From: Mongoliitalea daihaiensis
Lineage (GTDB): Bacteria > Bacteroidota > Bacteroidia > Cytophagales > Cyclobacteriaceae
DNA length: 64,000 nucleotides
Reading direction: 5' to 3'
Assembly (NCBI RefSeq): GCF_021596945.1
Contig: NZ_CP063779.1
Location: 4,748,001 to 4,812,000, forward strand
Below are positions 1-64,000 of this stretch, piece by piece; the first letter of the stretch is position 1, and every line of letters begins with the position of its first letter. The translations under genes were made by a program, and so were the position numbers. The notes below the pieces were generated by a model, which did no database searches, was not told the DNA's origin, and worked only from the letters and a program-made list of their open reading frames with translations.

Positions 1-221
1 ACATCACATGCAATCGGTGCTACTTTCCCACCTGTGAGTTGCTCAATTTCCTTCGCTGTTTCTTGTAACACATCCAACTTCCGGCTGGTAATGACGAGAT
101 TGGCACCAAGTTTGGAAAAATAAATTGCCATGGATTTACCTAAACCCGTACCACCTCCCGTGATAAGTATACTTTTGCCTTTTAATGCTCCTTCTTTGAG
201 CATTCCTTCTGTGTGTGTCAT
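1..221 (-). CDS. Short-chain dehydrogenase, N-terminal part (2,4-dienoyl-CoA reductase-like), cut by window edge
   Basis: Only the first 73 codons lie in the window; the 3' part runs off the left edge. The reverse strand from the ATG at 221 reads a Rossmann dinucleotide-binding motif, GGGTGLGKS, at about residues 24-32, preceded by a beta strand (KSILIT), and then an SRK at the end of the second strand that usually contacts the NADP phosphate. This is the classical SDR fold. The GGGTGLGK form is common in 2,4-dienoyl-CoA reductases of unsaturated fatty acid oxidation, but the substrate cannot be fixed from this fragment. A 28-bp palindrome lies 48 bp upstream and may be its operator. Confidence 0.8.
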   Translation of the reverse strand, partial: MTHTEGMLKEGALKGKSILITGGGTGLGKSMAIYFSKLGANLVITSRKLDVLQETAKEIEQLTGGKVAPIACD

Positions 222-269
222 ATCTTTTGTAGGTTATTTCTCCGTTGAAGATAGAGAAATAGCAATACA

Positions 270-297
270 AAAAAAAGTATGCATGCATACTTTTTTT
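270..297. promoter_or_regulatory. 28-bp perfect palindrome, candidate operator
   Basis: The core GTATGCATGCATAC (277-290) is a perfect palindrome, extended by seven A on one side and seven T on the other, so 270-297 is fully self-complementary. It sits in the divergent region between the dehydrogenase (start 221, minus) and the lipoprotein (start 351, plus). No unpaired loop and a low GC content make a terminator less likely than a dimeric regulator site of MarR or TetR type. The regulator is not in the window. Confidence 0.5.
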
Positions 298-350
298 CCA
301 ATTTTCAAATTCTCTTAAAAGAACCTAGTTTTACAATTATTTCAGTATGT

Positions 351-1166
351 ATGAAAAAGTTTATCACTCTTGCATTTGTTGCTCTTTTTTGCTTGGCTTG
401 TGACTCCGAAACCGAGAGAACCTTAAGCACTGATTTACAGGTAGAAGGAACAGAGGTATTTAACATATCACTAGCTTTTGAAGAAAGCTTGTACTTTGGC
501 TTGTTAAGTTTAGACGATTATAGAATAGCAGAGAGAGATAGTATCTCTTTACCAGGCTGCCCTATTTTGTCAGTTGATAACGACAGTAGTCAAGTTCGCT
601 TAACATTTCAAGCTAACCCTGCCTGCGACAGTCAAAAACTGGAAAGAAATGGATCAATCCTCATAAACTTTAGTAGAAACACCTCAACAGAATCGATCCG
701 AACGCTGATCTATGATGATTATTCTATCAAAGGTATCCATCTGGATGGAGATCGTAGTTTTACTGTAGTGAGAAATGGAAGTCCTGCCAGTATTCAAGAA
801 AGTTTTACAAATCTTAGAATGACCAATCCACGAGGATCCACCACACGAATTTCAGGCAACTTTTCACATCAGTTGCAACTGTCAAACAGACAGCTCATTG
901 GTTTTACAAGCACTGGGCAACTATCGGGGATCAATATTGCCGGACGAGAATTCACTATGCAACAGACATCTCCCCGTCAATACCTTACTACCTGCCTCCT
1001 TCAAGGCAATCTCCTAGCACAGCAAGGCGTCGAACGATGGAGCATTTCTAGAGGTCAAAACAAAAATGCTGTCCAACACACACTGACTTTCTCTCTATCA
1101 AGCAACTGTGAGACAAATGCAAATCTATCCCTTTCCGATGGCCGGAGTCTTTCCTTCAAACTCTAA
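351..1166 (+). CDS. Predicted lipoprotein of unknown function
   Basis: I do not recognise this 271-residue protein. The N-terminus is a lipoprotein signal peptide with the lipobox ending in Cys17 (FCLAC followed by DS), so it should be anchored to the outer or inner membrane after processing by Lgt and LspA. The body is rich in polar beta-strand-like segments and has several cysteines (for example in LPGCPIL, NPACDSQ, TTCLLQ and SSNCETN) that could form disulfides in the periplasm. The reading frame is open upstream to 279, but the signal peptide places the start at the ATG at 351. It converges with ahcY through a shared hairpin. Confidence 0.75.
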   Translation: MKKFITLAFVALFCLACDSETERTLSTDLQVEGTEVFNISLAFEESLYFGLLSLDDYRIAERDSISLPGCPILSVDNDSSQVRLTFQANPACDSQKLERNGSILINFSRNTSTESIRTLIYDDYSIKGIHLDGDRSFTVVRNGSPASIQESFTNLRMTNPRGSTTRISGNFSHQLQLSNRQLIGFTSTGQLSGINIAGREFTMQQTSPRQYLTTCLLQGNLLAQQGVERWSISRGQNKNAVQHTLTFSLSSNCETNANLSLSDGRSLSFKL

Positions 1167-1170
1167 GCAA

Positions 1171-1206
1171 AAAAAAAGCCTTGAATGTTTATTCAAGGCT
1201 TTTTTT
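1171..1206. terminator. Bidirectional terminator between lipoprotein gene and ahcY
   Basis: A stem of AAGCCTTGAAT and its complement around a four-base GTTT loop is flanked by an A tract on the left and a T tract on the right, so it can terminate both the plus-strand lipoprotein gene (ends 1166) and the minus-strand ahcY (ends 1218). Confidence 0.85.
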
Positions 1207-1217
1207 GGTGGGCATTA

Positions 1218-2537
1218 TTAATACCTATAATACTCCGGTTTGAACGGACCTTCCGGCGTCACACCGATGTAAGCTGCCTGATCGTTGGACAAGATATCCA
1301 ATTCTACACCTAACTTAGATAGGTGAAGAGCTGCCACTTTTTCATCTAAATGCTTTGGCAAGACATAAACTCCTGGCTCGTACTTGTCTGTATTCAACCA
1401 TAATTCCAACTGTGCCAAAGTCTGATTAGTAAAGCTATTGGACATCACAAAAGACGGGTGACCAGTAGCACAACCAAGATTTACCAATCTACCTTCTGCC
1501 AATACGATGATTTGCTTACCATCGATTTCATATAAATCTACCTGTGGCTTGATCACATCTTTGGTGTGTCCGTAGTTTTTGTTCAACCAGGCCATATCGA
1601 TTTCATTGTCAAAGTGTCCTATATTACATACGATCGCTTTGTCTTTCATTGCACGGAAGTGAACTTCAGAAATGATGTCTTTATTTCCAGTTGCGGTTAC
1701 TACGATATCTGCCTCTTTAACTGCATCCACCATTTTCTTCACGGCAAATCCATCCATAGCGGCCTGCAATGCACAAATTGGATCAATTTCGGTCACAATC
1801 ACACGAGCACCTGCGCCTCTTAGGGAAGCGGCAGAACCTTTACCAACATCACCATACCCTGCAACTACCGCTACTTTACCTGCCATCATGACATCCGTAG
1901 CTCTTCGAATAGCATCTACCAATGACTCTTTACAACCATATTTGTTGTCAAATTTTGACTTTGTTACTGAGTCATTGACATTTATGGCTGGCATTGGAAG
2001 TGTACCATTTTTCATACGCTCGTACAATCTGTGAACACCGGTTGTGGTTTCTTCAGAAAGTCCTTTGATCCCGGCAACTAACTCAGGGTAATTATCCAAA
2101 ACCATATTGGTCAAATCACCTCCATCATCCAAAATCATATTCAAAGGCTGACGATCTTCTCCAAAGAAAATGGTTTGCTCGATACACCAATCAAACTCTT
2201 CTGCTGTCATACCTTTCCATGCATAAACAGAAATTCCTGCTGCTGCAATTGCTGCTGCTGCATGATCTTGTGTAGAAAAAATATTACAAGAAGACCAAGT
2301 TACCTCAGCACCTAAGGCTACCAATGTCTCAATCAACACGGCGGTTTGAATAGTCATGTGCAAACACCCTGCTATTCTAGCACCCTTCAATGGCTGCGAT
2401 GCACCATATTCCTCACGTAAAGCCATCAAACCAGGCATTTCTGCTTCTGCCAATGTGATTTCTTTTCTACCCCACTCAGCCAGTGAAATGTCTTTCACTT
2501 TGTACTGGATAAACTTGTCAGATTTTATTTCAGACAT
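1218..2537 (-). CDS. ahcY: Adenosylhomocysteinase
   Basis: The enzyme hydrolyses S-adenosylhomocysteine to homocysteine and adenosine in the cytosol, using tightly bound NAD, and so clears the product of all AdoMet-dependent methylations. The 439 residues match the family length. Visible hallmarks are the substrate-side CLHMTIQTA segment near residue 58, the [11 protein letters not shown] segment with the catalytic Lys/Asp pair, the NAD-binding GYGDVGKG motif, and the typical C-terminal tail ending KPEYYRY, where the lysine and tyrosine reach into the neighbouring subunit. The gene stands alone. A TAATTTTG sequence on the minus strand (2578-2585) fits the Bacteroidota -7 element. I see no SAH riboswitch-like structure in the short leader. 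Confidence 0.97.
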
Positions 2538-2577
2538 ATTATTGAATTATTAATGAATTGATTTTCAAACTAAAATG

Positions 2578-2585
2578 CAAAATTA
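2578..2585 (-). promoter_or_regulatory. Possible -7 promoter element of ahcY
   Basis: TAATTTTG on the minus strand matches the Bacteroidota -7 consensus TAnnTTTG and lies about 40 bp before the ahcY start. I could not find a convincing -33 TTG partner, so this is tentative. Confidence 0.35.
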
Positions 2586-2609
2586 AGTATTTTTATTGGG
2601 AATGAAAAG

Positions 2610-3368
2610 TTATAAACCTAGGTACTGTATTTCCTTGAATCCATAAGATTGAATCTCACCTTTCTTGTTTACCAACAATTTACCATCTTCAGTAACACCT
2701 GTGATCACCCCTTCAAATACATCTCCATCTGAAAACAGTTGTCTCTGCTGATAGTTCAATAAATTTTTAAGATAACTATTTTTCAACATTCGTATTTCAC
2801 CTCGCTTCAAACGAATATAATTCCACTCAATGCGTTGCACAAGCTTTTCCATTACCTCCCAGATATCATGCGTCTTTTGTGTAAGACGGCACAGGGATAA
2901 TGCGCCCGGAAAAGCATTCATGTTTTGATTGACATTGAGACCGATTCCCACTACAGAAGACTCTATCCACTGGCTTTGCAAGGTATTTTCAATCAGCACA
3001 CCGGCTATTTTACCGTATTTCTTATGCAGTACATCATTGGGCCACTTCACAACAAACTCGGGATCAAAAGCCTGTAGCAGCTCTAAAATTGAAAGGCAAA
3101 TGACGATATTCAAATCAAACTGTTGGCCTGCCTTCAAGAACTTAGGTTCCAATACCAAGGAAAAAGTCAAGTTCATGCCGGGCTCCGACCACCATCGATT
3201 CCCACGTTGCCCTTTTCCTTTAGTCTGTTTATCTGTAAAAACGATCACCCCCTCTCCCGCCTCGTTATTTTTCAATAATTGCTGAGCAAAATCGTTGGTA
3301 GAGTGACACTCTGTCAGATAAATAATTTCTTTCCCCAAAAAAACAGTATTGGCAAGGATTTTATGCAT
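2610..3368 (-). CDS. birA: Biotin--[acetyl-CoA-carboxylase] ligase
   Basis: This protein makes biotinyl-5'-AMP and transfers biotin to the carrier protein of acetyl-CoA carboxylase and other carboxylases. The 252 residues cover the catalytic domain and a small C-terminal domain. Family motifs are the adenylate-binding KGKGQRGNRWWS region near residue 50, KWPNDVL, and KIAGVLIE. There is no N-terminal helix-turn-helix, so it is a ligase without the biotin-operon repressor function of the E. coli protein. It is divergent from rsfS with an 88-bp gap. Confidence 0.95.
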   Translation of the reverse strand: MHKILANTVFLGKEIIYLTECHSTNDFAQQLLKNNEAGEGVIVFTDKQTKGKGQRGNRWWSEPGMNLTFSLVLEPKFLKAGQQFDLNIVICLSILELLQAFDPEFVVKWPNDVLHKKYGKIAGVLIENTLQSQWIESSVVGIGLNVNQNMNAFPGALSLCRLTQKTHDIWEVMEKLVQRIEWNYIRLKRGEIRMLKNSYLKNLLNYQQRQLFSDGDVFEGVITGVTEDGKLLVNKKGEIQSYGFKEIQYLGL

Positions 3369-3456
3369 TTATAATAGTTAAATTGTAGAGTATTCAAGAT
3401 ATTTAGACCTTGGTTTTTATGATACCAAATCAAACCACAAAGTTAATCTTTAAAAT

Positions 3457-3816
3457 ATGACAGCAGAAGCGCTGAGCAAAGTAATTATTCAGGGAATGGA
3501 AGAAAAAAAAGCCCACAACATTGTATTGATGGACTTAAGGGGAGTTAAAAATGCATTCACGGACTTTTTTGTAATTTGCTCTGGAAATTCAGACACACAA
3601 CTGGAGGCCATAGCAGAGTCCATCGAAGAATTTGTATATAAAAGCAATCGTGAAAAACCTGCAGTTTCAGAAGGAAAAAGTAACCGTCAATGGATCTTAA
3701 TTGACTATGTAAATGTAGTAGCCCATGTTTTTTTGAAAGACAAAAGGGACTATTACGGTTTGGAAGAGCTATGGGGAGATGCCACAATCACACGTATTGA
3801 AAAATCTTTTTCATAA
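3457..3816 (+). CDS. rsfS: Ribosomal silencing factor RsfS
   Basis: RsfS (Iojap/DUF143 family) binds ribosomal protein uL14 on the large subunit and blocks subunit joining when nutrients are short. The 119 residues match the family, with the DFFVICSGNS segment after the first strand and the C-terminal DYVNVVAHVF and REDYYGLEELW-like stretch (here KRDYYGLEELW). It lies 52 bp upstream of ftsH on the same strand; this rsfS-ftsH order is common in Bacteroidota and suggests co-transcription. Confidence 0.95.
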   Translation: MTAEALSKVIIQGMEEKKAHNIVLMDLRGVKNAFTDFFVICSGNSDTQLEAIAESIEEFVYKSNREKPAVSEGKSNRQWILIDYVNVVAHVFLKDKRDYYGLEELWGDATITRIEKSFS

Positions 3817-3868
3817 ACTTTAACCAGCCAAAATCGTTTTATCAAAAGTTTGCACAAATTACAGCAGC

Positions 3869-5920
3869 ATGAGCGAAAATAATAAAAATAAAAGTTTTGT
3901 ACCAAAAACACCACAAAAGCCTAATCTTCAGCTTTGGCTGATCATCACGGCAGTGATTGTGTTGATTGGAATCACGTTTATAAATCAACGAAGCACCGTC
4001 GTCAATATAACGAAAAGCAGATTTGAGGAAATGTACCTTGCCAATGATGTGGCCAAGGTCATGATCATTAGAAATGAAAATAGGGTAGATATTTCTCTTC
4101 GGGAGTCTGCTTTGCAAAATCAAAAATACAGCACTGAATTAGAGACAAGCAGTCCCTTTTTCAATCCCGCTGGACCTCATTACTCCATAGAGGTACCCAC
4201 TGCTGAAAAGTTTGCTTCAGATTTTGAAGAACTTGAAAGTAAGATGCCAGAGGATCAACGCATAGGATATAGCGTGCGCAATGAACAAAATTGGTCTAAC
4301 TGGTTTTCTAGCTTTGGTTTCTTGATTCTTTTATTCGTCTTCTTCTGGTTGATGATGCGAAGAATGGCCGGGCCAAGCGGTCCAGGTGGGCAGATTTTCA
4401 ATGTGGGGAAATCTAAAGCACAGCTTTTTGATGCCGAAAACAAAGTCAAGATTACCTTTGACAATGTGGCAGGTTTGGATGAAGCAAAAGAAGAAATCCA
4501 AGAGATTGTCGAATTTCTGAAGAACCCTTCAAAATTCACCAAACTGGGTGGTAAAATCCCTAAAGGTGCTTTATTGGTAGGACCTCCAGGCACAGGTAAA
4601 ACCTTGCTTGCAAAAGCTGTAGCGGGAGAGGCAGGCGTACCTTTCTTTACTTTATCAGGTTCTGACTTTGTCGAAATGTTTGTTGGGGTAGGTGCTGCAA
4701 GGGTACGTGACTTGTTTAAGCAAGCTAAAGAAAAGGCTCCTTGTATCATATTTATCGATGAGATTGATGCAATTGGTCGCTCTAGAGGTAAAGGACAAAT
4801 GCCTGGTTCCAATGACGAACGTGAAAATACATTGAACTCCCTACTAGTGGAGATGGATGGATTTGGTACCGATACTGGTGTCATCGTGTTAGCAGCTACC
4901 AACAGACCGGATGTCTTAGATTCTGCGTTGTTGAGGCCGGGTAGATTTGATAGACAAATCAGTATAGACAAACCAGATATCGTGGGCAGAGAAGCTATTT
5001 TTAAAGTTCACTTGCAACCAATTAAAGTAGGTTCAGATATCGATGCTAAAAAATTATCCGCTCAAACACCAGGTTTTGCGGGCGCAGAAATTGCAAACGT
5101 ATGTAATGAAGCAGCGCTCATTGCTGCGAGAAGAAATAAGACAGAAGTAGATATGCAAGACTTCCAAGACGCTGTGGATAGGGTCATTGGAGGATTGGAG
5201 AAGAAAAATAAAATCATCTCTCCAGAGGAAAAGAAAATCGTGGCATACCATGAAGCAGGTCACGCTGTTGCAGGCTGGTTTTTAGAGCATGCAGATCCAT
5301 TGGTCAAAGTAAGTATTGTACCTAGAGGGGTTGCAGCCTTGGGATATGCACAATATTTACCTAAGGAGCAGTTCTTGTACCAAACAGAGCAGCTATTGGA
5401 TGAGATGTGTATGACTTTGGGTGGAAGAGCCGCAGAAGAAATCGTATTTGGGAAAATCTCAACAGGTGCTTTGAGTGATTTGGAACGAGTGACAAAAATG
5501 GCTTATTCCATGGTATCTGTATATGGTATGAACGACATCATTGGTAACGTATCTTTTTACGATAGCAAGTCTACAGACTACCGCATGACCAAACCATATT
5601 CGGAAACTACTGCTGAGACTATTGACTCCGAAGTACGTAAACTCATTGCGGCGGCTTATGAACGCACCAAAGAGCTTTTAGGAAGCAAGCGTGCTGAATT
5701 GGAAACGTTAGCCAAGGAATTGCTCGAAAAAGAAATCTTATTCCAAACAGATTTGGAAAAATTGATAGGCAAGCGCCCGTTTGAAAAGGAGACTACCTAT
5801 GAGGCATTTACCAAAAAAATGGATGCCAAAGAAGCAGATGAAGCTGCTGCCAAAGAGGCCGCTTCTCCAGAGGTTACAGAAAATCCAACTGCGCCTGTAA
5901 ACGAAGAGGAATCGAAGTAA
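3869..5920 (+). CDS. ftsH: ATP-dependent zinc metalloprotease FtsH
   Basis: FtsH is the membrane-bound AAA+ protease that degrades misassembled membrane proteins and short-lived regulators. The 683 residues show a membrane segment at about 21-38, a periplasmic part, a second membrane segment at about 149-163, Walker A GPPGTGKT at 238-245, Walker B IIFIDE at 293-298, the second region of homology around 345-360, and the zinc-binding HEAGH at 461-465. The tail is acidic and alanine/glutamate-rich. Everything expected for activity is present. A strong terminator follows. Confidence 0.98.
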
Positions 5921-5940
5921 AAGAATCATCAAATAAAATA

Positions 5941-5976
5941 AAAGAAAGGCCGATTTTAAAAATCGGCCTTTCTTTT
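5941..5976 (+). terminator. Rho-independent terminator after ftsH
   Basis: The hairpin pairs AAAGAAAGGCCGATTTT with its complement just past the ftsH stop codon and ends in a T tract. Confidence 0.85.
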
Positions 5977-6126
5977 TTGAGAAATTTTATACCAAACGAT
6001 GCATAATGTGTATATAAGTTTGATTCAAACAACGCTCTGTTTAGCCAAATCCAGTCCAAAAACCCCTCCCCTACAAATAAATCCATCTATCATATGAATC
6101 ATTTTTATTTCAAAAGCATGTTTGTG

Positions 6127-6134
6127 TATATTTG
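6127..6134 (+). promoter_or_regulatory. -7 promoter element upstream of the LpxH-like gene
   Basis: TATATTTG matches the Bacteroidota -7 consensus TAnnTTTG and lies 17 bp before the ATG at 6152, implying a very short leader. It argues against the in-frame TTG at 6122 as the start. A clear -33 element was not found. Confidence 0.45.
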
Positions 6135-6151
6135 AAGCATCGTTTGAATTC

Positions 6152-6913
6152 ATGAAAATAAACCTTAGCCATAAAAAAGTATTTTTTGCATCCGATTTTC
6201 ACCTCGGAGCACCTAACAAAGAAGCCAGCAAAAGGAGAGAAGCCAAAATAATTCGTTGGTTAAATGAAATCGAAGACGAGGCAGCTGCTATCTTTTTGGT
6301 AGGAGATATCTTCGATTTTTGGTTTGAATACGATACCGTTGTACCGAAAGGCTTTATTCGATTCCTTGGAAAAATTGCGGACTTAAGAGATAAAAATATT
6401 CCCGTTTGTTTCTTTACAGGCAATCATGACCTTTGGATGAAGGATTACTTTATCCATGAGTTGGGAATCCCCGTACATCATCAACCTATAGAAGTTGAAA
6501 TTGGTAGCAAACGCTTTTTGATCGGCCATGGAGATGGTTTGGGGCCAGGTGATCAAACCTATAAACTTTTGAAAAAAGTGTTTACAAATCCCGCTTGCAA
6601 GTGGCTATTTAAATGGTTGCATCCAGATATTGGTGTTAAAATCGCCCTCAATTGGAGTTCCAACAGCCGAGCAAGTAGCATGGCTAAAAATGACAATGAC
6701 TTCAAAGGAGAAAATGAATGGCTTTGGCAATACGCCAAACAAGTATATGCCTCAAACCCGCTAGATTATTTTGTATTTGGACACAGGCATCTCCCGCTGG
6801 AGCTTCCAGTTGGAAAGACGGGAACCTACATCAACCTAGGGGAGTGGGTCAGTCAGTTTACCTATGGTGAGTTTGATGGTGAAAAATTTGAATTAAAAAC
6901 CTTCAACTTTTGA
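6152..6913 (+). CDS. lpxH: UDP-2,3-diacylglucosamine diphosphatase-like metallophosphoesterase
   Basis: LpxH removes UMP from UDP-2,3-diacylglucosamine to give lipid X, the fourth step of lipid A synthesis on the inner face of the inner membrane. The 253 residues carry the calcineurin-like di-metal motifs in order: SDFHLG, GDIFDFW, GNHD, GHGD and GHRH. The frame is open to a TTG at 6122, but the ATG at 6152 fits family length and lies downstream of a likely promoter. A second, more divergent homologue lies at 12045-12911; this copy, closer in motif spacing to LpxH proper, is the better candidate for the lipid A enzyme. Assignment is by motifs only. Confidence 0.8.
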   Translation: MKINLSHKKVFFASDFHLGAPNKEASKRREAKIIRWLNEIEDEAAAIFLVGDIFDFWFEYDTVVPKGFIRFLGKIADLRDKNIPVCFFTGNHDLWMKDYFIHELGIPVHHQPIEVEIGSKRFLIGHGDGLGPGDQTYKLLKKVFTNPACKWLFKWLHPDIGVKIALNWSSNSRASSMAKNDNDFKGENEWLWQYAKQVYASNPLDYFVFGHRHLPLELPVGKTGTYINLGEWVSQFTYGEFDGEKFELKTFNF

Positions 6914-7749
6914 AAATCTTCGCGCCGATCTTGCTCCTGCTTTGTTGCATATTTCCTTTCAAGGCAAATGCGCAGCAAGCGTTTGGAGAACCTTTGACGG
7001 TGATTCAAGTACCACGCTTAGATTTGATATCCTTGGATAATCAGGGCTTTATTTTCGCTGTAGATCTAGAGGGGAATCTGTATCAATACCAAGTAGATCA
7101 AACTACTTGGATCAATAACTTCTCTCCTCCCCGCCAAGCAAGAATATCCAGCCTTGAAGCCTTCTGGACTGTTAACATTTTTACTTTTTCCGTAGACCTA
7201 CAGGAATACAGAATCCTGGACCGCTTTATCAATCCCATCGCAGAAAATAGAATCCCAGACCATTTAATTTCATTGGCCAAAGTAGCCACATTAGGAAATA
7301 ACAACATCATATGGGTCTTAGATGAAAGTGATCTTTCCCTCAAACAATTCGATTACAGAAGAAATCGCATCATTCAGCATCAACCGCTTAACTTGATTTT
7401 AGGGGAATCCTTCCTCTATGTGACGGATATGCGGGAGTATGGCAACCTCTTATTTCTTACCATTGAAGATGAAGGAATTTTTATTTTCGATAATCAAGGT
7501 AATTTCATCCGCAAGTACCCACTTCTGCTTACACAAAAATTATCCTTTTGGAAAAACAATTTGGTATTTATTTCCAATGGTGAACTACAACTCCTAGACT
7601 TTCAATCCGGTAAAAATCAAAGCTTCCCACTTCCCAAAGAAGTACAGGACATGTCCGTAATGATCGGTCCTCGTACACTCGTTTTCTACGGTAAAAATCA
7701 GATCCGCATCTACGACCTTGAAAAAACTTTGGGGCTTTTGGAGGAATAA
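6910..7749 (+). CDS. Exported protein of unknown function, TTG start
   Basis: I do not recognise a family. The protein begins with a clear Sec signal peptide (hydrophobic LLLLCCIF, cleavage likely after ANA), then about 255 residues made of short strand-turn repeats such as DNQGFIFAVD, NLYQYQVD, DNQGNFIRKY and LDFQSGKNQ that resemble blades of a beta-propeller. The signal peptide requires translation from the TTG at 6910, which overlaps the stop of the lpxH-like gene in the sequence TTGA; there is no ATG before the signal peptide. The overlap suggests translational coupling, and perhaps a link to envelope assembly, but that is inference. Confidence 0.75.
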   Translation: MKIFAPILLLLCCIFPFKANAQQAFGEPLTVIQVPRLDLISLDNQGFIFAVDLEGNLYQYQVDQTTWINNFSPPRQARISSLEAFWTVNIFTFSVDLQEYRILDRFINPIAENRIPDHLISLAKVATLGNNNIIWVLDESDLSLKQFDYRRNRIIQHQPLNLILGESFLYVTDMREYGNLLFLTIEDEGIFIFDNQGNFIRKYPLLLTQKLSFWKNNLVFISNGELQLLDFQSGKNQSFPLPKEVQDMSVMIGPRTLVFYGKNQIRIYDLEKTLGLLEE

Positions 7750-7813
7750 AATCACTCCATATTAGTTAACTCAGCCTTTCAATGAGTTTGTTTGAACTAC
7801 AGGTGATACAGGT

Positions 7814-7849
7814 AAATAAAAAGGCCACTCTAAGGCGGCCTTTTTATTT
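7814..7849. terminator. Bidirectional terminator
   Basis: AAATAAAAAGGCC and its complement form a hairpin around a short GC-containing loop, with A and T tracts on both sides. It serves the plus-strand gene ending at 7749 and the minus-strand isomerase gene ending at 7851. Confidence 0.8.
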
Positions 7850-7850
7850 T

Positions 7851-8279
7851 TTATCCGATAGACACTAGGGTGATATCGAAAATCAAATCCTCACCTGCGA
7901 GTGGATGATTGGCATCCAACGTGATTTTTGTGTCATCTATATGAACGACCTTTACAGGTACAGGTTGACCTGCTTGATTCTGAAGAGAAAGCTCCAAACC
8001 TAATTCGGGCTTGATATGTGGAGGTACCTGGTCCAATGGTATATCCAACATCATATCGTCTCTTTTTTCTCCATACGCTTCTATAGAAGGGATGGTCACG
8101 GTAATTTCTTGTCCGACTTCCATTCCATTGACAGCTGTATCAAAACCTTTAATCATGTTTCCGTCCCCTACTACAAAAGATAAGGGCTCTCTGTTGGCAG
8201 AGCTATCAAATACAGTCCCATTTTGCAATCTCCCGGTGTAATGTACACTGACAGCATCGCCTTTACTTGCTATTGACAT
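7851..8279 (-). CDS. FKBP-type peptidyl-prolyl isomerase, SlyD-like
   Basis: The protein is predicted to isomerise peptidyl-proline bonds and act as a cytosolic folding factor. The 142 residues start with the FKBP signature (VSVHYTGRLQNGTVFDSS), then contain the insert-in-flap chaperone domain typical of SlyD (about residues 65-120), and close with the DLIFDITLVSI strand. It lacks the long histidine-rich metal-binding tail of E. coli SlyD, as do many short SlyD homologues. It has no signal peptide. Confidence 0.9.
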   Translation of the reverse strand: MSIASKGDAVSVHYTGRLQNGTVFDSSANREPLSFVVGDGNMIKGFDTAVNGMEVGQEITVTIPSIEAYGEKRDDMMLDIPLDQVPPHIKPELGLELSLQNQAGQPVPVKVVHIDDTKITLDANHPLAGEDLIFDITLVSIG

Positions 8280-8376
8280 AAAATACTTTATTGGTTAAAG
8301 TTCAAAGGTAAGGATTATAAATAACCTAAAAAAATGTACGAAAACAACCCAATGCTGTACGCATACGAGAAATAAC

Positions 8377-8392
8377 TGTCCGTTATCGGACA
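8377..8392. promoter_or_regulatory. Palindromic operator TGTCCG-N4-CGGACA
   Basis: TGTCCGTTATCGGACA is a perfect 6-bp inverted repeat with a 4-bp spacer, 97 bp before the NtrC-type regulator. The position fits an upstream activating site, so the regulator at 8490 may bind it and control its own operon. A weak -24/-12-like sequence (8445-8458) follows, but its spacing is one base short. Confidence 0.5.
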
Positions 8393-8489
8393 TTGAATTC
8401 AAGAAAAGTCGCTATATTAGCCTGCTATGCCTGATTTACTGATTTGGCATTATTTTGTCATAGTATCAGACAAATCAAAGCACTAAACG

Positions 8490-9881
8490 ATGAACAGCAT
8501 GGAAGCTACCCAACTAGGCAAAATTCTAATCATAGATGACAACGAGGACTTACTTTTTGCTGCTAAAATGCTCTTGAAAAAACACGCGAAAGAAGTCAGC
8601 ATAGAAAAAGATCCCCGACGCATCCCTTTCTTGATCAATAACAATTCATTTGACGTGATTTTATTGGATATGAACTTTACCGAAGATACCACCTCGGGCA
8701 AGGAAGGATTCCACTGGCTCAAAACGATTAAAGAAATCGACCCACAAGCGGTCGTAATTTTGATCACCGCATTTGGAGATGTAGAAATGGCCGTACAAGC
8801 ACTGAAAGAAGGAGCAACAGACTTCATTCTCAAGCCTTGGCAAAATGAAAAGCTATTAGCTACGCTGACTTCTGCCAGCCGTTTGAAGGAAAGCTACAAC
8901 CAAGTAGACAAACTCTCCAAGAAACAAAAACAGCTGCAATCAGACTTAAAGAAACCATATGAGGACATCATAGGAACTTCTGCTTCCATGAAAAATATCT
9001 TCTCCATCATTGACAAGGTAGCACAAACGGATGCCAATATCTTGATTTTGGGAGAAAACGGGACCGGTAAAGAATTGATCGCACGGGCCATTCATGAGCG
9101 TTCACTGCGCAGGGATGAGATATTTGTTGGGGTTGACATGGGGGCCATTACAGAAACCCTTTTCGAAAGTGAGCTCTTCGGCCACAAGCGCGGTTCGTTT
9201 ACAGATGCAAAAGAAGATCGAGCAGGAAGGTTTGAGATTGCTGATCAAGGTACACTTTTCTTGGACGAAATAGGGAATTTGAGTATGCCATTGCAATCCA
9301 AGCTTTTGACGGTCTTACAAAAACGAGAGGTTACCCGCATAGGAACCAATAAATCCATCCCTGTGGATATTCGCCTCATCTGCGCTACCAACATGCCTTT
9401 GCATGAAATGGTCATGGATAATACTTTCCGACAAGATTTACTTTACCGAATCAATACTGTCGAAATCTTTCTCCCTCCCTTGAGAGAACGTTTGGATGAT
9501 ATTCCCATCTTGGCAAACCATTTTTTGAAAATTTACAGCGCCAAATACCGGAAGCAATTCGATGGATTTACCGCTTCTGCTATGCAGCTTCTACAAGGCT
9601 ATAGCTGGCCTGGCAATATCCGTGAATTGCAGCATGCTATCGAGCGGGCCATCATCATGGCTGATGGAAGCGAATTGGACGCACGAGATTTCTTTTTCCT
9701 TTCAGCCAAACCTGTCAATGAGCGGGTCGCTGCACAGGCTACATTTAATTTGGACGAAGTAGAAAAAACAACCATCCAAAAAGTGATTGATAAAAATGGC
9801 GGGAATATTTCTAAAGCTGCCAAAGAATTGGGGTTGACTCGTGCATCCCTCTACAGAAGACTCGAAAAATATGGATTATAA
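8490..9881 (+). CDS. NtrC-family response regulator with altered GAFTGA loop
   Basis: The 463 residues contain a receiver (phospho-acceptor Asp60, DDNED near 16-20, lysine in LKPW), a AAA+ domain (Walker A GENGTGKE at 188-195, Walker B LFLDEIG) and a C-terminal Fis-type helix-turn-helix (about 438-463). Such proteins remodel sigma-54 RNA polymerase at distant promoters after phosphorylation. The sigma-54-contacting GAFTGA loop reads GSFTDA at 235-240, a departure at two of six positions that may affect how it works. It is the first gene of an operon with the kinase that overlaps its end by 11 bp. Confidence 0.93.
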   Translation: MNSMEATQLGKILIIDDNEDLLFAAKMLLKKHAKEVSIEKDPRRIPFLINNNSFDVILLDMNFTEDTTSGKEGFHWLKTIKEIDPQAVVILITAFGDVEMAVQALKEGATDFILKPWQNEKLLATLTSASRLKESYNQVDKLSKKQKQLQSDLKKPYEDIIGTSASMKNIFSIIDKVAQTDANILILGENGTGKELIARAIHERSLRRDEIFVGVDMGAITETLFESELFGHKRGSFTDAKEDRAGRFEIADQGTLFLDEIGNLSMPLQSKLLTVLQKREVTRIGTNKSIPVDIRLICATNMPLHEMVMDNTFRQDLLYRINTVEIFLPPLRERLDDIPILANHFLKIYSAKYRKQFDGFTASAMQLLQGYSWPGNIRELQHAIERAIIMADGSELDARDFFFLSAKPVNERVAAQATFNLDEVEKTTIQKVIDKNGGNISKAAKELGLTRASLYRRLEKYGL

Positions 9882-11214
9882 AGTAGGCTTATTGGGCAGG
9901 ATTGTATTGCTTGCCCTCTCTATCTTTTTCTTAAGCTTGTTCATCACCAAAGGATCAAGTGTATTTGGTATTTCCCTCTTCATCATCGTAGTCGTGGCCC
10001 AAATCATCTTTTTGATCAAATATGCAGAAAGCTCCTTTCAAAAGGTGCGCTTGTTTCTCAACAATATCAAACAGGATAACTACACCAATGTCTATCCGGT
10101 GAAATTTGATGGCACAGAAACTGACGATCTCCACATCGAGTTCAATGCTATCCTTGCCAAACTAAAGGAAGACCAAGCCGAAAAAGAAGCCAATTACCAA
10201 TATTTTCGTTCGGTTTTCCAGCATTTAAGCATAGGCCTGATGACCTTTGATGAATCAGGCAATGTACAGATCATCAATACTGCGGCTAAGCGGCTCCTGA
10301 ATATTCAGCAATTGAATCATATCGGAGAGATCGGATCCATCAACAAAGAGCTCAGCCAAGCCATCAATCAGTTGAGAACCGGAGGCTCGGAACTCATTAA
10401 AATTGCACACCCAGATGGCATCATCCAGCTTTCCGTCTATGCTATCGAACTGGTGATGAGAGGCCATAAGTTCAAGTTGGTCTCCCTTCAGAATATCCAA
10501 AGCGAATTGGAGGAAAAAGAAATGGAAGCTTGGCAAGGGCTTATCAAAGTGTTGACGCACGAAATCATGAATAGTATGTCGCCGATTTCATCCCTTGCCT
10601 CCACCATCAAGTCAGATATTGCCGCTAAATTGGATGTTGAACAAACCGCAGATCTCTTAGAATTGGAGGAATATCAGATGGCTCTCAACACCATTGAAAA
10701 AAGAAGTGAAGGATTGATTAATTTTGTTTCGGATTTCAGAAACTTAGCCCATATTCCGGTGCCTAAATTTCAAACGATCCAGCTATCCTCTTTATTTGAT
10801 CAATTGACTACCCTGCTGCAGCATAGCTTTGACGAATATCAGATTCAGGTTATCAAGCGTGTAGAACCTTCTGAATTAATACTCTTTGCTGATCCCATGC
10901 TCATAGAGCAGGTTTTGATCAATTTGATTCAAAATGCCATTCAAGCGATGGAGGAGTCTGTCACCAGGGTGCTTACATTGGATGCTTTCATCGATGAAAA
11001 CGGGAAAATTATTATCGAAATTTCAGATTCGGGCAAAGGAATAGAGGAAGATGCTCTATCAAAAATTTTCATCCCCTTCTTTACCACTAAGAAGAAGGGT
11101 TCGGGTATTGGTTTGAGTCTTTCCAAGCAGATCATCCGAAGACACAAGGGAAACATTCAAGTGAAGTCTGACTTAGGTACGGGCAGTACTTTCAAACTGA
11201 TTTTCAATGGTTAA
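9871..11214 (+). CDS. Membrane sensor histidine kinase, partner of the NtrC-type regulator
   Basis: The 447-residue protein has two membrane helices (about 8-25 and 32-50) with almost no periplasmic loop, a linker, a PAS-like domain (about 105-210), a HisKA helix with His230 in the LTHEIMNSMSP motif, and a HATPase domain with N, G1 and G2 boxes (NLIQNAIQA, DSGKGIE, GSGIGLSLS). The small exposed part suggests sensing within the membrane or cytoplasm, like NtrY/NtrB types. The ATG at 9871 lies inside the end of the regulator gene, which points to coupled translation; the frame is open further upstream but no better start is seen. Confidence 0.92.
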   Translation: MDYKVGLLGRIVLLALSIFFLSLFITKGSSVFGISLFIIVVVAQIIFLIKYAESSFQKVRLFLNNIKQDNYTNVYPVKFDGTETDDLHIEFNAILAKLKEDQAEKEANYQYFRSVFQHLSIGLMTFDESGNVQIINTAAKRLLNIQQLNHIGEIGSINKELSQAINQLRTGGSELIKIAHPDGIIQLSVYAIELVMRGHKFKLVSLQNIQSELEEKEMEAWQGLIKVLTHEIMNSMSPISSLASTIKSDIAAKLDVEQTADLLELEEYQMALNTIEKRSEGLINFVSDFRNLAHIPVPKFQTIQLSSLFDQLTTLLQHSFDEYQIQVIKRVEPSELILFADPMLIEQVLINLIQNAIQAMEESVTRVLTLDAFIDENGKIIIEISDSGKGIEEDALSKIFIPFFTTKKKGSGIGLSLSKQIIRRHKGNIQVKSDLGTGSTFKLIFNG

Positions 11215-11661
11215 TTATTTTCTCGTATAGATTAGCACGGGGCCATCACATGAAGCCCAAGCCACATTTTTTAGTTTACGGGCATTATCAAATACCAAAA
11301 ATTCAAACTCAGGCAAACAAGAACCTGCGATCTGAGGGTTGGTCTCATAAAGTAATTCCACTTGAAACAAATTTTCAAAAGAGGCTTCAGCTGACTCTAC
11401 AAATGAATACTTCCCAAAGGATTGTACAGGTAGATTGATATTGCGTACATCACCACCCAAGCGGGTTGAAAATTTGATAAAAGTACCATCATCATTAAAA
11501 ATATAACGCTCTTGAAACAAAGGCTCATTCATTTCGATACCTTCCACCGCATTTTGCATTACAGATAAATTCCAATAGCCTAAAATACTGAATTCAGGCT
11601 CCTTATCATCCTGACTGCAAGCAAAGCAGCTCACCAACAGCAACAAGGCCACTACTCTCAT
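11215..11661 (-). CDS. Small lipoprotein, lipocalin-like
   Basis: This 148-residue protein has a lipoprotein signal with the lipid-bearing Cys15 in SCFACSQ. The rest resembles the lipocalin-like domain lipoproteins of Bacteroidota: an ILGYWNLS segment near the start, a YIFNDDGTF strand pair, and a late strand ending in LIYTRK. Two later cysteines (GSCLPEF, ASCDGP) may form a disulfide. The function is unknown. Its stop codon abuts the stop of the kinase gene directly, with no space for a terminator. Confidence 0.7.
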   Translation of the reverse strand: MRVVALLLLVSCFACSQDDKEPEFSILGYWNLSVMQNAVEGIEMNEPLFQERYIFNDDGTFIKFSTRLGGDVRNINLPVQSFGKYSFVESAEASFENLFQVELLYETNPQIAGSCLPEFEFLVFDNARKLKNVAWASCDGPVLIYTRK

Positions 11662-12044
11662 ATCTCACATCTATAATTTATTACAAATACATTAATTCTT
11701 CCCTAAGATTGAAATAAAGACGTAATAAGCAAAGGATTCGTTTAGAAAACTTTATAAACGAAGTGAATTTATTACACGAAAGATACAAATAGCCAACTAT
11801 TCTCATTCGCTAGACTTGCAATAAAACAAGCATATTGAGCAATTCCCAACCCCAACTAGATCACATAACAAAGGAGAAATTAATTCTTTAAACTCCAAAT
11901 CAAGTCTCCCAAACAGTACATTCATCCTATGGTAATACTCTCTTCACAAATAAGCTTTTGCCAAACTAAATCTTCGCCATTCAATAACATTGCTTTCATC
12001 ATGAGTTGATATTGGGTTACTACTTTTATAAAAAACTAAAAGCA
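11662..12044. other. Gene-poor spacer of about 380 bp
   Basis: No coding region or RNA is evident. The only structure I see is an 8-bp inverted repeat, TTCGTTTA at 11737-11744 and TAAACGAA at 11755-11762, which could be an operator or a small hairpin upstream of the lipoprotein gene. Confidence 0.5.
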
Positions 12045-12911
12045 TTGAAAACCCACTTCAAAACAATCGTAGTCTCAGACATACACTTGGGGACAAAAGG
12101 CTCAAAAGCGAAGGAAATTGCACGTTTTTTAAAGCTTTACTCTTGTGAAAATCTGATTTTAAATGGTGATATCATCGACGGATGGCAGCTGAAAAAATCA
12201 GGCTCTTGGAAGCGCAAACACACACGGTTTTTTAATCGCATGCTTAAAATGATAGAACAGGATAACACCAGGGTGTACTATCTACGCGGCAATCATGATG
12301 ATTTTTTGGATCAGATACTGCCCTTACAAATTGGTAACTTATCCATTCAGCAAGATATGATTTATGAAAGCTGTGGAAAAAAATACTTCATCACCCACGG
12401 AGATATGTTTGACAGTGTGACGACTCATTTGCGTTGGATTGCCTACTTGGGTGATATTGGCTACACATTTTTGCTTTGGCTCAACCGACAGGTCAACTAC
12501 TATCGAAGAAAAAAAGGTCTGCCCTATTACTCCCTCAGCCAATATATCAAAGGAAAAGTCAAAACAGCAGTCTCTTACATTGATTCCTATGAAGAAGAGT
12601 TGGCTCGATTTGCCCATTCTAAGGGATGTGATGGCATTATCTGCGGGCATATACACAAAGCCGAAAATAGAATGATTGACGGGATATGCTATCTCAATTC
12701 AGGTGACTGGGTAGAAAGCATGAGTGCCTTAGCAGAAGACCATGAAGGAAATTGGCAACTGATTTACTACAATGAAATCGACTTCAAATCCAAGGAGTCA
12801 AAAGTAGTAGTTCCTGAACCGATCAACCTTGCAGAAGATACCTATAAAATTGTTGCATTCAATTCGTTGGGAACTGATTTAAAAAAATATACATTGAAAG
12901 GAAGCTCATGA
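12045..12911 (+). CDS. Metallophosphoesterase, UDP-2,3-diacylglucosamine pyrophosphatase superfamily
   Basis: The motifs SDIHLG, GDIIDGW, GNHDD, THGD and GHIHKAE show a complete calcineurin-like di-metal site. It is a distant LpxH relative with a longer helical insert after the THGD motif. No ATG precedes SDIHLG: candidate starts are the TTG at 12006 and the TTG at 12045. The latter gives MKTHFKTIVVSDIHLG, close to the usual family N-terminus, and is chosen here. The gene overlaps the next, a glycosyltransferase, by ATGA, so the pair probably acts on one lipid or nucleotide-sugar substrate. The exact substrate is unknown. Confidence 0.8.
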   Translation: MKTHFKTIVVSDIHLGTKGSKAKEIARFLKLYSCENLILNGDIIDGWQLKKSGSWKRKHTRFFNRMLKMIEQDNTRVYYLRGNHDDFLDQILPLQIGNLSIQQDMIYESCGKKYFITHGDMFDSVTTHLRWIAYLGDIGYTFLLWLNRQVNYYRRKKGLPYYSLSQYIKGKVKTAVSYIDSYEEELARFAHSKGCDGIICGHIHKAENRMIDGICYLNSGDWVESMSALAEDHEGNWQLIYYNEIDFKSKESKVVVPEPINLAEDTYKIVAFNSLGTDLKKYTLKGSS

Positions 12912-14011
12912 GGTTTATGTTTTTGGTACAAGGTGAAGGGCGTGGACACATGACCCAAGCTCTGAGCCTCTCTGAAATACTCATTTCGGAAGGACATGCG
13001 GTCGTGGCTGTAGGTATTGGGAAAAGTAAGCGAAGAAAAATACCTGAATTTTTTACCCAAGGCATCCATTGCCCAATCATCGGCTTTGAAAGTCCCAACT
13101 TTGTATGCGATCAAGAACAAAAGAAAATCCTTCTTTGGGAAACTCTCATTTTCAATTTTGCTCATACAAAAACCTATTATCAAAGTTTGAAGACCATCAA
13201 CACGATGGTTGAAACCTATCAGCCTGATGTGATCATTAATTTTTATGAATTACTCGGCGGATTGCATCAACTGATATTTCGTCCCAAACAGCGTTATTGG
13301 GTAATCGGGCATCAATACTTAACAGCACACCAAGAATTCCCTTTTGCAAAAGGAAAAATATTACACAAAGAACTATTTCAACTCAATACATTCGTAACGG
13401 CCATCAGAGCCGAAAAATTACTAGCCCTTTCATTTAGACCCTTACCGCCCTGCAAAAACAGAAAGGTCATCGTCTTACCTCCACTTTTGCGCAAACAGCT
13501 TTTTGACTTAAGCCCTAGAGAAGAAGACTTTATCTTGGCATACATGGTCAATCCCGGGTACGCTAAAGAACTGACCGAACAAGCAAAACTCCATCCAGAA
13601 ATAAAGATTGAGGCATTTTGGGACAACAAATCATATACTGCAAGCTATCAAGTGTTGCCAAACCTTATTTTTCATCCCATCAACGATCTTCTTTTCCTTC
13701 AAAAAATGAGTGCTTGTAAGGCCTATATTACAACTGCTGGATTTGAGTCCGTCTGTGAAGCGATGTATTTAGGAAAGCCTGTATTCATGGTGCCTGTAAA
13801 AGGACAATACGAACAAGCTTGCAATGCAATTGATGCCGAAATTGCCGGGGCGGGAATAGCGCACGATGGTTTTGATCTCACTCTCCTGGCAAACTACCTG
13901 AGAATCCACCAAAGTAGACAAATAGCCCATCAAACATGGATCGGACAAAGTAGGGAAATGATTAGTAAGCAGTTTCTTGGAGAAAGAGACAGGTCATTTG
14001 TAGAAAGTTAA
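12908..14011 (+). CDS. Glycosyltransferase, GT-B fold (MurG/GT28-like)
   Basis: The 367 residues read as a GT-B glycosyltransferase: an N-terminal glycine-rich loop (VQGEGRGHMTQA at about 7-18) like that of MurG and UGT enzymes, and a C-terminal donor-binding block (TTAGFESVCEAMYLGKPVFMVP, ending in QYEQACNA). No signal peptide or membrane helix is present; it is probably a cytosolic face enzyme. The 4-bp overlap with the phosphoesterase upstream suggests co-translation and a shared pathway, perhaps a glycolipid. The donor and acceptor cannot be told from sequence. Confidence 0.82.
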   Translation: MRFMFLVQGEGRGHMTQALSLSEILISEGHAVVAVGIGKSKRRKIPEFFTQGIHCPIIGFESPNFVCDQEQKKILLWETLIFNFAHTKTYYQSLKTINTMVETYQPDVIINFYELLGGLHQLIFRPKQRYWVIGHQYLTAHQEFPFAKGKILHKELFQLNTFVTAIRAEKLLALSFRPLPPCKNRKVIVLPPLLRKQLFDLSPREEDFILAYMVNPGYAKELTEQAKLHPEIKIEAFWDNKSYTASYQVLPNLIFHPINDLLFLQKMSACKAYITTAGFESVCEAMYLGKPVFMVPVKGQYEQACNAIDAEIAGAGIAHDGFDLTLLANYLRIHQSRQIAHQTWIGQSREMISKQFLGERDRSFVES

Positions 14012-14128
14012 TCCATGTATAACCTTTGCGTATTTTTGTTCGGTTATGCAACCAATAGCGTTCGTTACTAAAAATTGATAAGTTTCGACTGCATTCCCAT
14101 AGAAAAGACTCTTTCAAAATTAATATTT

Positions 14129-14187
14129 ATGATTACCCGCAATCATCTGTCAATTATTTGGACTCTGATCTAATTGCGGATAATCAT
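14129..14187. promoter_or_regulatory. Long inverted repeat upstream of the GH63-like gene
   Basis: ATGATTACCCGCAAT (14129-14143) is repeated in reverse as ATTGCGGATAATCAT (14173-14187), with 14 of 15 positions matching. The arm centres are 44 bp apart, about four helical turns, which suits two regulator sites on the same face of DNA. An RNA hairpin is also possible. It lies in the 330-bp spacer before the glucosidase gene. Confidence 0.5.
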
Positions 14188-14341
14188 ATTAATATTTTTG
14201 ACAAAGCACTAAACATTAGTTTGTTGCTATTTTTGAGATAATAATTTTAAAAAAACCTGATTTTTAAAATTCCATTCGCCCAACAAGCTGTATTCTTTCG
14301 AACTTTATTAAATTCGTGGATACGTTAGCAATTGATCGTTC

Positions 14342-17017
14342 ATGAATATAGAAAAAGAAAGGCTTAGGGAAGACAAGGAACGAATTAAGCATTGGAAAAA
14401 ATGGGGGCCTTATCTGACAGAAAGACAATGGGGCACTGTAAGAGAAGACTACAGTCCAAATGGGGATGCATGGAATAATGTAACCCATGAAGAAGCACGA
14501 AGTAAAGCCTATCGCTGGGGCGAAGAAGGTATAGGAGGGGTATCAGATTACAGACAAAAAATATGCATTGCCTGGGCTTTTTGGAATGGAAAAGATCCTT
14601 TCATAAAGGAGCGCCTTTTTGGATTAACAGGACCACAGGGTAATCATGGGGAGGATGTAAAAGAACTTTATTACTATTTGGACTCCACTCCTACCCATAG
14701 TTATATGAAGATGCTATACAAGTATCCTCAAGCTGAATTTCCATATAAGCAACTCTATGAGGTCAATGCCAAACGAGGCAAACTGGACCCAGAATTTGAG
14801 TTGATGGATACGGGTATTTTTGATAATGATGAGTATTTTGACATTTTCCTAGAATATGCCAAAGAAGATGCGGAAGACATTTCTTTTTTTGCCACAATCC
14901 ATAACAGAGGTGCAGAAGATGCCCCTTTGGTGGTGATGCCTACTATTTGGTTTCGAAAAACATGGTTTACCGGTCATGAACCTTTTATGCCGAAAATTTC
15001 AAAACAAAGCGTTGATGAACTGAAGGCTTTCAGCCCTAAAAGCGGTAACTATTTTTTCACATTTGAAGGGGAGCCCGAGTTTAAGTTTTGTGACAATGAA
15101 ACCAATCGAATGCGATTGTACAGTATCCCTAATGAAAAAGAATACCTCAAAGACGCGATCAATGACTATGTAATCAAAGGTTACGTACAACATCTCAATC
15201 CTAATAATTACGGAACTAAAGCAGCTGCCATCTACCGTTTAAACATTCCAGCAGGAGGAAGTGTGCGCATCAAATTTCGTATGACACATCAAAAACAAGC
15301 AGAATGCTTGGAAGATTGTGAACGAATTTTAGCTACCCGAAAACAAGAGGCTGACGATTTTTACAATGAAATCCAGTCGCGGGTGAAATCCGAAGACCAT
15401 CGATTGATTCAGCGTCAGGCTTTTGCAGGCATGATGTGGGGCAAGCAGTTTTACTACTATAATGTAGAGCGTTGGCTGGAAGGAGACCCCGGTAGATACT
15501 CCCCTCCAAAAGAGCGAAAAAAAGGGAGAAATACCTCTTGGAGGCACATGCACAACTATGATATTATTTCCATGCCTGATAAATGGGAATATCCTTGGTA
15601 TGCTGTCTGGGATTCTGCTTTTCACTGTATCCCAATTTCAAGAATAGATCCTGATTTTGCCAAAAATCAATTGACGCTATTTTTAAACGATTGGTATATA
15701 CATCCCAATGGTCAGATTCCTGCCTATGAATGGAATTTTTCTGATGTAAACCCTCCCGTGCACGCCTATGCGGTATCCCGTGTATTTCACATCGATAAAA
15801 AAATGAAAGGAAAAGGAGATTTTGAGTTTTTGGAACGCTGTTTCCACAAGCTTATGATCAACTTCACTTGGTGGGTCAATCAAAAAGATTCGGATGGGAA
15901 AAATATTTTCCAAGGGGGGTTTTTGGGCTTAGATAACATCTCCGTCATTGACCGAAGCCATGCGGATCGTTTTGGCGGAAAACTCGAACAAGCGGATGCT
16001 ACATCCTGGATGGCCATGTTTAGCTTAAATATGTTGCGAATATCCTTGGATTTATGTGAGTTCAATAAAACTTATCAATATTCGTCCATCAAATTCTTGG
16101 AGCATTTTCTTCACATTGCAGGAGCGATGAATAATATTTCAGGAGAAAACATTAGTCTTTGGGATGAAAAAGAACAGTTTTTCTTTGATATTTTTCATTT
16201 ACCTGGAAAAGAGCCGAAAGTGATGAAGCTTAAATCCATTGTAGGCATCATTCCATTATTTGCTGTAGAATCTATTCGGATAGACCTCTTTGACGACCTC
16301 CCAGATTTCAAAAAGCGATTAGAGTTTTTCTTAAAAGAAAAACCCAAACTTGCAGCCTTGGTATCAAGCTGGATACAACCGGGTCATGAGAAAAGAAGAC
16401 TGTTTGCCCTATTGAGGGGGCATAGAATGAAGAGTATCTTACACAAGATGTTGGATAAGGACGAGTTTTTAAGTGAGTATGGTATTCGATCCATGTCAAA
16501 ATACCATGAAAAGCACCCTTTCTCCCTAAGAATCAATAAAGAAGTTCAAACAGTCCGATATACTCCTGGAGAATCCGATACATTAATGTTTGGCGGAAAT
16601 AGCAATTGGCGAGGTCCTATTTGGTTCCCTATTAATCATTTGATCATTGAATCGTTGAGAAAATTTGATCATTACTACGGAGGTGAATTTTCTATAGAAT
16701 ACCCTACAGGTTCGGGCAAATACCTTACAATGGATCTTATTGCAAGGGAGCTATCCTTACGCTGCATCAAAATATTTGAAAAAGATGAACAGGGCTACAG
16801 GCCTGTGTTTGGTAAACATAAAAAATTCCAAGAGGATCCACACTTCAGAGACTATGTGCTCTTTTATGAATACTTCCACGGAGATAATGGCGCAGGATTA
16901 GGTGCCTCTCATCAAACAGGCTGGACTGGTCTAGTAGCAGAAATGATCCATAAATATTATAAATCAGATAAAAAGAAAGAGGAAGAGGAAAATGCTGAGA
17001 CCCTTTTTAGACTCTAG
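14342..17017 (+). CDS. GH63-like glucosidase (mannosyl-oligosaccharide glucosidase-type, MGH1)
   Basis: The 891-residue protein belongs to the large glycoside hydrolase group with an (alpha/alpha)6 barrel of the GH63 type. Visible hallmarks are the RQWGTVREDYS segment near residue 30, WDSAFHCIP in the barrel, PAYEWNFSDVNPP that likely carries one catalytic acid, NWRGPIWFP, and the final HQTGWTGLVA. There is no signal peptide, so it works in the cytosol, unlike the eukaryotic ER enzyme. The likely substrate is an alpha-glucoside or glucosylglycerate-type compatible solute, which is uncertain. Its end overlaps rnhB by 26 bp. Confidence 0.85.
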   Translation: MNIEKERLREDKERIKHWKKWGPYLTERQWGTVREDYSPNGDAWNNVTHEEARSKAYRWGEEGIGGVSDYRQKICIAWAFWNGKDPFIKERLFGLTGPQGNHGEDVKELYYYLDSTPTHSYMKMLYKYPQAEFPYKQLYEVNAKRGKLDPEFELMDTGIFDNDEYFDIFLEYAKEDAEDISFFATIHNRGAEDAPLVVMPTIWFRKTWFTGHEPFMPKISKQSVDELKAFSPKSGNYFFTFEGEPEFKFCDNETNRMRLYSIPNEKEYLKDAINDYVIKGYVQHLNPNNYGTKAAAIYRLNIPAGGSVRIKFRMTHQKQAECLEDCERILATRKQEADDFYNEIQSRVKSEDHRLIQRQAFAGMMWGKQFYYYNVERWLEGDPGRYSPPKERKKGRNTSWRHMHNYDIISMPDKWEYPWYAVWDSAFHCIPISRIDPDFAKNQLTLFLNDWYIHPNGQIPAYEWNFSDVNPPVHAYAVSRVFHIDKKMKGKGDFEFLERCFHKLMINFTWWVNQKDSDGKNIFQGGFLGLDNISVIDRSHADRFGGKLEQADATSWMAMFSLNMLRISLDLCEFNKTYQYSSIKFLEHFLHIAGAMNNISGENISLWDEKEQFFFDIFHLPGKEPKVMKLKSIVGIIPLFAVESIRIDLFDDLPDFKKRLEFFLKEKPKLAALVSSWIQPGHEKRRLFALLRGHRMKSILHKMLDKDEFLSEYGIRSMSKYHEKHPFSLRINKEVQTVRYTPGESDTLMFGGNSNWRGPIWFPINHLIIESLRKFDHYYGGEFSIEYPTGSGKYLTMDLIARELSLRCIKIFEKDEQGYRPVFGKHKKFQEDPHFRDYVLFYEYFHGDNGAGLGASHQTGWTGLVAEMIHKYYKSDKKKEEEENAETLFRL

Positions 17018-17597
17018 GCGAATGGAAGCAGGCTGTGATGAAGTGGGGAGAGGATGCCTCAGTGGTCCCGTAGTGGCTGCTGCTGTTATTCTTCCCCCTG
17101 ATTACGCCAATGAATTTATCAATGATTCCAAAAAGCTCAGTAAGCGTAATCGAGAAGATTTGATTACTGAAATCAAACAACATGCACTTAGTTGGGCAGT
17201 AGCAGAAGCTTCCGTGGAAGAAATTGATGAAATCAACATTTTGAATGCTTCTTTTTTGGCCATGAACCGAGCTGTGGAAGCTCTTCAGATTACACCAGAA
17301 TTTCTCCTCATAGATGGCAATCGATTTAAAACCAAGCTTGACATTCCCTATGAATGCATCATTAAAGGGGACGCCCAATTCGCTAGCATTGCTGCTGCCT
17401 CCATTTTGGCAAAGGTTTATAGGGATAAACTCATGGTTCGGCTTGCCTCGGAGTTTCCTGGCTATGACTGGGAACATAATGCAGGCTATCCTACACCCAA
17501 ACACAGGGCGGGGATTCAAGCGCTCGGGTTGACCCCTTGGCACCGCAAAACTTTCAAACAGCTCCCTGATCAATTGGAGCTTTTCAAAAACGCATAA
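16992..17597 (+). CDS. rnhB: Ribonuclease HII
   Basis: RNase HII cleaves RNA in RNA-DNA hybrids and starts repair of misincorporated ribonucleotides. The 201 residues contain the catalytic acids Asp16 and Glu17 in AGCDEVGRG, Asp108 in LLIDGN and Asp127 in IKGDAQF, followed by ASIAAASILAK. The ATG at 16992 is chosen over that at 17022 because the added residues fit the usual family N-terminus, although it overlaps the upstream gene by 26 bp. The 3' end overlaps the convergent DsrE-like gene by 14 bp. Confidence 0.96.
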   Translation: MLRPFLDSRRMEAGCDEVGRGCLSGPVVAAAVILPPDYANEFINDSKKLSKRNREDLITEIKQHALSWAVAEASVEEIDEINILNASFLAMNRAVEALQITPEFLLIDGNRFKTKLDIPYECIIKGDAQFASIAAASILAKVYRDKLMVRLASEFPGYDWEHNAGYPTPKHRAGIQALGLTPWHRKTFKQLPDQLELFKNA

Positions 17598-18123
17598 GCA
17601 TATAGCCCTGCGGAACGTACTTGGTTAAAGTAGTGAGCATAGATAGAGCCATCTCTGCTCCATCCCACATATCGGAGGACTGCATATCTCTTGCAAGCAA
17701 CGATTGACCACAAATATAAAACTCTACTCCTGCATCTTTTAAAGCTTCATATACAGGTAAATTAGGGTTATTTACCCCATAAAGCTTCCTATAAAATTCA
17801 TCATTCAAGATGCTGTATATGGCACCACCGTGAACAGCTACTTTCACCTGTAATTGAGTAGCCTGTACCCCTCCTATGCCATGTAGATTGATCATTCGAG
17901 CAATGTTATCTACCATTCGGTTGATTTGAGCAGGATTTTCGGCTGCTGACACCAAATCAATGATGATATTAAATTTTTGATCCGAGTTGGGCAACTCGGT
18001 CGCTTCGGGAATTTCATAAACTTTGCCAAACCCCTTGACAATAGGATCTAATGCCTGACGCTGTGCCACAACAGGATAAGCCAAAAGGAAGCTGAGAAAA
18101 AAAAAGACTATCAGATTTTTCAT
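17584..18123 (-). CDS. Exported DsrE/DsrF-like protein
   Basis: The 179 residues start with a Sec signal peptide (MKNLIVFFFLSFLLA, cleavage near VVAQ) and continue as a DsrE/DsrF-like domain, with KFNIIIDLVSAAENP as the first strand and helix, VKVAVHGGAIY, and the late VEFYICGQSL strand containing the single conserved-looking cysteine. DsrE-like folds handle sulfur or bind small ligands; exported versions occur in Bacteroidota, but their function is not known to me. An in-frame ATG at 18141 is possible, yet the signal peptide fits the start at 18123. It overlaps rnhB at the 3' end. Confidence 0.75.
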   Translation of the reverse strand: MKNLIVFFFLSFLLAYPVVAQRQALDPIVKGFGKVYEIPEATELPNSDQKFNIIIDLVSAAENPAQINRMVDNIARMINLHGIGGVQATQLQVKVAVHGGAIYSILNDEFYRKLYGVNNPNLPVYEALKDAGVEFYICGQSLLARDMQSSDMWDGAEMALSMLTTLTKYVPQGYMLMRF

Positions 18124-18165
18124 AGCAATTGATTTTTCCAAAAGCTAAAAAAAAACATCAACGTA

Positions 18166-19512
18166 TCAAACCTCTATTACTTCAACAACAAAAACAGGTT
18201 CGGAAGTGCCGGCCGCCTCGGGTTGTACAATACCAAAAACCAAAAACTTATTTCCATACCAATGTTTGTACTTGGGGTTAGTAAGTAGGTTCGCAAACGA
18301 ATCCTCTTTGTATAGCTTATTTACTTGATTGACAGATTTTAACTCACCATTTTGAAGTTTATATACCTTCTCTCCCGGTAGATTTCTTTTATTATCATTC
18401 CCTCGAAACAAAAAGTAAACATCGGTCGCCTGATTCCCCAATTGATAACTACCTGAGTAAATTGCATTATTGAAGTAAAGTTTGATGGATTTATCAAAAG
18501 ATTTATTGCTTTCACCATCCAAAGTCATAAAATGTATAAATTTCTTATTCGTTTTTACAGGCTGCGCTGCTAAGGTGATGTATTCTCCGTCCGTAACAGC
18601 CTCAACCAGTTTCATCTCTCGATGAAAATGCTTTCTCTTTTTGTTGGAATTCCGTTGAAAAGCATAAAACCCAGAGAATTCCTTAAAAGGGTATTTTGTG
18701 AAACTTTGCTCCAAAAATTCGTTTACTTCGATTTGAAAATACCCGGAAAACCACTCTCCAGGCTTAAAACTATATGTACCAACAATTTTGTGTTCATCAT
18801 ACGGTCCGTAAAGTAACTGAGCGCTGCGGATGTTTAATTTTTTATCTTTTGGAATGTTGATGGGAATTTTAAGTGTACGCAATCCTTCCTTATTATAAGA
18901 TAGAATTTGAAACTCTTGATAGCGTTTTTTACCTTGAGTAAAAATCAAAAGGTCTACCTGATCATCTACAACCTGTAAATCCCAAACACGGGTATCTTTC
19001 CCAAAAAATTCGCTTATTGAATATAGTTCTTGCTTTTTGTAATTAAATATCTCCAAAAAATCCCCTTCCAATAAAGATCCCAACATTACTATACCATCTT
19101 GAATGGGTCTAATCGACAGAGGAAATACAAATGTAGAAGATATAGGATAGCTGACTAGTTCACCTGTCTGAAAGTCTATCTTAATAAGTATTTTTTTGTA
19201 GCCTGTACCACTCCCGTAGGATATAAAAAGATAGGCAAACTCAGGGTCCTCCTCATAGGTAAACTTATAGATATTAGGTGCTAACTTCTGCTTTTTAGAA
19301 AACAGTGTTTGAAGTTGTTCGTCTTTGATGGTGAATTCGAGTTCTCCTTTCAGTTTATTGATTTTGTAGGAAAGTACACGATTATCGGAAGTAATTACTC
19401 CGTACTCCAAGCCGTATAAATGTGATTCGAGAGAAATATATTGCGCATTTACCTTAGAGAAGCTTACAGCGATTACAAAAAACACTACTAGTAACTTAAC
19501 TAATTTCATCAT
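18166..19512 (-). CDS. Exported protein of unknown function
   Basis: I do not recognise this 448-residue protein. After a Sec signal peptide (MMKLVKLLVVFFVIAVSFS, cleavage near VNA) it consists of repeated strand-loop-strand units such as YLFISYGSG, GIVMLGSLLEG, VDLLIFTQGK and YFLFRGNDN, like a seven- or eight-bladed propeller of the kind seen in many Bacteroidota proteins of unknown role. The frame is open through the tRNA-Leu terminator up to 19611, but the signal peptide sets the start at the double ATG (19512/19509). It lies just downstream of tRNA-Leu on the same strand. Confidence 0.75.
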   Translation of the reverse strand: MMKLVKLLVVFFVIAVSFSKVNAQYISLESHLYGLEYGVITSDNRVLSYKINKLKGELEFTIKDEQLQTLFSKKQKLAPNIYKFTYEEDPEFAYLFISYGSGTGYKKILIKIDFQTGELVSYPISSTFVFPLSIRPIQDGIVMLGSLLEGDFLEIFNYKKQELYSISEFFGKDTRVWDLQVVDDQVDLLIFTQGKKRYQEFQILSYNKEGLRTLKIPINIPKDKKLNIRSAQLLYGPYDEHKIVGTYSFKPGEWFSGYFQIEVNEFLEQSFTKYPFKEFSGFYAFQRNSNKKRKHFHREMKLVEAVTDGEYITLAAQPVKTNKKFIHFMTLDGESNKSFDKSIKLYFNNAIYSGSYQLGNQATDVYFLFRGNDNKRNLPGEKVYKLQNGELKSVNQVNKLYKEDSFANLLTNPKYKHWYGNKFLVFGIVQPEAAGTSEPVFVVEVIEV

Positions 19513-19545
19513 ACCGTAACAAACGACCTTGCTTAAAGAATGTTT

Positions 19546-19575
19546 TAAAAAAAAAGCCCCGAAAAGATCAGAGCT
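19546..19575 (-). terminator. Terminator after tRNA-Leu
   Basis: On the minus strand AGCTCTGA pairs with TCGGGGCT (two G-U pairs) around a five-base loop, followed by a run of T. It lies immediately past the tRNA 3' end. Confidence 0.7.
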
Positions 19576-19578
19576 AAG

Positions 19579-19662
19579 TGCGCACGAGAAGATTCGAACT
19601 TCCACACCCAAACGGGCACTACCCCCTCAAAGTAGCGTGTCTACCAGTTTCACCACGTGCGC
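19579..19662 (-). tRNA. tRNA-Leu (anticodon GAG)
   Basis: The minus strand folds into a class II tRNA: acceptor stem GCGCACG with CGTGCGC, an 84-base body with a long variable arm, anticodon loop UUGAGGG in a CUACU/GGUAG stem, and a TTCGAATC T-loop. The anticodon GAG reads CUC and CUU leucine codons. The 3' CCA is not encoded (ACTT follows the acceptor stem). Confidence 0.95.
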
Positions 19663-19739
19663 TTGAAAGGTCTGCAAAAGTAGAAATAGAAGTGTATCTT
19701 CGCAAATCTTGAGGTATTAATTTGCGATAAAGTTAGGAT

Positions 19740-20627
19740 TTAATTTCCGTAGACTTTTCCTTCTGCAGCCAATAATGTGTTAAACAGGAGAGAAGCTATC
19801 GTCATCGGACCTACACCTCCCGGAACGGGCGTGATGGCAGATGCCTTTTGAGATACTTCATCAAACTTCACATCCCCTATCAATCTAAATCCTGATTTCT
19901 TACTTGAATCATCTACTCGGTGAATTCCAACATCGATCACTACTGCTCCTTCCTTCACCATATCAGCGGTGACAAACTCAGGTTTACCTAAAGCCACAAT
20001 CAAAATATCAGCCGTTTTGGCTATTTCAGGCAGATTCTTTGTTCTACTATGTGTTAAAGTTACTGTACAGTTGCCAGGGTATTCATTTCGTGCCATCAAA
20101 ATACTCATTGGAGAACCAACAATATGACTTCTTCCAATAACCACACAATGTTTACCAGAGGTTTCTATTTGATACCGCTTCAATAACTCCACAATCCCAT
20201 AGGGAGTAGCTGCTACATATGCAGGCCATCCCAAAGTCATTCTTCCCACATTGGCAGGTGTAAAACCATCTACATCCTTTTCCGGCTTGATTTTATTAGT
20301 GACCTTTTCTACAGAGATATGCTTTGGCAAAGGCAGCTGGACGATCAACCCATCAATCGCAGGATTTTGGTTGATATCTTCTACGACTGTCAAAAGCTCC
20401 TCTTCTGAAATAGTTTCTTCCAAACGAACTAATGTAGAATCAAAACCAACTTGATCGCAAGCTTTTACTTTAGCACCTACATAGGTCTGACTCGCCCCAT
20501 CATTTCCTACCAACACCGCTGCTAAATGCGGTTTTTTTCCGCCCGCATCCACAATTTCCTTTACCCGAGTCGCAATTTCTGATTTGATTTCTTCCGAGGT
20601 TTTTTTTCCGTCGATGATGGTAATCAT
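19740..20627 (-). CDS. folD: Bifunctional methylenetetrahydrofolate dehydrogenase / methenyltetrahydrofolate cyclohydrolase
   Basis: FolD interconverts 5,10-methylene-, methenyl- and 10-formyl-tetrahydrofolate in the cytosol, with NADP. The 295 residues match the family. Motifs seen are the catalytic YVGAKVKAC region (Tyr and Lys near 50), [11 protein letters not shown], the nucleotide-binding [13 protein letters not shown], and [10 protein letters not shown] near the C-terminus. The start codon is followed upstream at once by a tract of short tandem repeats, so its promoter would have to lie in or beyond them. Confidence 0.97.
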
Positions 20628-20628
20628 A

Positions 20629-20732
20629 GTGATTAGTTGATTGAGTGGTTAGTGATTGAGTGATTAGTTGATTGGTTGATTGAGTGGTTAGTTGATTGAG
20701 TGGTTAGTGATTGAGTGATTAGTGATTAGTTG
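20629..20732. repeat. Degenerate tandem repeat of GATTGAGTGGTTAGT-type words
   Basis: About 100 bp are built from 7- to 9-bp words such as GTGATTA, GTTGATTGA and GTGGTTA; the 17-mer TTGATTGAGTGGTTAGT occurs three times. It begins 2 bp upstream of the folD start codon. The units are too short and irregular for a CRISPR array. The spacer from 20733 to 20780 shows nothing else. Confidence 0.85.
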
Positions 20733-20780
20733 TCAAGAATCACGGTTTCATTGTTGAGAGTCATTAAATGCTCTAAATTT

Positions 20781-21146
20781 TTATTTGAATTGATTTTTTT
20801 GGGCTGTTTCTAAACTTTTAACAAATATAGCTATTTACTCATTTGACTCTTTGAATAAGAAGTTAAGCGTTTGGTTATCACATGCTAACTTAGACTTACG
20901 AATGATTTTTATACAAATTAAAGACTCCCTTAATTCTTTTAGAATTACTCTAAACTTATGAATAAAATCTTTTCTAGACTCACTGCTTTGAGCTTCACCA
21001 TAATTCAGAGCGGGAGAAGTACCCGATCTTAACAATTGTCCTCCTAAATGCCCTCCTGCTTTGGATTTTGGCAAGGAATCTGACAAATGTATGATAGACA
21101 CAGCATAATCAATCAGTCTTTCTTCAAGATTAAATTCTTTCGACAT
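20781..21146 (-). pseudogene. Four-helix-bundle (S23/intervening-sequence type) protein gene with an in-frame stop
   Basis: The minus strand encodes 103 residues of the four-helix-bundle family (TIGR02436-like; 23S rRNA intervening-sequence proteins), with the hallmark GGHLGGQLLRSGTSPALNYGEAQ region at about 31-53. The frame stops with TAA at 20835-20837, right after KESNE. Read through that codon, the same frame continues IAIFVKSLETAQKNQFK to a stop at 20781-20783, which is the usual last helix of the family. One base change from a leucine codon (TTA) would explain the stop. The shortened protein would lack the end of helix four. Function of the family is unknown outside rRNA insertions. Confidence 0.8.
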
Positions 21147-21208
21147 TATTTTTATAGTCGAAAACGTTCATTTAAAGGTGGATTTAAACTTCATTATTCA
21201 ATATTTGA

Positions 21209-21246
21209 CGTTCATCATTCGACATTTTAACTCCGAATGATGAACG
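21209..21246. repeat. 13-bp perfect inverted repeat
   Basis: CGTTCATCATTCG (21209-21221) and CGAATGATGAACG (21234-21246) form perfect arms around a 12-bp loop in the spacer between the four-helix-bundle pseudogene and lepA. It could end lepA transcripts but has no T tract; neighbouring words (TTCATTATTCAATATTTGA) are degenerate copies of the same sequence. Confidence 0.7.
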
Positions 21247-21292
21247 CTGAATTTAGAATTTTGATATCCAAACCCATCTAAAACAGATCAAT

Positions 21293-23080
21293 CTAATCTA
21301 GCTTCAACACAGCCATAAATGCCTCTTGAGGTACTTCTACGTTACCAACTTGACGCATACGTTTCTTTCCTTTCTTCTGTTTTTCCAAGAGTTTACGCTT
21401 TCGGGAAATATCTCCTCCATAACACTTGGCCAAAACGTTTTTCCTCAAGGCCTTCACTGTCTCTCTAGCAATGATTTTTGTACCAATGGCAGCTTGAATT
21501 GCAATTTCAAACATCTGTCTCGGCACCAACTCCTTCAATTTTTCGCAGAGTCTTTTTCCCCATTCATAGGCTTTGTCTCTATGCACAATGGCAGAAAGGG
21601 CATCTACAATCTCTCCATTCAACATGACGTCCAAACGCACCATGTGAGAAGCTTGAGGAGCAATTAATTCATAATCCAAGGAAGCATATCCTCTGGAAAT
21701 GGTCTTCAACTTATCAAAGAAATCAAATACGATTTCAGCTAATGGCATATCAAATGATAGTTCCACACGTTCTGAAGTCAAATATACTTGATTTTTGATT
21801 TGACCTCTTTTCTCCATACACAACTGAATCACAGGTCCTACATATTCAGAGGCTGTAATAATGGTTGCTTTTACAAATGGCTCTTCGATGTGTTTAAACA
21901 AATTAGGATCTGGCATATCCGAAGGAGCATTGATAAACCTGAATTCACCATTATTCATCAACGCTTTGAATTGAACGGAAGGAACAGTGGTAATTACAGT
22001 CATATCAAATTCCCGTTCTAACCGCTCTTGTATAATCTCCATATGCAACATTCCCAAGAAACCGCAACGGAAACCAAAGCCTAATGCAGCTGAAGTTTCT
22101 GGTTCCCATACTAAAGAAGCATCATTTAATTGGAGCTTTTCCATAGAAGCCCTTAATTCTTCAAACTCTGTAGTATCTACCGGGTAAATCCCAGCAAATA
22201 CCATTGGTTTTACATTTTCAAAGCCTCTAATCGCTGTTTGGCAAGGGTTTTTTACGTGGGTAATGGTATCCCCCACTTTCACTTCTTTGGCAACTTTAAT
22301 CCCTGAAATCAAGTAACCTACATTTCCTGCCGCGAGTGTTTGCTGAGGAATTTGATTAATTCCCAAGATACCTATTTCATCGGCGTCATATTCCTTCCCG
22401 GTATTTACAAATTTGATTTTATCACCTTTGTTGATGGTACCGTTGAAAATACGGAAAATAACTTCTACCCCTCTAAAAGGATTATACACCGAATCAAAAA
22501 TCATTGCTTGCAAAGGTGCATCAATGTGACCTTTGGGTGCAGGTACACGTTCTACTACGGCATTTAAAATATCTTCAATACCTAAACCCTCTTTCCCAGA
22601 TGCTAATATAATATCTTCCCGATCACAGCCAATCAAGTCAATCACCTCATCCGCCACTACCTCAGGATCAGCGCCAGGAAGGTCAATTTTATTCAAAACA
22701 GGAATGATCTCGAGGTCTTGCCCAATTGCTAGATACAAATTGGAAATCGTCTGTGCTTCAATCCCTTGTGAAGCATCTACAATCAATAAGGCACCTTCAC
22801 AGGCAGCTATGGACCGAGAAACCTCGTAAGAAAAGTCCACATGCCCTGGAGTATCAATCAGGTTGAGGGTATATTCCTCACCTTTATAAGTATACTTCAT
22901 CTGTATAGCGTGGGATTTAATGGTAATACCCCGCTCTCGCTCCAGATCCATGTTGTCCAACAACTGATCTTGCATCTCTCTGTCGCTTACAGTATTCGTG
23001 AATTGAAGTAAGCGATCCGCCAACGTACTCTTCCCATGATCAATATGGGCGATAATACAGAAATTTCTAATTTTTTGCAT
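21293..23080 (-). CDS. lepA: Elongation factor 4 (LepA)
   Basis: LepA is a ribosome-bound GTPase that acts in translation initiation and back-translocation. The protein shows the G1 loop [10 protein letters not shown]3 DTPGHVDF, G4 NKIDLPGAD, and the LepA-specific C-terminal domain ending near [24 protein letters not shown]. The start at 23080 gives [10 protein letters not shown] and 595 residues, the usual length; ATG codons at 23086 and 23119 are in frame but add residues not expected for the family. It is monocistronic or at the end of its unit and is divergent from the DUF4924 gene. Confidence 0.97.
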
Positions 23081-23183
23081 AGTCATATCAGAACGCAAAA
23101 ATAGATAAAAATGTGGCAATTTTGGGAATTAAAACTATAGCAAACAGAATTTTATTTTCTTTGCAGATTATTACGAATCATTC

Positions 23184-23708
23184 ATGAAAAGTATAGCAGA
23201 CAAGAAGCGGCAGCAAAATATAGCTGAATACATCATTTACATGTATCAAATGGAAGATTTGCTCCGTGCTTATGACTTTGTCTTAGAGGATATTGAGCAA
23301 TATGTAGTAAGCCATTATCCCATTAAACCTGCTGAGAAAGTCGAAACTTTGCAGTGGTTTGAATCTTTAGCCAAGGATATGCATGTGCAAAAAGTAAGCA
23401 AAAAAGGGCATCTGAAAGAAATACAAATGATCGTGGATACTTTAGCCGCACTTCACTGGGATTTGCTAAAGACGGATGGGAATTATTTCAAACTCTACCA
23501 ACAAGCCAAACCTCATATTCTTCAATTCATGATGGAAGATGGTGCTTCTGACATTCAACATGAAGTACAGTTGTTTTTAAATGCCATCTACGGCCGCTTA
23601 CTAGCCCGCTTGCATGGCCGAGAGATTCCTGCAGCTGTCTTGGAGGCGACGGAGGTTTTTGGAAATGTTTTGAGTTATTTGAATGCGGGGTACATGAATC
23701 AAGAATGA
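23184..23708 (+). CDS. DUF4924 family protein
   Basis: The 174-residue, mostly helical protein has the N-terminal pattern of the DUF4924 family of Bacteroidota, KKRQQNIAEYIIYMYQMEDLLRAYD, with an otherwise soluble, tryptophan- and histidine-containing body. No signal peptide or membrane segment is seen. The function is unknown. It is transcribed away from lepA and its end meets the helicase gene after 3 bp. Confidence 0.85.
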   Translation: MKSIADKKRQQNIAEYIIYMYQMEDLLRAYDFVLEDIEQYVVSHYPIKPAEKVETLQWFESLAKDMHVQKVSKKGHLKEIQMIVDTLAALHWDLLKTDGNYFKLYQQAKPHILQFMMEDGASDIQHEVQLFLNAIYGRLLARLHGREIPAAVLEATEVFGNVLSYLNAGYMNQE

Positions 23709-23711
23709 TTA

Positions 23712-25637
23712 CTATGCATCCAAAAACTCATATACACTCCGATAACATCCCTTTTCCTCCATATAATCTAAAAACTCCCTATAAAATTCATGAGAACCCA
23801 GGGTGGCTGAATCTCCAACAACCACTAACTTCCTCTTTGCTCTGGTAAGTGCCACATTCATGCGACGCACATCGGACAAAAAACCGATTTCCCCCTTGCT
23901 ATTGGAACGAACCAAACTAATAAAAATGATGTCCCGCTCTTGTCCTTGAAATCCATCGATGGAGTCGATGGTCAGCAACTCGGAAAAAGAACGTAAATTA
24001 GGAAAAGCATAAGAACCAAATATCAATTCATTAAACTTTCGAACTTGTGCCCGATACGGCGCAATCAAGCCTATTGTCCAAGCATTGGTTTTGATCTTAG
24101 CAATACCCACTCTTTTCAATAAACTTTCCAAGTGTTGCAGTACAAATGTTGCTTCCTCTGGATTATAGGTACTCAAAGACTCTTGTTCCTGCTGCTCTTG
24201 AAATCCTGCTCCTGCAGTATCAATGAATTCCATCACTGGTTCATCTTCACTCAAATAATGTGTCAGTGTATGAGGAGCCGCTTTCAAGCCTGAATGATAG
24301 AAATACTGACTAGAAAAGCCCATGATCGTTTCTGGCATACGGTATTGTTCCTGTAGCATTTGGGATACATAGGGCTGCCTTTTGATCACTTTTTCAAACA
24401 AAGTTTCACTTAATCCAGCTTTAGCTGCCTCATAGGATTTGATGGTAGGAGGAAGCTGGCAGTGGTCCCCGGCCATCACGACTTTTTTAGCCTTTAAAAT
24501 TGGAATCCATGTTGCAGGCTCTAATCCTTGACCAGCCTCATCGATAAATACCACAGGAAATTCCACACCTTTCAAGGCATGTGCACTGGCACCAACCAAG
24601 GTAGTAGCAAAAACTTGTGTTTTTTGAAATACATCATAGGTAATGTAATCTTCCAATTGCTCAGCTTCTGACTTCAAACGACCCGCTTCATCCAATAAAC
24701 GTTTACGTTGAGCACGTTCCTCAGGCCCAAAACTTCGCTTATACTTAAAGGCCAACTTACGGTACTCATCAGCCGCTTTTCTTGCTTTTTTCAAATCCCG
24801 AAAGCTCTCGTGCATGGCGAGCTTTGCGTCTAATGTTTGACTCAAAATAGCATCATCAACTCTCGCTGGATGTCCCAAACGAAGCGTGTGAATATTTTCT
24901 TCAAGAAGCTTTTCAACCACCAAATCAACGGCCGCATTGCTTGGAGCACAGACTAACACTTGGGGATACTGCTTTAACGAATGAACAATTGCCTGTACCA
25001 AGGTTGTCGTTTTACCTGTTCCTGGAGGGCCATGAATGATTGCAATATCTTTAGTTTGTGTCACTAAGGAGACTGCATTGTTTTGAGAAGGATTCAAAAG
25101 AGAAGTGGACGGTAAGATTTTGGTATCCAGTGCAGCTTCCGATTCTCCCAATAAAATATTTTTAAGCTCTCCAATCCGTCCTTTGTCAGCTTTGATGACG
25201 GATTTCATAGCAAATTCCATCTCTCGATAGGATGCCTCATCAAACAGGAGGTCAATTCCCATCTTCCCTTTATGCATCCATTCAGGCACCTCGTCTACTT
25301 GGATCGTGATGATCATCACATCCTTTTTGACTTGATTGATGACTCCACTGACCCGTTGATGATGAAATCCTTCTAAAGTAGAAAAAATAGAAACAGATTT
25401 TCCTGATTGGAAGACATGAGCATAACCAATATCTAAGCGCTCTAGGTCTACAATTACACGTTCTCCATGCCCTATTTTCATTTTTTTCAGCAATACAGGA
25501 TACCAACAAACTCCCTCTTCTTTTTTATCTGCGATGGAGGTATACATAAATTTCTTCTTGTATTGAGCAAGATCCTCCTCCCATTCGATTTTTAAAAGTC
25601 TTAAAGTATTTTTTAATTGGTCCTGAATTTTCGACAT
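23712..25637 (-). CDS. Superfamily 1 DNA/RNA helicase, UPF1/IGHMBP2-like
   Basis: The 641 residues contain an N-terminal beta-barrel-like region (about 60-130), Walker [11 protein letters not shown], motif II VFIDEAGQG, motif III-like AGDHCQLPPT, the QEQYRMP motif, and the late motifs VDSIDGFQGQERDI-like (here TIDSIDGFQGQE) and NVALTRAKRKL. This order is that of UPF1-like SF1B helicases, which translocate 5' to 3' on DNA or RNA. The bacterial member's role, probably in nucleic acid repair or RNA surveillance, is unknown. It is cytosolic and stands alone. Confidence 0.92.
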   Translation of the reverse strand: MSKIQDQLKNTLRLLKIEWEEDLAQYKKKFMYTSIADKKEEGVCWYPVLLKKMKIGHGERVIVDLERLDIGYAHVFQSGKSVSIFSTLEGFHHQRVSGVINQVKKDVMIITIQVDEVPEWMHKGKMGIDLLFDEASYREMEFAMKSVIKADKGRIGELKNILLGESEAALDTKILPSTSLLNPSQNNAVSLVTQTKDIAIIHGPPGTGKTTTLVQAIVHSLKQYPQVLVCAPSNAAVDLVVEKLLEENIHTLRLGHPARVDDAILSQTLDAKLAMHESFRDLKKARKAADEYRKLAFKYKRSFGPEERAQRKRLLDEAGRLKSEAEQLEDYITYDVFQKTQVFATTLVGASAHALKGVEFPVVFIDEAGQGLEPATWIPILKAKKVVMAGDHCQLPPTIKSYEAAKAGLSETLFEKVIKRQPYVSQMLQEQYRMPETIMGFSSQYFYHSGLKAAPHTLTHYLSEDEPVMEFIDTAGAGFQEQQEQESLSTYNPEEATFVLQHLESLLKRVGIAKIKTNAWTIGLIAPYRAQVRKFNELIFGSYAFPNLRSFSELLTIDSIDGFQGQERDIIFISLVRSNSKGEIGFLSDVRRMNVALTRAKRKLVVVGDSATLGSHEFYREFLDYMEEKGCYRSVYEFLDA

Positions 25638-25709
25638 GGAATTGTAAATTTGTTTGCGAATTTACATGTTAATCACCCTTCAGTGTATTCTGTTTAAAAA
25701 AAAATACAA

Positions 25710-26303
25710 TTGAACTACCTAGCTCACGCCTATTTATCATTTGGAGAGCCAAAAATCTTGATTGGAAATCTCATAGGAGATTCCGTCAGGGGCAATATTG
25801 AGCGAACCTACGAACGGGAAATTGTAATTGGAGTGAAACTTCATCGAGCAATTGACAAGTTTACAGACAATCATCCCTTAGTCAAAGAAGCGCAAGAAAT
25901 CCTCAAACCTGTGTATGGAAAATACTCATCAGTGATCACCGATATGTACTTTGATTACTTTTTAGGAAAGTATTGGAATAATTATCATAAGATGCCTTTG
26001 GATGAATTTGCGCATCAGGTCTATGATACCATTGATATTTTTATAGATATCATCCCCTATCGATTTCTGAAAATGTATGGCTTTATGCGCTACCACAATA
26101 TGTTGGTAGGTTATGGCAACTTAGATGGCATCCGTAGGGCGATGCAAGCGATGGCCAAAAAGACAAAATTTAATTCAAATATGGAAACTGCGCATATCTT
26201 CTTAGATGAAAACCATGAGTACTTTAGGGTGCATTTTGGAGAATTTTTTGAAGACTTAGTTGCTCATTCCAAAACAACTCTGTTAGAGTTAAAAAACACA
26301 TGA
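25710..26303 (+). CDS. ACP phosphodiesterase-like protein (AcpH/DUF479), TTG start
   Basis: AcpH removes the phosphopantetheine arm from acyl carrier protein. The 197 residues show the family pattern: MNYLAHAYLSFG at the start, GNLIGDSVRG, KLHRAIDKFTDNHP and VITDMYFDYFLG, with histidine/aspartate residues typical of this HD-like fold. The start is the TTG at 25710, because the MNYLAHAYLS opening is conserved in the family and no ATG precedes it. The next gene overlaps by ATGA. Substrate identity rests on family membership only. Confidence 0.85.
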   Translation: MNYLAHAYLSFGEPKILIGNLIGDSVRGNIERTYEREIVIGVKLHRAIDKFTDNHPLVKEAQEILKPVYGKYSSVITDMYFDYFLGKYWNNYHKMPLDEFAHQVYDTIDIFIDIIPYRFLKMYGFMRYHNMLVGYGNLDGIRRAMQAMAKKTKFNSNMETAHIFLDENHEYFRVHFGEFFEDLVAHSKTTLLELKNT

Positions 26304-26779
26304 TTACCTGTAAACCAAAAACAAATACATACGTTGCACTTGGCTCAGTTTTAGGCTTGTTAATCATTGGATTGATTGCTACACTTGCCCATTTCGCCAA
26401 CGTGGGCACCTTTGGCTTATGGTTTTATTTAATCAGTACATCTTTACTGACGATCGTTATCTTATTGCTTATGGTAAAAATGATGGCTGGATATAAATTT
26501 ATCAGTGCAGGTAAAGAAAAGATCACCCTTCGATTTCCACTTCGAAAAGCAACCAAAATCTACAATCTCGATCAGGTCAGTGTTTGGGAAGAGGAAAAGG
26601 TAGTCGCCAATAAAAAAGAGTTTAAGCAGCTTACAATTGTATTTGATGATCAAACTTCGTTTTCTATTAGCAATCACGAGCACGATAATTATCAAGACAT
26701 GATTGGCTATTTCCAAAAGAAAATAGCTAGAAAAAACATTTCAAACATGGTCAAAACTGGAAGGCCAAAGAAGAAGTAA
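26300..26779 (+). CDS. Small membrane protein with two helices, unknown function
   Basis: The 159-residue protein has two membrane helices (about 13-33 and 40-62), then a soluble domain of alternating strands (KITLRFPLRKA, LTIVFDDQTSFSIS) that resembles the small PH-like domains of bacterial membrane proteins, and a basic end (KTGRPKKK). It overlaps the AcpH-like gene by ATGA and is probably co-translated. Its 3' end overlaps the convergent barrel gene by 29 bp. Confidence 0.75.
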   Translation: MITCKPKTNTYVALGSVLGLLIIGLIATLAHFANVGTFGLWFYLISTSLLTIVILLLMVKMMAGYKFISAGKEKITLRFPLRKATKIYNLDQVSVWEEEKVVANKKEFKQLTIVFDDQTSFSISNHEHDNYQDMIGYFQKKIARKNISNMVKTGRPKKK

Positions 26780-27797
26780 GAGCAAAATTAGATTGCTTGG
26801 GATCTACGCCACGATAGAAAAAAGTCCCACTGTTTGCCCAAAACTGTCTTCCTTCTACCCTCCAAACTATTTTTTCTGAAAGTGGGAAATCTACATTTAC
26901 AGAATAGCCAGATAGTTTGAAAGGGTCTTCTAATATCACTGCCCTTGAATCAGAATAATATTCTGAACGAATGGCCGCTGTATACTTCTCAAAGATGGAT
27001 GTTTTGAAGGAGGCAGTTACTCCCCACCAATGTGCATTGGGAGCCATTGCCAATTGTTGGAATCCATAATCAAAGCCAACCGTATAACCCCATGTTGATA
27101 GTTCGTGCTGAATATAGAAATTATTGAAAAAACGCATTTCACGGAGAAATGAAACACTTTCATTCCCCAAATAATTCGCATAGTTAATGATCATTCCTTT
27201 GACAGGCGAGTGATTAATCCCAAGGCCAAGACCTATCCCTTGTTGATTTTCTATTCGCTGTACATTCTGCCACCCATTGCTTGCCCAAAAAGTAAAAGAC
27301 GTATGCTCTTTCCATTGATATGTCAAACGAGCACCTGTCAAAAAGTAAGGTGAGTTTTCCGCCATCAAACTCCTACTCAAATGCCAGCCCACTGTACCTA
27401 TCCAACTTTCAAAACCTATATGAGATGGCATAATCCCCACATCAATCCAAAGCCCTTCTGAGATTTGTACTCCAATAGATGCCTCATTGACTAATTGGGC
27501 CCAAGCTGGCTCTTCTGCTAAATTCTGCTGAGCATAGGTTCCTGCCATCAAAGCGAATGAACTCCTGAACTTTTCTTGGGTGTAAGAAGCTTTTATCAAG
27601 GCTAAATTGACGCTAAACTCATTATGCCTATTGAAATTATATAAGAACTCAGGTCGTTGATGATTAGTAGGCTTATTAAAGTCATAGCTGTAGTATGTCT
27701 CTAGATATCCGGACAATTCCCAACCGGAAAAATCTTTGACCTGAGCCAATAATGGCCCATTTAAAAGTAGGCAACATATTATCAACCGAAATTTCAT
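26751..27797 (-). CDS. Outer-membrane beta-barrel protein (porin-like)
   Basis: After a short signal peptide (MKFRLIICCLLLNGPLLA), the 348-residue protein consists of alternating amphipathic strands rich in aromatic residues and ends with LAFQF, the terminal phenylalanine typical of barrels assembled by the BAM complex. It resembles the BBP2-type outer-membrane beta-barrel family of Bacteroidota (GYLETYYSYDFNKP near the start). What passes through it is not known. It overlaps the convergent membrane protein gene by 29 bp. Confidence 0.85.
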   Translation of the reverse strand: MKFRLIICCLLLNGPLLAQVKDFSGWELSGYLETYYSYDFNKPTNHQRPEFLYNFNRHNEFSVNLALIKASYTQEKFRSSFALMAGTYAQQNLAEEPAWAQLVNEASIGVQISEGLWIDVGIMPSHIGFESWIGTVGWHLSRSLMAENSPYFLTGARLTYQWKEHTSFTFWASNGWQNVQRIENQQGIGLGLGINHSPVKGMIINYANYLGNESVSFLREMRFFNNFYIQHELSTWGYTVGFDYGFQQLAMAPNAHWWGVTASFKTSIFEKYTAAIRSEYYSDSRAVILEDPFKLSGYSVNVDFPLSEKIVWRVEGRQFWANSGTFFYRGVDPKQSNFALTSSLAFQF

Positions 27798-27816
27798 GTA
27801 GCTAATGTGAAGGGGG

Positions 27817-27849
27817 AAAAATAAAGCCAGCTTTCGCTGGCTTTATTTT
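27817..27849 (-). terminator. Terminator after ppa
   Basis: AATAAAGCCAGC pairs with its complement around a TTTC loop, flanked by A and T tracts. It overlaps the ppa stop codon and precedes the barrel gene, so it probably separates the two transcripts. Confidence 0.8.
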
Positions 27850-28387
27850 ATTTTCTTGTTCTAAAATGCTTATCGTATAGCTCTACGCTTTCTTGAATAA
27901 TTTTAAAGGCCTCTTCTTTTCCTAAGAAGTCTTCCACTTTTACTTCCTTATTTTCAAGTTTCTTGTAATCTTCAAAAAACCTATGGACTTCCTTCATTAA
28001 GTGAGGAGGCAATTCATCAATATCATTGATATAGTTTACAGACTGATCACCAGCAGCTACAGCGATGATTTTATCATCTGCTTCACCACCATCGACCATT
28101 CTCATAACACCGATAACTTTAGCTTTTACCAAAGTCATGGATGGAATATCAATTTGAGAGATAATTAAGATATCCAATGGATCATGATCTTCACAATATG
28201 TTTGTGGAATAAAACCATAGTTAGCAGGATAATGGACAGCCGAAAAAAGAACCCTATCCAAGAGTAACATGCCTGTCTTTTTATCCAATTCGTACTTTCC
28301 CTTGCTTCCCTTGGGGATTTCAATAACTCCTGTCACATACTCTGGAGCTTCTTTTCCTAATTGCACATCGTGCCATGGATTGATCAT
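27848..28387 (-). CDS. ppa: Inorganic pyrophosphatase (family I)
   Basis: The enzyme hydrolyses pyrophosphate to drive biosynthetic reactions in the cytosol. The 179 residues show the metal-binding signature DHDPLDIL, an upstream [12 protein letters not shown] strand, and the [16 protein letters not shown] segment. All metal-binding aspartates expected are present. It stands as a single gene. Confidence 0.96.
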
Positions 28388-28494
28388 AGTTAAAAACTTT
28401 TGATTAAAACAATATTTGATTTCAAAATTACAGTCAAAAAGTCTTTAAAAAAATGAATTCTATCTTTAATTTATCAACAGCGATCATTGAATCC

Positions 28495-29592
28495 TTAATC
28501 TTTGGTCTGCTCCATACTCGGAAGTCTTACAATAACCTTAGTCCCCACTTGCGCTTCAGAGACAAGCTTGATCTCTCCTCCCATCTGTGTCACAGACTCC
28601 TTGACCATATAAAGCCCTAATCCAGAACCCGCATTTTTTTTGGAAGCCCGTTGAAATAAATTAAAAATCCCCGGCTGTAAGTCTCTCTCTATGCCGCTTC
28701 CGTTATCTTCAACCGAAATAATTGCGCATTCATCAATGACTTGAATTTCTATTTTTATCCATGGATTATCTTTCAACTCTTTGTGAAAGTTATAGGCATT
28801 GGAAAAAAGATTATTCAAAATAACACGAACCTTAGCGTCATCAGAGAAAAATTCTCTCTGTTGCTCAATAACACTCAAAATATTAAATCCGGTCAAATCC
28901 CACTTTTCACGATAAGCACTGACTTGTTGCTCTACTATTGTTTTAAAATCAATGTTTGTTATTTGATTTTCCATTTTTGTAGAGCGATAAAAATCAAGCA
29001 TTTTGTAAATAAAATCATCAAGCTTGGTGGTTGCTGAATCAATCATCTCAAAATATTCTAAGATAATAGGCTCATCAACCTCCATTTGCGCAAGTTTAGA
29101 TACTCCTGAAATGCTCATCAAAGGACCTCTCAATTCATGAGATAAAGAATATACAAACTGATTCATTTCTATTTGTATTTTTTCTAACCTCTCAGTTTTC
29201 TCCTTTAATTCTTGGCGGGTTCTATAAATTTCGGCTGCATTGACGATGGCATTTTTAATTTGATCCAAATTCCAAGGCTTATCTATAAACCTGTAAACCT
29301 CCCCTTTATTTATAGCATCAATGACCGAAACAATATCTGAATAGCCCGTCAATAAAATGCGAATGGGATCAGGATTAATTTTTGTTAGTTGCTCAAAAAA
29401 TTCTACTCCGGTAAGTCCTGGCATCCGCTGATCTGCTACCACAACTTGGAATTCCTGCGAAGTCACAAGTTCTAGACCCTCAGCTGCATCTAGCGCTGTA
29501 GTGATATCAAAGAACTTCCTTAAACTTGCTCGAAAAGAGGTTAAATTATTAGCCTCATCATCTATATATAAAACTCTAATTGTTTCCGTCAT
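28495..29592 (-). CDS. Response regulator-histidine kinase hybrid
   Basis: The 365 residues combine an N-terminal receiver (DDE at 11-13, phospho-acceptor Asp54 in VADQRMPG, Lys in DKPW), a coiled-coil link, a HisKA helix with His152 in SLSHELRGP, and a HATPase domain (NLFSNAYNFH, DNGSGIE, GSGLGLYMV). It has no membrane segment. It is the last gene of the 34.7-28.5 kb operon and overlaps the 7TM kinase by 17 bp. The receiver closely resembles that of the divergent single-domain regulator at 34844 (both DQRMP, GVEF, DPIRILLTGY), which suggests a phosphorelay within the cluster. Confidence 0.92.
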   Translation of the reverse strand: MTETIRVLYIDDEANNLTSFRASLRKFFDITTALDAAEGLELVTSQEFQVVVADQRMPGLTGVEFFEQLTKINPDPIRILLTGYSDIVSVIDAINKGEVYRFIDKPWNLDQIKNAIVNAAEIYRTRQELKEKTERLEKIQIEMNQFVYSLSHELRGPLMSISGVSKLAQMEVDEPIILEYFEMIDSATTKLDDFIYKMLDFYRSTKMENQITNIDFKTIVEQQVSAYREKWDLTGFNILSVIEQQREFFSDDAKVRVILNNLFSNAYNFHKELKDNPWIKIEIQVIDECAIISVEDNGSGIERDLQPGIFNLFQRASKKNAGSGLGLYMVKESVTQMGGEIKLVSEAQVGTKVIVRLPSMEQTKD

Positions 29593-31711
29593 GTGCTAGG
29601 GTATTTTGAAGGATTGGAAGCCTTATTTTGAATATTGTCCCCTGGGTAAGGACAGAATTTACTTCCAAAAACCCCTTATGATTCTCGATAATGGTGTAAA
29701 CAATTGATAAACCTAAACCCGTACCTTTTCCTACTCCTTTGGTAGTAAAAAAAGGTTCGAAAATACGCTGTTTGATTGATTCTGGAATACCAGGACCATT
29801 ATCTTCTATTTCAATTTCTACAAAGTTATTTAGATTTTTGGTTCTGATGGTAATTTTTGGAGACTCTTTTTGTTGTTCATTCTCCAACAACGCCTGAATA
29901 GCATTGGTCAGAATATTCATAAATACCTGATTGATCTTACCTGCAAGGCATTCCACCAAAGGTATGGTATCATAGGATTTTATAACGCTGATTTTACCAT
30001 TCATACTACTGCTGAGCAAAATCAATGTACTGTCTAGCCCATCATGCAAATTGACTTTTTTAACATCTTGCTCATCTACCCGAGAAAATAGCTTTAATCC
30101 TTTTACAATTTCAACCGTACGTTTGGCACCATCTTCCATCCCATGCAACAACTGATCAATTTCTTCTACTAAATAATCAAGTTCCAATTCTTCCTCTAGG
30201 GATTTCAACTCTTTCAATGTAGCTTGATTAAACTCATGTAGACCCTTTTCTTTATAGGCCCTCAAGATTTCTAAAATATCGCCTATATCCCTTTTAAGAG
30301 GAGAGACATTGGAACTCACAAAGTTGATTGGATTATTAATTTCATGGGCAATGCCTGCCGTCAACTGACCTAATGAAGCCATTTTCTCCTGCTCTACCAA
30401 CTGGGTTTGTGTACTCTGAAGGTTATGCAAAGTATCTTCCAGCTCAATGGTACGCTGCTTTACCTTTTCCTCCAAAAATTCATTCTGTCTTGTGATAAGC
30501 GTCTCATTTCTTTTCATAAAGGCAAGTTTTTCTTGCTGTTCAGACTCTTTCTCTTTTTTAAGAATATTGATTTTATCTGCTAAGGCAAATGAAATCAAGA
30601 CAACCTCCAAGCCCGAACCAAATGGCATGATGTAGGCAGAAAACTTTGTAAATGGAATAATTCCCATTTCTGAGAAGACAAAAATAAATATACCAACCAT
30701 GAATACTGACCAAGCTATCAGATACAAGCGTGCAGGACCATAGCCTTTTTTCAAGATTCTAAAAGCAACTAAAAACACATACATAACCACTATTGACTGT
30801 GTCACCAGTAACACTTGATAACTTAAGGTAATGGATATGAAAAATGCATTAGCCAAAATAAACGCATATACAAAATAGATAAAGTAAAACCCTTTATTCA
30901 ACGTAGGAACAAAATGTCGAGCATTCAAGAACACTTTTAAAAACCAGATCCCTACAATGCTGACAAGGGATGAGAAAATCACAATGGATCGTTGATTCAT
31001 CCAAACCCAATTAGGCCATAGCAGTTCCTGTGTATATCCCAAAATCGACGATTGGGCAAACCAAACAGCTAAAAGATGCAGGACATAAACCAAATAAGTG
31101 ATATCCCTGACCGAAGAATAGAGGAAGACATTGTAAAAAAATAGACCGACAATAACCCCCGTAAATATCCCGAATAAAACATTTTCAAAGTTCAACCGCT
31201 GATAGACCCCTAAAGTACTTGCGATGAAGGCTGATACTATCTTTTTGTCACTGCTCTGTACGCGTAGATAAATATATGCAACTGCTTCATCTGCAGGAGG
31301 CCGCAAAGAAAAAATCAGTTTATTGGATGGCAAAATCCTTGTAGAAAAATCAATAATTCTACCAGTCAATTGATTATCCACTACTTGATCATTCACTACT
31401 AGAAAATAATCTACCACATCCAACGAACTATTATTCAAAACCAAAAATTTATTTTCTGTGGTACTCCGCAAGTTTTCTACTTTAAATCGGAGCCAAACCG
31501 CAGCATTGCTAATTCCAAAGTTGGGATTTTCGGATTCAATTCGTTCAAATCCTTCCACTCGAATGACATCTTCAATGGTCAGACTTCTTTCTTTATCTAT
31601 TAGATACTCATATTTTTTTACATTTTGCAAAGTCTCTCCAGCTTCCCATTGAAAGACCGGAGTCCCGAACATGCTCATCAGGATAAAAATAAAACCTATT
31701 ATCATTTCCAA
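29576..31711 (-). CDS. 7TM-DISM sensor histidine kinase
   Basis: The 711 residues begin with a signal-like helix and an extracellular 7TMR-DISMED2 domain (about 25-165), a beta-sandwich thought to bind carbohydrates or other small ligands. Seven membrane helices follow (about 177-382), then a coiled coil (385-440), a HisKA helix with His456 in GIAHEINNP, and a HATPase domain ([25 protein letters not shown]). It is a full receptor with an outside sensor. It overlaps the acyltransferase-like gene by 10 bp upstream and the receiver-kinase by 17 bp downstream. Confidence 0.93.
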
Positions 31712-32412
31712 TGCGGGTTAGCTATCCTTAAATCAAATTCAATTTCAACATCTCCTTTAGGTGTCTTTTCTAAAGTAATGCAATGTAAAGATTCCCTCAG
31801 CCTAAAAATAAAATCCCTTTCCGTTTTTTCAGCCTTGGACAGAAGGGATGGATCTTTTAAAACAATGGCAGTAGCTACCAGATCGAGTTTCGGATAAAAA
31901 AAAGCTCCTTGGTTGCCTATAGTGGTTTCTATTTCAAATCCTTTTTGAAGAGAAGGTGGCAGAGTGTATTCAGAAACTAAGGCAAGTAAAGAATGTAATC
32001 CTAATTGGGTAGCAATAGCAATCCCAGTACGAATAAGATACACTGCTCCAATTGAATAGCCCGAAATACTCTTAGAATTCCAAAGACCGGCTACTTCAGC
32101 CGTTCCGGTAAATGCATATGATCTCACCAAATCAAACACCTGCTCATCCACCTGTGATATTGCTGTTTCCATAGGCAAAGGATAATCATGATGAGCAATA
32201 TGCAAGCGTAGACCTGAAACAATTTCTCCAGTTTCTTGCAATTCAACAACCACTACATACACATATGGGTTGTACATCCAGTCGTCTTTAGCAGATGTCA
32301 CTTTTGTTACACCGTATTGTCGTAAAACATGGAGGTGGCCCTCAGCAAATTCAATGCATGCCGCAGGTTCATCAATCGCTCGAAAAGCCCTAAACCTAAA
32401 CATGCTTAGCAA
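31702..32412 (-). CDS. GNAT-fold acyltransferase-like protein related to N-acyl amino acid / autoinducer synthases
   Basis: The 236-residue soluble protein has features of the GNAT superfamily branch that includes FeeM-type N-acyl amino acid synthases and acyl-homoserine lactone synthases: an N-terminal helix, a strand pair with YVYVVVVELQETGEIVSGLRLHI, the acidic segment PMETAISQV, and TAEVAGLWN, which sits where synthases carry their conserved Glu-x-x-Arg/Gly-Leu element. The assignment is by pattern, not by close likeness, so the acyl donor and acceptor are unknown. It overlaps the E1-nitroreductase fusion by 17 bp and the 7TM kinase by 10 bp, so it is almost certainly part of the same system. 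Confidence 0.55.
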   Translation of the reverse strand: MLSMFRFRAFRAIDEPAACIEFAEGHLHVLRQYGVTKVTSAKDDWMYNPYVYVVVVELQETGEIVSGLRLHIAHHDYPLPMETAISQVDEQVFDLVRSYAFTGTAEVAGLWNSKSISGYSIGAVYLIRTGIAIATQLGLHSLLALVSEYTLPPSLQKGFEIETTIGNQGAFFYPKLDLVATAIVLKDPSLLSKAEKTERDFIFRLRESLHCITLEKTPKGDVEIEFDLRIANPHWK

Positions 32413-34669
32413 TTCTAAGGGTTTCTTTGACAGGTCTTCGGTAAGATTTCACTACATCACCATTCGTGATATTTAATCTAAACATAAATAATGCCTCTCC
32501 GTCTTTCAATTCCAATAGCTCTTTGAAACTTTTATAACTGGATTCAATCAGACTGCCCTCAAATTCAGAAAAATCTGACTGTCCACCTTTGAAATATCTA
32601 TGGAACATAAATAAAGAAGCAGTAACTGGTTGAAAACTGACCCCCAGCTTGTTTGCAATTACCCACAGTCGCTGAATAATTGCACCACCAGACAAATAGG
32701 TCTTGGGGTTGAAATCTTTTGCAGTCAATACCATAATAGTTGAGGCTGACTTAAAAGTATCATCGGAAATTTTAGTAAAACCTTGTCCTAATTTGAATTT
32801 TCTTATCACGTCCATAGCCTGCTTATTACTGATTATTTTCAACAAAGCCCTTTCAGCTGCGCCGAAATCAAAAGTAGCTATATCTATCCCATCTTTGGTC
32901 GCGAGAGCCTCCTCGGGTGTCCATCGAATCTCTTCAACAAAATCTTTATATCCTTGCTTATTAAGCATGCGAACCCAATCCATACAGCCATTAATTTCTG
33001 CAAGTGCATCAATACTTGTTGAATGATCAAATACTTTTAATTGAAATTCTGTACCAGACACTACCGCTTTTATTTGATCAAGTTGTAACTCTGTAAGTGG
33101 TACTCTTGAGTGGTTGAGACGATCCGTAATTCTTTGAGGTACAAAAGAGTATAAAGAATCTTTCGACAATTGGATACTAGGATCCCCTTTCGATATGAAA
33201 TAGATAGAAGCAATTTCTTTCGCTCCAAACTCTTCTACATGTTCACAAATTTCAATCTTTATGCCATGATGGGCAGACCAAATCCGAATATTTTCAAGAG
33301 CTGCTCCAAAAGCCATCAAAGAACCGGTTCCTTTGAAGTCAAGCAAGGATTCACTTCTCACCTGGTCATGCAATAAATGAAGCACACCGCGTTCGTCAAA
33401 AAACCAAGACCATGGCTGAATATTCCCTCCTGAAGGTGCCAGATTAGCAAATTCAACCATTTCTTCCAACTCCTGATTTGATAAGCGATAGGAGGAGCTG
33501 AGATGATTAGTAAGTTTAATGGTACTTTCGACTTGCTGATTGATGCTTTTTTTAGTTTGATGCTTTGCGTCAGAGGTATCTCCAAGGCCAAGTAGCTCAT
33601 CAAAATCTACATAATATCTACCGGAAGCTAATGGTTGTCCCAACAGCAACTTTCTACTAGCATGTGCTCCCAAAGCTCCTCCCAGAAAAACGGAAGTTGC
33701 CAACTGTGGCCATGAAGTAATACTCTGATTTACTTCGAGTAAAGATGCCTTCATCCGGGTAGAAAGCGTTTCCAAACCTGTAATCTTAAGTACTACTGGG
33801 ATTTTTTCTTTCATCGGAAGATTTTTCAAACTCCTAGAATCTAATCCTTCCACCATTCCATGAAAGATTTCCCGAGTAGGATCGCAATCAAAGCGCTCAA
33901 CATCCAACATACCTCGATCGGATGTATCCATTAATACTGGAATACGATAATTGCGGGCACTTTCTCTCATCATCAACTTCATATCCAAACTATCGCATTC
34001 ATCAATCAAAAGATCCAAGGCTCCTCCTTTAAGTAAAAAATCATCCATATTTTTTTCCGTAAGTCCCTCTTCGTAAACAGTAACTTTAAGGTATGGGTCG
34101 ATTTCTGCAATTTCTCTTTTAACTATACAGGTTTTCTTTTCACCTAAATAATGTACCCCTGAACGAAGCCTATTCAAGTTACTCAACTCCAAACTATCAA
34201 AATCAGCGATCCTCAACTCTCCAAAACTACGTTCCAAAGCTAATGCAATAGCAACACTCTGACCTACGGACAGCCCAACTACACCAATTTTCTTTTGAGA
34301 GAGCTCAGCTTGCTCTTCTGCTGTAATTTTATATTTGTTACGAACGGTCCTAACTTCAGCAAAATCCTCTTCGGGTAATATGTGAACCAATATATTTCTC
34401 CAAGGATAATAAACCCAACTACCGTAAAAATCCCCACCCCTTTCAGTCAAGAACTCCCTCGCTAATTCATCCATTTCCAAGGGTTTAATTTGTTTGGTGG
34501 GATTTTTAAGCTTTATTAAGTCTTTGATTTGGGATAAAATAGGATCATGAATCCGTACCAATGAATTGTTTTTTAACAGTGAAAAATATGTTAAATCATC
34601 TTTTTCCTGTAATTTTAGAACTATATGGCACGTATTTTCTATTTTAGTTGAATATTCCTTTACTAGCAT
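32396..34669 (-). CDS. ThiF/E1-like and nitroreductase fusion protein (Rv1355c-like)
   Basis: The 757-residue protein joins two enzymes. The N-terminal half is an E1/MoeB/ThiF-like adenylation domain: glycine-rich loop GVVGLSVGQ (about 129-137), acidic ADFD (155-158) and SNLNR (163-167). I see no CxxC zinc pairs and no obvious E1 catalytic cysteine there. The C-terminal half, from about 395, is nitroreductase-like with the FMN-site motif APSGGNIQPW (411-420). Mycobacterial Rv1355c has the same arrangement; its role is unknown to me. The frame is open to an ATG at 34738, but a 28-bp palindrome lies between the two, so the start at 34669 is preferred. It is the first gene of the operon. Confidence 0.8.
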   Translation of the reverse strand: MLVKEYSTKIENTCHIVLKLQEKDDLTYFSLLKNNSLVRIHDPILSQIKDLIKLKNPTKQIKPLEMDELAREFLTERGGDFYGSWVYYPWRNILVHILPEEDFAEVRTVRNKYKITAEEQAELSQKKIGVVGLSVGQSVAIALALERSFGELRIADFDSLELSNLNRLRSGVHYLGEKKTCIVKREIAEIDPYLKVTVYEEGLTEKNMDDFLLKGGALDLLIDECDSLDMKLMMRESARNYRIPVLMDTSDRGMLDVERFDCDPTREIFHGMVEGLDSRSLKNLPMKEKIPVVLKITGLETLSTRMKASLLEVNQSITSWPQLATSVFLGGALGAHASRKLLLGQPLASGRYYVDFDELLGLGDTSDAKHQTKKSINQQVESTIKLTNHLSSSYRLSNQELEEMVEFANLAPSGGNIQPWSWFFDERGVLHLLHDQVRSESLLDFKGTGSLMAFGAALENIRIWSAHHGIKIEICEHVEEFGAKEIASIYFISKGDPSIQLSKDSLYSFVPQRITDRLNHSRVPLTELQLDQIKAVVSGTEFQLKVFDHSTSIDALAEINGCMDWVRMLNKQGYKDFVEEIRWTPEEALATKDGIDIATFDFGAAERALLKIISNKQAMDVIRKFKLGQGFTKISDDTFKSASTIMVLTAKDFNPKTYLSGGAIIQRLWVIANKLGVSFQPVTASLFMFHRYFKGGQSDFSEFEGSLIESSYKSFKELLELKDGEALFMFRLNITNGDVVKSYRRPVKETLRIAKHV

Positions 34670-34699
34670 GGTATAATTTTCGATGGGTGAGGCGAATAG

Positions 34700-34727
34700 T
34701 AAATTTACATGAAGTGATGTAAATTTA
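34700..34727. promoter_or_regulatory. Near-perfect palindrome before the E1-nitroreductase operon
   Basis: TAAATTTACAT (34700-34710) and ATGTAAATTTA (34717-34727) are perfect inverted arms around GAAGTG. They lie 30-60 bp before the ATG at 34669. Length and spacing suit a dimeric repressor or activator, and the site would put the operon under its own regulator. Confidence 0.65.
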
Positions 34728-34792
34728 TTTGTTAACAATTAAAATAATTTATCGGTTTTACTAAAATGAATTAAAATACAGTTTTAACTAGC

Positions 34793-34810
34793 TGATTTTG
34801 ATTAAAATCA
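34793..34810. promoter_or_regulatory. Inverted repeat TGATTTT-N4-AAAATCA
   Basis: A perfect 7-bp inverted repeat with a 4-bp spacer in the divergent promoter region, 34-51 bp before the single-domain receiver gene. A regulator site is likely, but AT-rich palindromes arise easily by chance. Confidence 0.4.
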
Positions 34811-34814
34811 CAAA

Positions 34815-34843
34815 AAAGATTTCGTTAACTGTTAAAAATCTTT
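34815..34843 (+). promoter_or_regulatory. Hairpin adjoining the start of the receiver gene
   Basis: AAAGATTT (34815-34822) pairs with AAATCTTT (34836-34843), the last base before the ATG at 34844, around a 13-base loop that contains GTTAAC. As RNA it could cover the ribosome-binding region of the receiver gene. Confidence 0.4.
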
Positions 34844-35311
34844 ATGACTGCTCCTGAAAAAATATCGATTCTTTATGTAGATGATGAGATGCACAATCTT
34901 CAGGCTTTCAAGGCTACATTTAGAAGGGATTTTAAAATCCATTTGGCTAACTCCGCTGATGAAGGAAGGTCTGTTTTGAAGAACGAATCCATAGATATCA
35001 TCATCACCGATCAACGCATGCCCAATGAAGTAGGGGTTGAATTTTTAGCTTCCGTCATCCCTTCACATCCCGACCCCATTAGGATTTTACTCACAGGATA
35101 TACAGATATCCAAGCTGTAATCGATGCTATCAACAAAGGACAAGTCTACCATTACCTAACCAAACCTTGGGATGAAGATTATATGAGAACTGTCATCAAA
35201 AATGCATTTGAGGTATATTCCCTTCGAAAAGAAAATAAAAAACTCACCGAAGATTTGCTTCGTGCCAATGAGCAGTTAGAATTTTTACTGCGCCAAAACC
35301 TATTATCTTAA
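34844..35311 (+). CDS. Single-domain response regulator
   Basis: The 155 residues are a receiver (DDE at 13-15, Asp56 in TDQRMPN, Lys in TKPWDE) plus a short C-terminal coiled coil (about 125-150); there is no DNA-binding or enzymatic output domain. It is transcribed away from the E1-nitroreductase operon, whose hybrid kinase carries a very similar receiver, so it may be a shuttle or sink in the same relay. It converges on alanine dehydrogenase with a 4-bp overlap. Confidence 0.9.
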   Translation: MTAPEKISILYVDDEMHNLQAFKATFRRDFKIHLANSADEGRSVLKNESIDIIITDQRMPNEVGVEFLASVIPSHPDPIRILLTGYTDIQAVIDAINKGQVYHYLTKPWDEDYMRTVIKNAFEVYSLRKENKKLTEDLLRANEQLEFLLRQNLLS

Positions 35312-36507
35312 AAGCGAGCAGCCAACAAGAGTTGTAGTTCCTTATGCGTCATACCGAATTTTCTGGCTAAATGAGCATTTGTCAAGCTTCCACGGTAGGT
35401 GTATACACCTTTCATAAACCATTTGTAATTAAATACCATTTCCTCTGCACCTCCCAAATCTGCCATTTGAAGAATAATCGGTGTAAAAATATTACTCAGT
35501 GAAAATGACGCTGTACGAGCAACTCTTGAAGCTATATTCGGTACACAATAGTGAATTACATCGTGTTTGACATAGACAGGATTATCATGAGATGTCATTG
35601 AAGCCGTTTCTACGCAGCCCCCTTGATCGATGCTGACGTCAATAATTATGCTACCTGGATTCATCCCTGCCACCATTTCCTCCGTAATGACAATCATATT
35701 TCTACCCTTTTCTGCACGAAGAGCTCCAATGACTACATCAGCACTCTTTAACTCCTCAGCTAGGGTATAGTTATCAATAGTAGAAGTATAGATTTGTTGC
35801 CCTAGCAATTGCTTGATTCTTCTGAGCTTGTATAGATGGTTATCAAATACTTTTATATTAGCTCCCAATCCCAAGCCCGTTCTAGCCGCATATTCTGCTA
35901 CTGTACCAGCACCAATAATCACTACCTTGGTGGGTGGCACTCCGGTAATGCCTCCAAGCAAAAGTCCCTTTCCTGCACTTACAGAACTCAAATACTCTGC
36001 TGCTATAAGCATTACTGTAGAACCAGCAATCTCACTCATGGCGCGCACTACTGGCATTCCTCCAACCTTATCTTCTAAATTTTCAAAAGCGACTGCGGTT
36101 ATTTTTTTTGCATTTAGTGCATGGATGAAAGAAGCCTCCTGCTTTCCTAGCTGTAACGCAGAAATCAAACATGACCCCACGCGCATGTAGTCTATTTCCT
36201 CCTCGGAAGGAGGCTCTACTTTAAGGACAACCTCTGCATCAAAAACTTCTTTGGGAGAATAGACAACTTTAGCGCCTGCATCAGAATAATCCTTGTCAGT
36301 GAATTTAGAATCATTGCCAGCACCCGATTCCACGAGTACTTGTTGACCATTATTGATCAGTAAGGCAACTGCATCTGGTGTTAAAACTACTCGTTTTTCT
36401 TGTGCAGATCTTTCGAGCGGAATACCGATAACCAATGAATTATTTCGAGTTTTAACCTTTGCTTTGGCTTCCTGTGTAAATACAGCTGTATCTGATATCT
36501 CAACCAT
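35308..36507 (-). CDS. ald: Alanine dehydrogenase
   Basis: The enzyme interconverts L-alanine and pyruvate with NAD and ammonia. The 399 residues include the substrate-binding EKRVVLTPDAV segment, the catalytic-lysine and histidine regions of the AlaDH/PNT domain, the Rossmann motif VVIIGAGTVAEYAA, and VDVSIDQGG-like IIDVSIDQGGCVETA. A short N-terminal extension (about 20 residues) precedes the conserved start. It overlaps tsaE by 8 bp on the same strand. Confidence 0.92.
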   Translation of the reverse strand: MVEISDTAVFTQEAKAKVKTRNNSLVIGIPLERSAQEKRVVLTPDAVALLINNGQQVLVESGAGNDSKFTDKDYSDAGAKVVYSPKEVFDAEVVLKVEPPSEEEIDYMRVGSCLISALQLGKQEASFIHALNAKKITAVAFENLEDKVGGMPVVRAMSEIAGSTVMLIAAEYLSSVSAGKGLLLGGITGVPPTKVVIIGAGTVAEYAARTGLGLGANIKVFDNHLYKLRRIKQLLGQQIYTSTIDNYTLAEELKSADVVIGALRAEKGRNMIVITEEMVAGMNPGSIIIDVSIDQGGCVETASMTSHDNPVYVKHDVIHYCVPNIASRVARTASFSLSNIFTPIILQMADLGGAEEMVFNYKWFMKGVYTYRGSLTNAHLARKFGMTHKELQLLLAARF

Positions 36508-36949
36508 GTTTTTGTCCCTTGATGACTCGGTTTAAGTGGATTTCCCGTTTCCCTGCACTATCCACTGACAGCTCGATCAACACAAAATCCTCTGGCAAAT
36601 AATGTGGAATTTTCTCTGCCCATTCTAACCAACAATAATTTCCGCTGTAAAAATACTCATCTATACCGATATCCAATACTTCTTCCTCCTCATTAATCCT
36701 ATAAAAATCAAAATGATAAAAAACCGCACCCTCCTCATTGCCATACTCATTGACTAAACCAAAGGTAGGACTTGACACATTATCAAGCACTCCAAAGAGC
36801 CTTGCAATTGCTTTAATCAACGTTGTTTTACCAGCTCCCATAGGCCCTTTAAACACCCAAACAGGCATGTCTTCCGCGTACAGTTTTACCTGTCGAGCGA
36901 CCTCTTCTAGTGCTGACAACTCGTAAGTATCAATGCGATTCAATTCCAA
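36500..36949 (-). CDS. tsaE: tRNA threonylcarbamoyladenosine biosynthesis protein TsaE
   Basis: TsaE is the ATPase partner of TsaD and TsaB in making the t6A37 modification of ANN-reading tRNAs. The 149 residues contain Walker A GPMGAGKTTL, the SSPTFGLVNEY switch, the HFDFYRI element and the late LEWAEKIP motif. All are typical of the family. It lies between porX and ald on one strand; the 1-bp gap to porX suggests a shared transcript. Confidence 0.95.
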   Translation of the reverse strand: MELNRIDTYELSALEEVARQVKLYAEDMPVWVFKGPMGAGKTTLIKAIARLFGVLDNVSSPTFGLVNEYGNEEGAVFYHFDFYRINEEEEVLDIGIDEYFYSGNYCWLEWAEKIPHYLPEDFVLIELSVDSAGKREIHLNRVIKGQKHG

Positions 36950-36950
36950 A

Positions 36951-38510
36951 TTAATTTATCTTAGGTTTTAAATGGGCCAAAGGAATAATCATCTCCTCTA
37001 AGGATACCCCCCCATGCTGGAAGGTATCTTTATAAAAGTTGACGTAGTAATTGTAATTATTTGGATATGCAAAGAAATAATCTTCTACTGCAAAAACATA
37101 GCTTGTGGACACATTAAAACGTGGAAGTTTGGCATCTTCTGGCTTGTTGATCTCAAATACCTTACCGCTTTCAAAATTTAAATTTTTCCCCTGCTTATAC
37201 CTTAAATTCGTAGTAATAGTTTTATCCCCGATGATTTTGTAGGGCTTGTTGACTCTTTTTGTGCCATGATCGGTTGTTACAATGACTTCTGCTTTAGCAT
37301 CGTTGATCTTTTTAAACATTTCGAATAAGGTTGAATGCTCAAACCAACTTCTCGTGAGCGAACGGTAAGCCGATTCATTAGGGGCCAACTCGCGGATCAT
37401 TTTCATATCCGTGCGTGCGTGAGACATCATATCCACAAAGTTATAGACCAATACATTCAAATCATTATGTAAAAAATTATTAAAGTGCTCTAAGGCATTT
37501 TTCCCTTGGTAGGCTTGCAGAATCTTGGTGTAGCTAAATCTAATATTAAGCCTATTCTTGTGGAGATTTTCGGCCAAAAATTCCTCTTCATTATTGTTTT
37601 TCCCTTCATCGGTATCCTCTCCTTCCCACAGATCCGGATGGAATCGAGCCATCTCAGATGGCATCATACCACTGAACAAAGAATTTCTTGCATAGGCCGT
37701 AGTCGTAGGAAGAATACTGAAATAAGAAGTCTCTTCTTTAATCGTGAAATACTCCGTAATCAAGGGTTTTAGTATTTCCCATTGATCCAATCGAAGATTG
37801 TCAATTACAATGAAAAATAAAGGTTTACCTTCTTGCAAGTGAGGAAACACTTTTTCTTTCATAACTCTGGGACTAAGCAAAGGTTTATCGATTTTCGGAT
37901 CATTCAACCAGTCCAAATAATTGGTTTTGATAAACTTAGCAAAGGAACCATTGGCCTCTATCTTTTGAGTATCCAGTACATCCTGCATACTTTTATTTTC
38001 AGTTTCATCAATCTCCAATTCCCAATAAGTCAGTCTCTTATAAACATCCATCCATTCTTTATGGGTGGAGGCATCATTGCAAGCCATGCTAATATTCATG
38101 AAATCCTGTCGGTAGGATAGATTGGTTTTCTCCGTAATCAGCTGTTTGTTTTGAAGAATTTTCTTGACCGAAAGAAGGATTTGATTTGGATTAATAGGTT
38201 TGATAAGGTAGTCTGCGATCTTTCCTCCGATCGCATCATCCATGATATGCTCTTCCTCACTTTTGGTAATCATTACTACCGGTATATGAGGTTTGATCAT
38301 TTTGATGTGCTGCAATGTTTCCAAGCCGGTCATACCTGGCATCATTTCATCCAAAAATATTACATCAAATGATTGCAACTCTACTTCATCGATCGCATCT
38401 ACACCCGAATTAACTGTCACAATTTCATAACCCCTTTGTTGAAGAAACAAAATATGAGGTTTCAGGAGATCTATTTCGTCATCTGCCCAAAGGATTTTAA
38501 ATTTTTGCAT
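36951..38510 (-). CDS. porX: PorX-like response regulator with PglZ/alkaline-phosphatase domain
   Basis: PorX is the two-component regulator of the type IX secretion system in Bacteroidota; its C-terminal domain is a phosphodiesterase of the PglZ/alkaline phosphatase superfamily. The 519 residues have a receiver (Asp54 in FLDEMMPG, Lys in IKPI), a helical linker, and a PglZ domain with the nucleophile region TTTAYARNSLFSGMMP and metal ligands in IDNLR, TTDHGT and QHGGVS. The ATG at 38510 gives the usual PorX length. The sensor PorY and the sigma factor SigP are not in the window. Confidence 0.93.
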   Translation of the reverse strand: MQKFKILWADDEIDLLKPHILFLQQRGYEIVTVNSGVDAIDEVELQSFDVIFLDEMMPGMTGLETLQHIKMIKPHIPVVMITKSEEEHIMDDAIGGKIADYLIKPINPNQILLSVKKILQNKQLITEKTNLSYRQDFMNISMACNDASTHKEWMDVYKRLTYWELEIDETENKSMQDVLDTQKIEANGSFAKFIKTNYLDWLNDPKIDKPLLSPRVMKEKVFPHLQEGKPLFFIVIDNLRLDQWEILKPLITEYFTIKEETSYFSILPTTTAYARNSLFSGMMPSEMARFHPDLWEGEDTDEGKNNNEEEFLAENLHKNRLNIRFSYTKILQAYQGKNALEHFNNFLHNDLNVLVYNFVDMMSHARTDMKMIRELAPNESAYRSLTRSWFEHSTLFEMFKKINDAKAEVIVTTDHGTKRVNKPYKIIGDKTITTNLRYKQGKNLNFESGKVFEINKPEDAKLPRFNVSTSYVFAVEDYFFAYPNNYNYYVNFYKDTFQHGGVSLEEMIIPLAHLKPKIN

Positions 38511-38561
38511 AAAATTCGGTTTAATTCTTTTAAAATTATAATTACTTTTGGAATCAATCAA

Positions 38562-39800
38562 ATGTCAGCGACATTGAAAAGCAGAAAGATTCTTAATGAC
38601 CCTGTGTATGGGTTTATTACCATCCCCAGTGAGTTGATTTTTTCTATCATAGATCATCCCTTCTTTCAAAGGTTACGTCGGATCAGGCAATTAGGTTTGA
38701 CAGACTTTGTATACCCAGGAGCACTGCATACCCGATTTCACCATGCCTTGGGCGCCATGCACTTGATGAGTATCACGCTGGAAAATCTACGGTACAAAGG
38801 TCATGAAATTTCGGAAGAAGAGTTTGAGGCTGCCCTCATTGCCATTCTCTTACACGACATTGGGCATGGACCCTTTTCACATGCTTTGGAATACAGTCTA
38901 CTCAAAAACATTCCTCATGAGCGATTATCAATATTGATCATGGAAGAGTTGAATAGGCAATTCCACGGAAAGCTCAATTTAGCTCTTAAAATTTTCAATA
39001 ATCAGTATGAACGGAAATTTTTCCATCAATTAGTTTCTTCTCAACTGGATATCGACCGCCTTGACTACTTACAACGAGATTGCTTTTTTACGGGTGTTTC
39101 GGAAGGAACCATCGGTGCAGATCGCATCATCAAGATGATGGATATCAAAAACGATCAACTGGTAGTAGAAGAGAAAGGACTTTACAGTATTGAGAATTTT
39201 CTATCCGCTAGGAGGCTGATGTATTGGCAGGTATATCTTCACAAGACAACAGTCAGTGCCGAGAAAATGCTCATCAACCTTGTATTGAGAGCAAAATATG
39301 TGCAACAAAACCGGGGAAATCTTCGGGCTACGGATGAATTGATTCATTTTCTATCCCATGATTTTACTTTAAAGGATTTTGAACATTCTACGGAATTATT
39401 AAAGCTGTTTTTATCTTTGGATGATTTTGATATTTGGGGAGGCATCAAGTTGTGGAAAAATGAGAGTGATTACATTTTAAAAAGTATTTCGAAGATGTTT
39501 CTAGAGCGGAAGCTATTTAAAATAAATCTCAGAAATGAAGAATACCTCCCCGAAGAAATTGAAGAAGCGGGTACAAAAACAATGAAAAAGTTAGGAATCG
39601 AAGTATCTGACCTTCCATACTTTTTCACATATGGGAGTATCAGCAATAATGCCTACTTAACGAAAGAAAAAATCCATATTTTGACTAAAAGGGGAGAAAT
39701 ATTGGATGTTGCCCAAGCAGCAGACCTGCCAAATATCAAAGCAATGAGTAAAATAGTAACGAAACATTATATATGTCAGGCTAAAAGTTTAAATTTGTAG
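38562..39800 (+). CDS. HD-domain phosphohydrolase
   Basis: The 412-residue protein carries an HD domain of the dGTPase/SAMHD1 type: HTRFHHALG at about 56-64, LLHDIGHGPFSHALE at about 97-111, then LDIDRLDYLQRD that supplies the last metal-binding aspartate. It should hydrolyse a nucleotide or a related phosphate compound, which is not known. The ATG at 38562 is chosen because the residues before it do not look conserved. It is divergent from porX (51 bp) and lies 16 bp before lpxD, an arrangement common in Bacteroidota that suggests co-transcription with lipid A genes. Confidence 0.9.
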   Translation: MSATLKSRKILNDPVYGFITIPSELIFSIIDHPFFQRLRRIRQLGLTDFVYPGALHTRFHHALGAMHLMSITLENLRYKGHEISEEEFEAALIAILLHDIGHGPFSHALEYSLLKNIPHERLSILIMEELNRQFHGKLNLALKIFNNQYERKFFHQLVSSQLDIDRLDYLQRDCFFTGVSEGTIGADRIIKMMDIKNDQLVVEEKGLYSIENFLSARRLMYWQVYLHKTTVSAEKMLINLVLRAKYVQQNRGNLRATDELIHFLSHDFTLKDFEHSTELLKLFLSLDDFDIWGGIKLWKNESDYILKSISKMFLERKLFKINLRNEEYLPEEIEEAGTKTMKKLGIEVSDLPYFFTYGSISNNAYLTKEKIHILTKRGEILDVAQAADLPNIKAMSKIVTKHYICQAKSLNL

Positions 39801-39816
39801 TCTTTAAATACAAAAA

Positions 39817-40839
39817 ATGGAATTTACACTTGATCAGATAGCCGCCATCTTAAGTGGAACAATTGAAGGAGATAGTTCGGCAACGGTAAGCCGTTTAGAC
39901 AAAATTCAGGAAGGAAAGCCAGGAGGCATTAGTTTCTTGTCCAATGAAAAGTATGAATCATTTCTATACGAAACAAAAGCCACAGCCGTTATTGTTTCAG
40001 ATACATTAACCCTTCAAAAACCCGTCAAGTGTCATCTCATTCGTGTTAAAAACCCTTACATAGGATTTACCCAATTGCTGGAAGCCTACAGCCAATTGAC
40101 CAAACAGAGCAAGGTCGGTGTAGAGGATCCTTCTTATATGGATGCCAGCGCCTCCATGGACGAAGGTGGCTACAGGGGAGCATTTTCTTACATTGGAAAA
40201 AATTGTAGCATAGGTAAACATGTGAAAATTCATCCACAAGCATACGTGGGAGACAATTGTGTCATTGGTGACTATACGATCATTCACCCGGGGGTAAAAG
40301 TATATTATGACACAAAAATAGGTGCCCATTGTGAAATTCATCCTGGCGCGGTTATTGGTTCAGATGGTTTCGGATTTGCGCCTCAAGAAGACGGCTCCTA
40401 CAAAACCATCCCCCAGATCGGGAATGTAATCATCGAAGATCATGTGAGTATCGGTGCCAACTCCACCATTGACCGAGCGACAATGGGTTCAACTCATATC
40501 AAAAGTGGTGTGAAAATTGATAATTTAGTGCAAATTGCCCACAATGTTGTAGTGGGTGAACATACTGTAATAGCTTCTCAATCGGGAATTTCAGGTTCTG
40601 CCGAAATCGGCAAAAACTGCGTAATTGCTGGTCAAGTTGGCGTGGTAGGCCATATTAAAATTGCTGATAACACAACGGTAGGGGCTAAAACAGGCATCAG
40701 TAAAAATGTTACAAAGAAGGGGCAGACTCTTTTTGGATTTATTTCCATGGACCTAAAAGATTTCCTAAAATCTTACGCGATTTTCAGAAATCTCCCTCAA
40801 CTCCAACAAAGAGTTAAGGAACTGGAAAAAAAAGACTAA
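39817..40839 (+). CDS. lpxD: UDP-3-O-acylglucosamine N-acyltransferase
   Basis: LpxD adds the N-linked hydroxyacyl chain to UDP-3-O-acylglucosamine, the third step of lipid A synthesis. The 340 residues have an N-terminal uridine-binding domain (about 1-100) and a left-handed beta-helix of hexapeptide repeats (from about 110), with GSDGFGFA and the catalytic histidine in QIAHNV, ending with a helical tail. It is the first enzyme of the lpxD, lpxC-fabZ, lpxA cluster. Confidence 0.96.
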   Translation: MEFTLDQIAAILSGTIEGDSSATVSRLDKIQEGKPGGISFLSNEKYESFLYETKATAVIVSDTLTLQKPVKCHLIRVKNPYIGFTQLLEAYSQLTKQSKVGVEDPSYMDASASMDEGGYRGAFSYIGKNCSIGKHVKIHPQAYVGDNCVIGDYTIIHPGVKVYYDTKIGAHCEIHPGAVIGSDGFGFAPQEDGSYKTIPQIGNVIIEDHVSIGANSTIDRATMGSTHIKSGVKIDNLVQIAHNVVVGEHTVIASQSGISGSAEIGKNCVIAGQVGVVGHIKIADNTTVGAKTGISKNVTKKGQTLFGFISMDLKDFLKSYAIFRNLPQLQQRVKELEKKD

Positions 40840-40844
40840 ATTTG
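40837..40844 (+). promoter_or_regulatory. Possible internal -7 element before lpxC-fabZ
   Basis: TAAATTTG matches the Bacteroidota -7 consensus and overlaps the lpxD stop codon, 26 bp before the lpxC-fabZ start. It could be an internal promoter; no clear -33 element was found. A similar TAAATTTG lies at 39790-39797 before lpxD. Confidence 0.35.
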
Positions 40845-40870
40845 CAACCTTAAATCTGTAAAAAGCAACC

Positions 40871-42265
40871 ATGAGGGTTAAACAGCATACTATTCAAAAG
40901 CAAGTAACAGTCAGTGGTGTAGGATTACACACGGGAGTCATGTCCAATATGACATTCTTACCAGCACCTCCCAACCATGGGTACAAATTCCAGCGCATTG
41001 ACCTGGAAGGCAGCCCGATAATTGATGCAGATGTAGACAATGTAGTGGATGTTTCCCGTGGTACTACGCTAGAGCAGAGTGGCGCCCGTGTATTTACCGT
41101 TGAGCACGTTTTAGCAGCCTTAGTTGGTTTAGAAATAGATAACGTACTGATCCAATTGGACGGCCCAGAACCTCCTATCATGGATGGCTCTTCCATACAG
41201 TTTATTGAAGTATTGGAAGCAGCGGGAATTCAAGAGCAAAATGCTCTTCGTAGATTTTTTGAAGTTCCTGAAAGTATCTCCTACAGAGACCCTGCACGCG
41301 AAGTGGAACTAGCAGCTCTTCCTTTGGATGATTACCGGGTGACCGTGATGGTAGATTACAATTCTCCAGTCTTAGGCAGTCAGCATGCTTCTATTACCAA
41401 TATCAATCAGTTCAAAGCAGAAATTGCATCTTGTAGAACATTCTGCTTTTTACACGAGCTTGAGATGCTCTACAATCAAAACCTGATCAAAGGTGGAGAT
41501 TTAAACAATGCCATTGTTGTAGTAGACCGCGTCGTAGAAGATGCAGAATTGGAACATTTAGCAAAAATGTTCAATAAAAAGAAAGTAGAAGTTCGAAAAG
41601 AGGGAATCCTTAACAACGTGGACTTGCGCTATAAAAATGAACCTGCTAGACACAAATTGCTAGATGTGGTAGGTGATTTAGCATTGGTTGGAAGGCCTTT
41701 GAAAGCGCAAATTTTGGCAGCAAGACCAGGTCATGCAGCCAATGTAGCTTTTGCAAAAAAATTAAAAAGGGCATGGGAAAAAATAGGGCCTAACCATATC
41801 CCACATTATGACCCAAAGCTTCCTCCTGTGATGGATATCAATCAGATAAGTAATATCTTACCTCACCGATATCCTTTTCAATTGTTAGACAAAATCATCT
41901 ACTTAGATGAAACTACCGTAGCAGGAGTCAAAAATGTAACGATTAACGAACCCTTCTTCATGGGTCATTTTCCTGCAAATCCTGTAATGCCGGGTGTATT
42001 GCAAGTGGAAGCAATGGCACAAACAGGAGGTATATTAGTTTTAAGTACTGTAAACGACCCTGAAAATTATTGGACCTATTTCTTGGGAATTGAAAATTGC
42101 AAGTTCCGAAAAATGGTCCTACCAGGAGATACCCTTATATTTAAATGTGAACTTTTGGCCCCTATCCGCCGTGGCATCGCTAAGATGAAAGGAGAGGCTT
42201 ATGTGGGCAATACCCTTGTTTGTGAAGCTACCATGACAGCCAGTATTGTAAGAAAAGAATCATGA
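40871..42265 (+). CDS. lpxC-fabZ: Bifunctional UDP-3-O-acyl-N-acetylglucosamine deacetylase / 3-hydroxyacyl-ACP dehydratase
   Basis: This fusion joins the committed zinc deacetylase of lipid A synthesis with the fatty acid dehydratase FabZ, as is usual in Bacteroidota. Residues 1-305 are LpxC: TVEHVLAALVG with a zinc histidine, MDGSS, and the ARHKLLDVVGDLAL and ARPGHAANV segments with the other zinc and catalytic histidines. Residues 315-464 are FabZ, with LPHRYPFQLLD and GHFPANPVMPGVLQVEA carrying the catalytic His and Glu. Joining the two may balance hydroxyacyl-ACP flow between lipid A and fatty acids. It overlaps lpxA by ATGA. Confidence 0.97.
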   Translation: MRVKQHTIQKQVTVSGVGLHTGVMSNMTFLPAPPNHGYKFQRIDLEGSPIIDADVDNVVDVSRGTTLEQSGARVFTVEHVLAALVGLEIDNVLIQLDGPEPPIMDGSSIQFIEVLEAAGIQEQNALRRFFEVPESISYRDPAREVELAALPLDDYRVTVMVDYNSPVLGSQHASITNINQFKAEIASCRTFCFLHELEMLYNQNLIKGGDLNNAIVVVDRVVEDAELEHLAKMFNKKKVEVRKEGILNNVDLRYKNEPARHKLLDVVGDLALVGRPLKAQILAARPGHAANVAFAKKLKRAWEKIGPNHIPHYDPKLPPVMDINQISNILPHRYPFQLLDKIIYLDETTVAGVKNVTINEPFFMGHFPANPVMPGVLQVEAMAQTGGILVLSTVNDPENYWTYFLGIENCKFRKMVLPGDTLIFKCELLAPIRRGIAKMKGEAYVGNTLVCEATMTASIVRKES

Positions 42266-43041
42266 TCAGCAATCTTTCCCATATTGATCCACTAGCCAGC
42301 ATCGGAGACGGAGTTCATATAGATCCCTTCACGATGATCCATGAAGACGTAATTATCGGTGAAGGTACTTGGATAGGATCCAATGTTACAATTTATCCCG
42401 GTGCTAGGATTGGTAAAAACTGTAAGATATTTCCGGGCGCGGTAATTTCAGCAATTCCACAAGACCTTAAATTTCAGGGAGAATCCACTACCGTAGAGAT
42501 TGGAGATCATACCACCATACGTGAATGTGTCACCATCAGTCGCGGGACGATCGAAAAAAGAACAACAAAAGTAGGCAGCAACTGCCTATTGATGGCCTAT
42601 GTACATATTGCCCACGACTGTATCGTGGGAAATAATGTTATCATTGCCAATTCAGTTCAAGTAGCAGGACATGTAACGATTGACGATTGGGCTATCGTAG
42701 GTGGTAGCAGTGCCATTCATCAGTTTGTTAAAGTCGGCATGCATAGCATGATTTCAGGTGGATCACTCGTGAGAAAAGATGTGCCTCCATTTACGAAAGC
42801 AGCAAGAGAACCACTCAGCTATGCCGGTGTAAACAGTTTAGGTTTACGAAGAAGAGGTTTTTCTTCCGAAAGTATTAGCCATATCCAAGAAGTCTATCGC
42901 TATTTGTTTTTAAATAGTCTCAACAATAGCCGAGCCCTCGAAGAGATTGAAATCAATTTACCAGCCACCAAAGAAAGGGATGAAATTATAAACTTTATTC
43001 GTTCTTCGGAAAGAGGCGTCATGAAAGGCTACATCAGCTAA
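42262..43041 (+). CDS. lpxA: Acyl-ACP--UDP-N-acetylglucosamine O-acyltransferase
   Basis: LpxA transfers the first 3-hydroxyacyl chain to UDP-GlcNAc. The 259 residues consist of a left-handed beta-helix of hexapeptide repeats with the catalytic histidine in YVHIAHDC, HQFVKVGMHS, then a C-terminal helical domain (about 190-259). It overlaps lpxC-fabZ by 4 bp and is followed after 1 bp by the ABC ATPase gene. Confidence 0.97.
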   Translation: MISNLSHIDPLASIGDGVHIDPFTMIHEDVIIGEGTWIGSNVTIYPGARIGKNCKIFPGAVISAIPQDLKFQGESTTVEIGDHTTIRECVTISRGTIEKRTTKVGSNCLLMAYVHIAHDCIVGNNVIIANSVQVAGHVTIDDWAIVGGSSAIHQFVKVGMHSMISGGSLVRKDVPPFTKAAREPLSYAGVNSLGLRRRGFSSESISHIQEVYRYLFLNSLNNSRALEEIEINLPATKERDEIINFIRSSERGVMKGYIS

Positions 43042-43042
43042 G

Positions 43043-43678
43043 ATGATTTCTATTCAGCTCGTCAATAGCTCCAAACGATTCCAGTTTGAATGGATCTTTA
43101 AAGATATTTCGCTGAATTTAGATGAAGCATCCGCATGGGCCATTACCGGCTCCAACGGATCAGGTAAATCCACTTTGCTCAAATGTATTTCAGGGCAACT
43201 GCCTTTGACAGATGGAAGTATTGAATATAGCCTGAATGAAAAAAAAATCCATGATACGGAAATTTATCAACATTTAGTTATCAGTGCACCTTATCTGGAA
43301 CTACCCGAAGAATTCACGCTCAAAGAAGTTTTGAAATTTCATTTTAAATTCAAAAAAGCATATCAGAGTCTATCTATTGAGAAAATGATGGACATAATGT
43401 ATCTCAGTGAACACAAAAATAAGGCTATCTCTCAATTTTCATCAGGAATGAAGCAACGCTTAAAATTGGGGCTTTGCTTTTTCTCAGATGTTCCCTTGAT
43501 TCTTTTAGATGAACCAACTTCCAATTTGGATAAAAGAGGTTCCGATTGGTATTTGGATTTAGTAGAAGATTTTGGTGCAGGACGTAAAATCCTGGTTTGC
43601 TCCAACGAGCCAAAAGAGTATGGCTATTGTGAAAAAAAAATAGAAATAGAGCAGTATAAGATCCGCCCAAAACTTTGA
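43043..43678 (+). CDS. ABC transporter ATP-binding protein
   Basis: A single nucleotide-binding domain of 211 residues: Walker A GSNGSGKST near residue 37, signature FSSGMKQRLKLG, Walker B LILLDEPTSNLD. The spacing is that of small ABC ATPases whose membrane partner is encoded elsewhere; no permease is next to it. It follows lpxA by 1 bp, so a role in moving an envelope lipid or sugar is plausible but unproven. Confidence 0.9.
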   Translation: MISIQLVNSSKRFQFEWIFKDISLNLDEASAWAITGSNGSGKSTLLKCISGQLPLTDGSIEYSLNEKKIHDTEIYQHLVISAPYLELPEEFTLKEVLKFHFKFKKAYQSLSIEKMMDIMYLSEHKNKAISQFSSGMKQRLKLGLCFFSDVPLILLDEPTSNLDKRGSDWYLDLVEDFGAGRKILVCSNEPKEYGYCEKKIEIEQYKIRPKL

Positions 43679-43726
43679 AAATTCAAGTAAATCCTTTAGA
43701 TTTCAACAATTATAGAGACGATAATC

Positions 43727-44221
43727 ATGAAAAAAATCTTTTTTGCCTTCGCACTTCCTTTCTTAGCAGTGCTTTTATTGGGTGCATGTAGAGGTTCTGG
43801 TGAAACTCCTGAGCCACCCAAAACCCCCGAAGAGTTAGCAATCTTGGACTTGACTGGAGGCTCATCTCAAGTTTGGATAATTGCAGGTGGGGGTTCGGTT
43901 ACCAGAGATGGACGTACAGAAACCAATTTGTATGCTAATTTGGAGCTCAATTTAGCAAGCTCTTCCAGCAGTAAAACCTATCAAACGAGTAATAGTAATA
44001 ATCTTTTTGACTCCAATGGTACTTGGACTTTTGAAGGCGGTAATTTTGACCGAATCAGATTATCCGGAACAAGACCTGCAGCTGGCAGAGATATGACTTA
44101 TACTAGGACAGGCAATAACCTCATCCTCAGGTTCACGATCCCCATGCCAACCGGCCGATCTAATGAACGCGTGGATGCTATTGCTGGGAGCTATATTTTT
44201 ACGTTTGTCAGGAGACAATAA
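43727..44221 (+). CDS. Small lipoprotein of unknown function
   Basis: The 164-residue protein has a lipoprotein signal with Cys21 (LLLGACRGSG) and a threonine/serine-rich body of strands such as GSSQVWIIAGGGSVTRDG, NGTWTFEGG and MTYTRTGNNLILRFTIP that recall lipocalin-like lipoproteins of Bacteroidota. Function unknown. It follows the ABC ATPase gene by 48 bp on the same strand. Confidence 0.75.
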   Translation: MKKIFFAFALPFLAVLLLGACRGSGETPEPPKTPEELAILDLTGGSSQVWIIAGGGSVTRDGRTETNLYANLELNLASSSSSKTYQTSNSNNLFDSNGTWTFEGGNFDRIRLSGTRPAAGRDMTYTRTGNNLILRFTIPMPTGRSNERVDAIAGSYIFTFVRRQ

Positions 44222-44313
44222 AGGGAAATACAGAGCTAATCCCTGTGTATATTGACCAATAAAAATGCTTTAAAAACACGGGATTATTCATTCTCATTCA
44301 TACTATCCGAAGG

Positions 44314-44346
44314 AGAAGGGAAGGTTATAAAAGCCGTTTCCCTTCT
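44314..44346. terminator. Hairpin in the spacer after the lipoprotein gene
   Basis: AGAAGGGAA (44314-44322) pairs with TTCCCTTCT (44338-44346) around a 15-base loop. It could end the plus-strand transcript, but the T tract that follows is weak, so this is a cautious call. Confidence 0.4.
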
Positions 44347-44422
44347 AACTTTATAATAGGCAGTTGACAAGTGGAAGAATATACTCATTCTCTTACTTGA
44401 TTGGCAATAGGTACATTGTAAC

Positions 44423-44656
44423 TTATAGCTTTTCCTGCAATGATGCTATACTCCCTCGTTTCAGTACTTCATTGTTTATCACAACCACAGGAGCGGATTT
44501 GCAAAAATCCATACATTTGGTTTTGATGATTTTAAACTTTCCTTTATAATCCTCCGATCGGACTAGATCTTTGATATCTTTTTGGAGTTTTTTACACCCA
44601 CCCTTTTTACAATCCGAACCATTGCAAACAAAAATAAACCTTCTGTAGGTTGCCAT
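44423..44656 (-). CDS. Thioredoxin-like 2Fe-2S ferredoxin
   Basis: The 77-residue protein has the cysteine pattern of thioredoxin-fold 2Fe-2S ferredoxins: Cys11-x4-Cys16 and Cys48-x3-Cys52, followed by SAPVVVINN. An extra Cys21 is present. It would be a small electron carrier or iron-sulfur relay in the cytosol. It is downstream of mutS2 by 13 bp and could be co-transcribed, but no functional link is obvious. Confidence 0.88.
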   Translation of the reverse strand: MATYRRFIFVCNGSDCKKGGCKKLQKDIKDLVRSEDYKGKFKIIKTKCMDFCKSAPVVVINNEVLKRGSIASLQEKL

Positions 44657-44669
44657 AAAATTTGAGCGT

Positions 44670-47063
44670 TTAAACTTTCAATGTGACCAATGTGACACCT
44701 GAGCCTCCTCTGTCGGCATGTTCATCTTCCATCCTACCCACATACGGCATTGTGCGAAGTAAGTTTCGAGTGATTTCGCGTAAAATCCCATCTCCTTTCC
44801 CATGAACAATACGTAAATCCTTCACGCCTAGCATATATCCATCATCCATGAAACTCTGAACTAACGATAAAACTTCTTCACCTCTTTTTCCTCTCAAATC
44901 CAAATTCGGGGAAAAATCCAGCATTTTAGCATTCGTATCGAAGCCTGTTCTGCGGGCGAAAGATTTTTTCTCTTTCTTCATTTCCGTATTGGAAATTTTC
45001 TCCAATCGATTCAATTTAACCGTAGATTTCAATTCCCCGATTAAGATATCAGCCTCTTTTTTCTTTAGCCCTAATACTTCGGCAATGGCTCCATTATCTT
45101 TCACCCGTACATAATCACCAACTTCAATTTCTCCTCCAATAACCTTTACTTGCTTTTCTACAGCTACAGGGACTTCTACCGGCTTGACTTCTTGCTTCAA
45201 TACTTCCAGTTCTTGCCGGACAGCTTTCACTGCCTGTTTTTCAGCATTAGTTTCCTTAATGGTACGGATGGACTGCTCAATTTTTTGATTGACTTGATCT
45301 AATAAAGCTTTGGCTTCTGTTTTAGCTTGCTGAATGTACTGCTTTTTGTTAGTATCAATCGTTTCTTTCAGCTGATTGTATTCTTTCATCCGCTGTTCCA
45401 AGATTCGCTCGCGCTTTTGGTTTTCATGGACCAACTGCTCCAACTTAGTTTTTTCATTCTCAATCTTGGTCAGCATACGGTCATATTTGACACGTGTTTC
45501 CCCAATATGCTCTTTAGCATAGGCTAGAATTTCATTGGAAATACCAATTTTGGAAGCAATCTCCAAGGCGAAGGAACTTCCAGGTTTACCTATCTCCAAT
45601 TGATACAGAGGTTCCAACTTATCTACGTCATAACGCATGGCACCATTGACTAGGCCTTGATTTTTTGCTGCCACTTCTTTTAGATTACCATAGTGGGTTG
45701 TAATCACTCCATAGGCCCCAGATTTATTCAACGATAACAAAATGCCTTCGGCGATAGCCCCCCCAAAAACAGGTTCGGTTCCAGTACCAAATTCATCGAT
45801 AAAGACAATGGTCTTTTTGTTGGCCATTTGAGTAAAGTACTTCATACTCATCAAGTGTGAACTGTAGGTACTCAGGTCATTTTCAATATTTTGTTCATCC
45901 CCTATATCGATGAAAAAATTATCAAACATACACATCGTAGATTGCTCGTCCATAGGGACCAAAAGGCCGCACTGCAACATGTATTGCACCATGGCAACAG
46001 TCTTCAAGGTGACAGACTTACCTCCAGCATTGGGTCCTGAAATAACTAGAAGGCGTCTATTGTGATCCAACTCCAATCGTAAGGGCACTATTTTCTTCCC
46101 TTGCTCCTTCAAAGCAAATTCTAGTAAAGGATGGCGTGCATTGAACCAATTGAGTATTTTGGCTTTATCTAAAGTAGGCTTATGAGAACCTGTCTTAAGT
46201 GCAAACTTGGCCTTGGCACGAATGAAATCAATCAAGCCCAAAAAGGTCAAGCCTTTGCGTAGATCTGGGATCAAAGGACGGAGCTGATCGGTAAGTTTGG
46301 TTAAAATCTTTTGGATTTCCCGACGCTCCATGTATTCCAGATCTTTGAGCTCATTGTTGATATCCAGCACTTCGGCAGGCTCTAAGTAGACTGTCTGACC
46401 AGTTGCGGATTCATCATGAATAAAACCACTGATTTTTCTTTTATACTCAGCCAAAACAGGGATCACCATTCTCCCTCCACGAATCGTAATCGAAGCATCC
46501 TCGGGCGTCAAACCTTTAGCTCTTGCATCCCGATAGATGCGTTCCAAAACCTTGCGCAGCCTGCTTTCTTCATACAAAATCTGAGAGCGAATCATAGAAA
46601 GCTCTTTGGAGGCATTACTACGCATCTTGCCTTTTTCGTCGATCACCCGCTCGATCGCTTTCAAAAGGTCAGCGTTCATATGGACGAGTCCCAACAATTC
46701 GAATAATTGAGGATATTGCTCAGACCTTTCCAAGATAAAAGAAACACAAGAAAACAATGTCTGTAAGGAAAGCTTCAATTCATGGAATTCCTCTTCATAG
46801 AGAAAAGTACCTTCAATTTTGGCTTTATCCAAAAATGGATGAATATTGGTAAAATTTGAGGCTGGAAAAAAATCACCAGATTCTAATATTTGCTTGAATT
46901 CAGCCGTCTGTTCCAATAAGCGAGTAAGCAATTTAGTATCTTTAGTAAAAGACATTTTATCGACAAACTCTGTTCCGAGAGGGCCAGCACATTCTTCTTT
47001 GAGTAAATCACGAATTTTTGTGAAATTAATTTTCTCCTCCAGATTTTTGGGGTAAATCATCAT
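44670..47063 (-). CDS. mutS2: Endonuclease MutS2
   Basis: MutS2 lacks the mismatch-recognition domain of MutS; it acts on branched DNA and on stalled, collided ribosomes. The 797 residues have an N-terminal helical core (1-300), Walker A GPNAGGKSVTLKT, Walker B IVFIDEFGTG, a long coiled coil (about 500-630), and a C-terminal Smr nuclease domain (LDLRGKRGEE and IVHGKGDGILR). All expected motifs are present. It is followed on the same strand by the 2Fe-2S protein and preceded by the DUF4296 lipoprotein gene. Confidence 0.96.
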   Translation of the reverse strand: MMIYPKNLEEKINFTKIRDLLKEECAGPLGTEFVDKMSFTKDTKLLTRLLEQTAEFKQILESGDFFPASNFTNIHPFLDKAKIEGTFLYEEEFHELKLSLQTLFSCVSFILERSEQYPQLFELLGLVHMNADLLKAIERVIDEKGKMRSNASKELSMIRSQILYEESRLRKVLERIYRDARAKGLTPEDASITIRGGRMVIPVLAEYKRKISGFIHDESATGQTVYLEPAEVLDINNELKDLEYMERREIQKILTKLTDQLRPLIPDLRKGLTFLGLIDFIRAKAKFALKTGSHKPTLDKAKILNWFNARHPLLEFALKEQGKKIVPLRLELDHNRRLLVISGPNAGGKSVTLKTVAMVQYMLQCGLLVPMDEQSTMCMFDNFFIDIGDEQNIENDLSTYSSHLMSMKYFTQMANKKTIVFIDEFGTGTEPVFGGAIAEGILLSLNKSGAYGVITTHYGNLKEVAAKNQGLVNGAMRYDVDKLEPLYQLEIGKPGSSFALEIASKIGISNEILAYAKEHIGETRVKYDRMLTKIENEKTKLEQLVHENQKRERILEQRMKEYNQLKETIDTNKKQYIQQAKTEAKALLDQVNQKIEQSIRTIKETNAEKQAVKAVRQELEVLKQEVKPVEVPVAVEKQVKVIGGEIEVGDYVRVKDNGAIAEVLGLKKKEADILIGELKSTVKLNRLEKISNTEMKKEKKSFARRTGFDTNAKMLDFSPNLDLRGKRGEEVLSLVQSFMDDGYMLGVKDLRIVHGKGDGILREITRNLLRTMPYVGRMEDEHADRGGSGVTLVTLKV

Positions 47064-47066
47064 GGG

Positions 47067-47402
47067 TTATTGATTGCCTACTTTTTCTTTGATGCTTAAC
47101 GAGTCTATGATACGGGCATAGATTCGGTCCATTTGTTTGGCATCCCGTATGTAATATTCCAAACTGACCTTAAAAACAGAATCCTGCACTTGATGTTTAG
47201 CGAATACCTCTTTTTCTAACAAAGGATACAGCATACGGGAAGAATCGTAGTGGATAGGAAAGGTCGTCACGTAGCCTTCTGCCATATGAATATCCAGCAA
47301 GACATTGATCAATTGGTCTTCTGAAAGGATACCAGCAGGAGCACTGTTTTTACTACAACTGATTAAACACAGGAATACAAGGAAAGTAGCTATATATTTC
47401 AC
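47067..47402 (-). CDS. DUF4296 family lipoprotein
   Basis: The 111 residues have a lipoprotein signal with Cys16 (CLISCSKN) and the body of the DUF4296 family of Bacteroidota: a helix with INVLLDIHMAEGYV, then FAKHQVQDSVFKVSLEYY. The family's role is unknown to me. Four bases separate it from mutS2, so the two are probably co-transcribed. Confidence 0.85.
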   Translation of the reverse strand: MKYIATFLVFLCLISCSKNSAPAGILSEDQLINVLLDIHMAEGYVTTFPIHYDSSRMLYPLLEKEVFAKHQVQDSVFKVSLEYYIRDAKQMDRIYARIIDSLSIKEKVGNQ

Positions 47403-47530
47403 AATGCAAAATTAATGGAATTCGTGGCTTGAAGGAAGTTTTAGGCGGATATCTTGAAATTGTATAGGATCAAGCTGTCAGTATTTTTGTCAAAAAAGCA
47501 GTTGGATAACAAAGGGAACAGTTTTTGCCC

Positions 47531-47538
47531 TATATTTG
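47531..47538 (+). promoter_or_regulatory. -7 promoter element of tmRNA
   Basis: TATATTTG matches the Bacteroidota -7 consensus TAnnTTTG and lies 14 bp before the mature 5' end. No -33 element at the right spacing is clear. Confidence 0.5.
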
Positions 47539-47552
47539 CCAACCCATAACAT

Positions 47553-47952
47553 GGGGCTGACCGGTTTTGACAGTAGGTGTAAGGACTGGGCTCGCATGCA
47601 GGCTGGAGTATGTACGGCCTTAAATCATTCATACGAACACAATTGGCGAAACTCGTTACGCCATGGCTGCCTAATCTAACCCTCCGGGGATAGATACTGC
47701 TTAAAGGGTTGAGTTACGAGAGTAATTCCCCAGCCACATCCCGCCTTCCGTTGTTTTGTCCGGGGGGATTTGGGGTGTCGATCAGACAGAGCTGCTTTCC
47801 GTGAGGCTACTAAACGGGACTAAGACTAGTGGCTAAGCTGTTGTCCGGTGTGTTACCCAGCAAACAACAGTCGAAAAACCAACAGGTAACTAAGCATGTA
47901 GACGGTACGGTGTTTCCCTATCTGGACGAGGGTTCGAATCCCTCCAGCTCCA
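47553..47952 (+). ncRNA. ssrA: Transfer-messenger RNA (tmRNA)
   Basis: tmRNA rescues stalled ribosomes and tags their products for proteolysis. The 5' end GGGGCUG pairs with CAGCUCC near the 3' end to form the acceptor stem, the GGTTCGAATCC T-loop is present, and pseudoknot-like segments lie between. The tag frame starts at GGC (47645) and reads GETRYAMAA then TAA (47672-47674); with the charged alanine the tag is AGETRYAMAA. The 3' CCA is not encoded. Confidence 0.96.
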
Positions 47953-47964
47953 CAATTAAAAATC

Positions 47965-48016
47965 CCACTCTTCCCTCAAACTCTACGAGTTTTTTATTGG
48001 AGAGTGGTTTTTTTTT
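47965..48016 (+). terminator. Terminator after tmRNA
   Basis: CCACTCT (47965-47971) pairs with AGAGTGG (48001-48007), with a smaller inner hairpin (AAACTC/GAGTTT) in the loop, and ends in a T tract. Confidence 0.75.
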
Positions 48017-48133
48017 ATCATAAACTTCTAATTTAAAAACATATTTCCCTGAACTGCTAAAATTTCTAAAACGCTTCTAAATTAGCTTGGTTTTTGTGAT
48101 GGCAATTAAAAACTTAACACCTACCTATCCTGC

Positions 48134-48535
48134 ATGAAGAAAACCCTCTTGCTGTCTGTCCTGACGGCTTGGACCACTTGGTCGGCGCTGGCTCAAAGTA
48201 GCCCTGATTCTGTCAAGATTTCCAGACTCCAACAGGAAATTGAAGTGCTCAAAAACATAAATGAGCGCTTACAGCAAAACTTGGAAATCAACAACATGGC
48301 GCTCAATGACCTCATCCAAGATAAAAATATCACAGATGAAACGCGCTGGATATCCTTGCGTTCGAGCATTATCCACTCTACTCAAATCTACAAAAAGCTG
48401 AGTGATGACATCATCAACCTTAAATCCTGCATGACTGACCAAGAATACCAAGGATTTATCAATTCATTAGGCAGTATGGAGGGTGGACCGCTAGGATTTT
48501 CCCTCGAAGAAGTGATCATCGAATCCGCTAAGTAA
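48134..48535 (+). CDS. Exported coiled-coil protein of unknown function
   Basis: I do not recognise this 133-residue protein. It has a Sec signal peptide (MKKTLLLSVLTAWTTWSALA, cleavage before QSS), a coiled coil (about 27-60), and a short helical tail with one cysteine (LKSCMTD). The downstream gene at 48563 starts 27 bp later, so the pair is probably co-transcribed and may act together in the periplasm and cytoplasm respectively. Confidence 0.7.
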   Translation: MKKTLLLSVLTAWTTWSALAQSSPDSVKISRLQQEIEVLKNINERLQQNLEINNMALNDLIQDKNITDETRWISLRSSIIHSTQIYKKLSDDIINLKSCMTDQEYQGFINSLGSMEGGPLGFSLEEVIIESAK

Positions 48536-48562
48536 ATTGGGATTTTTGAAACCAAAACCAAG

Positions 48563-49369
48563 ATGGACCGATTTCTAGAAATCACCAACTGCATAGTGGC
48601 AAGCCCTCTCACCCAAGGTGTGCCATTTGTCTCTCAAGCCTTTTTTGCCTCCAATTCCCTGATAAATGTAGCTTACAGTTCTATGCTGAACGAGAAAAAA
48701 CCGGATTTTCAAAAATTAGGGAAATTTGAAGGTGAATTGAATAAATACTTAGTCTACTTCTCGGCTCTTGATAAAGCCAATGCGCTGAATCAATCCTCCA
48801 ACAATGATCGGATTGTATTATTAGAAAATCTCCAACTCGAACTTCTTGCAAAGTTAAAAAAGGATGCAACCAAACTCGGTTATACCACCCCAGACCGATT
48901 GACCTCTGAAACCCTCGATACCTATTTCAATCGCATCCTTGGAGGATTCTCTAAAGAATATGTAGAGGTATATCTCAACCAAATTGAACGGAAATACAGA
49001 ACAGGCCCAGGAAAAGTTAACTATGCGGGTTTGATTCAACATGAGGTAGAGCTCAAAAACTACAGCAATCAAGTCAGTGGCACGGTTGAATTGGCCAAAA
49101 AATTCATTTTTTACTACGACAATTTCTTTGAGTTAGCCGACAACTACCACCAAAAAGTCTTAGAAGCCTTGGAGCTTGCGCACAAAAACAACATTATCCA
49201 AGCCAAAAAGAGCAATGGGGTAACAGAAACACCGATGCAACTCTATGAAAAAATCACTAAAAACCTCAAAGACAAAAAGATGGTGCGAGACAATGGAATC
49301 AAAGCCAGTATCAATATCGCCGATTTGAGAAATAAAATCGAAAAGGTAGATGAATTTAGGTTTTTATAA
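48563..49369 (+). CDS. Helical protein of unknown function
   Basis: I do not recognise this 268-residue, helix-rich, basic protein. It has no signal peptide or membrane segment in the strict sense, though the first 40 residues are only weakly polar (IVASPLTQGVPFVSQAFFAS). Long heptad-like stretches suggest coiled coils (about 60-110 and 150-200). It follows the exported coiled-coil gene and precedes a strong terminator, forming an isolated two-gene unit. Confidence 0.65.
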   Translation: MDRFLEITNCIVASPLTQGVPFVSQAFFASNSLINVAYSSMLNEKKPDFQKLGKFEGELNKYLVYFSALDKANALNQSSNNDRIVLLENLQLELLAKLKKDATKLGYTTPDRLTSETLDTYFNRILGGFSKEYVEVYLNQIERKYRTGPGKVNYAGLIQHEVELKNYSNQVSGTVELAKKFIFYYDNFFELADNYHQKVLEALELAHKNNIIQAKKSNGVTETPMQLYEKITKNLKDKKMVRDNGIKASINIADLRNKIEKVDEFRFL

Positions 49370-49406
49370 AAAAGGGTTGAAGCCTCGATAGCTTCAACCC
49401 TTTTTT
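49370..49406. terminator. Bidirectional terminator
   Basis: AAAAGGGTTGAAGC (49370-49383) pairs with GCTTCAACCCTTTT (49391-49404) around a 7-base loop, followed by T's. It ends the plus-strand gene at 49369 and the convergent minus-strand esterase gene (end 49421). Confidence 0.85.
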
Positions 49407-49420
49407 TTTTAGCCTAAAAT

Positions 49421-51145
49421 TTAATACATCCAACTACTCAAATCTGCTCCTCGGGGAGCGTCTCTTTTCATTATATCCAAGATTTTCGGTAAATAAAATG
49501 TATTGTAACGAAGTCTTGAAATGTAGAGAGGATGCTCATGGTCCCCATTCCAGCAATGTTCTGCCCTATCTCCATAATCCACTTCTCCTGCATAGTAAGG
49601 ATTGGTGGTACTTTCAAGAAATTCTTCAACCAAATACACCGCATTGTTGAGATAGTAGTTGTCCATATCGCCGCAATAGATGTGAATTTTCCCTTTTAGT
49701 TTTTCTCCTAAGCCTTTTTCCCAATCACGTCTCAAAATATGGCCTAAATCATAGTTTTCTCTCCAATATGCTGCAACTTCTGGATTTATATCTCCAGTTA
49801 CCTTATCCCAGAGTCGCGCTGGGTAACCATCTTCACCGACAGGAGAATAGGTGGCTTCCCAAATATCCCACTGCTGACCGCTTCTTCCTTTGGTTCCTAA
49901 AACCAATTCTCTGTGGTTCATCTCTTCCAAATTAGCACTTACATGGCCCAGATAATCTCTTTTTCCTGGCCGAGGAGTATTTTTCCAAGGACTATCCAAA
50001 TAGTAAGCGTTTTTATCCTGATAAATATCCACTACCGTGTAGGCTTGAAAATCAATAGGATCAGGACAAGCTGCAAAACAAGCACCATACTCATCAGGGT
50101 ATTTGATCATCACTGCCAAAGATTCCCAGCCACCTGTAGATCCCCCGTAAAGAAAACGACTCCAACCCTCTCCAATTCCTCGAAACATTTCTTCGATGTA
50201 TGGAATCAGTTCGTAGGTAATCGCATCCCCATAGGGGCCTTGATTAGCTGAATTGACTGCATAGCTATCATCGTAATAAGGTGTGGGATGCTGAATTTCG
50301 ATGACCAAATATCTGGGAAAATCAGGACTGATCCATTGCTGGTATTGATCATAGGCCTCTTGCTGCTGAAGAATATTGTATCCCTCGATCCCAAATCGAG
50401 CTGAGTAGTCTGGCTCTAAATTAGGATCTGGAGGGCTTTCTCTCCAGCCTCCAAATGTATAAGGAAAGTGCCCATGAAAAATCATCAATGGGTATCGTGC
50501 CTCTGTATGTTCCTCAAATCCATGAGGCAACAAGACATTCGCTCCTAGATACACATCTCTACCCCACCAATCACTCAGCATCTCACTTTTCATTTTCACA
50601 TGTTTGATGTACTTGGTATCCACAGGATCTGGAATCGCTGGGATTTCCTGATCCAAAGTAATCCTTACTTTTCCTGCTTTTTGGATATTCACCGTCGCTG
50701 GAACATTGTAAAAATTACCTGGTTTACGGTTCCATTGCTGTCCCTCTCCCTTATCCGGTGGAAGCTTCAACACCCTACCGTCTTTCAGATAAAAGGTTTC
50801 ATACCGATTGAGCAAAGCCTGAACTTGATACGTACCCTCAGGCACATCTTTCAAACTTCGGATAGGGTATCCAAATGCCTCCGCATCGATCATTATTGGC
50901 TTACCCGGCTCCCAGTTTTCAACATCTATTCCAAATGCTAACTGAGATTCAGGTCCATCCGAAATCTGAAATCGAGGCTCAGAAGCATCGTTGGTTGACA
51001 ACATTAAAATCAAACGCCCATCTTGGGCTTGATCAATCAATGTTTCAGAAAGTGTAATTTCGAAGAGTGGTCCCTGTCCTCCCCTTGGTTGGCAGGAATA
51101 AATTACAAGAATCCAAATGATTACCCAGAGCTGCGATTGTTTCAT
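49421..51145 (-). CDS. Lipoprotein esterase, alpha/beta hydrolase fold
   Basis: The 574 residues start with a lipoprotein signal (Cys18 in IYSCQPR) and an N-terminal region of about 170 residues that may be a carbohydrate- or cell-surface domain. The rest is an esterase D/feruloyl esterase-like alpha/beta hydrolase: the nucleophile elbow GGSTGGW, an aspartate in a late strand (YCGDMDN), and a histidine in the C-terminal GDHEHPLY region. It would release acyl groups from a polysaccharide or peptide at the cell surface; the substrate is unknown. It starts 22 bp downstream of ppsA and may share its transcript. Confidence 0.8.
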   Translation of the reverse strand: MKQSQLWVIIWILVIYSCQPRGGQGPLFEITLSETLIDQAQDGRLILMLSTNDASEPRFQISDGPESQLAFGIDVENWEPGKPIMIDAEAFGYPIRSLKDVPEGTYQVQALLNRYETFYLKDGRVLKLPPDKGEGQQWNRKPGNFYNVPATVNIQKAGKVRITLDQEIPAIPDPVDTKYIKHVKMKSEMLSDWWGRDVYLGANVLLPHGFEEHTEARYPLMIFHGHFPYTFGGWRESPPDPNLEPDYSARFGIEGYNILQQQEAYDQYQQWISPDFPRYLVIEIQHPTPYYDDSYAVNSANQGPYGDAITYELIPYIEEMFRGIGEGWSRFLYGGSTGGWESLAVMIKYPDEYGACFAACPDPIDFQAYTVVDIYQDKNAYYLDSPWKNTPRPGKRDYLGHVSANLEEMNHRELVLGTKGRSGQQWDIWEATYSPVGEDGYPARLWDKVTGDINPEVAAYWRENYDLGHILRRDWEKGLGEKLKGKIHIYCGDMDNYYLNNAVYLVEEFLESTTNPYYAGEVDYGDRAEHCWNGDHEHPLYISRLRYNTFYLPKILDIMKRDAPRGADLSSWMY

Positions 51146-51167
51146 GGTTTATCAGTTTACGATGGAG

Positions 51168-53606
51168 TTAACTATTTTTTTCTTGTTCCAAAGCCGACAC
51201 AGCCCGAAGTGTTTTCAACATAGAGTCAGGTGTGACAGATATGGTATCAATCCCCTCTTCAATCAAGAATGCCGCAAAATCTGGGAAATCGGATGGACCT
51301 TGTCCGCAGATACCGACCTTTACTTTTTTGGATTTAGCCTTTTGAATCAGAATACGGATCATCATTTTCACTGCCTCGTTTCGCTCATCGTATAGATGTG
51401 CCACCAAACTGGAATCCCTATCCAAACCTAAGGTAAGTTGCGTCAAGTCATTTGAACCAATGGAAAAACCATCGATGTGCTCCGAAAACTCCTCCGCAAG
51501 CATTACATTGGATGGCAATTCTGCCATCAAAAATACCTTGAGCCCATTTTCCCCCCGAACTAAGCCGAATGAAGCCATGGTATCTAGGACCCGTTTCATC
51601 TCTGCGGGTGTTCGACAGAAAGGAATCATCACTATCACATTGTCCAATCCTGCTTCTTCCCGTACTTTTTTGATCGCTTGACACTCCAAACCAAACGCTT
51701 CTCTGAATGCATCTGAGTAATACCGGGCTGCACCTCTCCATCCGATCATGGGATTTTCCTCTTCGGGTTCAAAATACTTCCCCCCCAATAAATTCATGTA
51801 CTCATTGGATTTGAAATCTGAAAACCGAACAATCACATCTTTCGGATAAAATGCTGCGGCAATCCTTCCAATTCCGTAGGACAACTTCTTGATAAAAAAA
51901 TCACTCTCTGAATCAAAACCAGAGGTAATGTGCTCAATTTTTTTGGAAAGCACTTCATCCCCTACTTCTCTATGTTTCAAAAGCGCTAGTGGATGAACCT
52001 TGATATAATTGTTGATGATAAATTCTTCCCGGACCAAGCCCACGCCACTATTGGGTATTTTTGAAAACTTAAAAGCCATATCCGGAGAAGCAACATTCAT
52101 CATCAATGGTGTTTGTGTAGTGGGAAGGTCCTTGAGGTTTGTTTGTATTTCTTCAAATTCGATCTGACCTTTATACACTTTACCCGTCTCTCCATCAGCA
52201 CAAGAAACTGTAATTTCATCATCATCCTGCAAAACCAAGGATGCATTGCCTGTTCCCACGATGGCCGGTATACCCATTTCCCTCGCTACAATTGCTGCAT
52301 GACAAGTTCTCCCACCTTTGTCTGTAACTATTGCCGAAGCCTTTTTCATAATGGGCTCCCAATCAGGATCTGTCATCTCTGTCACAAGTACGGAGCCTTC
52401 CTTAAAAGCTGCTTCATCCACACTTCCATCCCGTCCATCGAGAGAATACAACTTATGGACCTTCCCAAAACCAATCCCATCTCCCACAGCGATCCCTTCC
52501 ATGATGAGCTTGGATGCTGACAGCTTTTCGTCAAAATGATATTCGACCAAAACGTCTTCTTCTCGCTGGGAATGTACCGTTTCGGGACGAGCCTGCACGA
52601 TAAACAACTGTTTGGTCAATCCATCCACGGCCCATTCTACATCCATCGGCGTAGGAACACCTCGTTTCTCCGTGTAATAGTTTTCTATTTCAGCTACCCA
52701 GCGAGCCAACAGCAGGATTTGATCTTCATGGAGACAAAAATTATTGGCCAATTTCTGATCTACGGGTACCCGTTTTACCAATTCCGTAGGGGTGGTTCCA
52801 TAGACCAATTTGTGATGCTTGCGACCCATTTTCTTTTCGATGATGGGCCGAAGGGCAGGATTCCTCAAATTAGGTTTGTAAACAATGAATTCATCAGGAG
52901 AGATCTCCCCTTGAACAAGCAGCTCTCCCAAGCCATAGGCACCGTTGATCACAACAGCATCTTTGAATCCGCTTTCCGTATCAATAGAGAAAGCAACCCC
53001 TGAAACGCCCAAATCCGAGCGCACCATTTTTTGTACACCTACCGAAAGTTGGACCGCAGCATGATCAAAACCTCTTTCAGCGCGATAAGAGATGGCACGG
53101 TCGTTGTAAAGCGAGGCAAAACAGCTTTTGACTGCGTTCAGTAAACCTTGTGCACCCCTTACATTCAGAAAAGTCTCCTGCTGTCCAGCAAAGGAGGCAT
53201 CTGGCAAGTCTTCTGCCGTAGCAGATGAGCGGACAGCTACATCTGTTGCCTCATTATCGTAGCGAGAGGATAGTTCATAGTAGCGGTCCGTTATCTCTTG
53301 TACCAATTCAGAAGGGAATACCCCGTCGGCCACCAAGCGACGAATGGCTGCTCCAGTTTTTCGAAGCTTGATGATATCGGAGGTATCAATGCCTTCCAGA
53401 AGCTGATCAATTTTTTCTCGTAGCTGATTGTGTTGGATATATGCATTGAAAGCGGCCACAGTAATCACAAATCCTCCGGGGACAAGAATATTACGCGCTG
53501 CTAAATTTTGAATCATCTCACCTAGAGATGCATTCTTTCCTCCGACCAAGTGAATCATGGAGAGGTCTACTTCTGTTAAATCTAACAGGTAAGGGCTGTT
53601 GTTCAT
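51168..53606 (-). CDS. ppsA: Phosphoenolpyruvate synthase
   Basis: PpsA turns pyruvate, ATP and water into PEP, AMP and phosphate for gluconeogenesis. The 812 residues have the N-terminal ATP-binding domain (SSATAEDLPDASFAGQQ at about 140-156), the swivelling phosphohistidine domain with the active His in GGRTCHAAIVARE, and the C-terminal PEP-binding barrel with GICGQGPSD. The ATG at 53606 gives MNNSPYLLDL, a usual PpsA start; the frame is open to 53651. It fits growth on acetate or amino acids alongside pta-ackA. Confidence 0.95.
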   Translation of the reverse strand: MNNSPYLLDLTEVDLSMIHLVGGKNASLGEMIQNLAARNILVPGGFVITVAAFNAYIQHNQLREKIDQLLEGIDTSDIIKLRKTGAAIRRLVADGVFPSELVQEITDRYYELSSRYDNEATDVAVRSSATAEDLPDASFAGQQETFLNVRGAQGLLNAVKSCFASLYNDRAISYRAERGFDHAAVQLSVGVQKMVRSDLGVSGVAFSIDTESGFKDAVVINGAYGLGELLVQGEISPDEFIVYKPNLRNPALRPIIEKKMGRKHHKLVYGTTPTELVKRVPVDQKLANNFCLHEDQILLLARWVAEIENYYTEKRGVPTPMDVEWAVDGLTKQLFIVQARPETVHSQREEDVLVEYHFDEKLSASKLIMEGIAVGDGIGFGKVHKLYSLDGRDGSVDEAAFKEGSVLVTEMTDPDWEPIMKKASAIVTDKGGRTCHAAIVAREMGIPAIVGTGNASLVLQDDDEITVSCADGETGKVYKGQIEFEEIQTNLKDLPTTQTPLMMNVASPDMAFKFSKIPNSGVGLVREEFIINNYIKVHPLALLKHREVGDEVLSKKIEHITSGFDSESDFFIKKLSYGIGRIAAAFYPKDVIVRFSDFKSNEYMNLLGGKYFEPEEENPMIGWRGAARYYSDAFREAFGLECQAIKKVREEAGLDNVIVMIPFCRTPAEMKRVLDTMASFGLVRGENGLKVFLMAELPSNVMLAEEFSEHIDGFSIGSNDLTQLTLGLDRDSSLVAHLYDERNEAVKMMIRILIQKAKSKKVKVGICGQGPSDFPDFAAFLIEEGIDTISVTPDSMLKTLRAVSALEQEKNS

Positions 53607-53822
53607 GGAATAACTATTTGGGTTTACTTCAGAAAAGAACTCAGAACACAATTAAAAAACTGAATCCTAGAGACTCATAAGTTCAGTAAAAAGAACGAAA
53701 AGTAAAAATTTAATTTAACTCAAAATCGGGGACTTACACATAAATAATTGTCGGTAACACAAGTCACTTGGGGTTTAAAAACAAACAGTTAAATTGAAGC
53801 AACTATTCAAACTAAAAGCAGC

Positions 53823-54215
53823 ATGAACTACTATATTTCCAAAACCATTACAGCAACTAATTTTGAGGCTGCAAAAGCCAAGGTCACTGAAGCCTTACAA
53901 TCTGAAGGATTTGGCGTTTTGACTGAGATCGATATACAGGCAACCATGAAAAAGAAACTAGACAAAGACTATCGCCCTTTTTTGATACTAGGCGCATGCA
54001 ATCCTGTCTATGCCGATAAAGTACTGAGTTTGGATCCTCGTATGAGTGTGATGCTTCCCTGTAATGTAGTCCTCCGATCCATTGATGATCAAACCATAGA
54101 AGTAGCTGCCATTGATCCTTTGGCTGCTATGGGAGGACTTGGGAATACTGAAATCGAGCCACTAGCTGCCGATGTGAAAGAAAAACTAGCCCGGGTGATT
54201 GAGAAGATTTTTTAA
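53823..54215 (+). CDS. DUF302 domain protein
   Basis: The 130 residues form a single DUF302 domain, with EALQSEGFGVLTEIDI at the start, the LGACNPVYADKVL segment, and VMLPCNVVLRS. DUF302 proteins are small soluble alpha/beta proteins of unknown role, often near metal or sulfur enzymes. It lies in the opposite direction to ppsA, with 216 bp between starts. It has no signal peptide. Confidence 0.9.
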   Translation: MNYYISKTITATNFEAAKAKVTEALQSEGFGVLTEIDIQATMKKKLDKDYRPFLILGACNPVYADKVLSLDPRMSVMLPCNVVLRSIDDQTIEVAAIDPLAAMGGLGNTEIEPLAADVKEKLARVIEKIF

Positions 54216-54239
54216 CACAGATAAATAGCAGATAAACAC

Positions 54240-54737
54240 GGATTTCCACAGATTTTTTACTGTAGAAAAATTGGTTTTAACACCCCTCAACCATTATTTC
54301 AATTTATTTCCACAATATTTCAACCTTCTTTCCTCCTTCTACCCCAAAAATCTCTCCATCCCTAATATCCCAATATCCAGTATCCATCAATATCCTTCTT
54401 GTCCACAGATGACTCAGATTCGCACAGATTTTCTGCTGTAGAAAAATTGTTTTCAGCACCTCTCAACCATTATTTCCACCATATTTCAACCTTGTTTCCT
54501 CTCTCTATCCCAAAAAATCTCTCCACCCAAAATATCCCAATATCCAGTATCCACCAATATCCTTCCTGTCCACAGATGACTCAGATTCGCACAGATTTTC
54601 TGCTGTAGAAAAATTGTTTTCAGCACCCCTCAACCATTATTTCAATTTATTTCCACAATATTTCCACCTTATTTCCTCCCTCTATCCCATAAAATCTCTC
54701 CACCCAAAATATCCCAATATCCAGTATCCACCAATAT
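54240..54737. repeat. Three imperfect tandem repeats of about 167 bp
   Basis: Three copies of one unit lie in a row between DUF302 and ackA: each has CTGTAGAAAAATTG (from about 54260, 54436 and 54603), then a stretch with CCTCAACCATTATTTC and TATCCCAATATCCAGTATCCA. Copies two and three start with GTCCACAGATGACTCAGA at 54401 and 54568, exactly 167 bp apart; the first has a diverged start. No coding frame of known type is seen; a short open frame in it follows the repeat. Confidence 0.85.
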
Positions 54738-55937
54738 CTAATTATTAACCAACACATACGTCTGCTGCCCAATCTCCAACTCCTCATTGGTAGGGATTAC
54801 CAGAATTTTCACAGCACTTCCTTTCTTTTGAACTTCGCGTACCTCGCTACTGCGGATAGAATTTTTCTCTGCATCCAATTCAATGCCTAAGTACGACAAG
54901 TCCTGACAGGCTGCTGCGCGCATTTCTGCATCATTTTCACCTATACCCGCGGTAAAAATCAGTGCATCCAGACCATTGAGGACCGCCACATAACTCCCGA
55001 TGTATTTTTTAATTCGATAAGCATAGATTTCATAAGCCAATGCGGCATCGGAATCCCCCTTTGCAATTGCTTCTTTGACATCCCGCATATCGCTGTAGCC
55101 GCAAAGCCCTACTAAACCACTCTTTTTATTGAGCATATCATTGACTTCTTGGGCAGCATAACCTCGTTCATTGATTAAATGGAAGATAATCGATGGGTCT
55201 ATATCCCCAGCTCTGGTCCCCATTACCAAACCACCCATAGGGCCCAACCCCATGCTGTGATCAATCGATTGTCCATCCTTGACAGCAGTAATACTACTGC
55301 CATTGCCTAGATGCACTACAATCAATTTGGATGCTGCACCATCTAAATACGTTGCTGCCTTTTTACTGACATATTGGTGGCTACTCCCATGAAAACCATA
55401 TGCTCGTATCCCTTTGTCTTGGTACAATGCTTTAGGAATGGCATAGCGATACGCTCGAGCTGGCATGGTTTGATGAAAGGCCGTATCAAAAACTGCCACT
55501 TGCGTAGCATTTGGAAAAACCTTTTCAGCAACCTCAATTCCAATATAGTTGGGTGGATTATGCAAGGGTGCCAAAGCAAATAGTTCCTTAATTTTATCTT
55601 TGACATGTGCATCGATCACGGTGGTGGAAGCAAATTCCTCTCCTCCATGGACTACCCGATGTCCGATAGCTTTGACCTCATCCAAAGCCTGCAATATTCC
55701 TTTTTCACTATCCACCAACAAAGTTGTTACTTGCTGTAAGCCTACCTCATGATTCGGTATAGGCATTTGCATAGAAAAAGTGTGCAATTCTCCATCTTTC
55801 CACACTTTATGGGAAATACTGCCTGTCTCCAAACCAATTCTATCTACTAACCCCATACAAAGTGGGGACTCATGGGGCATATCAAATAATTGGTACTTGA
55901 GTGAACTGCTTCCTGAGTTTATTACTAAAATTTTCAT
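54738..55937 (-). CDS. ackA: Acetate kinase
   Basis: AckA converts acetyl phosphate and ADP to acetate and ATP. The 399 residues have the N-terminal NSGSSSLKYQLFD phosphate-binding loop, the VVHGGEEF region, and the GFHGSSHQYVS and GTRAGDIDPSI segments. It lies 9 bp downstream of pta on the same strand, the usual order for acetate overflow and for acetyl phosphate control. Three long repeats lie just past its stop codon. Confidence 0.97.
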   Translation of the reverse strand: MKILVINSGSSSLKYQLFDMPHESPLCMGLVDRIGLETGSISHKVWKDGELHTFSMQMPIPNHEVGLQQVTTLLVDSEKGILQALDEVKAIGHRVVHGGEEFASTTVIDAHVKDKIKELFALAPLHNPPNYIGIEVAEKVFPNATQVAVFDTAFHQTMPARAYRYAIPKALYQDKGIRAYGFHGSSHQYVSKKAATYLDGAASKLIVVHLGNGSSITAVKDGQSIDHSMGLGPMGGLVMGTRAGDIDPSIIFHLINERGYAAQEVNDMLNKKSGLVGLCGYSDMRDVKEAIAKGDSDAALAYEIYAYRIKKYIGSYVAVLNGLDALIFTAGIGENDAEMRAAACQDLSYLGIELDAEKNSIRSSEVREVQKKGSAVKILVIPTNEELEIGQQTYVLVNN

Positions 55938-55946
55938 AGCATTCTA

Positions 55947-58043
55947 TTATTCTTGTGCTTGGATGGAAGTGATGACCACGGTATTGAAAATATCGTCTAC
56001 GGTGCAACCACGACTAAGATCATTGACTGGCTTATTCAACCCTTGAAGCATTGGGCCGATGGCCATGGCGCCTGTTTCCCGCTGTACAGCCTTGTATGTA
56101 TTGTTACCCGTATTCAAATCAGGGAAAATCAGTACCGTTGCCTTACCTGCAACAGGTGAACCTGGCATTTTCTGTTGACCTGTCAAGGGGTCTACCGCCG
56201 CATCGTATTGAATGGGGCCTTCGACCAAAATATCCGGTCGTTTTTCCTTGATTAACTCGGTGGCTTTTCTTACTTTTTCTACATCTTCTCCTGTACCCGA
56301 AGCACCGGAAGAATACGAAAGCATGGCTACTTTAGGCTCAATTCCAAAACTTTTGGCTGTATCTGCTGAAGAAATGGCGATTTCGGATAATTCTTCAGAG
56401 CTAGGGTTTATATTAATGGCACAATCTCCAAACACCAAAACCCGCTCTGGTAGACTCATGAAAAATATGGAAGATACCAAGGAAATCCCTGGCTTGGTCT
56501 TCACAAATTGGAGTGCTGGGCGAATCGTGTGCGCTGTGGTATGGGCAGCACCTGAAACCATCCCATCTGCATGTCCCTTGAACACCATCATCGTGCCGAA
56601 ATAGGCAACATCTGTCATCAAATCTCTAGCAACGCCAAGTGGCATATTCTTGCCTTTTCTCAACTCAAACAGGGTATTGGCATAATCATCAAAATAAATT
56701 GAATCAATGGGGTTGATGAGTTGACAATTTTCATCAGAAAGACTCAATCCCAGGCGGTTGATAGAAGCCTTCATTTCTTTTATATCACCCAAAATAGTAA
56801 TATAAACGATATCCTGCTTGACCAATCGATCTGCTGCCAATAAGATTCGGTCATCCTTACCCTCTGGAAGTACTATATGCTTTTTCTTACTTCGTGCTTT
56901 ACTAACCAACTGGTATTGAAACATTCGCGGGGTCATACCAACATGGACAAAGTTTGCCATGGCTGTTTCCAGACTCTCTACATCTATGTATTTGCGGAAA
57001 GTATTGATAGCAGATTCAATTTTTGCCTGATTATCAGGAGAAATTTTGGAATGAATACCCGATACTTTGGTAGCGGCATAAAAAGAGGGTTCTTGTACAG
57101 AAAGTATGGGTAAGTTCACATCTGAACCTTCAATCAGTTTGATTACAGAATCGGCTAACTCAAAACCTCCTGTCAGCACAATTCCGGCAATTTTCGGATA
57201 ATTTTGTGATAAACTTGCTTGAAGTGAGGCTAATACAATATCAGCACGATCTCCGGGAGCTACTATGAGAACATTTTTTTTGATGTGGTTCAAAAAATTA
57301 GAAACCTGCATGGCCCCAAAGATGAAATGATCTACGCGATTATGAAGAAACTCTCCACCAAATAAGACATCAGCATCCAAGTACTTTTTCACCTCATTCA
57401 TGGTAGGACTTTTCAACTCCATAATTCGAGGGATAATAGCAATCTTGATAGCTGATTGAATGTGATTGCCTATCGCTTTTTTCAACTCCTCAACATCCTC
57501 TTCCTTCACTTTATTGATAACCAATGCCAACACGTCAACTTTTCTGGAAGTGAAATTTTGGACGGTAACTGCCGCTGAATTGAGAATTTGGGCAAGAGAT
57601 TTATTTTCACCAGAAACTACAGCAATAACAGGAGTACCCAAATTTTTAGCAATGGCAATATTAGCGTCAAACTCGAATGCTGTCCCTTCACCCAAAAAGT
57701 CACTTCCTTCTATGATAGTAAAATCATAATCAGACTCCAGGCCTTTATATTTATCGATAATCGTATCAATAATCTCCCCCTGCATGCCATTTTCTATTAA
57801 GGTATTGGCTTGCTCACGGGTAAAAGCGTAACATTTATCATAATCCAAGGGGAGTTTGAAGTAGTCCATCAAGGTTTCAATATGGGAGTCACGCTTGACT
57901 TCAGGACTATGATTGATGATCGGTTTAAAATAGCCTATCTTTTGTCCTTTGGCTAGCAGCATATCTACCAAACCCAAAGCAATGATTGACTTACCGCTGA
58001 AAGGCTGTGCAGTGGCAATAAAAACACTTTTATTATAGTTCAT
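55947..58043 (-). CDS. pta: Phosphate acetyltransferase (long form)
   Basis: Pta makes acetyl phosphate from acetyl-CoA. The 698 residues are the long form: an N-terminal P-loop domain with TAQPFSGKSIIALGL (about 10-24), a central DRTGG domain (about 215-330), and the C-terminal catalytic domain from about 370, with HIVLPEGKDDR and GSPVAGKATVLIFPDL. It forms an operon with ackA. Confidence 0.96.
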   Translation of the reverse strand: MNYNKSVFIATAQPFSGKSIIALGLVDMLLAKGQKIGYFKPIINHSPEVKRDSHIETLMDYFKLPLDYDKCYAFTREQANTLIENGMQGEIIDTIIDKYKGLESDYDFTIIEGSDFLGEGTAFEFDANIAIAKNLGTPVIAVVSGENKSLAQILNSAAVTVQNFTSRKVDVLALVINKVKEEDVEELKKAIGNHIQSAIKIAIIPRIMELKSPTMNEVKKYLDADVLFGGEFLHNRVDHFIFGAMQVSNFLNHIKKNVLIVAPGDRADIVLASLQASLSQNYPKIAGIVLTGGFELADSVIKLIEGSDVNLPILSVQEPSFYAATKVSGIHSKISPDNQAKIESAINTFRKYIDVESLETAMANFVHVGMTPRMFQYQLVSKARSKKKHIVLPEGKDDRILLAADRLVKQDIVYITILGDIKEMKASINRLGLSLSDENCQLINPIDSIYFDDYANTLFELRKGKNMPLGVARDLMTDVAYFGTMMVFKGHADGMVSGAAHTTAHTIRPALQFVKTKPGISLVSSIFFMSLPERVLVFGDCAININPSSEELSEIAISSADTAKSFGIEPKVAMLSYSSGASGTGEDVEKVRKATELIKEKRPDILVEGPIQYDAAVDPLTGQQKMPGSPVAGKATVLIFPDLNTGNNTYKAVQRETGAMAIGPMLQGLNKPVNDLSRGCTVDDIFNTVVITSIQAQE

Positions 58044-58246
58044 GGTTGAGAAATTTATAGGTCAAAATTACAAAGTCTGATCAGGCTTTTGTTTGATTAA
58101 AAACCTATCAAAACATGACCTTTGTCATGGTAATTTCTCAATTGATTTGTTAAGAACCAAGCAGACTCTCGGAAATACACTCCATTCAAACTAGAAAAAA
58201 TACCTATTAGATGGTTGAAATTTAGTGTAAAAATTACATTTTTTAA

Positions 58247-58278
58247 TTTTGAAACCGATTTCATTTCTTTTATTTTTG
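58247..58278 (+). promoter_or_regulatory. Promoter with LacI-type operator upstream of GH43 gene
   Basis: TTTTG (58247-58251) and TATTTTTG (58271-58278) fit the Bacteroidota -33 and -7 elements with a 19-bp spacer. TGAAACCGATTTCA (58250-58263) is a palindrome of the LacI/CcpA operator type, with two imperfect central bases, and overlaps the -33 element, so a LacI-family repressor probably controls the gene. Confidence 0.6.
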
Positions 58279-58309
58279 GATCAACTTATCAAACCAAAAA
58301 CAATAACCT

Positions 58310-59401
58310 ATGAACCTAACAAAAGCTAGTAGCTTATCTTGGCTCCTATCAGCACCATTTTTGTTTGCTGCTTGTAGCTCCAATAATTCTTCTGAAAAAC
58401 AAGAGGAGGCAGCTGAAATTAAATTTTTGAGTACACCTTTGATCTCTCATATGTATACGGCAGACCCTTCTGCGCATGTCTTTGATGGGAAAATCTACAT
58501 TTATCCATCTCATGATGTACAATCGGAGGTAGAAGAAGACGATTCTGGAGCTCACTTCAACATGCGAGATTACCATGTATTCAGCATGGACAAGATCAAC
58601 TCCACACCCGTAGACCATGGAAGAGCGCTAGACGTGGACGATGTTCCTTGGGCTAAAAGACAGCTTTGGGCTCCTGATGCTGCTCATAAGGACGGTAAAT
58701 ATTATTTGTATTTTCCAGCAAAAGACTATGACAACATTTTCCGACTAGGAGTTGCTGTAAGTGATAGTCCTACAGGACCATTTATTCCACAGCCAGAACC
58801 GATGAAAGGTTCATTCAGTATTGATCCTGCAGTTTTTCAAGAAGGTTCTGACTACTACATCTATTGGGGAGGAATCTGGGGTGGACAACTCCAAAAATGG
58901 AGGACTGGCGAATACCTTTCAACTGGAGATTCTCCTTACGATGATGAGCCTGCAGATGATGAACCTGCTATCAGTCCTATGGTAGCCAAACTAAGTTCAA
59001 ATATGTTGGAGTTTGGAGAATCACCTCGCCCAATTTTGATTCAAGATAAAGATGGAAATCCGATCACTGCCGGTGATCATGAGCGGAGATTCTTTGAAGC
59101 AGCTTGGGTTCATAAATATAATGACACTTACTATTTCTCTTATTCTACCGGTAACACGCATAAAATTGCCTATGCAACCGGAGATTCTCCTTATGGCCCA
59201 TTTACCTATCAGGGAGTAATTTTAAATCCTGTACAAGGCTGGACAAACCATCATTCCATCGTTGAAATAGAGGGTAAGTGGTACATTTTCTACCATGATA
59301 CAGAGCTTTCAGGTCAAACGTATTTGAGAAACATCAAGATGACCGAACTTACACACAAAGCAGATGGAAGTATCGAAACGATTAATCCAATTTTAGAGTA
59401 A
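58310..59401 (+). CDS. Glycoside hydrolase family 43 lipoprotein
   Basis: GH43 enzymes remove arabinose or xylose from plant polysaccharides. The 363 residues have a lipoprotein signal with Cys22 (FLFAACSSN) and a five-bladed propeller with the three expected acids visible: an Asp in YTADPSAHV, an Asp in FSIDPAVF and a Glu in RFFEAAWVH. Cell-surface or periplasmic placement fits polymer use. It is convergent with the xyl operon, which would take up and use the released xylose. Which of the two sugars it removes cannot be told from sequence. Confidence 0.85.
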   Translation: MNLTKASSLSWLLSAPFLFAACSSNNSSEKQEEAAEIKFLSTPLISHMYTADPSAHVFDGKIYIYPSHDVQSEVEEDDSGAHFNMRDYHVFSMDKINSTPVDHGRALDVDDVPWAKRQLWAPDAAHKDGKYYLYFPAKDYDNIFRLGVAVSDSPTGPFIPQPEPMKGSFSIDPAVFQEGSDYYIYWGGIWGGQLQKWRTGEYLSTGDSPYDDEPADDEPAISPMVAKLSSNMLEFGESPRPILIQDKDGNPITAGDHERRFFEAAWVHKYNDTYYFSYSTGNTHKIAYATGDSPYGPFTYQGVILNPVQGWTNHHSIVEIEGKWYIFYHDTELSGQTYLRNIKMTELTHKADGSIETINPILE

Positions 59402-59493
59402 AAGTAGTTTGAGATATATTTTCAGACTTACCAAGTTGCTTCATCCCAAAAAACCCCTCAACCCTTTCAGTTAAGTGAAGGGTGACTTGTAAC

Positions 59494-59526
59494 AAAAAAG
59501 CCGGCTAATTTTAGCCGGCTTTTTTA
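59494..59526. terminator. Bidirectional terminator between GH43 gene and xylA
   Basis: AAAAAAGCCGGCTAA pairs with its complement around a short TTT loop, followed by T's. It ends both the GH43 gene (59401) and xylA (59547). Confidence 0.9.
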
Positions 59527-59546
59527 TGTAACTAATTTTTTTATCC

Positions 59547-60860
59547 TTAGATAAACTGATTCAAAATATTCTCAAACAGCTCTTGCTTGCCACTCGTTTT
59601 CTTTGGTTCACCCACTGCTAAAGCATGTGCTCGCAAATCTTCAAGCGTTAATTTTCCTGCTTCGTAATCCTTTCCTTTACCCGTATCAAAAGATGAATAG
59701 CGTGTTTGGCGCAAGGATTTATAGGCCGATTTTTGAAGTATTTCATCTGCAATGACCATTGCTCTAGCAAAAGCATCCATACTCCCAATATGTGCGTGAA
59801 ATAAATCATCCATATCGGTAGAGTTTCTTCGTATTTTCGCATCAAAGTTGACTCCACCTCCATCAATTCCTCCACCTTCTAAGATCACCAACATAGACTC
59901 CGTCAATTCTTGCAAATTGATGGCAAACTGATCAGTATCCCATCCATTTTGGTAGTCACCTCTGTTGGCATCGATGCTTCCTAGCATACCTGCATCGACA
60001 GCTACTTGAAGCTCATGCTGAAAGGTATGGCCTGCGAGCGTTGCATGGTTCACTTCCAAGTTCAATTTAAAGTCTTTATCCAGTCCATGCTGTCTCAAAA
60101 AACCCACTACTGTTGCAGCATCATAATCATACTGATGCTTGGTAGGTTCCATAGGCTTAGGTTCGATTAGGAAATTACCTTTGAATCCTTTGGATCTCGC
60201 ATAATCTCTAGCCATCGTTAAGAATTGTGCCAAATGGGAAGTTTCACGCTTCATATCCGTATTTAAAAGAGACATATACCCCTCTCTACCTCCCCAAAAC
60301 ACGTAGTTTTCTCCTCCCAACTTAATGGTTGCATCAATAGAATTCTTTACTTGAGTACCAGCCCATGCAACTACATCGAAATCAGGATTAGTAGAAGCAC
60401 CGTTCATATAACGAGGATTGGAGAACACATTCGCCGTACCCCATAATAGCTTCACTCCAGTTTCTTGTTGTTTTTGCAAAGCATAATCAGTGATGATCCG
60501 CATACGTTCTTCATATTCTTCAATCGATGAACCCTCATCAATTAAATCTATATCGTGGAAGCAGTAGTAAGGAGCACCAATTTTTACAAAAAATTCAAAA
60601 GCGGCATCCATCTTATCTTTGGCCCGCTGCACCGCATCAGCACTTGAATCCCATGGGTGAATCATCGTACCTGGTCCAAATGGATCAGCACCTGTTGCGC
60701 AGAAGGTATGCCAATAGGCAATAGCAAACTTAAAATGCTCCTTCATGGTCTTACCGGCAATTACTCGGTTTTCATCATAAAACTTGAAGGCTAAGGGATT
60801 TTGAGAAGCTCTGCCTTCAAATTGGATCTTTTCAATAGTAGGGAAATAGGTTTTAGACAT
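59547..60860 (-). CDS. xylA: Xylose isomerase
   Basis: XylA converts D-xylose to D-xylulose. The 437 residues match the longer (class II) enzymes, with [10 protein letters not shown] holding the catalytic histidine and aspartate, [15 protein letters not shown] with the metal-binding Glu and Lys, and the late [14 protein letters not shown] segment. It is the last gene of a transporter-xylB-xylA operon, 33 bp after xylB. Confidence 0.97.
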
Positions 60861-60893
60861 ATCTATTATTGGTTATTGAGAATTTTATTTGAT

Positions 60894-62390
60894 TCATTTA
60901 TTGATTAATTGTGCTAATCTGTTTTTCCAGGTTTCATACACTTCTTGATAGGCATCGGCAAGAAAAGCTTGAGGTTCTAATGAGGAGATTTTTTCTAAAC
61001 TTTGAAACGCATCTTCCGGATTTGAATAAAACCCAAGTCCAATTCCTGCGCCTCTCGCTGCACCTTGAGATCCATCCGTATCGTATAATTCGAGAGAAAC
61101 CTGATTCATATTCACAAAAGCTTCGCGGAATAATGGACTCAAAAACATATTGGCATGCCCTGCTTTTACTGTTTGCAGATTAAGTCCCATTCCTTTCATA
61201 ATATCAAAACCATAGGTGAGTGCTGAGACAATCCCCTCCTGAGTAGCACGGAATACATGGGAACGCTCATGTTTCAATAAATTAAGTCCCATGAGGCTAG
61301 CTCCAACAGGCTTATTTTCCATGATTCGTTCCACCCCATTCCCAAACGGAATAAAGCTCAAATCATCTGCACCAATGGGCGCTTGCGCAGCTAACTCATT
61401 GATTGCAGGATAAGATAGTTGCTCTCCTCCAATCAACCTCCGTGTCCAAGAATTTAGGATTCCAGTTCCGTTGACACATAGCAATACCCCATAGCTGGGA
61501 GCCTCTTGCGTATGATTCACATGGATAAAAGTATTTACCCTGGATTTAGGATCAAACAAAGGTGATTTACTCACTCCATAAACGGTCCCTGAAGTGCCTG
61601 CGGTAGTTGCCAACTCGCCTTCTTTTAATACATTGAGTGAAAAAGCATTGTTTGGCTGATCTCCAGCCCTGTAACAGATCGGTATTCCAGCTTCTATTCC
61701 TAACAATTCAGAAGCATGCTTAGAGATTTGGCCAGAAACCTCAAAAGAAGACACATAGTCGGGCAGAATAGAAGGATCAATCTGGTAAATATCTAGAAGT
61801 CTTTTGGAAACAGCACCTTCGATATAATCCCAAAAAATCCCTTCAGAAAGTCCGGTTTCAGTTGTCAGAATTTCCCCACTGAGCTTCATAGCTATAAAGT
61901 CCCCTGGAAGCATGATTTTGTAAATCCGCTCGTAGAGCGAAGGCTCATTTTCCTTAACCCATCGAAGCTTAGATGCTGTAAAATTTCCTGGAGAATTCAA
62001 TAAGTGGGGCAAGCAATAGGCTGCTCCAAGTTTATCAAATGCCGTATTTCCAATCGAAACTGCTCGACTATCACACCAGATGATGGCAGGCCTGATGACC
62101 TCCTGATCTTTGTCAACCATGACTAAACCGTGCATTTGATAAGAAATACCAATCGCTTTCAACTCTCCAGTTTGAATACCTGCTTTTTGAACCAACTCTT
62201 TGGTACAGTCCACTACATAACCCCACCACATTAAGGGGTCTTGTTCCGCCCAATCATTTTGGGGGGCATTGATAGGCATTTCCTCTGTAGGAAGTCCAAC
62301 AGATGCCACTAGCTTTCCAGTATCCGCATCCAAAAGACTCGCTTTTACGGATGAACTTCCTAAATCATACCCTAACAAAAGATTCCTCAT
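60894..62390 (-). CDS. xylB: Xylulokinase
   Basis: XylB phosphorylates D-xylulose to xylulose 5-phosphate, the entry to the pentose phosphate pathway. The 498 residues belong to the FGGY sugar kinases: GYDLGSSSVKASLLD near residue 7, QMHGLVMVD, and GTSGTVYGVS in the ATP-binding half. It lies between the transporter gene (10 bp upstream) and xylA. Confidence 0.95.
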   Translation of the reverse strand: MRNLLLGYDLGSSSVKASLLDADTGKLVASVGLPTEEMPINAPQNDWAEQDPLMWWGYVVDCTKELVQKAGIQTGELKAIGISYQMHGLVMVDKDQEVIRPAIIWCDSRAVSIGNTAFDKLGAAYCLPHLLNSPGNFTASKLRWVKENEPSLYERIYKIMLPGDFIAMKLSGEILTTETGLSEGIFWDYIEGAVSKRLLDIYQIDPSILPDYVSSFEVSGQISKHASELLGIEAGIPICYRAGDQPNNAFSLNVLKEGELATTAGTSGTVYGVSKSPLFDPKSRVNTFIHVNHTQEAPSYGVLLCVNGTGILNSWTRRLIGGEQLSYPAINELAAQAPIGADDLSFIPFGNGVERIMENKPVGASLMGLNLLKHERSHVFRATQEGIVSALTYGFDIMKGMGLNLQTVKAGHANMFLSPLFREAFVNMNQVSLELYDTDGSQGAARGAGIGLGFYSNPEDAFQSLEKISSLEPQAFLADAYQEVYETWKNRLAQLINK

Positions 62391-62400
62391 AGTTTCTTAT

Positions 62401-64000
62401 TTACCAAAATAAAATATACAAAGCAGTTGTGATCAAAATTATAATCATGGCACCAATTTTAAACCCTGGGCTAGACTTAAATAGATCTTTACCTATTTCA
62501 ATACTATTTGGATGATCTTTTCCTTTGCCTTCAATTAAACTTATGAGTACCATCAATCCAACCAAAGAAAGGAATACTACACCCATTCTATCCAAAAATG
62601 GTAACTCAGGCCACCATACCTTTAATACTACAGAAAGGGGTATACTCAAAGCGGCACCGGTAAGCGCTGCATTGGAAGTAGTCTTTTTCCAAAAGACTCC
62701 CAACAAAAAGATAGCAAATACGCCTGGGCTTATAAAACCTGTGTATTCTTGAATAAATTGAAATGCTTGATCCAATTGACCCAATGCTGGCGCCACGATT
62801 GCGGCAACTATAAATGCAACTGCCGCTGTAACTCTCCCTACCAATACCTGTTTAGACTCTGCTGCACCTTTATTGATATATTTATTATAGATATCCATAG
62901 TAAAAATGGTCGAAGTGCTGTTGGCCATTGATGCAAGGGAGGACACAATCGCAGCTGTAAGTGCAGCAAATGCCAATCCCTTCAATCCGGTCGGTAATAA
63001 TTGCAAAAGTGTAGGATATGCTCTGTCTGACTTAATTAATCCCGTAACAGGGTCTTTCATGGATTCCACAAAGGAGGTGTCTATGCCATTGTTGACAATC
63101 ACCAATGCCGCAATTCCTGGAATTACTACGATCAAAGGCATCAGTAATTTTAAAAAACCAGCAAAAACCATCCCTTTTTGAGCTTCATCCAAACTCTTAG
63201 CAGCTAATGCTCGCTGAGTAATATACTGGTTGAAACCCCAATAGTTTAAATTCACAATCCACATTCCGCCTACTAATACACTCAAGCCGGGTAAATCCAA
63301 ATAAGCATCCCTTACGCCACCTTTTCCATCTGGAATCATCATTTCTCCTTTGGACAAAATCATCGAAAAATGTCCAGGCACTTCTTTTCTCAACAAACTG
63401 ATTCCATCCCATGCACTCCCTTCACCTACCATGGTAAGCGCAATATAGGTGGTCGCCAAACCTCCAGCAGCAAGAAAAAACACTTGAACTACATCTGTCC
63501 ATGCAACTGCCTTCAATCCACCATAAATAGAATAAACCATGGCAAACAAGGCTAAGCCCACAATGCCATAAGTCATCGGTACATTCATGATGGTGTTCAA
63601 ACTCAAGGCCCCGAGATAAAGGACGGAGGTCAAGTTTACAAACACGTACAGAGCCAACCAAAAGATAGCCATGGTTGTCCGGACACGTGCATCATATCGA
63701 TCCAACAAAAATCCTGGCATGGTATAAATGCCTTTCTTCATAAATACTGGTAAAAAGAAAATCGCAACTACTAATAAGGTGATGGCAGCCATCCACTCAT
63801 AGGTAGAAATAGCTAAGCCCAAGGCAAATCCTGAGCCTGACATTCCAATAAATTGCTCAGCAGAAATATTGGAAGCGATCAAGGAAGCCCCGACAGCCCA
63901 CCAAGGCAGAGCTTTGGACGCCAAGAAATAATCTTTGGAATCCTTCACGTGGCCTTTTTTCTCCCGAGAAACAAATAGCCCAAGACCGACTATCAGGCAG
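62401..64000 (-). CDS. Sodium:solute symporter family transporter, 5' end beyond window
   Basis: The frame stays open to the right edge of the window, so the start lies outside it. The visible 533 residues hold many membrane helices of the SSS family: a first helix (CLIVGLGLFVSREKKG) ending at the edge, then KDSKDYFLASKALPWWAVGA, the sodium-site region SNISAEQFIG, NLNYWGFNQYITQRALAA, and late helices with FISPGVFAIFLLG. An internal GTG at 63948 is not the start, because the upstream residues continue the conserved first helix. Next to xylB and xylA it is most likely a xylose:sodium symporter. Confidence 0.92.
   Translation of the reverse strand, partial: CLIVGLGLFVSREKKGHVKDSKDYFLASKALPWWAVGASLIASNISAEQFIGMSGSGFALGLAISTYEWMAAITLLVVAIFFLPVFMKKGIYTMPGFLLDRYDARVRTTMAIFWLALYVFVNLTSVLYLGALSLNTIMNVPMTYGIVGLALFAMVYSIYGGLKAVAWTDVVQVFFLAAGGLATTYIALTMVGEGSAWDGISLLRKEVPGHFSMILSKGEMMIPDGKGGVRDAYLDLPGLSVLVGGMWIVNLNYWGFNQYITQRALAAKSLDEAQKGMVFAGFLKLLMPLIVVIPGIAALVIVNNGIDTSFVESMKDPVTGLIKSDRAYPTLLQLLPTGLKGLAFAALTAAIVSSLASMANSTSTIFTMDIYNKYINKGAAESKQVLVGRVTAAVAFIVAAIVAPALGQLDQAFQFIQEYTGFISPGVFAIFLLGVFWKKTTSNAALTGAALSIPLSVVLKVWWPELPFLDRMGVVFLSLVGLMVLISLIEGKGKDHPNSIEIGKDLFKSSPGFKIGAMIIILITTALYILFW

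Follow-up and report, generated by a model that had tools for sequence, protein, structure and literature searches.

We analysed a window of 64,000 nucleotides from Mongoliitalea daihaiensis, the term denoting that whole stretch of DNA, and confirmed on its sequence five open reading frames (ORFs) at the coordinates and on the strands given in an earlier note made from the letters alone. These ORFs, together with two further features defined here, are arranged as follows.

28495..29592, minus strand: receiver-histidine kinase (Pfam; receiver residues D54 and K105; HisKA H152)
29576..31711, minus strand: 7TM-DISM sensor histidine kinase (Pfam and a structural model of its sensor half; ATG start probably at 31705)
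30572..32412, minus strand: type-determining stretch, comprising the acyltransferase gene and the DISMED2/7TM coding part of the kinase gene (per-segment identity and a DNA sliding window, both on relatives; its end in the window was set by the end of the Pfam 7TM match)
31702..32412, minus strand: TrzA/OxzA-like N-acyltransferase of the FeeM/AHL-synthase fold (AlphaFold2 model and structure comparison; probable ATG start at 32403)
32396..34738, minus strand: TrzS/OxzB-like fusion of an N-terminal ThiF-like cyclase and a C-terminal flavin-dependent oxidase (NF005901, Pfam and motifs; the listed start is TTG, with a probable ATG start at 34669)
34739..34843, no strand: intergenic 105 bp between the longest divergent ORFs, within which both promoters presumably lie
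34844..35311, plus strand: divergent single-domain receiver (Pfam Response_reg; D56 and K107)

The overlaps of 17, 10 and 17 bp described earlier for the four minus-strand genes are those of the longest ORFs, and two of the three depend on TTG starts. If translation begins instead at the nearest in-frame ATG, the ThiF fusion and the acyltransferase overlap by 8 bp (32396-32403) and the acyltransferase and the DISM kinase by 4 bp (31702-31705, ATGA), while the 17 bp shared by the DISM kinase and the receiver-kinase (29576-29592) begin from an ATG and are unchanged; the genes are tightly coupled under either choice of start. Promoter-like matches in the region (25, versus 24.9 in shuffles) and terminator-like matches showed no excess over shuffled sequence, an Rfam search of the locus returned nothing, and a repeat scan, run without a chance estimate, gave short imperfect pairs only.

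Both Pfam ThiF and Pfam Nitroreductase matched the fusion, as its description in the earlier note implied, and the protein falls within NCBIfam NF005901, the Rv1355c family (723.5 bits versus a cut-off of 476, residues 35-776). Its ThiF ATP-site motifs are GLSVG at 155, ADFD at 178 and DECD at 246, of which GLSVG, ADFD and ECD are common to three actinobacterial homologues from Mycolicibacterium, Rhodococcus and M. dioxanotrophicus. The flavin oxidase domain is related to Acg, with a domain profile that matches 2ymv at 1.9e-20. By sequence, the fusion is a member of the Rv1355c (TrzS)/OxzB family and a predicted oxazolone synthase.

The acyltransferase of the window matched no Pfam family at E 0.1, and its AlphaFold2 model is of high confidence (pLDDT 93.1, pTM 0.91). 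The top rows of a Foldseek comparison of this model were BjaI and FeeM, and VIA-align gave Z scores of 17.4 for FeeM, 16.5 for LasI and 16.3 for BjaI, the last tied with two other GNATs (16.3 and 16.0). The FeeM/LuxI-type GNAT fold assigned to this protein earlier is borne out by model and comparisons, and the model has the acyl-CoA/ACP-type fold whose absence would have spoken against a signal synthase. A passage of PMC10404671 names the same two proteins, FeeM and BjaI, as structurally nearest to TyzA. As a Pfam label, LuxI/FeeM was rejected for want of a match to the window protein and is retained for the fold only: among 53 homologues, FeeM (PF21926) matched 1 (E 0.18), LuxI was not among the matches listed (18 families), and PDB sequences searched with the acyltransferase profile yielded two matches, at E 0.19 and 0.44.

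This pair of genes resembles the acyl-oxazolone pathway TrzAS/TyzACB/OxzAB of Mycobacterium, Rhodococcus and Pseudoalteromonas, in which, according to passages of PMC12856293 and PMC10404671, a FeeM/BjaI-fold N-acyltransferase is encoded next to a ThiF cyclase and a nitroreductase-superfamily flavin oxidase, the latter two being fused or linked. Two differences set the present loci apart from that pathway: a 7TM-DISM kinase and receivers go with the genes, and the oxidase domain is missing from the ThiF protein in 24 of 49 loci. A search of 22 ThiF-only genomes found no flavin oxidase match elsewhere at E 1e-5.

The sensor kinase carries Pfam 7TMR-DISMED2, 7TMR-DISM_7TM, HisKA and HATPase, all four over their cut-offs, and its phospho-residue is, by position in HisKA, H456. 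The model of its sensor half (pLDDT 92) places DISMED2 close to the RetS periplasmic domain, and also matches glycosidase domains and a carbohydrate-binding module at E near 0.01. The RetS-like DISMED2 and the 7TM domain liken the protein to the RetS/LadS receptors, from which it differs in kinase context, and for which we know of no synthase partner. Pfam likewise upheld the other two assignments, finding a receiver, HisKA and HATPase in the receiver-kinase and a lone receiver domain in the divergent gene. For the receiver, NosR was rejected as a name (NF053512 scored 161.7 bits against a cut-off of 400, over the receiver part only). The cassette in the window lacks a DNA-binding output, which counts against a signalling reading.

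The earlier note proposed that the first two genes make a small molecule sensed by the last two, an idea that would fail if their homologues usually occurred without the kinases. Across 94 ThiF loci, collected irrespective of kinases, a 7TM-DISM kinase lies alongside in 82 and is absent from 10, the remaining 2 being cut off, so the idea stands and synthase and receptor genes are linked across lineages. Since the genome holds 5 matches to the 7TMR-DISM_7TM domain, this frequency exceeds chance, and the linkage of ThiF to the kinase persists with permuted gene order and different flanks. Among 31 family loci, an acyltransferase homologue adjoins ThiF in 30, the receiver-kinase is found in 26 and the divergent single-domain receiver in 30. 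The kinases and the receiver belong with the oxazolone genes. Two genomes hold the receiver, the DISM kinase and the receiver-kinase at the same site without ThiF and TrzA, and tblastn at E 0.01 found no relic of a lost synthase at these receptor-only loci; in Mongoliitalea lutea, a sister species, the synthase genes are whole and the ORF of the sensor kinase is broken into two, which, like the 10 loci that lack the kinase, counts against a signalling reading.

Outside Bacteroidota, the sample consisted of five plasmid loci and four contigs labelled as non-Bacteroidota. Three of these contigs (L159, L163 and L186) are without the kinase, and the fourth (L207), from a metagenome-assembled genome labelled Azovibrio and perhaps misbinned, holds the whole cassette. 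A Rhodococcus neighbour of the Rv1355c gene matched TrzA at 1.3e-4 over residues 84-204, and at the other four plasmid loci the retained ORFs included no TrzA match. A GGDEF gene lies near one Rhodococcus plasmid locus and near none of the other three annotated ones; M. tuberculosis trzAS is reported beside c-di-GMP genes in a passage of PMC12856293.

At one chromosomal site in Cyclobacteriaceae, represented by 49 loci, the acyltransferase and the sensor half of the kinase come in matched types. Three TrzA clusters coincide with three 7TM clusters (24, 14 and 11 loci, none mixed) at thresholds of 0.55/0.50, and with the other of the two threshold pairs tried (0.60/0.55) the clusters are unequal, with an ARI of 0.73. 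The oxidase domain tracks type in 49 of 49 loci, being absent from 24/24 of one type and present in 25/25 of the other two, and seven further loci are all concordant. Over 29 loci, identity in TrzA rises with identity in 7TM (r = 0.95; partial correlation 0.94 with ald and ppa controlled for; reached in 0 of 2000 permutations), and the kinase half barely differs between type groups. TrzA and the sensor half can both differ between close relatives in which the kinase half and the flanks are conserved, as between genome G129 and Algoriphagus limi, where identities are 0.99 for ald, 0.93 for ThiF, 0.46 for TrzA, 0.39 for 7TM, 0.96 for the kinase half and 0.98 for ppa. Parsimony counts 10 type changes on the ald+ppa tree, a FastTree tree without support values, versus 2 on the TrzA and 7TM trees. 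When 7TM was compared against TrzA type, the cassette gave 0.34 vs 0.62, and two further 7TM-DISM proteins encoded in these genomes, used as controls, gave 0.66 vs 0.66 and 0.64 vs 0.69; the controls have no matched pattern. Loci of one type conserve the 7TM to roughly the same degree as the kinase half (8 pairs listed), and among 285 close pairs, defined by kinase halves at least 80% alike, none combines a clear TrzA difference with no 7TM difference. Such repeated, joint changes of version in maker and sensor suggest that a private chemical signal is paired with its own receptor.

The coupling has limits. In 17 loci ordered TrzA-ThiF-DISM, TrzA shows no coupling to 7TM with ThiF and the histidine kinase held fixed (r = 0.13; 133 of 1000 permutations), and ThiF, which in this order neighbours the sensor gene, does show coupling to 7TM (0.32); coupling in these swapped-order loci follows adjacency, as plain physical linkage predicts. 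Differences confined to the sensor also occur, with similar TrzA and different 7TM in 4 of the 285 pairs and a further 27 intermediate. Together, the missing coupling where TrzA lies upstream and the sensor-only differences mean that physical linkage explains part of the pattern. In some close pairs (L136/L182 and L033/L053) the differing block also covers part of ThiF. The matched types, which go beyond what the earlier note saw, point to the signal loop, though not in every gene order.

We consider it rather likely that the locus is a cassette encoding both the synthase and the receptor of a small N-acyl molecule derived from an amino acid. By homology, the FeeM/TrzA-like enzyme would acylate an amino acid, the ThiF domain would use ATP to activate the carboxylate and close an oxazolone (azlactone) ring, and the flavin oxidase domain, where present, would desaturate it. 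Judging from the matched variation, the membrane sensor half of the kinase (its 7TM, perhaps together with DISMED2) would recognise the product, and the DISM kinase would pass the signal on via the receiver-kinase and the single-domain receiver or receivers. The earlier proposal of a molecule made by the first two genes and sensed by the last two is in this way supported, its sensing step being what we infer.

In the CqsA/CqsS and LqsA/LqsS quorum-sensing systems, too, a small-molecule synthase gene neighbours that of a membrane sensor kinase feeding a phosphorelay; synthase chemistry is unrelated to that predicted here and the sensor fold is different. In the agr and ComQXP pherotype loci, which use peptide signals, synthase or signal genes covary with the sensor half while the kinase half and flanks are conserved. 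The cassette's synthase and sensor half vary together in the same manner over a conserved kinase half and flanks, but the synthase that varies here is an acyltransferase from a small-molecule pathway. By analogy with such specificity-polymorphic loci, the acyltransferase, the presence of the oxidase domain and the sensor half may be regarded as matched types. We put at about even the chance of a further step, in which acyl-oxazolones (or undesaturated azlactone or N-acyl amino acid forms) would serve as type-specific autoinducers, with the 7TM bundle of the DISM kinase as their receptor, in Bacteroidota-wide cell-to-cell signalling with pherotypes swapped by recombination.

The kinase might instead sense the product, or touch the acyltransferase, for feedback or stress homeostasis within one cell, with no signal between cells. 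Passages of PMC12856293 report more tryptazolone inside cells than in the medium, which counts against signalling, and tie oxazolones to stress, and matched TrzA/7TM types fit product feedback or protein contact equally well. Such feedback gives little reason for repeated type changes among close relatives or for receptors retained without a synthase, and we regard it as unlikely. Less probable still is diversifying selection on the exposed sensor, perhaps because phages or toxins target it, with trzA carried along as a neighbour. It accords with the loss of coupling where another gene separates TrzA from the sensor gene and with the sensor-only differences; set against it are the oxidase domain, which tracks type from the far side of trzA, the 285 close pairs without a TrzA-only difference, and the within-type conservation of the 7TM. 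An ordinary two-component system that turns on oxazolone production in response to an unrelated outside cue, with which the RetS, glycosidase and carbohydrate-binding matches of the sensor model agree, is very improbable and gives no reason for the matching of sensor and enzyme types.

The earlier note had not seen a synthase-receptor locus of this type described, which calls for a qualification: in light of PMC12856293 and PMC10404671, the synthase half belongs to the known TrzAS/TyzACB/OxzAB pathway. Titles and abstract openings, mostly from outside subscription journals, joined neither oxazolone genes with a histidine kinase nor 7TMR-DISM with an acyl signal, and the passages of PMC8776678 and PMC11925935 consulted do not describe the locus. 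The new part is the matching of acyltransferase and sensor-half types at one Cyclobacteriaceae site.

In the 2025 tryptazolone paper the physiological function of oxazolones is named as a major open problem, with structural resemblance and c-di-GMP neighbours as the only grounds offered for signalling (PMC12856293); the paper also notes that acid destroys tryptazolones. A conserved receptor that changes type with the enzymes makes oxazolone signalling directly testable, by comparing the response to a strain's own product with that to others. In M. daihaiensis, as in many related bacteria, the likely product of the cassette genes is a small fatty amino-acid molecule. If the signalling reading is true, oxazolone lipids would gain a role, 7TM-DISM receptors a ligand class, and Bacteroidota a small-molecule autoinducer system with exchangeable specificities.

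The five ORFs lie where an earlier note had placed them:
28495-29592, minus strand, receiver-kinase
29576-31711, minus strand, 7TM-DISM kinase
31702-32412, minus strand, TrzA-like acyltransferase (TrzA)
32396-34738, minus strand, ThiF/oxidase fusion (ThiF)
34844-35311, plus strand, divergent single receiver
The claimed overlaps of 17, 10 and 17 bp hold for the longest ORFs; starting each gene at its nearest ATG gives 8, 4 and 17 bp. By position, the phospho-residues are H456 in the DISM kinase, D54, K105 and H152 in the receiver-kinase, and D56 and K107 in the divergent receiver. The genome (a single contig of 4.82 Mb) holds one NF005901 match above cut-off and five 7TMR-DISM_7TM domain matches. 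Among the named loci, a comparison from which very near records are possibly omitted, the best match is Mongoliitalea lutea L130, with 69% identity in the ThiF part, placing the window in Mongoliitalea or close to it, within Cyclobacteriaceae. On that contig of the sister species, also handled as L039, the DISM kinase reads as a pair of ORFs, 145 and 542 aa long, either because the gene is broken or through a sequencing error. Three genes away from the divergent receiver lies the type IX secretion response regulator PorX (window 36951-38561, minus strand; 827 bits vs 300), a possible candidate partner; a same-cluster ORF is present in 30 of 31 family loci.

The synthase half is an already known pathway. 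The 780-aa window protein belongs to the Rv1355c family (NF005901, 723.5 bits; cut-off 476), shares its ATP-site motifs with three actinobacterial homologues, and carries an oxidase domain related to Acg. OxzAB was reportedly the first-described of these oxazolone pathways, in a 2021 study. The 236-aa acyltransferase had zero matches in Pfam at E 0.1; of 53 homologues, 10 gave a weak Acetyltransf_1 match, E 0.0017 at best. The FeeM/LuxI-type fold claimed for it is nevertheless borne out by its structure model (pLDDT 93), for which Foldseek placed BjaI and FeeM nearest; in VIA-align, where rows at most 1 Z apart are treated as tied, the model matched FeeM at Z 17.4 (rmsd 2.7 across 176 residues), LasI at 16.5 and BjaI at 16.3, and two further GNATs, 1xeb and ElaA, at 16.3 and 16.0. 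PMC10404671 gives tyrazolones as the product of TyzACB and lists FeeM and BjaI among the nearest structures of TyzA. On a Rhodococcus plasmid (L211, 3696-7944), genes for a GGDEF protein, a TrzA-like protein and an Rv1355c protein adjoin one another, resembling the c-di-GMP neighbours reported for trzAS in PMC12856293.

The kinases are part of the locus. NF005901 searches, which are blind to kinases, returned 31 of 148 family genomes, 58 of 291 order genomes (both at 1e-60) and 10 of 395 in the phylum sample (1e-50), the samples overlapping. These searches listed 94 distinct loci in all, three of them viewed via identical contigs of the named-locus set. The gene association described in the earlier note recurs in related Bacteroidota: ThiF has a 7TM-DISM kinase next to it in 82 of the 94 (39/40 in the family, 38/49 in the rest of the order, 5/5 in the rest of the class), a count that takes in a kinase split over two ORFs (L039) and another truncated at a contig end (L114). 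It is absent at ten (L062, L109, L119, L121, L123, L129, L334, L337, L340, L342), and two contigs (L069, L106) stop before it could be judged. The best 80 named loci, which overlap the 94 and are skewed toward close relatives, have it whole, split or cut in 74 and lack it in four (L159, L163, L186, L192); two contigs (L155, L198) are too short to judge.

At L119, L123, L129, L334, L337, L340 and L342, ThiF stands alone with a gene of 249-281 aa immediately upstream, perhaps a second pathway without receptors; the three tested match GNAT weakly (E 0.009 to 0.06). Of the kinase-less L109 (6392-8666) and L062 (8198-10060), one has ThiF beside a fatty acid desaturase gene and the other beside a gene for an enoyl-CoA hydratase. 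Close ThiF homologues also occur on contigs labelled non-Bacteroidota: L163 and L186 (Brevibacillus) and L159 (Blastocatellia MAG) have neither kinase nor recognised acyltransferase, and L207 (MAG labelled Azovibrio), possibly misbinned, has a complete cassette.

Gene order varies and gene content stays across the 127 loci where ThiF and TrzA accompany a whole DISM kinase, drawn from 151 with ThiF in overlapping sets. The order divergent receiver, ThiF, TrzA, DISM kinase, receiver-kinase occurs in 92, and TrzA is upstream of ThiF in 17. The receiver-kinase is absent in 4 of 30 family cassettes (L050, L057, L060, L061), and an extra gene of ~133 aa (called at >100 bits against a profile made from such genes; a receiver in the single one tested) comes after the cassette in 34 of 80 named loci. 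In genus g134 (L117, L118, L120, L122, L124-L128) the oxidase domain fades, its profile score running from 242 down to none with 746- and 633-aa proteins lacking a match, while acyltransferase, kinase and receivers are retained, so the product may be independent of desaturation.

All 30 family-sample cassettes sit between ald (alanine dehydrogenase) and ppa (inorganic pyrophosphatase), so linkage there could be inertia; flanks differ outside Cyclobacteriaceae, however, so synteny is not the whole reason. There are 117 ThiF-negative family genomes, of which 78 were searched and 20 fetched; ald stays near ppa in 5 of these 20, with the receiver alone in two, receiver, DISM kinase and receiver-kinase in two, and nothing in one. 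The two receptor-only loci lack ThiF and TrzA, and their sensors are nearest the window's type, at 57% and 44% identity in the 7TM part, the latter below the 50% cluster threshold. At L245 and L246 nothing but a lower-scoring divergent receiver (196, 211) remains between ald and ppa: this gene can outlive the rest of the cassette.

TrzA and 7TM identities correlate at r = 0.95 across 29 cassettes at the ald-ppa site (reached by 0 of 2000 permutations); the partial correlation is 0.94 given ald and ppa, and 0.92 with the kinase half added. Between oxidase-bearing and oxidase-less loci, TrzA identity falls to 0.39 and 7TM to 0.33, whereas the kinase half of the same protein stands at 0.71 between groups and 0.72-0.73 within them. 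We then used 49 loci (27 family-sample, 22 named), dropping near-identical loci and those without whole DISM, receiver, ald or ppa (including L130, L138, L155 and L200). Three TrzA clusters (55%) and three 7TM clusters (50%) have the same membership (24, 14 and 11 loci); at 60%/55%, the sole other threshold pair tried, the memberships diverge (ARI 0.73). All 24 loci of type 0 lack the oxidase domain, which is present in 14/14 and 11/11 of the other types, and 22 ThiF-only genomes had no match to it elsewhere at E 1e-5. Counted by parsimony, types change 10 times on the ald+ppa tree, 6 times on the ThiF tree, twice on the TrzA and 7TM trees and about 21 times with shuffled labels; as no tree has support values, the count of 10 is possibly too high. 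In six later-fetched loci and L200, TrzA type, 7TM type and oxidase status all agree (7/7).

Identity between genome G129 and Algoriphagus limi is high for ald (99%), ThiF and oxidase (93%), the kinase half (96%), and receiver-kinase and ppa (both 98%), but low for TrzA (46%), DISMED2 (22%) and 7TM (39%). Their DNA identity falls from ~0.9 to ~0.5 shortly past the trzA start and recovers ~1.75 kb downstream, close to where the 7TM segment ends; another Algoriphagus pair has a like drop and return. The differing block can be larger, since the ThiF part differs as well in L033/L053 and L136/L182.

Physical linkage explains part of this signal, as the swapped-order loci and the sensor-only differences indicate. 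With ThiF and kinase half held constant, TrzA and 7TM show a partial correlation of 0.57 over 123 loci; it is 0.87 for the Cyclobacteriaceae site and 0.48 for 57 standard-order loci elsewhere, but drops to 0.13 in 17 swapped-order loci (133/1000 permutations), where ThiF, there adjacent to the sensor gene, has 0.32 with 7TM. Among 285 pairs whose kinase halves are 80% or more alike (non-independent, with a few duplicates), TrzA and 7TM were both similar in 137, both different in 117 and in between in 27; four combined similar TrzA with different 7TM, and none the reverse. Linkage alone accounts less readily for the oxidase-domain tracking and this one-way asymmetry. Nor is the 7TM fold simply fast-evolving. 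As a control, two further 7TM-DISM proteins that these genomes encode, neither matching the cassette-kinase profile, were compared over 105 genome pairs each: their 7TM identity averaged 0.65 and 0.66, its correlation with TrzA was 0.14 and 0.24, and it was hardly lower where TrzA types differ (0.66 vs 0.66; 0.64 vs 0.69), against 0.34 vs 0.62 for the cassette 7TM.

Most likely, the cassette enzymes would synthesize an acyl-amino-acid oxazolone, the membrane sensor half of the DISM kinase would recognise it, and recognition would feed a phosphorelay. Quorum-sensing synthase-receptor pairs with pherotypes include agr, ComQXP and CqsA/CqsS. We do not class the cassette as a member of any of these systems; by analogy, it would work as such a pair.
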